A stretch of 64,000 nt of DNA. Source: Odontesthes bonariensis. Lineage: Eukaryota; Chordata; Actinopteri; Atheriniformes; Atherinopsidae. The DNA lies in NCBI RefSeq assembly GCF_027942865.1, contig NC_134515.1, positions 19,180,227-19,244,226 on the forward strand, in the 5' to 3' direction. The position numbers and the translations under genes are program-made. The notes below the pieces were generated by a model. It searched no databases, was not told the DNA's origin, and worked only from the letters and a program-made list of their open reading frames with translations. Shown in pieces: positions 1 through 64,000 of this stretch (its first letter is position 1; each line of letters opens with the position of its first letter).

Positions 1-39
<39 letters not shown>
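1..39. repeat. (AC)n microsatellite
   Basis: Dinucleotide run at the window edge. The rest of 1-2112 holds no coding exon I can support; part of it must be the myl6 3' UTR (minus strand). Possible AATAAA signals on the minus strand lie at 591-596 and 672-677, but neither can be tied to the gene by eye. Confidence 0.8.
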
Positions 40-41
<2 letters not shown>

Positions 42-2112
42 AGCTCCACACTCCAATAGCTGTGGTGCCTAATGAGGGGAAATAGTTGTGACTGCTTGAG
101 AAGAAAATGAAGAAAAGGTCAGGAAGCCACTGAACAGCCTTTTGCAGCTCATGTGTCTGCGCCTCATCATTTTCTCATTTATCTCAGAAAAAAATTAATT
201 CAGAAAAAAAACCTAATAACCACAAATCCCCCAAAATAAATCAGCCTGGTGCTTCATACTTAAATATTTAAAAACATGTTGTAAACTGGGAGACCTTAAC
301 TTATCAAGCAACAATGGCATGATTTACTTTCCATTTGGCTTAGGTAAGCACAAAGAGTCGATCAGCATATATTCTTGTGTTGTACGCTACATCTTGGGAT
401 CTACCGGATGCCCGGAACACTGTGGATTCAAACATCAGCACTGCCCTCTTGTGGGAACAAGAGGCAGAACACCATAGACAGAAGAGAATATAAATCATTT
501 GCAAATCATTAAAACGCAACAGGATGTCTTTCACTGTATTCTTTGAAATCAAACCAACCACAAGCTTTCAGGAAAAAAAAGACAACAACATTTATTTAGA
601 TGTAGCAACAAAACTTGGGTACTCGTTTGAAATGTTTCAAACTCATGATAATATGGATTTAGATATGTCGATTTATTGCTAATTCAGGGACACTTCTATT
701 CAGCCAGAGCAAATCTTAGTCAATGATACAGCAAGTTACTTAAATCATAATGCTTAATATATATTAATGTCCTATTCAACATTGACATACTTTGTATTAA
801 CAGTTGCAGTGGATCCACTTGTATTGTCTTAAATGTGGCATTTTGCAAAGAATGCATGTGTGAAGACTCCTCGGTGAGTAGAAGTCATATGCATGGCCAG
901 ATCTTGTAGGGTCATATATGGTTACTTTGGGGGGGAATGTAAAGGCACTTCTTAAATTATAACTGTAGAACAAATCCATGGAGACGGTTTGGAAGGACTG
1001 GAAAAGCTAAATGCAAAAACAAAAAAACAAAAAACAAAAGTGGGATGCTCTTCATCTTCACCCGCTCATAACCATTCTGACCAGTTCTGCAAAAGAGACA
1101 TAAGAGACAAATGTGAGTTTTATGGTCAAACTGATGGGAGAGACCCGCTCCAAGTGCAGCATGTGGGGCTAAGGCCCACTCCTCTTCAAACTTTGGTGAG
1201 CCTTTGTGAGAGATGCTGCATTTGGAGACGGATCCCCTGCTCACCCAGATGACAGAAGAGGGTAAGTAGAAGAGAGTACTGAGAAAGAGGGTGAGATAAT
1301 TATTTCTATCTTCTATTCAGCCAAAGCAATTGGCCCTCTAAGATCCATGAAAGGTTGGTTAGAGAAGCTATCCCTCCTGTATGTGTTCCTCTAGCTGAGA
1401 AGCAGGGAAAAGGGGAGAAGATCAGGGGAGTTACAATCCGGCGAGCTACAAATTCATTTTCCATCAGTACAGAGGAGAAAAAATGTCAGCAAAAGAGCAA
1501 CTCAATGCAATTTTATGGTTAGTAGAAAAAGGGACTGGTCCACTCTCCCAAATCTGGTGGCTATACAACATGTAAAAATGTTTAAAAAGTGTCTATTCTG
1601 AACAGGTAAATGTAGCACTTCTGACACCAACATTAAAAAAAGCCAAGTTTAAAAGCACCAATAACATGCAAATGAAAATAGAAAAGCTGCCTGATAACCA
1701 CCACACCATACTCGACGATAACCACCAGGCTTTCCCTGAATGAGACCAGTCTCTTCCCTATGTGTCCACCATATCCCCATATAAACTGAGGGGAGTCATA
1801 GACACATGCAAAGGGGCATGCTGCAGCCAGGGGCCAAGGCAAAGGGCTGCAGGAGAGAGACAGAGCAGCAGGAGGCTACACATGGGTCAAGGCCTCAGGT
1901 CTGCAGCTGAGGGACACCGCCAGGCTTTCCCACAGACGCCTACAGGTCGAATGGACTTTGCACATTAGCACATTGTTCCCGTTTGCCAATTTGAATAATG
2001 CAACAAGAAACAGCTAGTGTCACAGGCCAAGTCGGGTGGATAATTCGGCAACTAAAATGCAGGAAAGCCTGGAGGTACCATCCCAAGTTTTACACAATGC
2101 CCGTACCGGCCC

Positions 2113-5100
2113 TCAGCCTGACATGATGTGGCGAACAAATGCTGCGGAGGAAGAACAGTTAACACATCGTCAGCACTTAACATTTAGTCATGACCTCAAA
2201 ACAAGCCTTTTAGGAGATGCCAACATTAAAGACATGCAGCACCCAGAAAGGCCACATTGTGGAATTTTTCCACGAGATAACTACTGTGTTACACAACAAA
2301 CAATTTCGTTGCATTTTCTGTGATCCATATCAAAAGTCTGTGTGTTCGGTCCTATTATGACACGCAGTCAGTCAGGGGAAACACTAAAGGAAATGAAAGA
2401 TAATCCGACACCTTACAAGGTGCATTTAATGCTCATTAATCATTGAAAAAGGGCTCACTTTGCAGAAAATGTCCTGTCATCCCATGGATGTCATCATCAC
2501 AGCTGCAGTGTCTCTGCAGAGGTCAGTGACTAGTTTTTCTTTCCAAGCACACCGAAGCAGACTTGTGTCTGCGCAGCCACGGCTGAGGATGCACTGACAT
2601 CTGATCTGATCACAACCACCGGTGATCATCTAAATAATTCATGGAACTGGTATCATAAAACAACTGACTTTCTCTGTGGATCAGAGGAAATGCAAATATT
2701 GCTGTAAGATGATGCAAAATTGTGAGAAAACTCTTTCAGGGGCTCCTTTTCACTGACACTGACAGCCTTTGGAGAAATAAGAGCTACTGAAAAATGAATA
2801 TTTGTATTTATAAAAAAATAAAAATAAATCCAAACTACATCCCCACTCGGACTGCTATTGGCAGCTATAATATTTCAAGTCAAAATGGCACACAGTGTCA
2901 TGCGTGACTGAGGATTCAATATCACCTTAAGACTGGGTGTGGTGATTACACTGTAAGGCCTTACTTCATTACATAACATTCACTGAGCAGATGCTTTTAT
3001 CCGAAGCGACAGCCGCCACAGGCCCAATTACAGACAGTTTTCAATCTTGACATTGTTCATTTCTTTTGCTCTCACCTTCGTAATTGATGCAGCCATTTGC
3101 ATCTTCGTGTCCCGCCAACAGCGTCTCCACTTCCTCCTCCGACATTTTCTCACCTGAAAATGAAGCATAAACAGACAAGATTTACATTACCAATACACAA
3201 CAGTGTGCAGAAGTCTTAAAGCAGCCCTCATTTCTTTACATTTTGCTTCCACAGTGTTCCATTATGTAATCTTTTAAAGTGGTCTTGAGCAAAACTTTAA
3301 TCTTTAAGTGGATTTTTCTTTGGACCTTGGCTGCCTTTTGCAGCAGCTAATGAAGAAGCTGCTGAAGACTCATTTGTCTAATTTAGCTTTTGTCAAATTG
3401 TGTCTCAATTTTCTTGTTTGATTGGCTTTTATTTCTCTGGTCTTGTTTAAAGCAATACAATGTAACTTCTCAAAAAGCCCATTATGGAGCTCCCCCTACA
3501 GGCTTGGAGGTAATGTACGGTTACACTGTCGTAAATACAACACCCTTTCGCTTTCACGTTTGTTGACGAACCGGCGTGGAGTCAGAAGGTGCAAGCTATG
3601 TCGTGAAGGTAAGAGTAATCAAATGTACCTGGGAGCGTGAGAGGGGTCTATTTGTTTTTGCGGTAGGTGTGCCAGAAAGCAAGTCGAAGTACTTCCGCTC
3701 AGCTCCCGGGCCGGTCCAGCAAAGTTACATAGCGCAGTTTTTCCAACTCAGACCCCCGAAGGGTATAGGAGACAGGCCAATTGTAATATTAAAACTCATT
3801 CTAGCCGCACAATTTTTTTTCAAGCTGTTATTATAAGGTAGAAATGTTACATAGTATTACTTTAATGTACAAATTATTTTTCATCGTATTGCTACAAAGT
3901 ACTTCATTTTTATCTTCATTGTTTTATGTTACTTACAACCGTGAAGCGCCTTCTTGAAAAGCGTTACATAAAAATCTCATTTTCAGTCCAGTCTTTGTAC
4001 CCAACCATTTTAATAAGGTTGTTTTTTTGTTTAGGAAGCTAAAATAACTGACCTATGAATCATTCAAGCATAAAAAAATAAAAAAATAAAAACACCAAAT
4101 TAGTGTTGTCACAACACATCACAGACAACTTGGCAAAAAAAACAAAAAAAACAACAACACATTTTCCTTGGACTATATGAAGAAAAGATGAGTGGCTCAA
4201 AACTTAGACTGAGTTACATAAATGTACATTCCGTTTTCAGCTTAAATCAATTTCTATCTAAAAGAGATAACAGTATTATCCTGGAAGTGAAAAAAAAAAT
4301 AAAAGTAATGTCAACATCAACTTTTCCTCCATATATCAATTAGAGGGAGATAATACTGTAACTTGCCTAGCGTGGTGAGGACGTGACGTAGTTCTGCTCC
4401 CATAACTGTGCCATTGCCCTCCTTGTCAAAGACGCGAAGTCCCTCCACGAAATCCTCCATGGAGCCCTGATCTTTGTTCTTTGCAATGGCCTGGAACATT
4501 GGCAGGAACTGCTCAAAGTCAAGCATCTTCATGTTCATCTCTGCAAAAACACAAGGAAATATAAATCTGTCAGTAAAGACGTCACCATAATCGGATCATT
4601 TGCATTAAAGGCACTGTGTAATAGTTGAGTTTGATTTTCTTGTCACCTTCAGCCTTGGGATTGCCCAGGACTTTGAGCACCTCTGCATTGACAGGATTTT
4701 GTCCCAGGGCCCGCATAACGTCGCCGCACTGGCTGTAGCTGATCTTGCCATCACCTGTCCGGTCGAACAGCAGGAATGCCTCCTTGAACTCTGCAGTATA
4801 CAAAAAAAAGAAAAAAAAAAAAAAAGAAGAAAGAAAGTGAAATCATGAAAAATCTAAAGATAAGATGACATGTATGGAGGAAAGATAAACAGATCGGATG
4901 TGAACTGGAAACAAAGGAGGGAAAACATGGACAAGCAGACAAGAAAAAGCTCAGCTTGTGACAAGTGAGTAAAGCTTACGGGTGTTTGCTGGAAAGGCGT
5001 CAGCTTTCTTCAACATGCAAAACTTATATTTTTAGTAGAAAATCCAAAGGAGTTTTCATTCACATAAACATCTCCATGTAAGTATCTACAGTGCAGTGTG

Positions 5101-7086
5101 GTGCAACCAATCCAAAAGAGATCTTGTTCTCTGCGTTCTGCTGGTTGACACCGTCTACACCCCTTCTGACTTCCTCAATTCGTCAAATTTGTTTGCGTTA
5201 GTAATCTTGTCAGGAAATACACAAACAACAACTTTGCTATGAGGACATCACATGCTCTGACAATGTTGCTGTAATTTCAATAAAGAACCATGAATTAAGT
5301 TCACAAATTCATCATCCTTCTCCCTCATTTTCTGTGTCCATACCTGTGTTTGCAAGACGGAAGTGTTCTACAGAAAGGACATGCACACAAAAATATTTGG
5401 TGCATCTACACAAATGCATAACAAATTACTTAACTCTCAATTTGACTGACACCAGTAGTCAAACGCTTTAAATACCTCTTAGAGATACACACGTCTTAAT
5501 TATTTCATCAGTTAAAATATTTTCTTTAAAAAGCTTCATCTGATACCACCACTGTGCAAACTTTAGCAAATTAATATTTTACATAATATATTCAGAAAGT
5601 CTTTGAGAGAACCAAGCTTTCAAAAGGAATCCAATTTCCAAACAGTATTTTGTTGCCCTTCATGTGGAGTAAAATGGGCTTTAACAAGTTTCAATGATTC
5701 AAAGATTGCTTCGATCCAACAACCCCTTCTGTTAAGATCAACAGAAAAGAAATGCTTTGATCTGATCAAGCAACCACAGAGACATGGAGTTGGATTACAC
5801 AATATCCGGGCGGCAGGGTGTTCCTAATGTTATGGGACTAAGTATTCACCAAAAAAGCACAGGCACTGTTGTGGAGTTTTTTCCTGTTCTGAGGAATGTG
5901 CCTCTTCCCTTCTGGCCTGTTAGCACTTTTCCCAACACCATATTTGGTATTAGAGGAGTGGAGGAAAGTAGGAGGAGAGTGAGAGTAGCTTTGGCCTATT
6001 ATGTCAGCGGTGATTAAACAAACCAGCCCTGGGACAAAAACCAACCACCAATTTATCCAGCACCAAAAATGGGCACACAGATGAGCTATTTGGACTATAT
6101 CGGCCAAAACAAGTTTATGACAATCTGACAGAAGCGGGATGTACACAGTCTGTCAAAACAAGACTAATGAGGACAGATGTGAGCTCAGAATACGTTTGTC
6201 TTTTAAAAAAAGAAAATGCCCACATTCAAAAACACAACAACTCACGTCAAGGCTGTTTAATACTTTAACGTTATGGACAATGGCTATTTTTGACGTACCA
6301 GACAACAGTGCAAAGCATGTCTCACTCGCATTTATAACAAGTTTGGCTCCAAAACTGACATGCAGATCACACCCTGCACACTCCGATCAGACATTGTTTT
6401 AGTGGAAGACGGACCCTCCTCACCGACTTACCATGAATTTGATCCAGGCTAAATTCAATCTGGAAATGACAAGCAGTGGCAAGAGGTAAAGTGATGAAAC
6501 AGTGCGGAAATAAAGACGGAAAATGTAGTCTAAAACCACGACTACTGCGACAGGCGAGTACAAAGCAAGGTGATAGCAGTGATACAGGGCAAAGTGCCAT
6601 CTGAGACCATCAAGAACGAAGGCATGCCAAACAAGCTGGATACAATGAAAATGTCAAAACACAACGATAAAAACAAACTTACCAAGGATTTGATCTTCCG
6701 AGAAGTCAGACTGTTCAAAAAGAAATTAGGCTAGATGAAAATGCTTCCTTTTGCTGAGCAAAAATACTTCGGGTTTACTTCGCTTAGATAGATATCTCAG
6801 AGTAGACAAAGTAACACATTCGGTGATGCTTAGTGTACTCTTGGTACTTTAGTGCCGTCAATTAGCTTATTGTGTGGCTGATCTTTTTTTTTTTTTTTTT
6901 TAACCTAGTGCAAGCTAATGCTAGCTTAACAAAAGTTGCACTTCCGCTTGGGACCAACGAGCCCATTCGGGTTTTAGGCGCATCTTAATACCTTTTCAAA
7001 AGTAAACATTTTTTCTTGAAAAAGAAACATTTAACTGCACAACTCTGTTACTGATATTAAGTCGAGAGAAACGAAAAACCCACCAT
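2113..7086 (-). CDS. myl6: Myosin essential light chain 6, six coding exons
   Basis: Smooth-muscle/non-muscle essential (alkali) light chain, which clamps the IQ helix of myosin heavy chain in the actomyosin motor. Coding exons in transcript order, by plus-strand coordinates: 7084-7086 (ATG only), 6683-6710, 4647-4790, 4367-4540, 3076-3153 and 2113-2141. They total 456 nt, or 151 aa plus stop, the length I recall for human MYL6. The internal exons of 28, 144, 174 and 78 nt match the remembered family structure. Visible motifs are [16 protein letters not shown] (about residues 12-27), DFEQFLP (66-72), the EF-hand [19 protein letters not shown] (95-113), [12 protein letters not shown] (131-142) and the ending AFVRHIMSG. 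All frames join without a break. Every junction is GT-AG except intron 4, which has a GC donor at 4366-4365. I saw no alternative penultimate exon (the mammalian ELVRMVLNG type) in 2142-3075. The 3' UTR end below 2113 was not located. Confidence 0.95.
2968..3013 (-). repeat. Teleost SINE/LINE 3' tail fragment
   Basis: Read on the minus strand this is close to the widespread fish repeat core 'gtcgctttggataaaagcgtctgct', followed by a TGTAATG-like tail. It lies in myl6 intron 5. Only the tail is recognisable, so the family (V-SINE-like or L2/CR1 3' end) is not assigned. Confidence 0.55.
3447..3865. mobile_element. TTAA-flanked MITE in myl6 intron 4
   Basis: The element occupies 3451-3861 (411 bp) and is flanked on both sides by TTAA (3447-3450 and 3862-3865). 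The left end reads AGCAATACAATGTAACTTCT. The reverse complement of the right end reads AGTAATACTATGTAACATTT. These are imperfect terminal inverted repeats of about 20 bp. A TTAA duplication is typical of piggyBac and Kolobok transposons, and I cannot decide between them. There is no coding capacity. The interior is more GC-rich than the intron around it. It lies between myl6 exons 4 and 5 and leaves all splice sites intact. Confidence 0.75.
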
Positions 7087-7260
7087 TTCTGTGTTGGCTG
7101 AGGTGTGTCCGAGGAGAAGGCAAACCCAAGAATGTGACGGCACGAATAGAAGGCTGAAAAAACCCTCGTATTGCTGCGTCATGACGCATAGGACGTACGG
7201 CCCGACGTCGCGGCGGTGGGACTTGCAGAGTAGTCGCACTCCATATATAGAAACAAAGCC
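7084..7260 (-). promoter_or_regulatory. myl6: myl6 proximal promoter and 5' UTR exon
   Basis: On the minus strand, a TATA-like box CTATATATGG (plus-strand 7241-7250) lies about 30 bp before an inferred start near 7215. A leader of about 130 nt follows and ends at ATG 7086-7084, which abuts a donor (ATG|GTGGGT). The box is one base from an SRF CArG site (CC then six A/T then GG), which would fit a contractile gene. That link is inference. The leader region is CpG-rich compared with its surroundings and holds the perfect 14-bp palindrome TGCGTCATGACGCA at 7175-7188, made of two ATF/AP-1-like half-sites. The start site is inferred from spacing only. Confidence 0.6.
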
Positions 7261-9380
7261 GAAGGTGTGGTTTGTGTTTCATATGGCAGGATTTACAGAC
7301 CTTGAAATGTTCTATTATTACTTTTCTTTTACATGGCAACAAAGTCCAGACCCCCTGTCCTGAGGACAGGCAGGTCATTGAAAAGAAACACTTCATATTT
7401 TGCAGCACTCAGATAGGGGACCATCCTTCACCAAGAAGCTAGTAAAGATTCTGTGAAAGGTGGTTGACAGTAACATCAGAGACTTGGACTTCGAATGCTG
7501 ACTAGCTGTGCTGTACAAGTACAGCCACCCGTTTTATGCTAACATGGTAAGGGTCCAAGGATTCTCTGCCTTCCTCCTCATGATCAATAAGGTGTCAGCC
7601 TCAATAGTCAAATGGTCTGAGAGAGGATCAGCAAGCTCCTTTAGTGTCTGGACTTACCTTTGAGCTTGAGCATTATCCCCTTATATAGTCAGAGCAACAA
7701 ACCGAGACTCCCCATCAACAGCTCAGATGAAAAAATATATGATCGCCCAAACTAGGGAGGTGCTGCAATACTGGTCATGTGATCCAAAGATTAAGGGTAT
7801 AGAGGTCAGGCTAGGAAAGATGTAAAGGGCGGTTAATGTGATGGTTTGGAGGGGAACAGCATGGGCAAGATGGGAGCAAGTAAAGCAAAAAGTCTCATGG
7901 ACTGCATCACAGGAGCCAGTGAATGAAGGGCCATTAAATTGAATACCTAAAGAAGCAGAGGTAACTTCAAGGTGGCTGTTGTGGTGGATCATGAGAGCAG
8001 ATCCTGTGGTAGCGTTTAACTACCTGGACACAAGAAAGAGCTGGATCACATCTGGGTCACCTGGATGATGTCTGATGTTTAAAGACCCAAAACACTTCAT
8101 AACCCAAAGATAATAACCGATGGTGTCTTCATATATATCAACATGTCAAATGAGGCAGAATAGGTGGGTAAAAACTTGTATCAAATTATTTTTAGAAAGT
8201 TGAATTATGTGTCCAAAACAAGGCTAATTTACATGTATTAAACATGTTTGCAGGAATATTTAATGTTAATTAAGTTCTACATAATATCAGTTACATTTAA
8301 GTAGACTGCTGTTTTTTTTTTTTTTTTTAAAGTGTGTTCTCAAAGAGGATTATTTTCACAGTGTTTTAAGACATGTTTGGCCCTTTGCAGTGTGTGTCTG
8401 ACTTTAATGATTTTGACCCAAAATGAATGCAAGATTGTGCTCCAGCTTTATGTTAAGGATGTGCGCATCTGGACATGCAGGAATGACAGATTACTTGAGG
8501 CCAGTGATATCATGGACTGAAGCCGGATCTCTTAACTGGTGAAATTACTGTCTTTGCCCAGAAGGAGGTCTGGCTTCATGTCATCTGTGATGTGTGAAGA
8601 GAAGTGGCCCACATATTCTCACAGGCTAAATGGGTCTGTCTCACTCCTTAAAACCATGCAAATGCATGCAGTGTAATATTTAAAGCTCATGAAGGTGGCA
8701 GCAAAGCTACTAAAAAGATACTAAACGAGCTAAGACACTGCAAACTCCAATGTGGGGCATCCATTAATTGGTGATACAAATTTGACTTTATCAAATTTTT
8801 ACTTTAAAGTGTTGATCTGAGTAGCATATGCCTGTCTTTGACCTGATGACACTGTGATGATTTGGACTAATGATGATTTGCCACAATGGTCACAGTGCAT
8901 TCTGCACGAAGATTATTGTGCTGAAATGTTGAATTTGATATCAAAAACATGTTTAAAAGATGAGACTGAGGCATGTTGCTGTAACTATGGAGCATCACCT
9001 CTTATTCAACAGTTTGGGAACCGAGGAGACAAATTGTTGTAGTTTTAAAAGCGAAATGTTTTACCATCCTTGTGTGACGTAACGTTTCAGTTGCTCAGTT
9101 GTTTGGGGCCTCTGTGGTTTCCTTTCCTTTCTTTTTTTTTCTTTTTCTTTTTAAACTGTGTTCTAAAAAGCCAACTAATAAGGCCACGGGACAGTTTACC
9201 ACCATACAGAATCATATCTCTTTTCATGCAGGTCTGGGTGTGGGTATGAAAAGGCTTATGCAGGATTAGTTCTTCAACTTTTTGCTTGTGTACAGTGGTA
9301 TCTCCAGACTTCAATCTTCTCATAATATTGCACCATTGATGATGAAATCCTAAATTCTTTTCAGGTGTTTACTGAGAAAA
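7261..9380. other. Non-coding stretch between the two myl6 first exons
   Basis: No gene seen. If the long myl6 isoform exists this is part of its first intron. Poly-T tracts lie at about 8313-8328 and 9128-9152. The block 7430-8060 has slightly more even composition than its neighbours, but I could not tie it to any family. Confidence 0.5.
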
Positions 9381-10376
9381 TTTAACGGAGGCACTGATTG
9401 CCACACAGTCACACAATCAGAGAGTGGTGGACCCCTCCTATCTGTACATAGACATAGAGGGGTCATCAGGGACTTTGTCAGCTGGTGTGAACTGAACCAC
9501 CTTTGCATCAAAGCTTGCAAGACGAAGGAGCTGGTGATTGACTTTCGCAAAAAGGCACCTCACCTCACGCCGGAGAACATCCAGGGATGAGACATTGAAA
9601 CTGTGGCGGACTACAAATACCTGGGTGCTCACCTCAATAACAAACTCGACTGATACACAAATTCTGATGCACTTTACAAGAAGGGCCTCAGCCGTCTTCA
9701 TCTGCTAAGGGGACCGAGGTCCTTCGGAGTGAACAGGAGTCTCTTAAGGACTTTTTATGACACTGTGGTTGCGATCTTTTATGGTGTTGCCTGCTGGAGC
9801 AGTGGAATGGCAGAAAGGGACAGGAGGAAACTCAATAAGCTGATTAAGAGGGCTCACTCTGTCCAGGACTGCCCTCTGGACCCCAATGAGCAGGTGGGTG
9901 AGGAGAGGATGTTATCTAAGCTAAAATCTATCAGGAAAAACACATCCCACCCCCTGCATGTGACGGTACGGGCTCTGAGCAGCTCATTCAGCAACAGACT
10001 TTTACTCCTGCAGTGTAGGAAGGAACAGCACCGCAGGTCATTCATACCGGCAGCTGTCAGGCTCCATAACACCACACGAGTGCATTCACTCATCACTCAT
10101 CACCACTGCTACTTACTATTTCAACTGCATCTTTCCATTTTTATATGTTGTATATATTATTTTATATACATATATATGTATATGATATGCCATTTTGCAT
10201 CTTGTACATACCTTCTTGTATTTGTTCATTTATTTTTGTGTATATTCCTTCATCACAGAGTTCTGGAACGTACAATTTTCTCACTCGTGGCATAACAAAG
10301 GTTATTCTATTCTATTCTATTCTATTCTATTCTATTCTATTCTATTCTATTCTATTCTATTCTATTCTATTCTATA
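9380..10376 (+). mobile_element. Decayed L2-like non-LTR retrotransposon, 3' fragment
   Basis: The conceptual translation shows the C-terminal half of a fish L2/CR1-type reverse transcriptase: DFVSWCELNHL, TKELVIDFRKK, ADYKYLGAHLNNKLD, LRTFYDTVVAIFYGVACW, HPLHVTVRALSSSFSNRLL and HRRSFIPAAVRLHN. In-frame TGA codons occur (for example in GACTGATAC, where a Trp codon is expected) and there is no 5' half, so this is a dead, 5'-truncated copy. It ends in a 3' UTR and the (TTCTA)n tail typical of these elements. The open frame 9729-10295 within it is transposon remnant, not a host gene. It sits between the two myl6 promoters in opposite orientation. Confidence 0.85.
10302..10375. repeat. (TTCTA)n microsatellite at LINE 3' end
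   Basis: About fourteen uninterrupted TTCTA units directly after 'cataacaaaggttat'. In fish L2-type elements such arrays are the 3' tail, so this belongs to the LINE fragment. Confidence 0.9.
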
Positions 10377-10910
10377 TTTTGAAAAATGAAGCAAGTAAAA
10401 TCTCAACATTTTTCATCTAGTGAAAACCAGTTGTGTACTTTGGACTTGGACTTCTAATTGTGTTATTTTAATTTTTGTTCAAATGACTGGTTAGTTGGTC
10501 ACAGGGAGCAGGCTATTCATTTGTTTGACCTTTCTAAGGAGAGAACTAGCTCACACTGTGGCAGGAAAAAGCCTCTCTCTCTCTAAGGAGGTCACAGACT
10601 GACTGACAACCAGCATTCAGTGCCCCATTTCTCTGCTAAACTTAGATTTGCTCTGAATCCAAATTCATATGTTAGAAATAATAGAGAAAGCTTCCTTATA
10701 GATAGTAACCTGGAAAAACACCATTTTATGTTTTAATGCTATTGAATATCACAACTGATGAAGTTTAACATATTATGTTTGAATTAGAAGTTATACTTGT
10801 GCATGAAATAAGGCTGGATAGATAGAACAAAGAATATATTAAAAGTCATAATTAATGAATGCCCCACAGACAGGTAGCCACAAACAATATACTTCAGTTA
10901 ACCTACTCAC

Positions 10911-11087
10911 CTCCAAAGTGCTGGGGTCAAATGGTAAATCTGAAGGACGAAGCATCCTTGGCTTCTGCTCTGGAATTGGTTTAGGAGCTGCAAGAGCTGC
11001 AGGCAGGCAGGGATATGGGGGACCCAATCTGGGTTGGGTCACTGGTGAAGGAGACTTCTTAATGGAGGGTTCTCTTTTAGGAGCCAT
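10911..11087 (-). CDS. myl6: Alternative long-isoform first coding exon of myl6 (59-aa N-terminal extension)
   Basis: Open from ATG 11087-11085 to a strong donor (GAG|GTGAGT; last exon base 10911): 177 nt, 59 codons, ending in phase 0. The peptide starts MAPKREPSIKK, continues rich in Pro, Ala and Lys (AALAAPKPIPEQKP), and ends LPFDPSTLE. This is the layout of long essential light chains: a MAPKK-type start, a Pro/Ala/Lys tail that contacts actin, then a short linker. Joined to myl6 exon 2 (SDFSEDQIL) the frame is kept, and FDPSTLE-SDF lines up without gaps with the FDPKSVK-IDF stretch I recall in MYL4. No second light-chain body lies between 7.3 and 10.9 kb, so the exon most likely serves myl6 from a promoter about 4 kb upstream, as in MYL1. 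It could instead be a relic of a myl6b-like tandem gene. An in-frame upstream ATG exists at 11156. Confidence 0.7.
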
Positions 11088-12673
11088 TCCCAAAGTCCTG
11101 GACGATCTAAACTTAGTGAAAAATCTCTGCAAAAGCTGCCAGTGTGGCTGCTGCAAAGGAAAATATCAAGCTATGAAGTAAAGTGTGGCAGCTGTGTGAA
11201 TCCTATGAAGGTGAGGGGGAGGAGAGCTGCGTTATGATGCTGATGATGCTTGGGGATTTGCAGGTGGATGAGGCAGGAGAGGATGTATGAAGAAGCATGT
11301 GAGTGAAAATGTGAAGCAAAGCATAGGAGGAGTGGAGATGAGAGCACAAGTGTAGAATAAAGGGACAGATTTAGATATAACCAGGCTGACTCCAAGCATG
11401 TGCTTTTATTTGGGTCAGAAATATGAGTGTATGTGTGTGTTTGGGGGTGTTGTGTGTAGGTGTGTGTCTCTGGAAACTAGCTATGTTAGTAAAGATGGGT
11501 GATTAGAGATACCATACTATTAGAAAGAAAAAAGTTATCTCATTAATAATCCATAATTGAGCACATAATCGTACAATGAATACATATTTTTTCTGTTTGT
11601 GGTGCCCAGACATTTCCCCCATCTGCAGAGATGACACTGATGCTATATTCACAGAGTCAAACAGTAAGGACTCAAAAAGTTCACCATAGGCTCCCCAAAA
11701 TTAGACTCTAGATTATGTTTACTTTTTTAAAAATATTATGTGTTATATTGATTGGTGTTATTTATTCTTTTTTTAAAAAAAGTGAAGTTTTACCATTTGG
11801 CTTACACCCAAGAACTATAAATGGCAACAATTTTAATCTTCATGTGATGGTGTGAAATAAGTAGATGCAACCCTGTTTTCCACTGCTATCCTGTCCTGTT
11901 TTTTTTTCTTAATCTAAAGGTTTTTGTGGGCTCTTGCATTTGAAGGTAAAGACAGAAAATATGGGCAGAGAGAGTGATGGCATATAAATTCCCATGCGTT
12001 AAGACTAAACTGGGACATTGGCCTGTACCGTGATTTCCACTTGACCGAATCATGTCTTCAAATGTTGTGCTGTCTGAGGGCTTCAAGTGCATACGTACCG
12101 GTTTTTAGCGAGTTTCTTTCTTTTTTTTTCTTGACCCTGACAACGTTTTGGGAAGGAACAGGCACCACCAAAATGAATAAGCCCCTTACCCCCCTATCCC
12201 AAACAATAGTCTTTTACATTTGATTTGTATTTGTCTTTCCGTTCCTAAATATAAGATTTAAATTGTTTGAAAATCGTAGCATTTTCTTTTTCATTATCAT
12301 TTCACTTTTAATGGAAAAATGCATTAAATACATTTTTTTCTTACTTTATTTCATGCCCATATCATATCAGGTGAAAAATGTATTCAGTTGTTTCTTTGAA
12401 ACAGCTTGTAAATCAGATTTTAAAACACGAGTGTGGTCATATTGCTTCTTAATGAGAACCATGACTTTTGATCATTTAAGATGATCTGTATATTATATGC
12501 AGACAGAATAGTCTAGAGAAACAATGCAAGAACCAGTGACTGAACAGTGCAGTCCACAGAAGTAACACTAGGTGTCACTATAACCCAGCAAGAAGACAGG
12601 AGACAATATTTCCTCCCCAAAACTTTGTCAAACTGTTAACTGAACCACGTAACAGCAGCCAGTTTAAAACACA

Positions 12674-12675
12674 CA

Positions 12676-12728
<53 letters not shown>
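12674..12728. repeat. (TATC)n microsatellite
   Basis: About fourteen tandem CTAT units with no interruption. No flanking transposon was recognised. Confidence 0.9.
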
Positions 12729-15700
12729 GTGATAAACAATTTAATCTAACGTCACTGTATAAATCGGAAAACAGATTTACAACTTCTGGCATCCCCCTTC
12801 CCATTCATCCAATAATCATTGCTCTCCACTCGTCAGCAGATTTTCGGCACAATCCATCGCGCGCTCAATGGGCCTTGAAATCACCGTTTATGCGTCTTGT
12901 ACGTCAAAACAATAGCGACGCAAAACCCCTTGCTGCGAGACCAACGGCTCTTCTGGTGCTTTAATTGCGCATCAAAAATGCAAAATGAGAAGGAACAAAC
13001 ATAAAGACCAAATTAACACCGAAAATAACAAGAAATGTTATCAAATTGTTAAAACAGAATAATTAAGAGAAGGTTTTCAGAAATAATTGTATTTGTTAGA
13101 AATGTTAATAGATTCTGTCAGCCTGGAGTCTTTTCTCCAACCAACTGATTGCTGTTGAGTCTGCCGAGCAGACAGCTCAGTGTCAAACAGCTTAAGAAGA
13201 TTACCAGGGCCTCACGTTTTCCTCATCATTTCCAACAATAATCCACCACAACAGGCTAATAATAACTTCTGGAATATCCTCTGTCTGCTTTGGAATAGAT
13301 TATCAGCGGTGGGCTAGTAGCAGTAATTAGGAAATTAAAATTTGATCTCTTTGTGATTTCCACTTGTCTGCACATGTACGTCTAAAATCAATTTTCTAAA
13401 TTGTCAGACATTCAATTGGAAAAAATGACCATTATGAATTCCCCTATTTACCACTTTGTGCAGAGTGTTGTGAAAACAGATTAGATTACTCCAACTTAAA
13501 GGAAATGTTTCAACAGATCCTCTGAGGTGCCCCAACTGACTAATGAAATTATTGCAGCTCTCCCAACTAATGTCATTCAAAGTCCCCTCTGCAACGGCAA
13601 ATCTCCAAACCACCTGATTTATTTTTAATGATATTACACCCTCAGTCGGCTGTGTCATGGTAATAATCAGGACTGCTCCAGCTGCCTCCAGATCACATTA
13701 GCCAGGCTTAATATTGACAGTGCCGGGCCCACTAAACAATGAGACTATAGGGATAGGGAGCTTAAAGGCAGCCCAGCCAGTGGGTATTCTGCAGGAGGTA
13801 GAGGAGGTGCAGGCCAAGATGCTCCAGTTCCCTATGCCCTGGAGGACTGGCATCATCATTAGTTCTGCTGAGCTTTAAATCCACCGCTACCAGATCCAGA
13901 CCCCACCCAGGCCAATGACATCAAAACCATACTGACGGGGGGCCATGAAACTAATAGCAACTCGATTGCCTGCTATTCTTTCACCTGATGATGAGACCTG
14001 CTAAAAAAACAGCTCGACAGCTTCACCTTGTGTGAGGTCCCTTTGTGACAAGGTATTTCCATAAGGACCACAGCAACTGCTCTGCAGGCTCATCTTCAGA
14101 TATTAGAGGTTCATCTTCATGAGTGTAAAGACCTTTGTTTACATAACAATGAAAGTACAGTGCTGTAAACATATTAAATATTTTTTAACATTAAGAAGCC
14201 AACCATTTTTTTTAAAATTGAGACCATAATCACCAATCGCCTTACAAGAAACACATTTTGCAAAATGACTACATTAGAAAGATGCTTTATCCATTCAACA
14301 AATTTATGTAGGAGGCTTTTCTAGTTGCTCCATTTGCATAATGGTCACACTGGGATTCAGACTAGGCCACTTGTGGGATACTTGCACCTGATCACAGATA
14401 CGCCATGGCCCTTTGCCAATCACACCTTCACAGTTGATTGTCCCAATTAAAGATCACCTGTATTTGTCTTCGCCAGGTTGTTCATTATCTGTAAGGTGTC
14501 CTTGTATAGTGAGATTTTATCTTCTATCCCAAATTGTTGTTTGGATCGGAGGGGATTTTGTATGGGGGCCCACAGATTAGCGTCGTTGATTAGTGGTCTG
14601 GTGTAATCCTTTCAGACCCTCTCTCTCCAAAACACCCCTGGGATATGCCCGTCTCCCTGAGGACTGGCAACATGGCAGATGGATCCTCCTCCCCCTCTTC
14701 TCCCCCCTTCAACAGCACACCCAAAAACAGTGTTGATGTTCTGGGATGGAGGTTGTAAAGTATCCTGAATATGAGACCACAGGCACCTTTGTTTAATGGC
14801 TCTCTCCCCACTTAGTGAGAATTGCCCTCAGGCCTGATTCCCATTCTGTAGCCACATTTCTGCTCGACTGGAATGTTTTCCACATCCATCAGCCCAAAGG
14901 TAGAGGAATAAGCAGCAGGCAATCTGCTCTTATTGTCAAGATGAAATGCTGCTTGATCTTATCAAAATTCACTGTGTGATTCAAGAGTCTTATGCTATTG
15001 GCATAATAGTTTAATAGACACATGATGGTGCTAGGCCTGATTTACCTATGAGATTATGATGAAAGCAGCTAAAGACAACTGTTCACTTTGTCCGTTTGTG
15101 GAACTGTAACAAAACCTACTCTATTGATTCTTTTTTGGAACAAATAGATATAGCTCTATTTATAGTCTATTATGTTGTTAGACTTAGGCAAAAAACACTC
15201 TTGTTTTGCAAGAGATTTTCGTTAAAAGACGCCTCACATTGTAAAATGAACCGATAGCGGGTTACTAATTCTAGAAAAGACTTTGACTGAGGTTAAAAGT
15301 TTGTGATTGTAAAATAACCTAGCTAATGTGTTTGTGTGTGTCCTTATGGAAAGTGTGCCATGTAATGTTACCATCGTTTTCAGCCTTGATGGACAACAAA
15401 CGGAGAGGGTTGGTGAGCCTTGGGACTTTGTTAAGAGTAGAGATAGAATCATTTTAAAACTGGCAGATAGTGTGTGACCACAGGAAGTAGTTGGAAGCAT
15501 GCAGACACTGAAATATGCCGTTAAATACATTTGGCTGATAAAGATCAAACTAATATAATTAGTTTTCCAACAATACAGTTTCATCTCTTTAGCCTAGCCA
15601 CCCGGTGCCACATCACCCCCCCACGCCTTAGCATGCCAACTAGCACAAATCCAGGCTCAGTCCATCTTTTATGATCACTGCAAGGGGCTCAGCTTTCAGG

Positions 15701-16715
15701 AGCGGACCAGAGAGCTTGTGTGTAGAGCTTTAATTCCTATTGTATTCGTTCAGTCTTGGTGTGTGTGAGTGTGTCTGCGTGTTAGCAAAAGGGGTAGTGG
15801 GAGATAGAGATGAAGAAAAAGACAGGAACAAGGACCCATCTGTCAGTATATAGTGCATGAATCCCTCCCAATCCACTAGGAGTCCCTAGGGACAAGAGCG
15901 TGAGACAACTCACTTGTGGCAGTGTTTTTTTCTTTCTTTTTTCCTTTTTTTTGTTTCTTGCAGTTGAAGGGTTACCCACATTGACAGCAACAATATCATC
16001 TAAATAGCTAACCCTGACTGATACTATTTTGGTCATATTTATATACGCAGGAACTCATGTGGGTGTTGATTCTTTGTTTGTTTTTTTCAATATAATCACT
16101 AAAAACTAAATAAAATATATTCATATATATAATAATTATTTTCCAGAATAACGATTGAATAGCCGAGGAACAGATTAGGTAAAGTTTGTTCAAAGAACCT
16201 TTGGCTAAATATCTTAGATTATCCAGTTGGAAATAATGCCAACTCATCAGAATTTGTACAGATCTGATGTGTTCAACATGACCTCTTTCAGAAGGCTGAC
16301 TCTGTGTTACTGCTTAAATGGGAGCAGACCAATTCCCTTTCCGTTATTCAGTCATTTGGGAAACCGATGGGGATTGTGGGAGACTGTGAGGCTCCATTTC
16401 CCCATTCAGGTTGCAGGTGTGATGAGGCCATTCTCACACTCATGGGACAGCAAGGGAGTATAAGCTACGTGTTTGGGGGTAGAAGTGCATGTACCTGGGG
16501 AGTTTTGGGCTTCATATTAGACACAGATACACACTGGCAGGCACGCGCGAAATGACTCAAACACAAAGGATAACGCTTATCTCTCTCCATCGGCGTGCCT
16601 TTGTGACCAGTACATTGACCAAGTGTGATTAGGGCCGTTAGCGTGGTGGGGAAATGATGTTTCAGCACGAGGCATCATTTGGGGTATAGGTAGTGACGCT
16701 TGCGCATCCAAGCAA

Positions 16716-16962
16716 CAGATGCCCCCGCCCCCCACGCTTCCTATATTAGGCCATCTGTTAGACTGTGCCCAATAAATCGTTAGATAAGTGACTTTTTTTG
16801 TGTGTGTGGTGTTGTCGATTAGCCACGTGACCATATCTTATTTCCCAGGCATGAAAATATATGGAAGGCTCAAAAACAGGAAGAGTCACAGTTGCTGAAG
16901 TTCAGTCATGAGCACAGCAGTGCGCAATCGCGCGAACAATGGGATCAATGCGGGGGCACGTG
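16716..16962. promoter_or_regulatory. E-box cluster upstream of neurod4
   Basis: The proneural E-box CAGATG (16716-16721) and its complement CATCTG (16752-16757) lie 36 bp apart. CACGTG boxes follow at 16824-16829 and 16957-16962. The cluster sits about 1.5-2 kb upstream of the neurod4 first exon in a CpG-richer patch. CAGATG is the form preferred by neurogenin/NeuroD factors, so a neurogenin-responsive enhancer is possible. Motif density alone is weak evidence. Confidence 0.3.
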
Positions 16963-18279
16963 TGACTCGCGAGACTGGTTGTCAGTGGCCAGTGACGACA
17001 ATGGACTCCCACTGTGTTGCGGCTTGCCAAGCACGAGTACTGGCGGGCTTTTATTATGCCGTGGTATTTAGTTAAAACTGTGTAAAATTATTAAAGTATT
17101 AATGTAGGCTATTAGGAGACCATATAGCTACTCGCTTCAAGGACTCTGTTGAGTTTGACCCATGTGTTGATGGATTGGTGTAACGTTATCATACAAAATA
17201 AAATACAGAAAACAAACAAACAAACAAAAACGCAATAGCCAAACAGCTTAACAAAATTCCCAACTCAGTAGCACTCCAAGCGTTATTTCTGCATTTCCTG
17301 TGCTGTTGCACATTCAACAGTGTGAGTTTTAGCTGAGCGTCTCCATTTTTGCCCCAATCAATCCAATAATCAGATTGTCGTTCGGTACAAAATATGACGC
17401 TGAAAATTGAAGAAAAAACAATTGAGCGGCTTGGTGAACAACGCACACACCTGCTCTCCATACACCAGGCTGTCAAAATCACTTAAATTCGCGCTCAACG
17501 ACGAGCGTCACTTAACTCAGTAAAGACCATGCTTACACTGAGTTTAATCAGGGGGAAAATCCTAATTCAACCGACTAATGACGAGAAAGACAATCGATTA
17601 AACTAGCCTTGTTGACTCACATGACGACAAAACAGAACGATGGAATTTTTCTTTTTCTAATTGTGACCAGTCACATATATGTGAAGGCCGTTTGTTTAAA
17701 CCACAAGACTTAGCCCTATTTTATCTTGGCTACTTCACTTTACCCCGAAATCCGTGAGCCGTTGGATCCTGTGAAGTTACCAAAAAGGTGTCTGCAATTT
17801 AGATTTACAAAATAAAGACGAGGGTGAAATAGTTGGTAGACAGTTTCTGCCATAACATTTATTCATGATGTGACTGCATATGTGATTGTGAATACTTAGG
17901 GTGGCATTGTAGCACCAGTGCGAGGAATCAATGTGAAAACAAACCAATAATAATTTATAGAAGGATGGCATCAATTTCGTGGATTAGGTTGCCTATTTTA
18001 ATGATGAAACAAGATCAGTTTGAAAGTTGGCACTTGTGTGGGTTGGAGTGGTCATGAAAAGGGAAATCCCCTACACTGGAGATTTCTGAGCTGAAATCCG
18101 TAACACTGGGTATGTTACTGACTCACACTGTCTCTCCTTATCTTCTTTTTTTTTCTGGACCACTGATTTACAAATAAAGGATGGACTACAAGTGCACCCG
18201 TCCTTTGCGCGCTCCCTTTCTGTTCTCTAGATATTTACTATGGGGTTGAAACTTCTGGTCACGAGCCCGCCACGCGCTT

Positions 18280-18542
18280 TTGGATAACTTGATGGTGGGT
18301 GGGGTGCCAGAAGGAGGGGCTTACCCGGCTAAAGGCAAAAAAATCCGCCCTATCTTGCCATTAGGAGATGAGACCTCCGAGCGCGCTCATGGCTATCTGA
18401 AGGAACAGAACAGTTTGGGACAGCGGCAGATGTGCGAGGAAAGAAACGCAGCTATTCCGGATTTATCACTCAGTTGCCTGTGTTTGTGAAACTAGCCAGC
18501 TATTTTGATACCTTACGCAGAACAACTGCTAAATCCAAACAG
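18280..18542 (+). other. neurod4: neurod4 non-coding first exon (5' UTR)
   Basis: The exon end is defined by a good donor (AAACAG|GTGAGT) after 18542, joining the acceptor TTCTACTTCAG at 19517-19527 across a 985-bp intron. A non-coding first exon and a single coding exon is the structure known for NEUROD genes. The 5' end is not defined: I see no clear TATA box, and 18280 is a guess from the CpG-richer sequence here. A CAGATG E-box at 18427-18432 lies inside the exon. Confidence 0.55.
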
Positions 18543-19533
18543 GTGAGTTCGCTGTTTTGTTCATCTTTAGATTCAAATCAAGTAGGTCAATATAAGAAAA
18601 TACGAAAACAGGCTATTTCATCTTTAAGTTAAATATCAACCAAGTCTGTGCAACTTAATTTAATGCACTTACATTTCCCTGCAGCGGGTCAAAATAATAA
18701 ATCATCGATTTACAAAATATAACCTAAAGTTAGGGAGAACTTTTCAATTAAGTGAAATCAATGTCCTCCAATTTGGTCGCTAATCCTGACAGATTTGCAT
18801 GCTCAAAATTCTGAATTATTAATTTGCTTTAATCTGCCCCACTTTTGCGCATTAGTGCGCAATAATTAACTGGGACAATTTTATGCAAAACAACAGCAAC
18901 TTTTTATGCATCGCATCTTCCTTTGAATCAAAAGAAAGATAAGAGAAAAAAAACAATATTTACATTTGCAAACACATTCAGATAATATAATATAGTCTAA
19001 TATATTAATCCTCTCCTCTGTATTGTTGTGAAGACTATTTGCGCGGCTTGTCCACATGTTTGTTGATTTTTATGCTGCCTATTTAATCTTTGCGCTTTAT
19101 ATGCGAGTAAATCCCGTCGTGTCCCAGATTGACAGCGTCTCTAAAGGGAGTTCAGCATAACAGCGGGGGACCGACAATTCAGCCACCTCGTTCCAAAAGT
19201 ATTTTTAATGTAAGAGTATCACAGTGTAGACCTATTAATATATAACAATTAAAGGGTTTGAAATATTTGATATGAGAGCGGCAGTGGTTTATGAAGTGTG
19301 CCTTGATGAGTGAGCTGTCCACTCTGCAGTGCTGAAATAAGCGCAATCACTCTATAGCCTATTTCATCGTACATGTGTTGTCAGTTACTTTCTTCGAAGT
19401 GCTGTTTCTGGTTTCTGCCATTTAGGAGTAATAATACTAATCTATGCAAAGATTAGCGTTGTTGCACAATGTAAAATAAACGAAAGAAAGAAAGAGTTTC
19501 TCATCAGTTTTTGTTATTCTACTTCAGATCAAA

Positions 19534-20598
19534 ATGATGACCAAACCATTTGGAAAAAGTGCTGACATGAGTGAGCTGGTGAACTCCCTGGGCTGGCTTG
19601 ATGAGGATGGCAGCTCACAGGATGGCGATGAAAGCCCAGAGATGCACCATGGCCTGACTGCAGGAGGTGGGATCCACTCCTGCACAGAACTTGGCAGTGA
19701 GGATATGGAGGAAGAAGAGGAGGAAGAGGATGATGATGATGAAGTTGGGTCAAACAGAGAAGAGGGTCCCAAAAGGAGAGGTCCTAAGAAGAAGAAGATG
19801 ACCAAAGCTAGAAAGGAGAGGTTTCGTGCCCGGCGGGTCAAGGCCAATGCCAGAGAACGTTCCCGTATGCATGGGCTAAACGATGCTCTGGATAATCTCC
19901 GCAGAGTTATGCCCTGCTACTCCAAAACACAGAAGCTATCAAAGATAGAAACTCTAAGACTGGCCCGAAATTACATCTGGGCCCTGTCAGAGGTGCTTGA
20001 GAGTGATCAGTCCACAGAAAGCCATGGTTTTGTGGAGATGCTGTGTAAAGGTCTGTCTCAGCCCACCAGTAACCTTGTTGCTGGCTGCCTGCAGCTGGGA
20101 CCCACTCCATTGATTCTCAACAAACTGGAGGACAAGTGTGGAGGTCCAGGAGTAGGCAGTGTGGTGGCTGGACATCCCCTCAGTTACCCATCCCCAGGCC
20201 TTCCTAGCCCACCTTACGGCTCCCTGGAGGCATCCCACTTCCTCCATATGAAGGGATTAAAAGGGCCTGTGTATGACAACCCCTCCCCTAACGAGTGCAG
20301 CAGCGGGACCCCTCCATATGATGGGCCCCTCACTCCCCCCCTCAGCATCAGCAGTAACTTTGCCCTGAAGCAGGAGCCTTCTCCACATGAATCAGAGAGG
20401 AACTACACCCCCCACCTTGGACACCATGCCCACTACCTCTCGTCCCACCATTACCCCACTTCCACAACTGGCAGCCTAACAGGGATGCCTCAGGCCCACC
20501 CAATCTTTCAGGCTTCTCGTTATGAGCTGCCCCTGGATGTGGCCTATGACTCCTTCACTCACTCTCACCTGGTCACCTCTCAGATGGGCACCATCTGA
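19534..20598 (+). CDS. neurod4: Neurogenic differentiation factor 4 (proneural bHLH)
   Basis: Nuclear transcription factor that binds CANNTG E-boxes as a heterodimer with E-proteins and promotes neuronal differentiation. 354 aa in one exon; from memory human NEUROD4 is 331. An acidic run lies at about residues 56-70, then a basic NLS-like segment ([14 protein letters not shown], 80-93). The bHLH covers about 100-154, with basic-region core NARER at 105-109 (Glu108 is the E-box-contacting residue), loop [20 protein letters not shown] and helix 2 [10 protein letters not shown]. The family C-terminal block follows: [20 protein letters not shown] (about 165-184), [14 protein letters not shown] and [32 protein letters not shown] and [11 protein letters not shown] point to NEUROD4 rather than NEUROD1, 2 or 6. 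The exon starts at 19528, six bases before the ATG. Met2 directly follows Met1 and could be the true start. The only upstream partner is the non-coding exon at 18.3-18.5 kb. Confidence 0.97.
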
Positions 20599-21362
20599 AA
20601 TGTGATAGGAGCAGTTTGACTGTTCAGCAGCTGACCAGAGGAGAAACAATGTTCCTGTATAAACTGCTGTAAAAAACAATGATCATTGTACTGATTGTAT
20701 AAAGAAAATGGTTTTCATTTATGTTGTCTTGTACTCTGGGAGAGCACTGAATGCTCAGAGAGGGGGAGACTCATCACCTCAACTCAGTCTACCTGATCCA
20801 AACATGCACTCAAAGCATTCTTTGTTTTATTTATTCTTTTTTGTTGTGATCATAAATTGGTATTTAGATTCTAATTATTTCTGAACATGTTGCCCTTTCA
20901 GTTGTTAAATAATGGAACAAGGAATTAGTTTACCAAATCAGATATTCATGCTCATGCATAACTGAAATGCTCAACGGGCTTGTTTCCGAACATAAGAGCT
21001 TGCAAAACTATATCTGCAAGACACATATATAAAAAAAACTGATACTAAAGTCAGCCAACCTAAATTGTTCATTGAGGTCTATTCTTAATGTCTTGGTCTT
21101 AAGAAAGCAATGCATCTATTTATATATGTATTTAATATTTATTTTGATAATGTCTTGTGCTTTTTATATTTTTCTCAGCCCAGTTTGTGTTTCATCGTCT
21201 ATATGGTTTGTTGCCATTCACTGGTAGCTGTACTGTATTTAAGTTATTTATTTGAGGTCTTTCAGGTACTTGTCCATTTGGTGTCACACTTTTTTGTCAT
21301 ACTGTACTGTTAATATTTTACTGTTTCGCACTTAAATGAATAAATATTCTTATATTATATGC
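20599..21362 (+). other. neurod4: neurod4 3' UTR
   Basis: AT-rich sequence after the stop codon, with a polyadenylation signal AATAAA at 21339-21344, followed by TTATATTATATG. A 3' UTR of about 0.75 kb is inferred. Several ATTTA-type motifs suggest an unstable message, as is usual for proneural factors. Confidence 0.6.
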
Positions 21363-24300
21363 TATTTCCATAGTAACAATGTGTAGCATGAGTTTTTTTC
21401 TCTCTGGTCTTGGGCTGTCATGTTACTTTTGAATTTATTTCACACAGAAATAGATCAATTCACATGGCCACCGGATCAGTTCATTATAAAATGTTTTAAT
21501 TCAGAAGGCTACTTTTTGCATTTCCACAATGAGCTTCAAACATTCTCAAGCGGGTAAGATGAAAGAATGATGGCTTTTTTACCCCCAATCCTCACTTAAA
21601 ATTCAACAGATCAGAGGAAAGTGTTATGATTATGTCCTATATTTTTTTAACAAAATCCAAATTTGCTGAATTTCAGTCCAGTTGCATTTATTTTTAAAAA
21701 GTTAAATTGATAAGAGCTCACACACCACACTAACTATTTATTTTTAATTTTGCACAGAGCCTCTGCCATTGTTTAGATTTTGCCTATAACAAGAGATTGA
21801 TGACATGCAATTTCTAACTTGTAATACACGCGCATTTGCTATAAATTTATTGCATGAAACTCTAGTCCACAAACATTGACCACAGAATTAATCTGTACAA
21901 GGCCTAGTAGATGAATAAAGGGTTACAACGTGGCCTGATAACAGAGAACTGTTGCAGCAGAGCATCTGTGAGTGAGTCTGTGTATGATGTCATTTAAAAG
22001 GCTTGCTCCGGGGTTTCTGTCAGGTCAGGCGGGAGTCTGTTGTGGGCCATGGGAAAAAAACTCTGGGGAACAGGTGAATGTGTCACAGAGGCTTTTCTGA
22101 ATCTCTATCATTCACTTTCTCTCACATGTGTCCCATTTTCCCATCAAGCTCATGCCAAAACATTGTAGGGCAGGACATCATTCTCATTTATTTCATAATA
22201 CATTTAGAGAGCACAAGAAAAGAATGAAATTTTTGTTCAGAGACACAGCATATGATTGAGGTGAAACTTTGAGTTAAGATAAATTTTTAATAGCATGATT
22301 GTGAAGATACTGTCACCTTATCATCTATATCAAAAACCTCTCAAATGGAATTTCAGCAAAGCAACATTACGGTCCTCTATTGTCACATCATCTTAAGCAA
22401 GCAGATTTCTCTTTATATGAGCACATTTTTATCAATCGACTGATGCCAAAGCACAAGTTTAAACTTCCGTGATCATGTTGAAGTACACGATGGCTCTTAA
22501 ATAAACAATGAACAGGGTTGCCAAAGGGCAAAGATGAAGTGGTGAGAGTTAGAGCTGGTGTGCACAACTGTGTTTGTCCTTCTGGTCCTTTAGACAATTA
22601 CATAAAGGGGAAGGTGCTTTGGAGGCTGTTGTTCAAGAAGACTTCCCCCCTCTTCAACTACATCTCCAAAGGTCTGTCTTTTCCAGTTTTGGCAACAGTG
22701 CAGAAAAGCCAAAGAAGAAAAGGGAACGATTGTTTTAGCGGGCGCCACTGGTCTATTGTGAATGCAGCCTGTTCTTTCTCTTGACCTGTGACCTGTATTG
22801 TTGTTAGGCTTCTCCTTTGGGGAGGGCAGACAGCTGGGGGAACTGCGGGGGGCTAATGGACAGCTGGGCCAATTTGGGGAGAAAGAGAGAAGAGAGTGAG
22901 AGCAAGAGAGAGAAGGATGTGAGAGGCAAAGGGAGAGTGTGTTGTGGAAAAAAAAGAAGGGTAGGAAGAAGAAGGAAAGGGCAGAGGAGGTGACAGAGGT
23001 CCTTGCTCCTCATCCACAAGTTTGCCCCCCATGCTCTTGTGTGTCAGCCTTGGCACAGGAATGACACATAGCTATACAGACAGACACTTGGCCTGTGAGA
23101 AAATACTGGCAAAGTTAGCTGGCGCACACCCTCTTTTTGTCTTTGCTGTTTTGTTATGACTAAAACAGTTGGGGGCAGGGAATGTGAATTATCCTCTGGA
23201 GTCCAAATACACGAGTGGGTGGATATGGAAATAATCTCTGTAAATTGATTTTTGATACAAGATAACAAAACACAGACCCAAGACATTGTCAAGGTATGGG
23301 TCATGAAGGAGAGTTTGATGGTTAAATGAGAGAGTTTCGGAAGAGCTAGAAATGAAATCCATTTAAAGTTTAGTATTTTCTATTTAATGAACAGGTGCAA
23401 AGAATCATATCAAGGTGATGCGGATACTCATTGTCAAAGGTATCTGAAAGTATTCTACAGAAGATCACAACTGCACAGCGCTTTATAAAACAAGATATCA
23501 AGTGGCTCTTATAATAAGTGAACACATGCTACATCATGCCATCTTTGCTGAGGCAGCAGGCACCAGAGTGCAACCTGTAGCTCAGTCCCAGAGAGAGAGG
23601 TCATGTCAGATATGAGCGCACAGATGTTTGATGATGTGCAACTCTTGATTCCTAAACTTTTATGATTTTTATTCTAATACACACTGGATGCTGGCAACGT
23701 GAAAAGAAAGCTTTGAAGTTGGCTTTGGCAGTGGAAGCTGATGTCACATAGTTTTTAATACAATCTGAAGCCAGTCTTGCTTTTCCTTTCATTCTCTTGT
23801 GCTTATATTTTATTTTCTGTGTACAGTACACTTAATCCACTAGCCAAACAAGAGTGTCCCACGCTAAAATAAAAAGGTCCTGATCCATAGAAGCTGGATG
23901 GAGGGATAAAGCATTATGATTAAGACTGTATTAATGGGGCCATTGGAGGCTGGAAGGTTTTAATCAGTGTCTGTGTGCTGATAATCCCTCTGCTTTTAAG
24001 CTGGGGCGAACACAGTGATGCCCCCTCCCCTTGGGCCTCAACACGCTTGCAAACACACACGCACACACGCACACACTTGTCTCTGTGGCGTGCAAGAGGT
24101 TATGGATACCCAGGTTGAGAGGTGGAGTAGTTCGAAATGGAGACAAACTAGACAAGCAGCTGGTGGAAGAAAGACCGAGAAGACGCTGCATAGAGACAGT
24201 TATGTGGGCAAAGACAGAGGAGCACAATGAAAGATGGGAAGGCTGGCAAGATGGAGGAATGGAAGGAGGGTTCATTTGTAATGATAATGGTCAAATTTTG

Positions 24301-27298
24301 AAATCAAAACTTTTTTTTAAATGTCCTAAGTTTGATGCATTATCATTGCATCAGATAAGAATTATATTGATTAACATACATCTTTAGAAACAATAACAAA
24401 ACAATGATGTTCCAGTGTTGTTTCCAACAGAGGCACTGAAATTCAAAACGATTTTGGCATTGAAACAGAAAACACACACACACACATAGAAAGCTCATAA
24501 AGCATGATTGAGTGGAGAAAAATTAAAACAAAAACAATATTTCAAAAAAAAAAAAAGGAAACACATTCAAAGATTAAAAAAAAATACAAATACATCACAA
24601 CAAGACTATTGTTGCTCTGAGGTGAAAACACAAAAGCAGTTGAGAAAACTTTTGTGTTTTCTTAACTGCTTTTCTATATTTCTTAGAATGTTTTGCTGCA
24701 TGTTCTGGTTTATTAAATGTTGTTCCTTTGTTTTTTTTTTTAATTTTCCATTGTTTTTTAAGTTTGTGAGACGTTAATGTGGTTTATAAAATATTGTGTT
24801 TTCTGAATGTCGTTTTTTCCCCCTGAAACGATGGTTTCGACTATGTTGTGTTTTGCACCTCAAATCCAACTATATTCTTTATGGCAGTATCTCTTGTACT
24901 AAAAACAAGGAATAACTTGTAGAACATATTTGAAAAGTTAAGATAAATTGGTAAAAAGAAAGATTTAAATATAATGAAAATGAGATGATACAAAATAATT
25001 GCTTGTTCTCACATGACAAGCTCTTGCAGGTTCATTACCTATGGAAGTGGGTGTAAGAGGTGACATTGTGTGCATGAGGATAAGGGGTGGACCTTCCCCT
25101 CCCAGAGTTCTCTCAGAGTATTAGAGTGTAGAAGTTAAATAGCTTCTAATGGGATCTGGATGCTGTCGTATTTACCATGCCCCCCCTCTGCACGCCCACC
25201 GCATTGTGGAAGTTTCTGGGCTTAGGGACACCACAATGGGCTGAGTGAAGGGACAGATGGAGGTCTCTTTGGAAGAAGGCACAAAAACAGCCAAGGTAGG
25301 AGGGTTGTGGTGTCTGAGAGCACACACAGCCAGCATGTGCAACTGCAGACACGGGAGAGTGTTGGAGGTGGAGGAGGGAGAGGTGAAACTTAATCAGGAT
25401 TTTAGGTTTTCCTGATTATTATGCAAGGAGCAGTAAAACCCAGCCTGTTCCATTCTTTTCTGGCAATTTTTCACTGCCCGTCGGTGGCACTGGCCCACAA
25501 TGACTTCGTAGTTAGGGTTCATCTGTCAGCTGGCCTCCATACACATCCAGCTTGTTAGCCTGAAGTACAACATGAAAGTGATGGCAAGAGAATTACAGTG
25601 ATAGCTGTAAGACATTTATATTTTCATAACTAAGATTTGCTTCTCATTTGGATTTTTGTTTATGAAAGCTCATCTGCTGATGTCTTACATATCGATATAT
25701 ATATATATAAAGCAGTGTATGGTACATCAGAATAGAGGGTGTCTGGTAGATGAGGAGAGGACAAGAACTGGAGGAGGGTAGAGGGAGGTACCAGTTGAAG
25801 GAGCAACAGATGGGGCCTGATTGAAAACTCAGGTTGTAAAGTTTCTGTTAGTAACATCTGTCCATTTGTCCATCTGTTACATCTGTTGTTTACCGTTTTT
25901 TTTTTGGCTGAATCTCTTTAATTGGGAAACCGCACTTGAAGTCGATGCTGTTTACTCTTTGTCACACTATATTACATCTGAGCAGAGCCAAACGCAATCC
26001 ATGTGCAGAAACACAACACAGAATCCCATTATTTAACGTTTTTGATCGTTTCATATTATGGAAAACTTGAGGGCAGACTCCCACCTCAAATAAAGTCTAA
26101 ACCGTTTCCCCATAATTCCCACAGATAAGCCCATCTATCGCATCTGTGGCATTCTATTGTCTTTGTTAATTTTCTGGAACACGCACGTACGTAAGTGGAT
26201 TGACACAGGAAGTGGATATAAGCCCCGATTAGAGGTACATTTGCAATTACTGTAAATTTGCACCTTATGAAATGTGTACTTATGTATCCCGCTTACCTAA
26301 CTGAAGTAGCCATGTCATCAGCACTTTGGATCATTTCTTTATCTGGTATACTTTGTGAATGATGCTCTAAAGACAAAGCTTTTTTCAAACATAAATTCGT
26401 TGCATTGACAAAATGTAAATGATTGAGAAAACGTTTTATCTTATTTTAGAAAACAAACAAGGTCTAGAGTGTTATATGCATATCAGTTTCATTAAGTTAC
26501 ATCACCTAGGAGTATTTTACTTTTTTCTAAAAATATCCTCTTCAGTTGTTCTGCAGTGAGCGGATAAAGGAGAATTACACAGTTCATCTGGGCTCAGTGG
26601 CCAAAGTGTTACATTAGACATTAATCCTGAACAGTGGAAGGTTGGAGAAGGGATAGGATCTTTTAATCCAATACTCCATCCATCCAGCCCTCCCAACCAG
26701 AGATAGTAGAGCTGCACACTTTAAAATAAGAGCAGACACCTCAACTTTTGCAAATAATTATTGGGGTAAAACTTCATTCTTGACATGCAAAGCAGCATAT
26801 GAAGCAGTACAGTGTGACATTGCCTTGGACATTTGTAGCATTAGGACATTGCTTGGGATTTTCATTGTCAGCTGAATCGTCCTGCAGCATTTCTTAAATC
26901 ATTCTCCTCTTAGGGCTAGACAAGTGTCCAAGGAAGCTCTCTCAGTGCACACTGTTCTCCTATATGTAACAGATGTTACTGGGGCAACAGTTGGTACTGA
27001 GAAGGAGGGGGGGCTTCAGACCATCTGTCCAGGGTCAAGGTTTGAAAAGAGGTAGTTGAGATGGTGGCACGTTCAGGAAAATGTTAAGTATTCAGTTGAA
27101 AAGTGGGAATATAGCCCACATTGTAATCCCATCTGAATGCGTGCTTTCATTTTAGATGGCGTTTGTAGAGGTTTTGAATGAAAGGCTGGGAATTCCATGA
27201 AGCCCGTCTTTGATGCTGGAATACTGTAGCTTAAGCTCAAAAGCACCATCTTGTGGATAGAAACGGGACTACAAACAAAATGCAATATTCATCAAAAC
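21363..27298. other. Intergenic region between neurod4 and the survivin gene
   Basis: No coding exon seen. It holds two CAGCTG E-boxes in a GC-richer block (22831-22836 and 22861-22866), a purine-rich tract at about 22865-22990, short (CA)n runs near 24050 and 24470, poly-A/T stretches at 24540-24760, and an inverted homeodomain-type motif pair at 25391-25418 listed separately. Confidence 0.4.
25370..25540. promoter_or_regulatory. Possible enhancer with inverted TAATCAGGA pair
   Basis: TAATCAGGA (25391-25399) is repeated exactly in inverse orientation as TCCTGATTA (25410-25418), with a 10-bp spacer. The second arm runs into ATTATGCAAGG, an octamer-like POU site. TAAT cores are homeodomain sites. 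The arrangement about 4.8 kb downstream of neurod4 suggests a bound element, but no conservation data are available here. Confidence 0.3.
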
Positions 27299-27333
27299 TT
27301 TATTGGTTTTTAAATTGTCACTCTGTTAACCCA

Positions 27334-28924
27334 TTAGGCTTGTGGTCCTGCTGCACCTTTAAAATTGGTCGATTTAAGGCTCTCGATCATGTGGTCCACC
27401 TCATCACGCATATATGCCATCTTCTTATGACAAATCTTCCTCTGGAGAAAAAGGGAAGCCGCCAAATGTTGAACAACAGCTGCATTAGTAGTTAAGCAAA
27501 AGTTTACTCCATTGAAAACTTACAATGATTGTAATTATACTCACAATGTAGATCTTTAGCCTCTCCTTTTCCAGGTGAAAGAATTCCGATACAGTTAACT
27601 CGGTGAAGTCTTTCTTCATGGATAAGAACCCACAGTTAGGGGAGCGTTTTGCATGCTCAGACCTGGTCAGATAACATTGAAGAAATTTGTTTAATGCAAA
27701 GCAACTAATATTTGGTTTTAAAAACTCAGTGAAACAAAATTTGGATAGTTTTGTGGTAATAAACCTTATGTTGTAGCCATCTTACCTGTTAATCTCTATG
27801 ACAATCAGAAAAAAAACAAAACTTTTCTATTGGCACAAGTCTATTCATAACAATCAGCAACACTTATCCACAGCTGAACATAAATTGATTTCAAACTAAT
27901 TTGCCCCATTAAACCACTGGCATAATCTTAATGACGTGGTAGAAGCAAAAATCAGGAAGGCTGACCCTTTTCTTACCAGGGATCATCATCTGGTTCCCAG
28001 CCCTCGAGCTCGATCAGACAGAAGAAACAGCAGGCAACATCAGGCTCATTCTCACTGGGGCAGTGGATAAACCCTGCCTTGGCCATCTACAGAGACACAG
28101 CAACAGAGACAAACACTGCAAGCATTTTACAAACAGATTTGAGAACAAAAATTTGAGCTGCAGTTCAGGAATTTTGCTGCAGCAGGATTAGTTTCAGTGA
28201 AAATGAAACCAGAGGATGATCTTTTTGGCTCTTTGTGGGATTGTGAGCCTGTAAATATGGCACATAGTGTTACTCATCAAGTGAGGTGTCAGCAACTCAT
28301 TCATCATGATGAGACTGGGGTAGGCAATGGGAAACATCCGTGCACTGGACACCTGATGAAACTGGCACCTGCTTAACCATGAATCATAATCTGTCAAGGT
28401 CTTGGATAAAAGGCTGTGGAGCACGTAGTAAACATAACACACTGGGATTGACTGCATCACCCTATAGAATTAATGGGATAACACCAATTTCTGTGTGTAT
28501 ATATGTATATATACTTTTCTTTTTTTCCCCTCCAGCATTAGTAATGTGTCACGAGGATTAACGTAAATCAGGCTGCATTCTTAAATCTACTAGAGCTCTC
28601 CGTCTCACCCGGTCTTGAAGCGCAAGCCATACTTACAAATTCCTGTTTAATTGCATTCAATGACCCCTCTGCAAGGTCAAAATAAGATCAAAACAATCAC
28701 TGGTATTGTTGAACACACTTCATAATTCCAGCATTTTTACAGTTTCCATGCATCAGTACTCCACAGCATTCTTTGCTACAGCTCAGTGGCCAGTTTACCT
28801 TTTCAGGTGTGCAGTTACATTCCTCTCTAAATGGCCATTCTATAAAGCTTTGTTCCCGCATCTCAGGAGTGTACATTTTGTCATATGCGAGAAACCTGGT
28901 TTTCAGCACATCTATGCTTGCCAT
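27334..28924 (-). CDS. birc5: Survivin-type baculoviral IAP repeat protein (birc5 family), four exons
   Basis: Survivin is a chromosomal-passenger subunit that recruits Aurora B/INCENP/borealin to centromeres through its BIR domain binding phosphorylated histone H3. Exons in transcript order: 28799-28924, 27977-28086, 27545-27662 and 27334-27441, totalling 153 aa. Exons 2 and 3 (110 and 118 bp) match the sizes I recall for human BIRC5, and all four join in frame with GT-AG introns. The BIR is intact: [42 protein letters not shown] and C. Zinc ligands are Cys62, Cys65, His82 and Cys89. The C-terminal helix ([13 protein letters not shown], then [22 protein letters not shown]) is short and less charged than in mammals. 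An AATAAA lies only about 30 nt past the stop (27299-27304). Fish carry two survivin genes; location beside neurod4 suggests birc5b, but sequence alone does not prove which. Confidence 0.92.
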
Positions 28925-28989
28925 GTTTGTAACAGAAACAGCCTCAACCCAAAAATATACTATGCCAGCATTTATTTACACGTGTGCTG

Positions 28990-29070
28990 ATGGCCCAGGC
29001 TGCCTCGACAGGTGTTATCACTTTTGGATGATTAAACTTTGCTCAGGTTAAAAGTGGGCGGGGCTACAAT
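28990..29070 (-). promoter_or_regulatory. Probable survivin-gene promoter
   Basis: Upstream of the first coding exon (minus strand), a GC box GGGCGGGGC lies at 29056-29064, with no TATA box. TATA-less GC-box promoters are usual for survivin genes. The transcription start is not resolved. Confidence 0.35.
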
Positions 29071-32000
29071 GGGAACGCAAGTGTATCAGATTTCACCCAT
29101 CATAAGGTATTTTATGCTTATGATGATATAAGTGAGGAATTTGACTTGATATGTGGAAAAGATTTTTTTGGTGTAAAATGGCAAAGCAAATTAAGATGCT
29201 TATTCACTGGATTGATAATTCCTTTTAATGTCTATATGTCTATGTCTATGTCTATGTCTATATGGCTGAGGACAACTCGTGTACACTATAGTCACCTGCT
29301 AAATTGAACATGGACCTAATTTGAAATAATTCCAAATCTACAGAAAGGCATTTAATTTGCACTCCTCTATCCCTACAATGACTCCTTAATTGTGAATTGT
29401 ACATTTTCATGAGTTGGAATAAGCACTTTTAAAAGAAATAAATCTCTTTGAATATTCTTGCACAAGTTTTGGAATTTCTTATCTATGGATTTCTGTGATG
29501 TTTTTCTTTGTTCTTCACTGATCTTCTGAATGGCACACTCTCACCGTCATGTTTTTACTGAATTACTGAAATATGAATTGAGTGAATTCTGGAATTCTTA
29601 TTGAAACAGACCTCTCACTCTTGAGTTACAGTGTCCAGATAACACTGAGTAAACAGTTACATAACACACAGAAAGTTAGTTGTTAGATGTAATGGTTTGT
29701 GGTGTAACCTTTATCAGGATGTTTATTACTTTCAGAAACAGAGGTGGTTCTGGTCTGCAATGTGTGTCTGTAACACTACCCCTCATTACTGTGAGGGCTG
29801 AAATGTGCTTACAGCTGTACTCTGCCACCTTTCTAACCTTATCTTTCTGCAGACTGCCTGTGGAGGTGCTGAGACACACTGTGACTGCTTATGAGACTGT
29901 GCAGTCTTAATGTGTCTCACTCATTTAGTTGACGATGCTTTGAGAGGTAAAGCTGTGCAAGGATGTATTGTCTGTTTCGTATCTGCTGTGCAGCTGATGT
30001 CACATTGTGGTAGCTCCAAATATTTTGCATGGTGGGTGGGTGCTTATTGCCGTTTCCCCAGCGTAGCATTTACCCCTGAATTTCTGCATGTGTGTGCTAC
30101 TGTAGTCATTCAGCATTTATCCATATGTTCAAAAGTTTCACAGTTTCCTAAACTTCCCGTCAACATTGCTGTAGGTGGGAGGTGACCATACTGTATGAGA
30201 CCCAGGAATAAATGCCCATAGCAGTTATTTACAGAGACTTTGTTTCTTTGTGACTTTCGATCTTCTGATGAGTTGACTTTCGCAAGTCAAGAGAATTTTG
30301 CAATCACCTGGGCTGTTTGGAATTCACTCCGTGCACTGTACCACAAATGATCTCTGTGCAAGTTGTCCGTGTACTGGACCTCATTTAACTCCTCATACCT
30401 TCATCGACATTTGACTCCCTTTCCTGCCCTCCTCCCTGTTACCCTACTGAATAGAACTGCCCTCACTTATTAAAGTCTACAAAGATAAGCTGCAGGAATC
30501 TCCTGCCCTAGCTTTGTTTTCACACAGAGCTGAGAGTGAGAGGGAGGGAGGAGATATGATGTAGAGGTGGATGGGAGGTGACACATGCAATGCGTCTTTA
30601 TGTCCACATGTCCTTTGCGTAGCCATCGTAACTGCAGTTTGCATGTGCTGCTCCTGGAAGCTTTTTCGGTGAATGTGAATTTAAACGTTTTTCTTCCACC
30701 TGAAGAAGCCTGACCAGTTTCATGGTGGGAGGATTTAACAGAATTTCCAATTATACCTCCCCAGAGTTGGAAATTTGACTCAGTCAGAGTCAGTAGAAGA
30801 AGTAGAGGTGTTTCCAATGTGGAACACAGGTAAGATGAACCTACTCTATTACCATCCACTGCTGTTGTGTGCGTGCTGCTATTTAAACTGATATGATACG
30901 GTATGGTCTGTTTGAGGAACTATGCTTACTTGCTCCGTTTTAGCATTTGTGTGATTATCGTATGAGGTCTGGTGCTCTCGATTTTCTTTGATGTTTCACA
31001 AATGGTATTTGATTCAGAAATATGTGAATGCATGGGAATCAGCTGGAATATCACAGACTTTCTATCTTTTCAATCGTACATACTGTAAATCTTTGAAGCT
31101 GAGAACCCTGGTGACAGCTCCACCTGTCATCTGCTGCTGTTACGTCCAGACTGAATACTGCACATTTGGGCAAATTTGTGTGTGCGTGTCCATGTGTGTA
31201 TGCACATGTGTGTGTGCCTACTTCAATACAGTAGCCTACATATCTGGATGTGTGTTTCTATGCAGAAAAAAATGTGAATATTTTTCATTTTAACATGTGC
31301 ACCTTTTATGTTGTTTATTTTTCTTAAAATCAAATAGATTAAATGACCTGCTGTTTAACAAGTGCATAAAGGAGAATATTTCATCAGCAGTGATTTGACT
31401 GATGCCTGTTTTCACTCTCAGCTGAGGAATTTCTGAGCTTTAGAAATAGACTATGACCAGTTTGCTCTGTTCTAAAATATAAGGTGAAAAAGTAGCTTGG
31501 AATATACCAGTTTAGAGCCAAATAATAGAGATTATCTCTGCAAAGTTTCAAAGTTGCTTAACGTTCAACATTATCTGAACACAGCCAACAATCATGGTGC
31601 AAATGTGTGATTTGAGTATGTGTGGATTGAAAGAAACTCTGCCCTCGTGATGCTGGTGTAAAAATGTCAGGGAAGTGCGAGAGTGTGACAGTCAACATCA
31701 ACATTCTCCATCTCTGTAGGCAAGAGTGGATTCACAGGAGAGGCGCACCCATCTGTGTACACACATCCAAACATCTTTGCAATACCCACAGTCTCCCTTC
31801 CTTTCACTGTGAATTACACTCAAGTGTGCAAAGCTTTACCATCTAGACAGCTTGAGCAAAAACATGTTGTCAATGCAAAAACAAATGAAAACTAAATGCA
31901 CATCAAGAGAATGTCTACAAAGAAATGATGTGAAGACATGAAGAGAAATATTGTTCGATACAAAGAAAATATTGTAATAGTTATAAATTCTTTTACCAGC

Positions 32001-33470
32001 TTTGTGTGATGAATAGTTTGATATTGAGTTCTTAATCTGAAATGGAGAGAAAATATTGGATTTTCTAGGGCCATTAGGGGAAATATTATCAAAACATTTT
32101 CAGGCAGCCGAGAAGGCAAACAATCTGTTCCCCACTTATTCAGCTTAACACAACGAGCAGTGTTGCTTCACAAAACTGTATTGAACAAATATATCATTTT
32201 ATTTATAACAATCAAAACATAGCATATGCAGCCTGAATTATTCAGTGGTTTCCTAAGCGGAAAAATGAACATAAGGAACATACTTATATTCCCATTTCCT
32301 GCACATATCCACACCTAATCAATAGTCTAAATTTAGTGAGATGATTATCCCTCACTGTTGCAAAGTGATATGCCTGTCCGAATTGCAGGCTCAGGCCAGT
32401 TCAAGGGGAACGCAGAGGTCCTTGTGTTCCTGTTGAGCTGACTAACATGTTGCCCGTCACACTCACCTTTGACCTTCATAGGAAGCCTCTAAATTCACCA
32501 CCACAGTGCCAGGAGACACCCAAAACATATTATAAGAATAAGTGCAGACTGTGTATCAACAGAAAACCTTTCTCATTTCACCAAGCAAGTGAAGTCAGGA
32601 AGAAGAAAAAAAAAACAGGGCAGAGAAACATTTCTGGAAAGTCACATAGCGCCTGCAGGCAGTTGTGATATATGAGGAGAATTTATGACCAACCGAAGTT
32701 GCATTTTGACAGTGAGTTTGAGCTGTTGTAAGGAAATGAGTTACAGTCTGTCTGGTGATTTTCAGTGCGTGCAGATTTACTGGGAATTTCTCTGGCAGGA
32801 AAGAATTAAGAAGACAAATCTTAGCATTACTTGAATGGCTGAGTTTGATGCACTCTCCTCAGGTTTGATAAATCTCTCACAGGCTTCTGCTGCATATCAG
32901 CAGGATAAATTCTCCATAGTGTTTCATACTGTAAATAAAAACAGTTTCAGTCAGGAGGCCAGTCTCAGCTACCTAAAAACAGGTTTGTTGTGCAGCCATT
33001 TTTTTGCCTAAGTAAGGTATTTTAGATTTGGCCTGACAGGCCATCAACGCTGTAGCCAGCTGTGTCATATTTCTTCATGGTACCCAGTTTACCCCTGTGT
33101 GTGTCGAAATGGCTTATGGAACATACAACCCTCTCAGTTTCCATGTTGGGATCACTTTACTTTGTGGAACGTTTCCATATCGCTCTCTATGACAAATGTC
33201 TGTAATCTGACTGTGCTGTAGCAAAAATTTTAGTCTTGTGTTGACAGACTTGCATCAACAGAGGGCAGTATAGTTTAACAACAATTTACTATTCCAGCTC
33301 TCCATTGCACTTTAATCTCACTCACTTTCAGTGTGAGGAACAAATCTAGTGCTCACCTTTTTTATTTTAGACTTTATCTTATGTACTTTCACTCTTAACT
33401 TCCCTCCATTCGCCTCAGACTTCCAGTGCAACTTAGAGTCCTTTCATCTCAAGAAATAGTCACATTGACA
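29071..33470. other. Intergenic DNA, no gene seen
   Basis: AT-rich non-coding sequence. It holds a short (TCTATG)n array at 29231-29263 and interrupted (TG)n near 31170-31215. Open frames here (such as 30470-30859 on the minus strand) show no family motif and no splice-site support. Confidence 0.4.
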
Positions 33471-34000
33471 AGAAGACGAGTATAGGGGAATCGGTCGCCC
33501 ACTTTGGGGCATGGTGTGACAACAATCTCCTTATCTTAAATGGCAACAAGACAAAACTGATTATTGTTGAATGTAGGAGAACCAGTAATAGGCCACTACT
33601 TCTATGTTGGAAGTGATGAAGGACTACTGATATGAGGTTGTTCTTCTGAACAACAGACTGGGCTGGAAATGCAATCCTGGGAGTGTCTACAAGAAAGGAC
33701 GGAGCTGACTTTTCTTCTTGTAGAAACTTAGGTCCTTCAGTGTTTGGAACAAGATTTTGCATGTCTTCTCTAAATCTGGGATGGAAAGTGTAATCTGCTT
33801 TGCAGCCATCTCTTGGAGTAGAGGTATCAGAGCCAATGACGCAAAGAAAGTAGACAAACTGATGAAGAAGGCTTGCTCTGGACTGGGAACTGCTGTTTAG
33901 CCCCCGAAGCTGATAATGCAAAGGAGAATGTTGCAAAAGCTGCTCAGCATAATGGACAACAATACCCTCGACATAACATGGTGTTCAAACAACATGGTGT
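33470..34000 (+). mobile_element. Second decayed L2/CR1-like LINE fragment
   Basis: Conceptual translation in shifting frames recovers reverse-transcriptase C-terminal landmarks: WCDNNLLILNGNKTKLIIVE, RKLRSFSVWNKILHVF, ICFAAISWSRGIRANDAKKV and DKLMKKACSGLG. The order matches the copy at 9.4-10.3 kb, but frameshifts and a stop after GLGTAV make it non-functional. No 3' microsatellite tail is visible. The long open frame on the opposite strand (33460-33936) is only the shadow of this remnant. Confidence 0.7.
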
Positions 34001-37000
34001 GTTTATTCAGATGCTGCTTCTGCTCTGATGCAACAAAAAAGCCATGTTCTGATGTACTCTGGATTTTCTAAGATGCAAAAATAATTTCACTCTAAGCTCA
34101 TTTAAAACTCTTGATACAGATGGGAACTAAGGTCAACAATGGGTAAAGCTTCTCTGGAATAAGTGTGACTCAATACAAGGAGCTCAGGAATAACAAATAC
34201 AAGTCTACATATATACTGTAAAGGGAGAGGTGACTGACATGTAAGGTCATCTATTGTATGCTGGTTAAATCCACTGATCTCCATCACCCTGACAATCACA
34301 CACAAGGATAAAGAATGCAAAACACAAGAACAAAAATCGATGATACAACACTTTTGAAAACACCAGAATTAAAACAAAAACACGCAACAACAAGAATAAT
34401 TGGGGAATAATTGATTTTTCCCAGAGAAAGTCTTGGTCTTGAAATACTTTACTGGGACTTGTGTGAAACTGACCTGCTTGAATTATCAGTCCATTTCTTC
34501 TTCTTTTCTTTTCTTTTCTTTTCTTTTCTTATTTATTTGCAACATGTACAATGTTTAGTCCAGTGTATTTCACCTCAGGATGATCATGTAATTTCATGTA
34601 AAAGCTCACAAACACACACAAAAGCAAACACAAAGCAATTGTTTTTACTTTCCTTCTCTTCTGAATCACCAAAACATTTTGTTTAAAAAACTGTTTTGAA
34701 TGACAAAATGTAATAATGGCTCAAGATGTCCTCTATTGATTCATTAAGCTTGATTTGCCTGTAGACCCAAAAATGGAAAAAAGGAAAAAGCTTTTTCTTT
34801 TTAATATTTTAGCTCTTTAAAAGCCACAAAATGATGAGGCACTTTTATAACTTAAAATCTCCTTTAAAAGTTTCCTAAAAATAACACTGAGGGCTAGAAA
34901 ATAAAAGTTCAAAACAAGCAGTTTAAATGGGGCAGCTTTTGCGGGAAACTGCTGTTCTTGGAACTGCTGTCGGAAAATAGTTTAATACTTTCATTTTCCA
35001 CGAGTAAAATTAGATATTGACGTATATTCTTTGTCTTATCACTTTGGGAGACAAATTAACAAAGAAAGTACCTTTGGCAACACAAAATACACAAGTTGAA
35101 CAGAGTTCATTATTCGTTTATGATAGTCTCTTTGTTGAAATTTACACGTCTTTGATTCGCTCTAACCAAGAAGTAACAGAAGTAAGCACCCACTGGCAAA
35201 CAAAGGGCCCAAAGTCCTTCCATTTTGTTCTCTGTTCTTTTTCTCCATCACCTCTCTGCTCACATACCTGTCATACAACGCCATCTGTCCTCTCCCCCAT
35301 GGCTTTCACCCTTCCCCTGTCCCTCCACTCCCCACCTCTGTCTTTTCCTCCCTGCATCTTCTTGCCTATGGATGATACAGGATCTCCATGCTCCAATTTC
35401 ACCCTCTCATCGTGACATCCATTAAAGTGGCGCTGGGCCCTGGGCCCCCGTTGGCCCGACAGCACATTAGCACTCGGCCCATTGAACGCCAACAAGGGCC
35501 AGCTCTGAATTATTGATTGCAACACAACTAATGAGGAAACCCCATCCAAGGTCTTTTACAGACACATAAACACACACAAATGTCATGGAATAAGTTGCAT
35601 GCACAGCTATCTTTATGATTACTATTGTTCCAGCTGCCATGTGTTCAAAAACTAATATTCTCAGTGCTCGGTCCATTTCGTGCAGACACGGTGTGTTTTT
35701 GTGGTTGATCCAAAGACCCACAGGCTGGAATTTCTTTTTTAATCTGTTTGTTTTTCTGCGTTGTGTTTGTTCCACATCTTTACTTTCATTATTACATGTA
35801 TGCACTTGTTTGATTGTATTGTTGTTTTATGTGTTTGATCTCTGTAAGAGTCATGTAAGATGGAGGATTGTTGCGCACCTCCATATATTCCAATGTACTG
35901 GAAGGTATCTGTCAAATAATTTTTTACGCAATCTGTAAGAATTTGAGGGGGTGTCTGTGGCAAAAATCTCTGCCAGTGTTTACACACAGTTGCTTGAATA
36001 TATGCAGAGGAGCTGCTGTACAGAGAAGTGTTGGAGGTGGCAGTCTGCTTCCTTAGTATTCTCTCCAACACCCTGTGACTCACAGCCTCAGCCTGAGAGT
36101 GTGAGAAGGGTGGTGGTGGTGGGGGTTAGAGTTAGAAAAGAAAAAGGGAAAGAGAAAGCAGGACAAGGAGAGGCTCCATGAACATCAGGCAGCATTTTCT
36201 GTAGCCTCAGGCTCACGTGGTTATATCTGTGTGTTTGCAAGCATGCCCGCCCAAGGGGATTAATTTTTTGACAGTTTTGTTAAGCCTTCTCTTAAGCGCT
36301 GAGCATCTCAATAATGTCGTGGCTGTGTGATTCAAAACATCTCCCTAGCTGTCCTGTGATTCCTCTTCACAAGGGAAACCGGAGGCAGAAACTAGCGCTG
36401 GAACATGACAGCAACATTGTTTGAGTGGTTTCTTGGTGTGGAGTAAGTAGACCATAAGAAGCTGGCTGTGAAGCTCCTCTTCAATTAGTGACTGCATTGC
36501 TTTGGTTCACAGTTAAATCCTCTGCAGCCTGTGTCCTGTGTCCGCTTCTCTTTCAGGCTTTGTCTCTGTATTCCATCCTTCTGGCCGTCTCTTCTTGTCA
36601 ATCCACAACTCTTCATCCCTCTGTCAGTTTGTATTTAGTTTAATCTCTGCCCCTCCTTCTTCTGCTTCCTCGGCTATGTCGCTTTCCATTTCATCTCTTT
36701 TTTTTTTGCTTGCCACCCCTCCTTTGCCCACTCCTCTTCCAGTCTAAATTCCATCCCTATGACAAAAGCACAGATGTTGATAAAATGTGTAACTTTGCTT
36801 GGGTTACGGGATGGAAGGAGGGAAGGCGAAAGCCACACAGATAAAAGGTTAATCCTCTAACAAGTCCATATAGGTGTAGAGTCAAAGGACAGAGTGGGGG
36901 AGGGATAATAAACAACAAGTGCAGCAAACATATGAGGCAGTCAGGCTTGAGCAAAAGAGGGAGACGGGTGAGGAGAATGTGGTATAACGAAAAGGAAAGG

Positions 37001-37084
37001 CTGAGGTTGGGGAGACGGCATTTTCAGTCAAGCTCTGTCTCTCCTTCATGACTTCCACTCTGCATGATGACAAGTGCCTGCCGC
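34001..37084. other. Intergenic DNA with (TTTTC)n and a possible enhancer
   Basis: No coding exon recognised. A pentanucleotide run (TTTTC)n lies at 34503-34530. The GC-rich block 35421-35540 is described separately. Pyrimidine- and purine-rich stretches lie around 36540-36750 and 36110-36175. Confidence 0.4.
35421..35545. promoter_or_regulatory. Candidate conserved non-coding element
   Basis: A compact block with sharply higher GC content than its surroundings. It contains GGGCCC repeats and the inverted pair TTGGCCC / GGGCCA, then homeodomain-type cores (ATTATTGATTG, CTAATGAG). It lacks an open frame or splice sites. Composition and motif density suggest an enhancer, but this is only inference. 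Confidence 0.3.
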
Positions 37085-37200
37085 TGCTCCCATTGGCCAA
37101 GCCTGCCACCAATCAGAGCAGAGGCATGTAAGGTGCCTTTAGGTTATACCCAACCCCAAAAACAAGAAGCAGAGAGAGGAATAGACAGCCAGAGTGGGAA
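37085..37200 (+). promoter_or_regulatory. CCAAT-box promoter upstream of candidate znf385a exon
   Basis: Two oppositely oriented NF-Y boxes, ATTGG (37092-37096) and CCAAT in CCAATCAG (37109-37113), lie 12 bp apart. About 700 bp of sequence with leader-like composition follows and ends in an ATG and donor at 37819-37830. No TATA box was found. Confidence 0.4.
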
Positions 37201-37548
37201 AGGGAGTATTGTCTGACAGCAAGAGACCAAAGCAGACGTTGACTTTACATCACACTGAAGACCTTCCATTTGAAGTGCCCTGTGAAATGATACAACTGAG
37301 AAGAAACTGCTTGTCAGCTGTTTGTTGGAGACCACTGCATTTCCTCCTGGCTGCTCTGGAGTTGAAGATCTTGGCTTTGTAGCCTCCCTCTGTGATTGGC
37401 TGTCACACTTTAGGCTCCCCCTCTTCCCTCTTTCTCCCCTCTTCCTCCTCTCTCCCTCCTCTGCTGCCAACCACCTCCATACTGTCCTCAGGCTTACCTG
37501 AGCCACCACTGCAGAAACACTGGACCCCCTCCTCCACACATTCATACA

Positions 37549-37553
37549 TCTCT

Positions 37554-37591
<38 letters not shown>

Positions 37592-37654
37592 GTTTTTCAC
37601 CTGGAGAGGGCAAAAGCAAAGGACGGCATGTGCAGCAGCAGCAGCAACAGCAGC
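37549..37654. repeat. (TC)n-(AC)n and (CAG)n-like runs
   Basis: TC run at 37549-37567, AC run at 37569-37591, and a CAG/CAA-rich stretch at 37632-37654, all inside the inferred leader of the candidate first exon. Confidence 0.85.
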
Positions 37655-37818
37655 AGTCTCTCCTCACATCTAACGCTGCCTCTCTGAGTTGCCTCTAACT
37701 GGAGAGTGGAGAGGAACTCTGAATTTTGGAGCCATTGTCTCTTGGCGAAAGCAGGAGAGACAGGGGCAGAGAAGGAACACTTGTCAAGCCAGGGACACCA
37801 AAGGCAACCCACACACAG

Positions 37819-37828
37819 CATGATTTTG
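37819..37828 (+). CDS. Candidate first coding exon of a ZNF385A-like zinc-finger gene (partial)
   Basis: ATG ATT TTG G is followed at once by a good donor (GTGAGTTG). It encodes M-I-L-G with a phase-1 junction. The ZNF385A isoform I remember begins MILGSLSRAG, so the residues and split codon fit. ZNF385A is a near neighbour of NEUROD4 on human 12q13, which supports the idea. The exon would include a long 5' leader from about 37190, with (TC)n, (AC)n and (CAG)n runs at 37549-37654. I found no downstream exon (the C2H2 fingers with CNICxxxFNS-type motifs) before 64000, so the first intron would exceed 26 kb. Four residues are weak evidence. It may be another gene's leader. Confidence 0.4.
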
Positions 37829-37830
37829 GG

Positions 37831-40800
37831 TGAGTTGTTGCTTTTTGGTGCATGGGATTTTGAGTGGTCAGTCATCTTGTTGTATCACTAATCCCTACTT
37901 TAACTTGGCCACCAGCAGCTCTTGATTAATAGTGCGCTCTGCTTGGTTTCCATTCCACACAGACATCTGTCAATACTGAGCACTCGGATGAACCGTTAAA
38001 TCATGGTTAGGGCTTGTAATTACAATAATAGTGTGCCATTACTGTGGCAGGTGTGAGTGATGACAGGGAAGGTCAAAGTGTTTGGAGCTGGACAGTATCA
38101 TTATGGGCTGTTTGGTCACATGACCAGACTCCACCATTTCTATGTCACGCCAAATGAGGTGAAGTGACAGACGCTTTCATCTAAACTTACTGATAACTGA
38201 TGACATGCAAGTTTATGCAAATAGTCAAGCCAGAATCTACAAAGGGTGCATTAGTTTCTCCCGGACCTTTACCTATAACCATCTGAATCAGTTATGAGCG
38301 GGGTTGTCATTAAACAAACAGCATTAAAAAAAGATTCTGTCTTTAGCACGCAGGACAGTATAATTTCCAGTTATCATGCATTGTTGCTCTGTTCTCTGTT
38401 GCTCTGAGTCAGCTAACCTTATCTTCTTTAGTATTCTGGTCTCATAGTGGCTATGCCTGAAAGAGGGAATTCTGTGTGCTCCACATAGCCTGCTTGTACA
38501 TGCATACAGAAGATGAATCCAATGATATTACCAGTCCTATGTGTGCTGCTGTGGATATGATAGGAAGAAAGCATGTGTAGATTCAATAAGCAGTGCGACG
38601 TCTGTGAGATTGTTCTAGAGTCTTCTACTTTGTGTATGGTCGTTTCTATGAGACCATGGGTGGTGATAGTGTGTGTATTGGTGCTGAAAGTGTGTGTTGC
38701 TATGTGCTCTGCTGGAGAGGCCACTTTGTTTTAACGCATGCCTGGGCTGATTCAGGCGCAGCTCTGCTTCTCTGCCCTCCCGGCAGGCATGTTTTTCAAG
38801 CAGACATTAATGATTATAGGGAGTCAAGTTGTTTCAGTTCTGAGAGTTTGAAACGTGTGTGCTGAAGAGTGTTTGTACCTGTGAGCCGCAGGCTCTGAAC
38901 AAGTCGGTAAAGTTCATGTCTGTTACAATGGCTTCTAAATTGAAAACTTTTCGCTCTTTAAACTTGTTTTTTGTTGATTTATATTGAGAATTGATTCATT
39001 ATTAGTTCTGTTGTCAGTTTCTGCATCCTGTCAAGCATGCAGACATACAGCAGTTAGACATGTTGTATCTTGATCAAGTTGCAGATGGTAGCAGCTGCCG
39101 TAAATGATATTTGACCTGAATGTGTTAACACCAGCACAGCTCTTCCACCGTAATGGTTTTTGTCAGGTTTAACTGTTAAACACTACAGCTGCGACAGAGA
39201 AAATAAAACGTGGAATGTAACTTCGGAATAATGCCATTGCAGAAACACAGAACGCTGTCAGGCTTCAACAAATATACAACAAATTTTTTACAGCTGACTG
39301 ACTCGTGTTTAATTATAATGACATCTAGGTCAGAAATATCTAATCTTTGCATTGTCATTGCTTCTATGAAAATCTTCCAAAACAGCTGGCTTTTGCTTAT
39401 TAAGTTGTCACTCAGATAGGTATCTTCCATTATTTCTCTGAAAACAATGAGTCTCTCCAGCCCCTAACCTACTGCTCAATTTGCATGATGATGTTGCTAC
39501 TCAGTGATTCGACATTTCATGCTTTCCTCCTCTGAAAAGGGCAATGTCATTGCAATGACCTTTACAGTTACGCCGTTGGTTGATTTCGAGCTCCAGTCAG
39601 CAAATTTCCTGATTCACCCCACCAATATGAATCTCATCTTTGTTATTACTTATCTCAGACAAATGGCAATATACACTGTCCTAAAAAATTTGATCCAAAA
39701 TGTATGCGTCATGTCTGTACAGTGTGATGATGCCTGTGTAAACTGCATGCCTTGCCAACTCTACCTGTGTGGCTGAGAGCCCTTTTCTACTCTTTGTTTT
39801 CAATGACCTTGAGCAAATAACCAGCACCAGCGCTGCTTTGTCCTCATCGTGTCATCCCAAGTCAGTTGTAACTAGCATTGCAGGCATTCTGGGGCCCTGG
39901 CAGAGGTCTCTGGCCGCTGTGATAGCGACGACAGTTCTGATGCAGATAATGGCAATGGAAGTGCGGTTGTGCTGTACAGTGAGCTCTATTCAAAGCCGCG
40001 GGCTGACATGGTTGTGTTGTTTTTCAAGGTGTTTGTGGCTAGGTGATAGATAACATGATTTCCGGACTTTTATTGAGAGCCTCTTAATTGACTGTTGTGT
40101 AGTTGTAATTAGCTGCCATGTTGTCTTAAAAAAAAAGTCTTTGTCAGTTTTGCATCCAAATGCCTTGAGGAGGCTATTGGTATAATCCACATTTGAATAA
40201 AATGACCGTATGTAATGTCATTGTACTGACACCCAAAATGCTGCATAATGACTATCCTACAAACATTTCAGTAAAAATCCATTTGCAACCATCATCTCAA
40301 AGTTTCTGGGCACCTCAGCCATGTCACAATTAGTTCATATTTGAATGTTTTTCATATCTCATCTGCCTTGTCTGTTTGAGTCAGAGCTGACCCCCTGAGC
40401 TCAGGGCAATGCAGTCTATCTGTCTCTTTGTCTTTTGTGTTTGCATGCACACTCTGGCCTCATCCGTCTTCATAAAGACTGTCTCTCTGTTGACCTGTCT
40501 GCATAGCTATTGCTCATTCCATTCACCTAGCCCTCCAACCCCCTTCCTCTAACAGCCTACACACAGTCACCTGATTCCAGAGGTCAAATCAAAGACACAC
40601 TGGACAACACATCTTTGAACAATTCAGCATTCCCCCCCTCCATTTTCTAATGACTACTCTGCTCTCTTTGTTCATGACATAGTAATCATAACTCCGTAAT
40701 GAGCCAGATATTTGGAATGCATGGCACAGGTTGTCCATTTGAGCCTCTCTGCATACAAGATATATAACTGGAATGCTTTTGTGCAACTTGAGAACTCTGC

Positions 40801-43800
40801 AGGACCTTTTTCTAGTATTCTCTGTGGTGTATGGTGGTCCTGAGGGGAAAAATAAAAACCCAAAAAACAGAGAACACAACTACAAAACCAAAAAAATCAG
40901 CAATATTTCTCAAAATGCAACAATCTGAAAAAAAGAAAAATGCAGTCCAACACTGAACCCAGCATTTTGCAAAATATATCTTTTTAAATATGTTTGCAAA
41001 ATGTTGTTTTGGTTTCTGCTTTGTTGTGTTTTCTGACATTTTGTTGCGTTGTTGAGCTCTGTACCTCGGGCCTCAAACCACTGGCTTTAATTTTCTTCAT
41101 GCTGTTTCACAGATGATCTGGCAAGATGGGCCATATGTGTGACACAGTGTTGTGTGATGAGTTGCTCACTGCACTTGACCCAGCCAACCTTTCCATAGCC
41201 CCACTATATAGCAAGGCTCTTATTCCCATGATTGTAATTAGAATAGGCCATGTATCTGAGGTGTGACCTGGAGTGCAAGATTAATGTGACACTGATCTGA
41301 GGGGAGACTGCATTAAGTGTGTGAAAATGATTATGTGGGTCTGTGTAGCAGCAGAAGTGGCAGCTTTCGTACACCCCTCTGTTTCTCTGTGCCTGGCTCA
41401 CTCCTGGTTTGTGGACATCCCTCTTCAGTCAAAAAGCCACTATAACAGGTCTCTTCCCCTCCTGCCCTCGCTCCTCGCTCTTCGCTATTGCTCCATTTGT
41501 TTATGCTGGAGTGACTACGTGTCAGCAGGCTGTCAATACTGTCTGTAAGAGACTCTAATGAATCGGCCTGTTATTGAACTGGTGGAAAGGCAACCCATTG
41601 TGTCTGTGAGTGCATCTGTATGTGTGTGTGGCCATCTGTGTGTTGCACTGCAGAGCCAAAGGAGGTGGAGGTTCTCTTCTGACTCCCACAGCTCCATCGT
41701 CCACACTGCAGTGTCTTAACTAAAAAAATCCTTCTCTAAAAGTAAAGCCAGAGAGATGTGAGAGTATGCATATTTTCATTGGTTCAATAGGGGATTTTTA
41801 CTTTTTTTTTTATTACTGAGCACCAACTGAGTGTAAACATTCTGTATTGTTTATGTCACTCACACCAGGGCAGACACCTGCCACCAACAGAACCTGCTGC
41901 TGCTGCTAGAACACAGAAATGCAACGTAGAGCGTGATTATAGTGTCACATTAGTGCATTCAGCAAATCAGCATGGCTTACTACTTACTGGAAATCCTGTG
42001 GCTGTAAAACACCTGGGAGTTCAAGCTGTATGCTTCAACAATCAGTCTGATCACAATGTGGAAAAAGAAACAGATGATTTCACACTGAAGCTCCCTGCTG
42101 TTTTCAAAGAGGCTCTCTCTTTACTCTTATGCAGATAGATCACTGTGATGTCTTTATTGTCAATCATTTTGATGAATCCCTATGTACTGTGGCATGGTGA
42201 TCAGCTACTTTTCGTGAATGTACTTGCAACAAATGGTATAACTCCACTCCCCCTTACCAGTATTTAGTTACTTTGGCTGAAACAATTGCCTTGATGAAAG
42301 TCAACTCATAGGCCTTGCTTTCTTATTCCTAAATGATTGCTTTGCATTTTTTCTCACTGTGACAGTGCGGCACATTACATAGGTGGACTGTTGAGACTGC
42401 TTTTCAGGCCAATTTTATCTGCTTGTTGCAACCTTCCCAGATTTGGTATTACAGATATCTCACAAGAGCAAATTCTAGTGCAAAACCAACTAATCTTAAA
42501 TCCTTTGTTCAATATTCAATCAGAATCAGTCTAGGCCTTCTTGACTGAACATGCTAACACACATGGGGAATTTGTTTCTATCTTTGGTGACACATGAGCA
42601 ATGCAAAAGACAAACAGAAGATATTCACTTGATCATCAGACAGTACACTTAATGCAATGTCGTATCCACCCCCGTGTTTAATGCCCATGAAAAGTAAAAA
42701 GTATGACTGTTTTTTTTTTCTTCTATGAATTAATGTGATAACTCAGTAACCGTCTGGGTCTGTGACTGAGTATCTCCCAAACGACAGTCAAGTGTAAAAA
42801 GGTTTTGCAAAGCTAACATTTGGCAGCGATTAATGTTGAATTAATTATGCTTGCTCTAATTCTGTGGGCTAAGAAGCGAAGAGGAGGTGAACAGGATGGG
42901 AACCAGAGAGAGGAAGGAAGACAGGTAATATGGAGTGAAAATGTCCTCATGAAAGAGAACTAGCTCCATGCAGCGTTGGGGAGGGAAAGGAAATTCCTCT
43001 GAGTGCTGTTGAGATAGGGTTTCACACAAAGTCCAAAAGAGAAATCAATTCTCCTTGACTTGCTGCAAGGTCAATACATTGGGCATGAGTAGCGAAAAGA
43101 AAGCTGAGGGGGAGGAGGGGGAATTTTATGAAGCAACAACAGAATAAGAGAATGAGAGATATCTAAGGGACTGAGGGAAGATGAAATTAGCAAACAGTGA
43201 GATGGGGAAAATTGGCTATAAGTTCACTGACAATATTTTGGTTACAGTGTGGTTACAGGGTCACACCATGCTTTCCTCTGACAGCATACATTCAGTCGTG
43301 GTTTCTTTGTAACATTTGATTCATGCAAAGAGAAAATGGAGGTGGCAAATCTGACTCACTGGTGGGAATGTCATCCTACCACACTGTCTTAACTTTACTT
43401 ATAGCCGCAGGGACGTGTCCTGATGACGTGACCTCATCCGTCCTAGTGGCTCTCACTTTACTACTACTTTACTGTCAAGCACACAGACTGACTGAATAGT
43501 ACAAGCAGTTGCTTCCAAGAAACCTTAAGCTATCTTTTAATCCTTAATGTTACATGAACATCTCAAAATAGCCTAAATCTCCATCCCTAACACCTTTGCT
43601 TCTCCGCATAAATCTCTTCAAGTGCATTTTTATGGTTTGTATAACAACTGATAGGATGCAGAGAGGTCTAGTGATAAAACGGGGCAATAAGTGGAGCTCA
43701 GACCTGCCCTCTGTGGCGTCTTGCCCGTTGATTGCTTTTGTAGCAACAGGAAGCAGAAGAAGGGATCTGCGAGTGGGTTTAGTTCAGTCTTGGACGACAG

Positions 43801-46800
43801 CCGGGGAAGCCTCGCTTGCTGGTAGTGTTGTGTGGCACGGGGCTTAACGCAGGCGTCTGGTATGCACACCTGTCTTCAGACAAGTTCTCCCCTGAACAAG
43901 CGGCCCTGCCCCTCATTTAGTATGAGGGAGAGGGAGGGAGCAGAAGGAGCTCTGTCAGGACCTGCACCACAGCTCTCTGCCCCTGCCCCAGGGGGAGCAG
44001 CAGGAGAAAGGGAGGACTGGGAGGGTGAGGTGTCATAGGTGTGGATTAGAAGGCTGTAAGGGACACAGGGGTAATGAGGTATACCTGAGGTCATTCATTT
44101 AAGTTTCTGTTCATAAATATCTTCTTTCCATTGCTGTATTTTGATATCATTGATGGGAGGTATGATAGATGCAGGAGCAGATTTCATTTTTATAGTGTTG
44201 TGTCAGTTTCTAAATTTATGTTAATGTTGAAAATAACTAAAATGATAAGATACCAACATTAATATGTGTCATTGGTTTAAGTATATTACTGTTATGTATA
44301 ACTAGTCTTTCAGAGAATATGTTTACTTGTTCGGTTATAAGAAATTTCAGCAGTTTCTATATGGAATACTTGTTTTGTGGCAACCCACATCCTCCCCCAC
44401 TGTCATGTAATGCTGCCGCAGCTTTTGTTGTGGGATGTACAGGATTGATGACTGCATCCAAATACTTTGAACACAGCTCTCAGCTATCTGAAACTCAGAC
44501 AGTGGCTATTAATGTGGTTTCAAAGAGCACTGATAAAATGCAACAAATGGAGGGCAGAGGAGGAGGCTAGAAACAAAGCATTTCCATAAAATTAGCATAG
44601 ACAGGATGGTGCAGTTGGCCCAGTGAGACAGAGATAACAGCATAAACATAAACAAAGTCATGTTGCATTCTTTACAACTGAGCAATACTGGTTAATGTTT
44701 GGTCTCGTAGTGCTTTTGCTGATTAATAGCTTCAGGAGTTACACAGCATGTCAGAAAGCAACATTTGCCAACCCATATACAGCGATACAGCAGTGTTCCT
44801 GCCTCCATCCTAAATTTTCTCATTTCTCCTGTGATGGCTTGTGTAAATGTGAGAGACTGTATTTGCTGTTGCACTGAAGATGGTTTTTGTGCCTGTGCTG
44901 GGCCAATAATCACCAGCCAGCCACCGCCACAAATCTTCATTAGAGGATTAGCCGGCTGGGAGACAGCTTGTGTTCTTTAGCTTTTATTGGTGTCCCTGCG
45001 TCCACCGCTTTCAGCCTTGGGTTTCCCCCCTTTCCCTTCTCCTATACTTAAACTTCAGAAAATCAAACATTCAGAAACACATCCAAACAGTTTGCATGAC
45101 ATTCAAAGGTTTAGGATCCACTGAACCAACTTTTATTTTTGTTCAGTGTAAAAAACGGAAATAAAAAACAGCTTGGGTATCCTAAAAAATATGAGTGAGA
45201 AGATGAATTGCGTCTGATATAAGCTTGTTGGGCTGTGGCTTGTTTACATTAAACCATGTTATGTACATTTCAAAGCTTTGGAAATACTCTTCATTTTCAA
45301 ACCTTGTTCCAACAACGAGCAGCTTACATTTGAAATAATGTATTCCAGTGGCACATGTGGTTCACACGTTTTGGGTCGAGGGCCAAGGGAGAGATTGTTT
45401 GTAGTCACTATAGTTTCTGTTTTAACACAAGCCAATATGTATTTCTAGCCATAACTGTGTAAAAAGTGACTAAACAGCATCTGAAAGCACAACGAAACAA
45501 TGCCATTGTAAAACATCAGTGGCAGGAACTTAATTCAAATTCAGTCATTTGGCAAAACAACCCTTTGTGTAGCTCCTAAATACCTTTAGTCTACAAATGT
45601 GGGCTTTGTTTCCTTTTAATTATAATGCAGCAGTCCTTACATCAGTATCTGTAATTCATCAGCAGAAGAAAAGAGGCTATGACACAGAAATGATCTTTTT
45701 ATTTATGTTGGTGTCCATGAGCACCAAAAATAAATAAACGAATAAACGCATATGGACACAAATCAGTAGATTCAGTTTTTGTGCTAGCTTTAACATTTTG
45801 CTGTAAGTTTGGGTTGAGCAGATGAAAAAGTCTTTCGGTCGGATCAGTTCACATGATTACTAGAACTGCAACTCAAAACTCCTTTTTGTCAAATGAAAAT
45901 GACCAGGGAGATTTTACAGACCCCGGAGGGCTGGTGCTCTTAACGTTCTCTGTACGGCCACACCTGAATAAATATGACCTTCATGCAAGACTCATCAGGA
46001 GTCAAACTTACCTGTATCCTCACCACAAAATTCTCCCACGTAATTTGACAACAAGCCTGATTCACTCACATAACATGTAAACTGGTGAAGTTACAACAAA
46101 GATTTTCTGGCCACAGTTAGAAAAGGCAAAGAACCCCTCTGCAACTGATAAGGGGTCCAACTTGGGAGTTGATCATGTGGTACATCTAATACCTCAAATG
46201 ACTGATATAGTGATACAAAAAGAGTTTACATGCTGTAATACACATCAAAGGGAACGTTATTCAGCGCTTACCATAAAGAATGTCCTAACATTTGCTTTGG
46301 GCTGATTTCCTTTTTTTGTTATTTTGACACAGTAGAGGATGAAAAAAAACAGCCTTGCTTCAGAAAATGAGAGAAATGAGTCATTCAGCAAGTTTATATA
46401 AAACTAGAAAAAATTATTCTGATCAAAGCCAGACTTTTAGAATGCATTTCAACATGTGAGTCTGACCAAAATTGTACAAGATCAAAGCACTGAAAGCTGC
46501 GCCCAACACACCCTGATAATGAAACATGGGTTCAAATCACTTCTACATGTTTATGCTCAACTGGACTCAAAGAGGCGTGGATGCTTTCTGAAAAACAGTT
46601 TAAATTTAGGAGTATACTAACAAACCCCAGTTAAAAAGCTGCTCTTATTCATACATTTGCAGCCCATTAAGAATACCTCTCACATAAAGCATTCCCAGAC
46701 TGTCATTCCACTCCTGATTTTATAACTGCAGCATCATCTGACAAACATTAGGAATTCAAGTAACAATGTCTGTGCAGTGAATTTTTTTCTATTTACATGA

Positions 46801-49800
46801 TTGATGATCTCCCACAGAGAAAGTAAGAAGCAGCAGAATGTCATGAATTTTTTTCACACAGTCCACAGCGCTGTGGTGTTGGAAATAGTCTTTCTGATAA
46901 CTCAATCCCTCTCCTGTGTTGGTATACTTGGACAAGGACAGAGGTCCAATTAACTGGCCAAACTGAGGCGTAAATATAGCTCAGCTCACCTGTGCATGTG
47001 ACTGCTGACTGTTATATTTAGCCAGCAGCTTACAAACTTTTACATGGTACCATGCACACTTGATGGTATCTTATTTGTCTCAGCCTCTAATCGCCTCAGT
47101 ACATATCTGTTTTTTTCCCACATATGCTCAAACCTGTATGTTTGTAAGCTGTCAACTTTTTCCCTTGAGGTGAATCAGCTGCCTGGTGGGAACTCATACT
47201 CAAGACAGAACAAATTAAGGTCACAGCAGGGAGAGTTAAGCTAGCAGAGGACAACCCAATCTGCCAAGCATGTCTTTGTGTGAGCATATTTTGTGTATTT
47301 TCTGACATCTAAACAGTGGAATGGCTCCAGAAACAGCTTTTGTCAAATGGCTCCTCTCCCATTCAAAAGGACACTGATCCTTTATAACCCATTTTGCAGC
47401 ATAAAAGGTGCCACCTTTGAATTCAATTAAGAGAACAGTTCAATGATTCTTTAATAAGTATCTTTGACACAACCCGTATGAAGTATATAGGACTAGAGAT
47501 GCTTTTGTATGTCATCCAGGACTGCTAGTTGCCTGTATCTGATATCAGAAACATTTAACCTATTCACATATTGCCTTATTTCAATCAATACATGTAAGAA
47601 ACAAAGAATAAATGGAGTAGAAACCCAAACTTGATTGTAATGATTTTAAGTCGTTTAAATTTTTTTTAATCAAAGCTGATTCTGTATGACTTTTTAATAA
47701 GATATGGTATGTATGTATATACTAGCTGTGTTGCTTCCAAATGTCATAAATCAGAACCATCACACTGAATACCACCTAAAACAAAAAGCCAGTTTGGCTT
47801 TAACTGGTTAAACCTTTAAAGGTCACCGATAATAGTTTGCAACTAGGAAACAAACTTCTAAGTTTGAAATTGAAAATCATGACCTGGTGTCTTTCAGCTT
47901 ACTTCATTGTGAGACTAACTCAGTGATAGACTGGATCAGCCAGAGGATCCATGACTGTCAACTTGTTTTTGTGTGTGTCTCTGTGAGTGTGTGTAAGGTG
48001 TGTGTGGGAAGATGCAGCCATTGTGCTGCTGCTGACTGGGATCAGAACATTTTTCACACGTGTATGGTTGGCATAATCATCTTCATCAAAAATTTCGAAC
48101 TGGCCGCAAACAAAGAAGTAGTGCTGAAGAAAAAAGAGCTTGCCCTGTCAGAAGCGTGACTGTACATATGAGTAACAGTCAGCGGCTGTTGGTGTGAGTG
48201 GTCAGTGGTTTGAGGTACTCCAAAAATGTCCCTGGCCCTCAGTTGTTCTCTATATTTGCTCCCACCAGTTCATAGTGTCAGTGAACACATTATTATTATT
48301 ATCTAATTTATCTTCTGTTTAAAAAAATGAAAAAAGAACGAGCTGAACCAAGAGATTTTCTCTGATAGTACGAGTAGTAGTAACATTGTTGGATTTCTCT
48401 AAAAATATCCTTCAGGGATGCTTGCCCCAGATGAGGCCTCCCTGTCTCTCCAAAATGTAATATTTTCATAATCCAGACTTCAAAATTGTGAGATGATAAT
48501 GTTTTGTTTTGGCTATAGACAATGAGAAGATATGTCACACTGTGTTGTATGCTGGGACATTAGTGCCATCTTGTGATGAATGCTCTCAACCATTGTTGTC
48601 TGGTAAGATTTTTGTTTTTGATTTGCTGAAAACTTTCAGCAGTAGTGGAGAAGAGATCGAGAAAGAAAAAAGGAGACGATGGACCTTACCAGGAGTAACT
48701 CAACTGCTCAGCTGAATCCTCTAAATCTGCTAATCAAGAAGCCGACTTTGTGCCAAAATCTGTTCTCTCGTAAAAATCCGACCCCCGTTTTTTGGCCAAT
48801 AGATTCAGCAATACATTCCTTACATAAAGCCATGTGTAGTGTATTTTATGAATCGCTATATTGGTAACAAAGATGTGTTTTGACATTGAAATCCTATTAA
48901 AAAAAAAGTCATTTTTTTTAATTGCAGTGGACAGATATGTTTATCATTTTGATACTGGGGTTAGAAATGGAGTGAAACATGATTTTAGAGACTGATCCTA
49001 CGGTTGGAGAATACAAACACTATCCTGAAGTTTGAATCCAGGGTCAGCACAAACAAAAGATGCCTCAGAGCAAGCAAGAATACAATATGTTGTCCAAACA
49101 AATCGCCACATGATTTCCACCTCTTATTCTCTATTGTTCTGTGCCCAGACACAATGTTTTTTAAAAATCATGGCTTTAAATACTTTTATTTTACATCTCT
49201 GAAAGGTTTCGTATAACACAGTATTAGTAATAGTAATGCGATATAAAAAAAAAAGTTCCTCACCACAACAAAAGAATGCACAGATGAATGGATGGATGGA
49301 TTGTAAGGTTTTGCTACTTCCTGCCCTTCTATCTTACAACGCTCGATGAGAGGTATCTGCATTAACACCCTTCATGGGCCTGGTGTGTCCAGAAGTTCCA
49401 GAGGGCTTTTCTCTGTCAGCCCTTGCTACAGACCTCCCCTCAAGGGCAGTATCGTATTCTGCCTGACTCTGCTTGTCTGTGTAATCCATAGCTGCAGGGA
49501 GGGTGACCTTCACAGCAGGCAGCCTCACAGCAGGTTGTGATGCAGTGTGCACTCAGGGAAGAGCACAGGCTGGACAAAAGAGGGTGCTGGGGGCAGCGCA
49601 CGGCAGCCTTTAGATAATTACCCTTTCATATTACACTCTCTACCTGTGGTTGCTCACTTGCGGTACTATAATGAATTAAAGTGGGGGTTTTTTTCTAAAA
49701 GGATTTGCTCAGATTTGAAAAAGAACACGATTCATTATCTGCAGCTGTTTAATATCTCTTAACGATAGAGAATTGCATTTTTGACATTTTTTTTACACAT

Positions 49801-52800
49801 TTACAAGGATAGACTTGTTCAGATTCCGCGTCCTCTACATTAATTCTTTTGCGGAAGAGATGTCATGTGTTCAAGGTTCTGATGGACTTGGGCTCAATCA
49901 TGTGGGAACAGCCTGATGGACAGAAAGTTGTCACCAACCTCTCAGTGTTAAAACATTTCTCTGCAAGTATCTTGGACAAATTTGAGTTACACACCCCACT
50001 GCCAGAGTTCTAACGAATCCAGAGCCAGAAAAAGTCATTGACAGTTAAGTGAGGAGATGACGCAGCCAAATAAGTAGTCTTCGCTCATGAATGATGCATG
50101 TCCCTACTGGCCCTGACGGAGAAAGACAGAGAAGCTGGATGACAGGTGGGGTGCTGTGTGTGCATGGTGCAGAACAAGGTGAGACTCTTTATACGACCCA
50201 GCACTCTTCCCCCTCCCCCCTTTTTTCTCCTTCAACCCTGTACTTTCTCTTACCCACTCACACATCGACATTAATCTCAGGAGTTCTCAGTGGGGCTGTG
50301 ACACTCTACAGAGCCTCCTGGGCCTGCGTAGCCACAGAGTGACCTTACCCCTCTTCCTGTCTTTCCTCAAGTCTTATCTCAATCATGCTCTGTCATCCTT
50401 TGAGTCTCCCTCTCTTGCTCTTTGTCGTTTTTTAGAGTCTGCCTTTCACAGAGCCCCCATTTTCGTCAAAAACAATCACTGTATTTTCCGTCTCACTGCC
50501 CTGTGCTGCCGCAGTCTGAGGCTCTGATAGCAAGATGGAGAGGGATGAGAGTACAGGGGGTGGGTGTGGGAGGTGTGCAGCGTGCAGGGTACAAAAAGGA
50601 AAGGCTACATAATGGTTTGCTGTCGTCTTCACTGTGGCGTCACATCTGTCTGCCCTTGTAGCTGTAGCTCGCACACCAATGCACCCTGTCAGCATCATTG
50701 GTGTCAGTGGCCTCACACACACACACAAAGTTATGAGTACAAGTGTTGAAGCTGCATTTGTATAGGATATGGTTACAAATGGGTAGAAACTGCCATTTCT
50801 GCCAGGCTGCCTTTGGTGTTGTGTGCAATGAACAAAAAGTAAGGTAAAAAACATTGAATCTACCTAAAACATGAACAACTTATATAAGCAATATTCTAGA
50901 TGTATAAATCTGTGCTTAAACCTAAAATCAATTCAAGAGCTACTATAATTACAGTCTTTGATAAAGACATCCCAGTTCTCAGTTTAAAAAATAGCATTAA
51001 CTTGGGGAAATGAAAAGCAATGAATACACTGCAGTTTTATACAATACTTCAGCTGAGTTGGGAGCAAAGACCATTCCATACAATTTTGTTTTAGATAAAA
51101 CTATTCAGTGGCACCTTGATACAGGTGGTGCAGTTCTGGAGAAGACCGCTTCCATCAATATATAAGGTTTTCATCAAAGAATAGATTTAATCTCGACAAA
51201 GTTCCCACTCTTTTTCAGTGTTGATTAATAGTTGTAGCGTGCTTCTTCTTTGTTCTGTAGTTTTGAAGTTGTAGTGGGTCACACACTATACATTTTTTAA
51301 CCAGACTCAATCGCTGACTATTCTGACTGGCCTTTATCAAGCATTTACAGCCATCATACAGACAAGTCTGCGTTGTCGTCACTGTACAAATAGCTTGGTT
51401 TGCTTATCTGGTTGTTGAACAGGCAGTTTTTCTCTCTCAAGTCTGTTATGATACTGAAAGCTAGAAACGTCAAAGAGGCGTGGTGTTCTCACATGCTTTT
51501 AACCAAATTACACTCAGTTTGCTGACAAGAATCACAGCAGACGCCATGTTCTTGATCAGAAATGTTAGATATTTGTCGGACACTATGACATGTCCTTGAA
51601 CCTCCTAATTCACGTCTTTAAACTGTAGACAAAGATTTTGATAAATGTCGATCAAACTTAGATTTGACTCAGATCCGGGTCACTTGTGTGCGACCTCCAA
51701 CATTTGTTTGCTACAGAAATATCAGAAACAAAATCTTAGCTTAAGGAAAGCTTACATTGGTGTGCTGTGACCCACCCTATAAAGTGACAACCTATTTTCC
51801 GTACTTGCCACAGAGCATGATTGGATATTAATTGCTTAATTGTAACATGTAGTGTACCTGTGTGAAAGCGTCTGCATTCAGATTCTTTTTCCTTCAATTT
51901 GTCTGTACAGTATGTGAGCACAGGCCTAGAGGACTGCATAAATATTCATTAAATCTGAAACTCTGATTTGTCCCATTTTCTTGGTATAGAGGTATAGACA
52001 TATAGAGAGGGGGTATTACTTGGAGTATAATTGGTGGTGATGAACTACCTCTTCAGACATGGCAACATTGATTTGGACAGAATGTTTGCCTAAGAGAAAG
52101 TAACAGTGATAGATCACAGACCCAGAAAGTACTTGAATAAAACATTGCACACTGAAACAACATCAATGGTGAAAGCCATTAACTCTGGGATTAGTAGCAA
52201 GTGGCTAATGTAGTCAGTTACTTTGTAAAGCTGTGTAGCCCTGCACCATTTAAACAAACACATCAGTCTGACTAACAGTGTGTGTCAACAAGCTGCATGA
52301 TTACCATGCTAATCTCAGAGCAACACACAAGAGACTAAAGCAGATCATTACAGTTAGGAAACTTACTTTCTTTTGGATGTTTATACATTCTTTATTTTAC
52401 AGAATGGGGATAAAATGGTGTATGTGACAATCAGGAGAATCCTGTTTCAGCCACACAAACATGCAGAAAGAACTGCTGCACCTTTGCAGATGCTATTGGG
52501 CACCAATTTCATAGCACTTCAGTGATAATGTCATGTAAATGTGCTCTGAGTGTTAGAGACTTCATGGTGTGTTAGTGGAGCAGGGAGTGCCTGGAGGGTA
52601 CAAGAAGACTATAGTTTGTGTACGTGTGTGTATGTGTGTTCCCATGTATGCAGAGTACATTATGATGAGGTATTCTACACTTTTTGTAGAGTTGAGACCC
52701 TTTTATTTAGTGCATCCACTTTTCAAATAATAACAAGGGATGGTTATATGCAAATATGACCATGGAAAAACAAGCTAACATTCGTGTGAAGTTTGCCCTT

Positions 52801-55800
52801 GAAGTAACGTGAAAATCTGGCTTTCCCAACTAATATGCAGTTGTCGTGCATGGTTGTTGTTCTTAATATTTGATACTGCACTGCACGACTGAATTCTTCT
52901 TGTGTCTGACAGATATTGATATGAGATATTGATCTTTTCTGTACCTAAAGCAAAATTGGCAATGGGATGGGATGGGAAAACTTTGACTTGGCTTTATTCT
53001 TTCATAAAATAAACATCATACAAGACGCTTGTCCAAGAATTAACAAAAGAGTACCACGATGCAGATTCAAGCCAACATGACTTGCAGAAACACCAAAGTA
53101 AACACAAAAACAAACTGTAAAGAACATAAGTTGCAACATGCCATGAATTAAACAAAAAAAATCTTTTGTCCATTACTCTACTTCGATTGAAGAAATATTC
53201 CCCAGCTCTGATATAATTGAAATACAACTGTTGTCACATCTTAAACCTACCCTCAGCCACCAGTGTAGGCAAACAGTTGGTCTCTAATTGTTACCTGGAC
53301 TCTCTTTTGATCACGATAAATATCATATCATGTTAAATCTTGTGATCATAGTGAATCTTAGTGTTTGAATGTTCCTCTAAGATGCCCAGAATGAATTAAG
53401 ATAGTCTGACATATAACAGTAAATGTCCTCTCCAGTTAGAATACTCTTGCTGTTCTTGTTTGCAATTGAATTAAAGCTTAGATCACAGTCAATAATTATA
53501 TTCAAAGCTCTTTTTTTGTTTGACAGTAAAACCTAAAAGCATTAACCTGATGAATTAGTAGTGTAACTTGTAAACCTATAGTCTATTTAAAGCAGACTTT
53601 GTGAATAATATGCTGTGTGCATTGGCATTGCAGATGTGGAAGGCCCATTTCTCACACATATTGTTTTCAAATTCATCATGTTACACTGTATTCAAATTGA
53701 TCTTGTCAAAATGTCTTTATCAGCAGCAATAACTGTGCAGTTCCTGCAACAGTTATCACTTTCTGACTATAAGTTAAACAATAACCATGCACAGGAATTC
53801 AATCTAATGAGATGCATGCTGCATGTTGACATTATTGAGAGTTAACTTTGTCAGAGTTGTGCAAATATGGGATGTGTGCATGTTCTTTAAATATGTGTGT
53901 GCTTGGCATTGCTTATTGTCACCTGGATTTCTTTGGATTGAAAATATGCTTGTGCTACTCATTATTATCTCACACATACTCACGTGCACGAATACACGCT
54001 CACCAAGGCACCATCGGGCTGTCTTTTAATGTTAATATACAGGGCTGATGATGATGTTGGACTGCTTGCATTTCATACTGTCATAGCAGAGCAAATCAGA
54101 GGAGAGCAAGAGAGAAAGAGATGGGTGGGGGGTAATTTTGGACGTATGGCATGTGGAGTTAGGATAACCATCTTTTCTGCAACTCCTACAACACACTGTT
54201 CAATAACCATTTACTGCAGAGCAAGAAAGGGGCATAGAGAAAGATAGAGACAGAGGCGGGGCGGTTGGAGCTGGAAGAGGAGGAGGGGAAGTGTTCAGTG
54301 ATGCAGGGGATGGGGAAGTTGATATAAAAGAGTTGGAGTGAGTAAGTATATGAACAGTAATAGCATGCTGTATACAGTGAGGGAGCAGAGGACACAGGAT
54401 GAGATGTGGTGTGGCTGTTACGTAATTATCTCAGGTGTCATGCCCTTGCAGCACATGACACACTAACTCTAGAATGCCATTTATTGCTTAAACTTGTACA
54501 TTGATAAAAACGAAATCTGTAGAACATAATTTGCTTGTACAACTGCTCTGAACGTGCAAAGCTTCTGTTATGAAACACTGCTGCTGTTTCTGCTTTGATA
54601 AGTGTCATGGGCTGTTGGTGCACTTTGAAAGAAAATTATTCAAACACAATATATTCCCACCTCTCTGCATGGAGTCCCAACCATACCAAATTGAGATATA
54701 CAGAGATATAGCTCAAAGTGCCAGCCCCCTCATCCATTCTTCCCTTCTTTCCAGAATCCCCACTTTTAAATCCTAATCCCTCCCTCCTTATCTTTCTTCC
54801 ACCACCCCCCTCCTCCATCCCTCCTCCATCCCTCTCCCTCTCCCTCTCTCCTCCTTCCCTCTGCCTCTTTCTGTCTCTCTGGCGGGCTCCAGGTCCAGTA
54901 TATGGAGCAATTACAGAGATGATATCCACTGTCAGTCAGCAGCTCACAGATGAAGCTGGGCCTCTTTAACATGCTAATAGAATGCCAGATTCAATCAAGG
55001 CTTTGTATGGCAGAGGGGAGGGCAGTGTTGCTCATTAGAAAATAAATCATAATAACAATGAAGCCCAAGCCGCAAAGGCAAGCAGCACCCAAGATGCCGG
55101 ACTGAACTATCTGCTCCTCTCTGCTTTTTCAGAAAACTCTTTTCAACCCAATATTCAGACTCACTAAGTGACCTAATGGTGGCATTGATGTTGAAGTTGT
55201 GGGGATGGATGTGATTGAGGAGGATGTTGAGGACAGGCAGAACATGCAGAATCCCTGAATCATCAAAACAAACAAAAAGATTATGTAATGTCAATACTTT
55301 ATCTTTTCAAGCTTCCTCAGTCCTCACATCCATTAATGTACACACACCCTCACACACAGTCTTCATGGTTTGTTTGTGTTCTAACTGTGTTGATAATACG
55401 GCTCAACATTTTTAGCAGTTAGAAGAGGTTAACCATTGAGTTGCTCTTATTTAAATCTCAATGATTAGGTTACCATTAAGAAACATGTGAGGAATAGATT
55501 AGCTACAACTGTTAAAAAGGAAATTTCTTATCGAGGACTTCTTGGTAGACAATTATGAGTAAGAGAGGAATATATTCTGTGGAGCATATCCATAATCACA
55601 AAAATCATTGAGTAATAACTATCATTTAAATAATAGACAAGTAATGATGAAGTACAGATTCAGTATAAAGTAATGAGCTTCTATACTTGAAGAGACACAC
55701 ACAAAAAAATGAACAATCCAGATCACCAGAAAGTAATGAGGAACAACTTGGTAACTTCTCAGTGTCTGAGGGCACACAGAAACAGCAAATATCCTTTAGT

Positions 55801-58800
55801 TACTTTTGTGTTCAATCACCTTTTGATTAAGTTAAGGCAAATTGTTTTTGCTGTTGCTTATTGTCTATGTTTGAGATTATTTATGTTTTGGCAAAAACTA
55901 CTTGGTTGGAGTTAAGCATCAATAAAACCTGCTTTAGTAGTTTTGTAGGAAACTTACAACGCCAAAAAAACTCAATTTCTGTTTTTCTCTGACTGATGAT
56001 TTCCTCCTTAGTGGTGTCATCACTGCAGCCTGTAGTGAGACACGTCGTCCTAGTATCCTAGGCATGCCAGGTTTAATGGACATGCTCCAAGTGAACTGAG
56101 CATGACTTCCTAACAATGTGCTGTCAAAGGAGGGGTCAGAAATCATGCTAATTTTAGCTATTTCTGTGAGACCAACCTGCAAAGCAAAAAAAGTTTCCCC
56201 ATGCACTTAATGACACTTATATTTAGGTTGATGTCTATATATACTGTAGTTTGTGTGATATGTAACTGTTTGAGGTGTTGCTCATTTGTAAATGAGTTAG
56301 CATTCATTTGGCGAAATACATTCAGTGTCTTTTTATTATTGAGTTAGACAAGAAGTTTGACCCCTTGTTGTACTATAGAGCAACAGCGAGAAGCTGTTTA
56401 GCTCTTACAAAGAAGGTAACCAGTGGAAAAGACTGACTTGCTCTGTCCTCCAGTTAGCGAATAAACCCATGAATATGTATAAAACTTGCAAATTAAGACA
56501 GTATATATTGTTTTAAAATAGTAAAATAAAGCCATGCAAAGTGGTGAAATGTTGTAAAAAGAGAAATTGCTGCTTTTATTTAGTTTTTTAAGATGCCTAA
56601 ATACACAATTTAACTTTCATTTTTTTGTTTTAGATGTGCCATGGTGGATTTTGTTACCATTTGGCAGAGCTTATCTAACTTTACCCCTTTGTTCTAATAT
56701 AAGCAAACTGGTTGCTGACTAGAGCATAGCGACAGTTATGTGAGAAGTACTGACATTTTCAATTAACTCTGCCAAAGCTCAATATAAGCATATTTTCTTT
56801 TTGGTACTTAATATGGAGCCGGGAAGTCTCTATTCACACGCAAATCAGTTAACGTTTCACTATAAAATCCAACCTGATATAGTCCAATGTCTTTCAAACT
56901 CAGGTCTCTTATGAAAATCTTATGTTAAAAAGCTATATTCTCCTAACCATATGAAATATAACCCTAGCTTGTGAGACTTCTTTCAATGCAATAGTAGACT
57001 CTACACAACTATTTTCACTAAGCTTCTGCATTTCTAAAGGATGCTGCCCATTGGTTGCAAACCCGTGCTGCCCGTCACCAGCTGTCCCTGCTTGTTACAG
57101 ATTATGTTAAAAGTAAACACACCTACATTTAGTTGTCCCTAAATATCAATGTGAGCTAGGGGGCAGAATATTTACTTCAAGGGTGTTGGGCTTCACAGGA
57201 GTGAAGCTCTGATGTAATTCAGCTGTCATATTTACCAAGCATATTGCAGCATGTTCAGCGTCTGATATCCTCATTACTCTCATTACCATGCTGCTTTGGA
57301 TAGCTCTTCAAAAGCCAGGCGCTCCTTTCATCCTTGCTGAGCTTTGTTGAAGATCTCTCCATGGAGGTGTGATTCATGGATGCTCGCTTTCTCTTTATTC
57401 ATCATGCATCAGTACTACAGAAGGCAGGCTTGTGTGTAAGTCTGTGTGTATTGTGGTTCATATGTCGATTGGCCAGAGATTTATTTCTGCCAAGCTCAAC
57501 CAGAGTTCTTTGAATAATGCATTAGTGGCTGTCATGGAAAAAAAAATGCTGAATATGCCTCAGCTGGAAGCTGAAGGTATGGGAAGTGGTATGAAGAGGC
57601 ATAACACTTGCTCTTGATGAAGCTTCTATGTATGAGATATACAAAGGAAAACAGTCCTTTCTACTCTGACAAATAAGCCCAGTTTTAGTCGAAGGGGGTT
57701 TCCCCCAGTATTATAATCAGATATAACAGAGGGATCATTATGTGTGGTCAAACCCAGAAATTGTTGCTAACCCTGGTCCTTTAAGCATGCATACCATTCA
57801 AAGCTGTCTGCAATCCCTGGAGAGGAGGTGATGGGTGATGATATAAAACTAAAGTGTCATTGGTGGTCACACCAATGACAAGTGACATTACAGAGGAGAC
57901 CTCCTAGCACTTAAAGAGATTGGGCTGTGGAAGAATTACCCAGAGATGGACAGAGAGCGATGTGTTAGAGGACATACTTGTTCCAGGGTACTCCATATTC
58001 ATGGACAAAACTCTGCAGGGTAGAAATAAAAACAGTGGTTGTCAACCACATAAAGCCTCCTCCCCCACTCTATTAGCCTGATAGCATATTGCCCTTCACA
58101 CTCCTCGGAATATAGAAGTCAATTAAATGAACTGGCAAACACTACAACTGTCTACAAAGGGGTTGGTGCTCTTAAACCAGCACAGCACAGCTTTATGTTT
58201 TCTTGAATCTTTTACCCCACCCCTGTCCCCCGTTCCCCGTTCCTCCCATGTTACACTTCCCTTCAGGCTGGGGGTCTAATCTCAGAGGGAATCTGCTGCC
58301 TTTGTTGTGCTCCTCCCAAGTGTAAATGGGTTTATCCACCTGTTTATTGTTGAGTGATAGAATTCCATACCTGAGGGAACTGGTCTGTGGGAGGTGCATG
58401 GGAATAAAGTCACTGGCTATTGTTCTGCCCGGGTGTGTGATCACTGCCTTGAACAAGGGATGAAGAGGAGATGGGGGAAAAAATGTGGGCTTGGGTGGGG
58501 GAAGGGTGCTGGGGACCAAGTAGGAGCAGATTTGCACAGGCTGCAGGGAGGAAAAAACGGACAGCAGAGGACAGGTGGAGAAAGGCAGAGAGGGTAAATG
58601 TTCCAGAGCGCTGCCTTTTCTGCCAAAGAATGTCACCGCATCCTCTTTGCGTCCCTCCCTCTTCTTCTGGTTTTCTCTCCTCATCCCCATTGCTGTTGCA
58701 GTGCACTGATGTGCAGGCCGTGTATGCTCCTCTTTCAAAGCTCCTGCCACTGCGTTGGATCACTTGTCTTTCAACAGACACAACAAAGCAATGCCCTGGT

Positions 58801-59150
58801 TCCCTGTCATAGCAATCCAACAACCCATCCATCTATGACTCAGACATTGCCTAAAACCACCAATATTCAGCCATATCTCCTATGGACAAAATCTGTGATC
58901 ATTTTACTAGTCTGGCTGAACAAGAGAGGAATATTCATTACAACAGGGAAACCTGAGAGAAAAGGAGAGCAGACAGAAGTGACTAAAAAGAAGACAGAGA
59001 AGGAATAGGGGTGAAACTTGAAATCTGTTGTTTCCAGTCGTTTTCTCCATTTTCTCCCGTGTTCGGACATACAGGAACTCGGGGCCATCTCCCTCAGTTC
59101 CTATAACCATTTCAGCTCCATCTCCGAGGTCGGGTCTTTTCATGGTTCTA
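37831..59150. other. Gene-poor region, possibly a giant first intron
   Basis: About 21 kb with no coding exon I can support on either strand. If the znf385a-like exon at 37.8 kb is real this is its first intron. Contents seen: scattered homopolymers, a polypyrimidine tract at 54720-54880, a short (CA)n at 50714-50727, and possible regulatory blocks at about 41130-41330 (T-box-like AGGTGTGA plus TAATTAG), 42805-42875 (TTAATTAATT homeodomain cores), 44880-44970 and 57190-57330. Open frames up to 185 codons (58193-58750, minus) have no recognisable motif. Confidence 0.4.
54890..55130. promoter_or_regulatory. Candidate conserved non-coding element
   Basis: Contains ACATGCTAATAGAAT, CTCATTAGAAAATAAATC and AACAATG (homeodomain-, POU- and SOX-type cores) in a stretch of even composition directly after a simple pyrimidine tract. 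No coding potential. Marked only because of motif density. Confidence 0.22.
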
Positions 59151-59541
59151 TAGAACGCATCTGACGTAGGTGTGTGGTGGTCGGTAGCTACGCCCCATGT
59201 CATGCTATCACGGCTGAAATGTTTCATCATACCACACAGACAGAACCGGCGGGTGTTTAATAAGTTAAACATACACGTTGTCTCCTTTGTCTGCGGCGCT
59301 CTGCTCTCCTTTCTTCCTTCATGAAACGAAGAAGTATGGCCTGCGCTCGATCCTGACTCTCTGTGGGGTTTTTTCTTCTCTCCTTACTTTTACCGGGTTT
59401 TGTTTTGTTTTGTTTTGTTGTTGAATGTGGCGCTAAACGGCTAACGTAACACGTCACTGACACTAACACGCGGCGCATCAGTCCCGACCTAGTCCCGACT
59501 CATGTGCGAATGCAGACTGAAACAGTTCCGCTGGGGAAGGA

Positions 59542-59584
59542 CAGTTATCAGAACGAAATTCGAGTAGGACAGTTCTGATAACTG
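59542..59584. repeat. Perfect 13-bp inverted repeat
   Basis: CAGTTATCAGAAC (59542-59554) and its exact reverse complement GTTCTGATAACTG (59572-59584) with a 17-bp spacer. It lies in the CpG-rich leader upstream of the MADF ORF, between it and a basic open frame on the opposite strand. Confidence 0.7.
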
Positions 59585-59762
59585 CGTTCTTATAACTACT
59601 CTGTCCGAAAGCGGCTATAGTTGACGCGTCTGTCACGCGGTGGCGGACCGTGACGTCAAAATGACGTTTCAGGCATGGCGCTTCCCTTGAAAAGACGGCG
59701 CAGTGCGTTGTCGTGCACCAGTCGATTTTTGTAACTTGGCTGCGCCGAGAACAACGAACCGG

Positions 59763-60011
59763 ATGGACCATTTTGAGGCCAGGCTCAGTGAGGAGGTGCG
59801 TTTGTACAGGCACCTGTACGAAGCTGCAGTGAAACAGCACAGGGACCACGTAACGTCCCAAAACTCGTGGACAGAGATTGGCAGAACTTTGGGGAAAGAG
59901 GGAGAGTTCTGTAAGAATGTGTGGAAGGAGCTACGGGACAGATACGTGAAGGCAAAGAAGAGGGTAGAGACTCTGTTGATGCCGGGGGCTTCAAACCTTC
60001 ACCTCTATTAA
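59763..60011 (+). CDS. MADF-domain protein, first exon or relic
   Basis: 82 codons from ATG 59763 to the stop at 60009-60011. The peptide has a clear MADF (Myb/SANT-like DNA-binding) signature: LSEEVRLYRHLYEAAVKQHRD, SWTEIGRTLGKEGEFCKN, VWKELRDRYVKAKKR, with the expected Trp/Leu spacing. After KKR the reading continues through a possible donor (AAGAGG|GTAGAG, about 59963) into 15 unrelated-looking codons, so the true exon may end there. No downstream exon was found. The context is strongly CpG-rich and adjoins transposons. MADF proteins are both host transcription factors and accessory proteins of PIF/Harbinger transposons, and the latter fits this setting. An in-frame ATG may also exist upstream at 59703. 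Whether it is expressed cannot be judged. Confidence 0.55.
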   Translation: MDHFEARLSEEVRLYRHLYEAAVKQHRDHVTSQNSWTEIGRTLGKEGEFCKNVWKELRDRYVKAKKRVETLLMPGASNLHLY

Positions 60012-60400
60012 CTGAATTAAAAAATTAAAATGATCCGAATACTGCAGCAGTATCATTAATTACAGTATTCTTGCTCTTGACAGAGGCATTGTTTTCTTCT
60101 CGACTTTCGTGGTTGTAGAATAGTGGTAACCTTCACGTAGCAGCGCCACCTCTGTGACGGAGAAAATTGCAACTACTGGCGCAACGACTTGCGCCACTAT
60201 ATATGGCAGGCACGAACTCGTGACGTCATCAACACCGCTCGCGCGAGCAGACGCAGCAACCATGCTAGAGCCTTTAGGTGACCCGTGTCGCCTGAAGCCG
60301 AGTTCAGGGGGCGTTGCCTAGTGGCAGAGCGTCACACGAAACACATAAAATGCTGGGCGTGTACAATGACGTAGGCACAAGCCATGCGTCGGAGGTAGGG

Positions 60401-61283
60401 TTAAAGGACAATTTTGGTCGTTTACGACATCCAGCTGTATTGCCCAATCTACCCATGATTTAGCCATAGCAAAGACGCAAAAAAATGTCATCTGACCCTG
60501 ACAGTGTTGCTTGCACGGAGATGTCGGACTGACAACATAGCCATGGGGGCATCAATTTATATTGTGTTTTAAACGCTTTTTTTATAACTCTTCTACAGCT
60601 CCAAACAACATAACACTTACGTGGTCGTGAGTAGAGGGTCCCTAAAGCCAAACCGAAGTGTCCTAAGGTCTTCATGTGGTCGGATATAGAGTCCACAATG
60701 AATTTAATCAAGCCAGTACCTGCTCTCAATCAGAGCTCTTCCGTCAACATGAGGTTATCTCATGCGAGACATCACGTCACGTGACATTTCAAAATTCCAA
60801 CCTGTTAGTAAGCTAGGCTTTGATGTTGCATACAACTTCATTTCACTTTCGAAAGAAATACTGGACTATGTTTGTAAAAAGAACGGCAACGAAATTGTGA
60901 CTTTTCAGAGCGAGATACTCCACACTCGGCAATCAACTACGGACTCACGTGACGTGATGTCTCGCGTGAGGTAGCCTCCTGTTGATGGAAGAGCTCTGAT
61001 CCGACCACATGAAGACCTCGGGACACTTCGGTTTGGCTTTAGGGACCCTCTACTCACTACCACATAAGTGTTATGTTGTTTGGAGCTGTAGAAGAGGTAT
61101 AAAAAAAGCGTTTAAAACACAATATAAATTGATGCCCCCATGGCTATGTTGTCAGTACGAAATCTCCGTGCAAGCAACACTGTCAGGGTCGGATGACATT
61201 TTTTTGCGTCTTTGCTATTGCTAAATCATGGGTAGATTGGGCAATACAGCTGGATGTTGTAAACTACCGAAATTTTCCTTTAA
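60401..61283. mobile_element. 875-bp foldback DNA transposon with TTAA duplication
   Basis: The element is 60405-61279 with TTAA on both sides (60401-60404 and 61280-61283). Its ends read AGGACAATTTTGG and, inverted, AGGAAAATTTCGG. The arms (60405-60784 and 60945-61279) are inverted copies with few mismatches and one gap of about 45 bp in the right arm. The unpaired centre is about 160 bp. No transposase is encoded, so it is non-autonomous. The TTAA target is that of piggyBac/Kolobok. The insertion falls inside the third-piece junction of the SANT-like ORF. Confidence 0.88.
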
Positions 61284-61411
61284 ATACAGAGTGGCTTCCT
61301 CCCCAGATGGCGTGGCACATGCCAAAATATGGCCAGTCCAATCGCCCTCTGCCACTCCTGCCGTTGTGGTCATTTACAGCATGGAACTTTTTCCTCATGG
61401 CTTTTAATTTG

Positions 61412-61911
61412 TTAAGGCCCATTTATGCCCTACGTTAACTACGGAAACGGACGCTTTCACCCGGTTCCGGGGGTCGTTTCATCCGTCAGTTTGTCCGTAG
61501 GTCAAGAGCTTAGCAATCCGGTGAGCTCCGGGCGAAACGGAGCAATACCAGAGGAATTCGTGGGAGCGGTAGAGAGTCAGGAGCGTGTTGGCTCCGGAAG
61601 TTATGGAGGAAGAAGAAGAACGAAGAGTAGGAGATTAAAACATTTTAAGATTTAAAAATGCAAGGTAATGGAGGAGAGGATTTGTGAGATGGTCAGGGGC
61701 TATATACATTTGTATGACTGCAACTTCCTCAATTGACGCCATGTTTCTCAAACCCACGGCCGACAATGACTCAATATATAATACCGCCCTCTAGAGGATT
61801 TCTTACGGACGTGCGCAATACGGACGGAGGCATAAACAGAAGCTCCGGGAGCAACGTATGGACTGGACAGACGAATTTCGTCCGGTTCCGTAGGGCATAA
61901 ATCGGGCTTTA
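61412..61911. mobile_element. 494-bp PIF/Harbinger-type MITE with TTA duplication
   Basis: The element is 61415-61908, flanked by TTA (61412-61414 and 61909-61911). A three-base TWA duplication is the hallmark of PIF/Harbinger. Both ends carry ATTTATGCCCTACG, a 14-bp perfect inverted match, just inside AGGCCC and AGCCCG. Subterminal regions on both sides repeat CCGT/ACGG motifs (for example ACGGAAACGG and ACGGACGG), likely transposase-binding sites by analogy. No transposase ORF. It splits the SANT-like ORF in the codon after AQVT. Confidence 0.85.
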
Positions 61912-62074
61912 GTCACCTGCGCCTTGCTGCGTGGGAAACCACGCTCTCCCATCTTTCTCGCCAGCCCTTCCAGCAGAGGTCCATCTTTCATCGTCCCGAC
62001 ATGTGGCGGTAAATAACGTCCTCTGCTCGGAGGCTGAGGAGCTTGCGGACCTCCTTGTCTCCCCAGTTGGCCAT

Positions 62075-62372
62075 CTTCAAAAATGTCTCGAACTTGATGT
62101 AAAATAGAGTGAAACTTGTCCTCACCTGTCGCTGTTGTTCTGAATCAGCTGTCCATCCTGTCTTTTAACTCCTCAAGTCACGCCACGACCACGTCCGACC
62201 CGCGTCAATTGCTTTCACACCAAACTCGGCTCGGCAAAAAAACTAGGGTCCGACGCGGGTCGAAAGGCGAGTCGAGTTGACACGGCAGCCCGGGTCGGCA
62301 GTGTGAACCCAACAGCGGACACGCTAAATTCGCGGATTAAACGCGGGTTATTCCTCAGTGTGAAAGGGGCTA
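62075..62372 (-). other. CpG-rich 5' flank and terminus-like sequence of the SANT-encoding element
   Basis: The minus-strand leader of the SANT-like ORF, dense in CpG, with GACCCGCGTC and its inverse GACGCGGGTC as subterminal repeats. It ends in GCCCCTTTCACACTG (minus strand, from 62372), which resembles fish Harbinger ends. The opposite terminus was not found. Confidence 0.4.
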
Positions 62373-64000
62373 CTGTGACCTGTGGCATCTGTGAAGTAGA
62401 TACAGTGGGAAGGTTCTGACTTGTGTAAGATTTGCAATTGCACTTCCTGTTAAGGTCACATAATCTATAATAATAAATTGGCTGTTACACTGAAAGTGTA
62501 TTAGAGCATATCCTCCAACTGTAGAACAATCTTTTGATCCAGGTCCTGCAGATATAATATAATACAAGATTATATAACTACATGCTTATTTCTCACCTCC
62601 AATGTGTTCAGAAACAGATTTTGGTGGATGGTTAAATTAGAATAAGTGCTCGTTTAAGTAGTATCCTCAAGTGGGTTTCAGAAAGAGGAAATAGAATATT
62701 CACACTCAAACCCACTTGGCTCAGACAGAACACAAGAGAGAAAAGCATAAACAAACTTGAGGGAGAAATTAGAAGAAAAGCAAAATGGCAATTACGGTCT
62801 TTCTGTTTGTAAATCTTCCTACTTATTAATGCTTTTAGTAATTCGTGTTACTTTTACATGATTAAATATTAAATATTTCATATTTACAGATCTATTGTCA
62901 TATGTACATATTTATATGTATGTATAGAGGTAGTCAGAACAGATCAAGTCAATCCATCACAGGACCTACTCATACAGTCATGCATATTTACACTTACACT
63001 AACAGAGAGCAATCAATATACAAAATACAAATTTTTATTTTTTGTGTGGCATATTCCTTGAGAAAACATGGTTTTCTATGCACTCATGTGGGTCAGAGTC
63101 AGTGATAAATGTTACATTTGGATTGCAAATTGGAGCTGATGACCTGACATGGTCAACTGCACAAGGATGTGAGTATTTTTATGTGTTTGCTTTATGCTCT
63201 CATTGTGACTCTCCCTCTGTGTGAACAAGGTAGCAACTCAGAGTGCCTCATCTCCAGCTCCTGCCTGTGCTGAGCAGTGCAGCGCCGCTCTCTCTGTGCT
63301 CTCATCATCCCTGGCCGTCCCCTCCCATTAACCCTGACAGCTATTTGTCTGTCATTATCGACCTCAAAACAGCACAAATGCTCACCGTCAACATACAGCA
63401 CACACTCATACACATACAGAGGCTCCACACTTACTGAGCCTTGCACGGCAAAATAAATTTGGCCTGTGCTATAATTCAAACTTAATTGCACGGTATCCTT
63501 TTATCATTGCGTGCTATGGAGGTTTCACATTGGAATGTAAAGAGTCTCAGGCCAATTCTGACATATTTTCATTGAGTCTATTTATCCTATCCTGAAAGTG
63601 TTGATACAAGTTGCAACTTCCAGCCTAGCATATGGCTACTACTCCGACACATCGCCATTATCTGAGCTGTCGTTGATTTAAGGTGAAGCCAGTCATAAAC
63701 ACTATCAGTTAGGTGGAAGGTAATAGAGATACATAATTTCATCAGTCCCCCTTTACCGCCCCAGCATGGGTATGGATAATAGTGTAAAAAGAGAGGTAAT
63801 ATTCTTGAGGGACTTTTATCTTTGCAAGGATGATCACAGAGCTGCAAAATGTGAAGCCACAAGAAGAGATCAAGATCAGTCCGCTGTCTGCATGTATGTG
63901 CATGTCAGTGTACGAGTGCCGCTTTTTACCAGCACACCATTCATAACCCTGGAAGAAACGAAAGTTCACTTGATGGTCATTTTGTAGCCAGCAAGAGATT
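62373..64000. other. Non-coding right end of the window
   Basis: No exon seen. Composition returns abruptly to AT-rich, CpG-poor DNA after the transposon nest. The block 63240-63600 is motif-dense (CTGACAGCTATTTGTCTGTCA-like TALE sites split across 63335-63357, ATAATTCAAACTTAATT, TTTTATCATTG) and may be regulatory. This is low confidence. Confidence 0.35.

Follow-up and report, generated by a model that had tools for sequence, protein, structure and literature searches.

A MYL6-type essential light chain gene of Odontesthes bonariensis with exons for a short head and a predicted long head

Introduction

In MYL1, exon 1 is used with exon 4 and exon 2 with exon 3. The human light chains MLC1sa and MLC3nm were treated in a 1990 paper by Hailstones and Gunning, the title of which reportedly refers to isoform evolution. 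The MLC1/3 (MYL1) locus is described as having two promoters and two alternatively spliced isoforms, with an exon structure conserved in chicken, rat, mouse, and human (PMC2841079), and the extension of MLC1f is reported to contact actin and to slow detachment (PMC6456215). MYL6B and MYL6 are given as two genes in mammals (PMC7710916), and MYL6/6B are mentioned among splicing variants (PMC13031461). Searches confined to open-licence literature yielded no description of a long form from a fish myl6 gene. Here we describe a MYL6-type gene of O. bonariensis located in the window, the whole 64-kb stretch of DNA that was analysed, and compare it with the other essential light chain (ELC) loci of the same genome and with known light chains.

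Results

The window gene had nine exons, the phases and splice signals of which agreed throughout, in the order A-M-S-I-body (Table 1). The original prediction had proposed a distal extension exon (A), a proximal first exon contributing ATG alone (M), and a SDFSEDQIL exon (S), and all three were found as it described them, exon A at exactly the position given. Exon A, which ends in the strong donor GAG/gtgagt and has G at both -3 and +4 of its start ATG, encoded an extension of the predicted 59 residues, but this began with MAPKR instead of the expected MAPKK, and its content of Pro, Ala, and Lys was 44%, compared with 59-78% in the genome's other four long heads. Residues 1-25 of exon A aligned to no solved chain, the best stretches beginning at residues 26-31, and the sole other match of this exon in the genome had an E value of 3.59 and 31% identity. 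Three further exons had been absent from the prediction: the small exon I, which lies between exon S and the common body and has both a strong acceptor and a strong donor, and the last exons F and G. The intron between exons S and I was 223 nt long. Both of these 28-nt exons end in phase 1, and each can be joined to exon C. The message A-I-C-D-E-F had an open frame of 209 aa and M-S-C-D-E-F one of 151 aa; in the messages A-S-I and M-S-I the frame was lost, with a stop one residue past exon S. Since exons S and I are both 28 nt and the frame is lost if they are joined, one protein cannot contain both, and their exclusive use would need splice-site choice or loss of the faulty message. Because there are two alternative last exons, the locus could make up to four proteins. 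The anatomy of a MYL1-type head switch was found, namely a distal extension exon and a proximal ATG exon, both in phase 0, and two small exons, one for each head, and it supported the proposal that a MYL6-type chain occurs in a long and a short form through two alternative first exons.

Table 1. Exons and putative promoters of the window gene (positions in the window) and the ELC loci recognised in the genome
Feature	Position	Strand	Description
Exon A, long-form head	11087-10911	minus	177 nt, 59 aa, MAPKREPSIKK...FDPSTLE, phase-0 end
Exon M, coding part of proximal first exon (ATG alone)	7086-7084	minus	phase 0, donor ATG/gtgggt
Exon S, short-form head SDFSEDQIL	6710-6683	minus	28 nt, ag acceptor, gtaagt donor
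Exon I, long-form partner IEFSLDQIH	6459-6432	minus	28 nt, ttccag/ATTGAATTTAGCCTGGATCAAATTCATG/gtaagt
Exon C, common body	4790-4647	minus	starts AG TTC AAG (EFKEAF)
Exon D, common body	4540-4367	minus	GC donor AG/gcaagt
Exon E, common body	3153-3076	minus	
Exon F, alternative last exon	2141-2113	minus	AFVRHIMSG, LC17a-type tail
Exon G, alternative last exon	1086-1058	minus	(E)ELVRMVMSG and stop, LC17b-type tail
Putative distal promoter/5' UTR	11088-11688	minus	CpG o/e 0.13; E-boxes CACCTG 11266, CAGCTG 11194
Putative proximal promoter	7087-7387	minus	CpG o/e 0.84-1.13; TATATATGG/CArG-like CTATATATGG at 7250
Window gene	within C15:19180227-19244226		both heads (A, M-S, I), both tails
C3 locus	20.62 Mb (C3:20618001-20626500)	minus	M and S only, tail G only; presumed duplicate of window gene
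C17 locus	25.47 Mb		A- and I-type exons, long head only
C16 locus	10.98 Mb		S-type exon only, short head only
C19 loci, two	16.867 and 16.883 Mb		A- and I-type exons
C27 locus	16.15 Mb (C27:16151500-16157500)	minus	intronless, long head
C7 locus	0.24 Mb (C7:239500-245500)	plus	intronless, long head

Some other features of the gene were observed. The donor of exon D (4367-4362, minus strand) has GC in place of GT, and scans of bacterial/archaeal and viral contigs with this exon detected no relative and no stray vertebrate sequence. At 9438-10420, the intron between exons A and M contained a LINE-like reverse-transcriptase remnant (open frame 9654-10295, plus strand) and a run of TTCTA/ATAGA repeats.

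A search of the genome for ELC genes gave 52 matches, 20 of which were assigned to eight ELC loci; the other 32 (best E value 7.5e-9, 45% identity) were taken by assumption for calmodulin-like sequences and left out. Among the eight recognised loci, the window gene alone had both heads at one locus, and there was no separate MYL6B-like gene, that is, a second MYL6-type body with a long head. The absences of heads given in Table 1 refer to the stretches fetched, which were 18 kb for C3, 19 kb each for C16 and C17, and 38 kb for C19. The intron of the C3 copy showed no relic of exon I (best score 15, simulated mean 15.8), and searches for relics of S in C17 and of I in C16 likewise gave no score above that of simulated sequence. 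The 18 kb of C3 held no LC17a-type last exon. Tails as well as heads may have been divided between the window and C3 copies. The fast-muscle MLC1-type (C17) and MLC3-type (C16) products are encoded at separate loci, the reverse of the window gene. The intronless C27 and C7 loci had MYL3/MYL4-type long heads in a single open frame from head to stop and were paired in the tree (87/89). They resemble a working gene that arose long ago as a retrocopy of a long-form message. The tandem copies on C19, 15.7 kb apart, were 99.9% identical over more than 10 kb; either they arose by duplication very recently or they are an artefact of assembly.

The window and C3 copies also had neighbours in common. 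A NeuroD-type bHLH gene was found at 19525-20595 of the window, 8.4 kb upstream of exon A, and another about 21 kb upstream of the S exon of the C3 copy, the neighbourhood of which also held a SMARCC-like gene (Myb domain above the Pfam cut-off, SWIRM below) and mitochondrial EF-Ts. These common neighbours fit a teleost duplicate pair. The human genes NEUROD4, SMARCC2, and TSFM are located on 12q13-14. A C1q-domain exon directly precedes the window on C15. MYL6B, a C1QL gene, HOXC13, and ERBB3 appear in one published synteny list, and this set is described there as having paralogous regions derived from two vertebrate genome duplications (PMC3679108).

Over 132 residues, the body of the window gene showed 85, 80, and 80% identity with MYL6, MYL6B, and MYL1, respectively, its best PDB match was MYL6, and the tails encoded by exons F and G matched the two known MYL6 tails. 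The gene has the MYL6 traits of a body nearest to MYL6, LC17a and LC17b last exons, and an ATG-only first exon with a short head; it departs from the trait of making the short form only, exons A and I being present. Short form only is a trait of mammalian MYL6 and not necessarily of the MYL6 family. In an unrooted tree (12 rows, 134 columns), the two fish MYL6-type genes were sister to MYL6B plus MYL6, with support of 86/85 for the mammal/bird MYL6B plus MYL6 group and 84/88 for all five sequences, fish genes included, neither value being starred. The AU test rejected none of the groupings of the fish genes with MYL6 without MYL6B (p = 0.097), with MYL6B without MYL6 (p = 0.098), or with MYL1 (p = 0.111). 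A position of the fish genes outside MYL6 plus MYL6B is the pattern predicted by a split after the fish-tetrapod divergence, which the tree suggests with modest support. The unrejected grouping with MYL1 would also suit a window gene that belongs to MYL1 and merely resembles MYL6, but we give this reading hardly any credence, because the sequence is nearest to MYL6, both MYL6 tails are present, and the NeuroD/SMARCC-like neighbourhood occurs at the two fish copies. Separate MYL1-like loci, C17 and C16, moreover exist, though in the unrooted tree this pair did not group with mammalian MYL1; the name MYL1 for them therefore rests on head type and on their resemblance to zebrafish myl1 and mylz3.

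Exons A, S, and I were compared with chance expectation in two ways. Patterns of the A-, S-, and I-type exons with splice dinucleotides each had a single match in the 64-kb window, whereas none of the three matched anywhere in 150 simulated 64-kb sequences, a post hoc control in that the patterns were drawn up after the family was seen. In a less circular control, the I-type peptide of C17 was slid along the intron between exons S and C of the window gene, and exon I was picked with a score of 33, compared with a maximum of 26 in 40 simulations.

According to the original prediction, exons A and M both splice into the SDFSEDQIL exon. The phases permit this, but exon I is present as a dedicated partner, and A+I outscored A+S by 4.4 to 4.9 bits on all seven PDB chains (three MYL1 and four MYL3) whose match extends into exon A. 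The long-form junction to be expected is therefore 10911-6459, not 10911-6710. For the short head, M+S outscored M+I by 3.5 to 5.6 bits on six of six MYL6 chains from the PDB. Human MYL6B favoured exon I over exon S in both the A-head and the M-head settings (262.6 vs 259.8 and 255.1 vs 251.4 bits, respectively). MYL6 chains favoured A+S over A+I (9z3w, 282.4 vs 277) because S is the MYL6 head. The first position of the 28-nt exon was hydrophobic in eight long heads (window exon I, C17, C19, C27, C7, MYL6B 1oe9, MYL1 6ysy, and MYL3 5tby; in the intronless C27 and C7 the exon border was inferred) and polar in four short heads (window exon S, C3, C16, and avian MYL6 6xe9). Of the loci with introns and a long head, the three others (C17 and both C19 copies) had an I-type exon after the head and no S-type exon in the stretches fetched, and the two other short-head loci (C3 and C16) had an S-type exon. 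Splicing of exon A to exon S, with exon I spare or minor, would agree with the phase of both exons and with the open frame of A-S-body (209 aa); it is nevertheless very unlikely as the main arrangement, in view of the intact exon I with its strong splice sites, the better fit of A+I to long chains, and the exon order at C17 and C19. Some A-S messages may still be made. The coherent messages are, as we infer, A-I-body and M-S-body.

Exons A and I contained no stops, frameshifts, or broken splice sites. If they are as old as their MYL1 and MYL6B counterparts, this intactness would imply long selection. It also counts against the reading that exons A and I are untranscribed relics of a long form and that the gene now makes short MYL6 only. 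The loss of both exons from the C3 copy without detectable trace and the atypical, P/A/K-poor head of exon A would be compatible with such relics; we nonetheless regard them as quite improbable, and C3, from which A and I have disappeared, illustrates the fate of neglected exons at a locus of this kind.

Upstream of exon A, two MyoD-type E-boxes were present where 0.69 were expected, which was not significant, and the motif scan found neither a MEF2 nor a full CArG site. A bacterial promoter scan of this region was set aside as uninformative for a vertebrate. In the putative proximal promoter, CTATATATGG was TATA/CArG-like. The contrast between a CpG-poor distal and a CpG-rich proximal region would fit a tissue-restricted and a general promoter, respectively, and is suggestive only.

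Discussion

The window gene is very probably the teleost counterpart of mammalian MYL6 and MYL6B together, with a complete MYL1-style head switch kept in one gene. In the mechanism that we propose, a transcript from the distal CpG-poor promoter would start with exon A, skip exons M and S, and splice to exon I, and this message would encode a long essential light chain, the extension of which has 59 residues, is rich in Pro, and is net basic. The proximal CpG-rich promoter would yield a transcript that begins with the ATG-only exon M, splices to exon S, and skips exon I, and its product would be the ordinary short MYL6. Use of both promoters and pairing of A with I and of M with S in real mRNA are predicted from the anatomy, and the extension, poorer in Pro, Ala, and Lys than related heads, may tether actin more or less strongly. 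By analogy with MLC1f, the long chain would give non-muscle, smooth, or slow-muscle myosin an additional actin tether.

The original prediction had left open whether the arrangement is an ancestral state or a fish invention. The tree and the MYL1-like order favour the former, though tree support is modest and the alternative placements stand unrejected. The order A-M-S-I-body is that of the MYL1 exons, and with the position of exon I it favours inheritance from a common ancestor of MYL1 and MYL6; the tetrapod line would later have divided the arrangement between MYL6B and MYL6. That the dual head is a teleost invention, in which myl6 acquired new exons, or a former tandem MYL6B that lost its body, would be allowed by trees that reject no other placement. 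We consider it unlikely, however, since the A-M-S-I order equals the MYL1 order, exon I lies between exon S and the body, and the stretch between exons A and M gave no match to another ELC body. A broken upstream MYL6B would have left exon I between A and M, and the variant with a lost tandem MYL6B body was rejected because exon I sits where it does. Taking inheritance from the MYL1/MYL6 ancestor as the preferred reading, we lean towards the broader view that the head switch arose before the vertebrate genome duplications and that vertebrate ELC genes started from it. In mammals, MYL6 would then have been divided into MYL6B and MYL6 and MYL1 left undivided; in this fish, MYL1 would have been divided (C17 long, C16 short) and MYL6 left undivided.

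If both chains are still made from this one fish gene, it would represent the missing intermediate, and the origin of the MYL6B/MYL6 pair would become directly testable. It would also provide a clean case of one old switch partitioned oppositely in two lineages, and a model for taking the actin-tethering head off a non-muscle light chain while leaving its body intact.

Compared with known systems, the window gene resembles MYL1 (MLC1f/MLC3f) of birds and mammals in its distal extension exon, proximal ATG-only exon, two alternative small exons, and common body, but differs from it in having a MYL6-type body and two alternative tails. The MYL1-like loci of this fish are divided in the stretches fetched, C17 having the long head only and C16 the short head only, whereas the window gene is undivided. 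As in MYL3 and MYL4, the long head ends in an FD-type motif and is joined to an I-type exon; however, in MYL3, MYL4, and the fish C19, C27, and C7 chains the first EF-hand loop is longer by two residues (RTPxxEMKI), which the window gene lacks. Mammalian MYL6B (MLC1sa) has IEFNKDQLE before the body (1oe9_B) and MYL6 (MLC3nm) has the short head, and together they correspond to the two products predicted here. Human MYL6B ends in AFLKHILSV, whereas the window gene ends in AFVRHIMSG or ELVRMVMSG. Mammals divide the task between two genes, MYL6B and MYL6; in this fish, one locus would provide both the short and the long chain by the device of MYL1.
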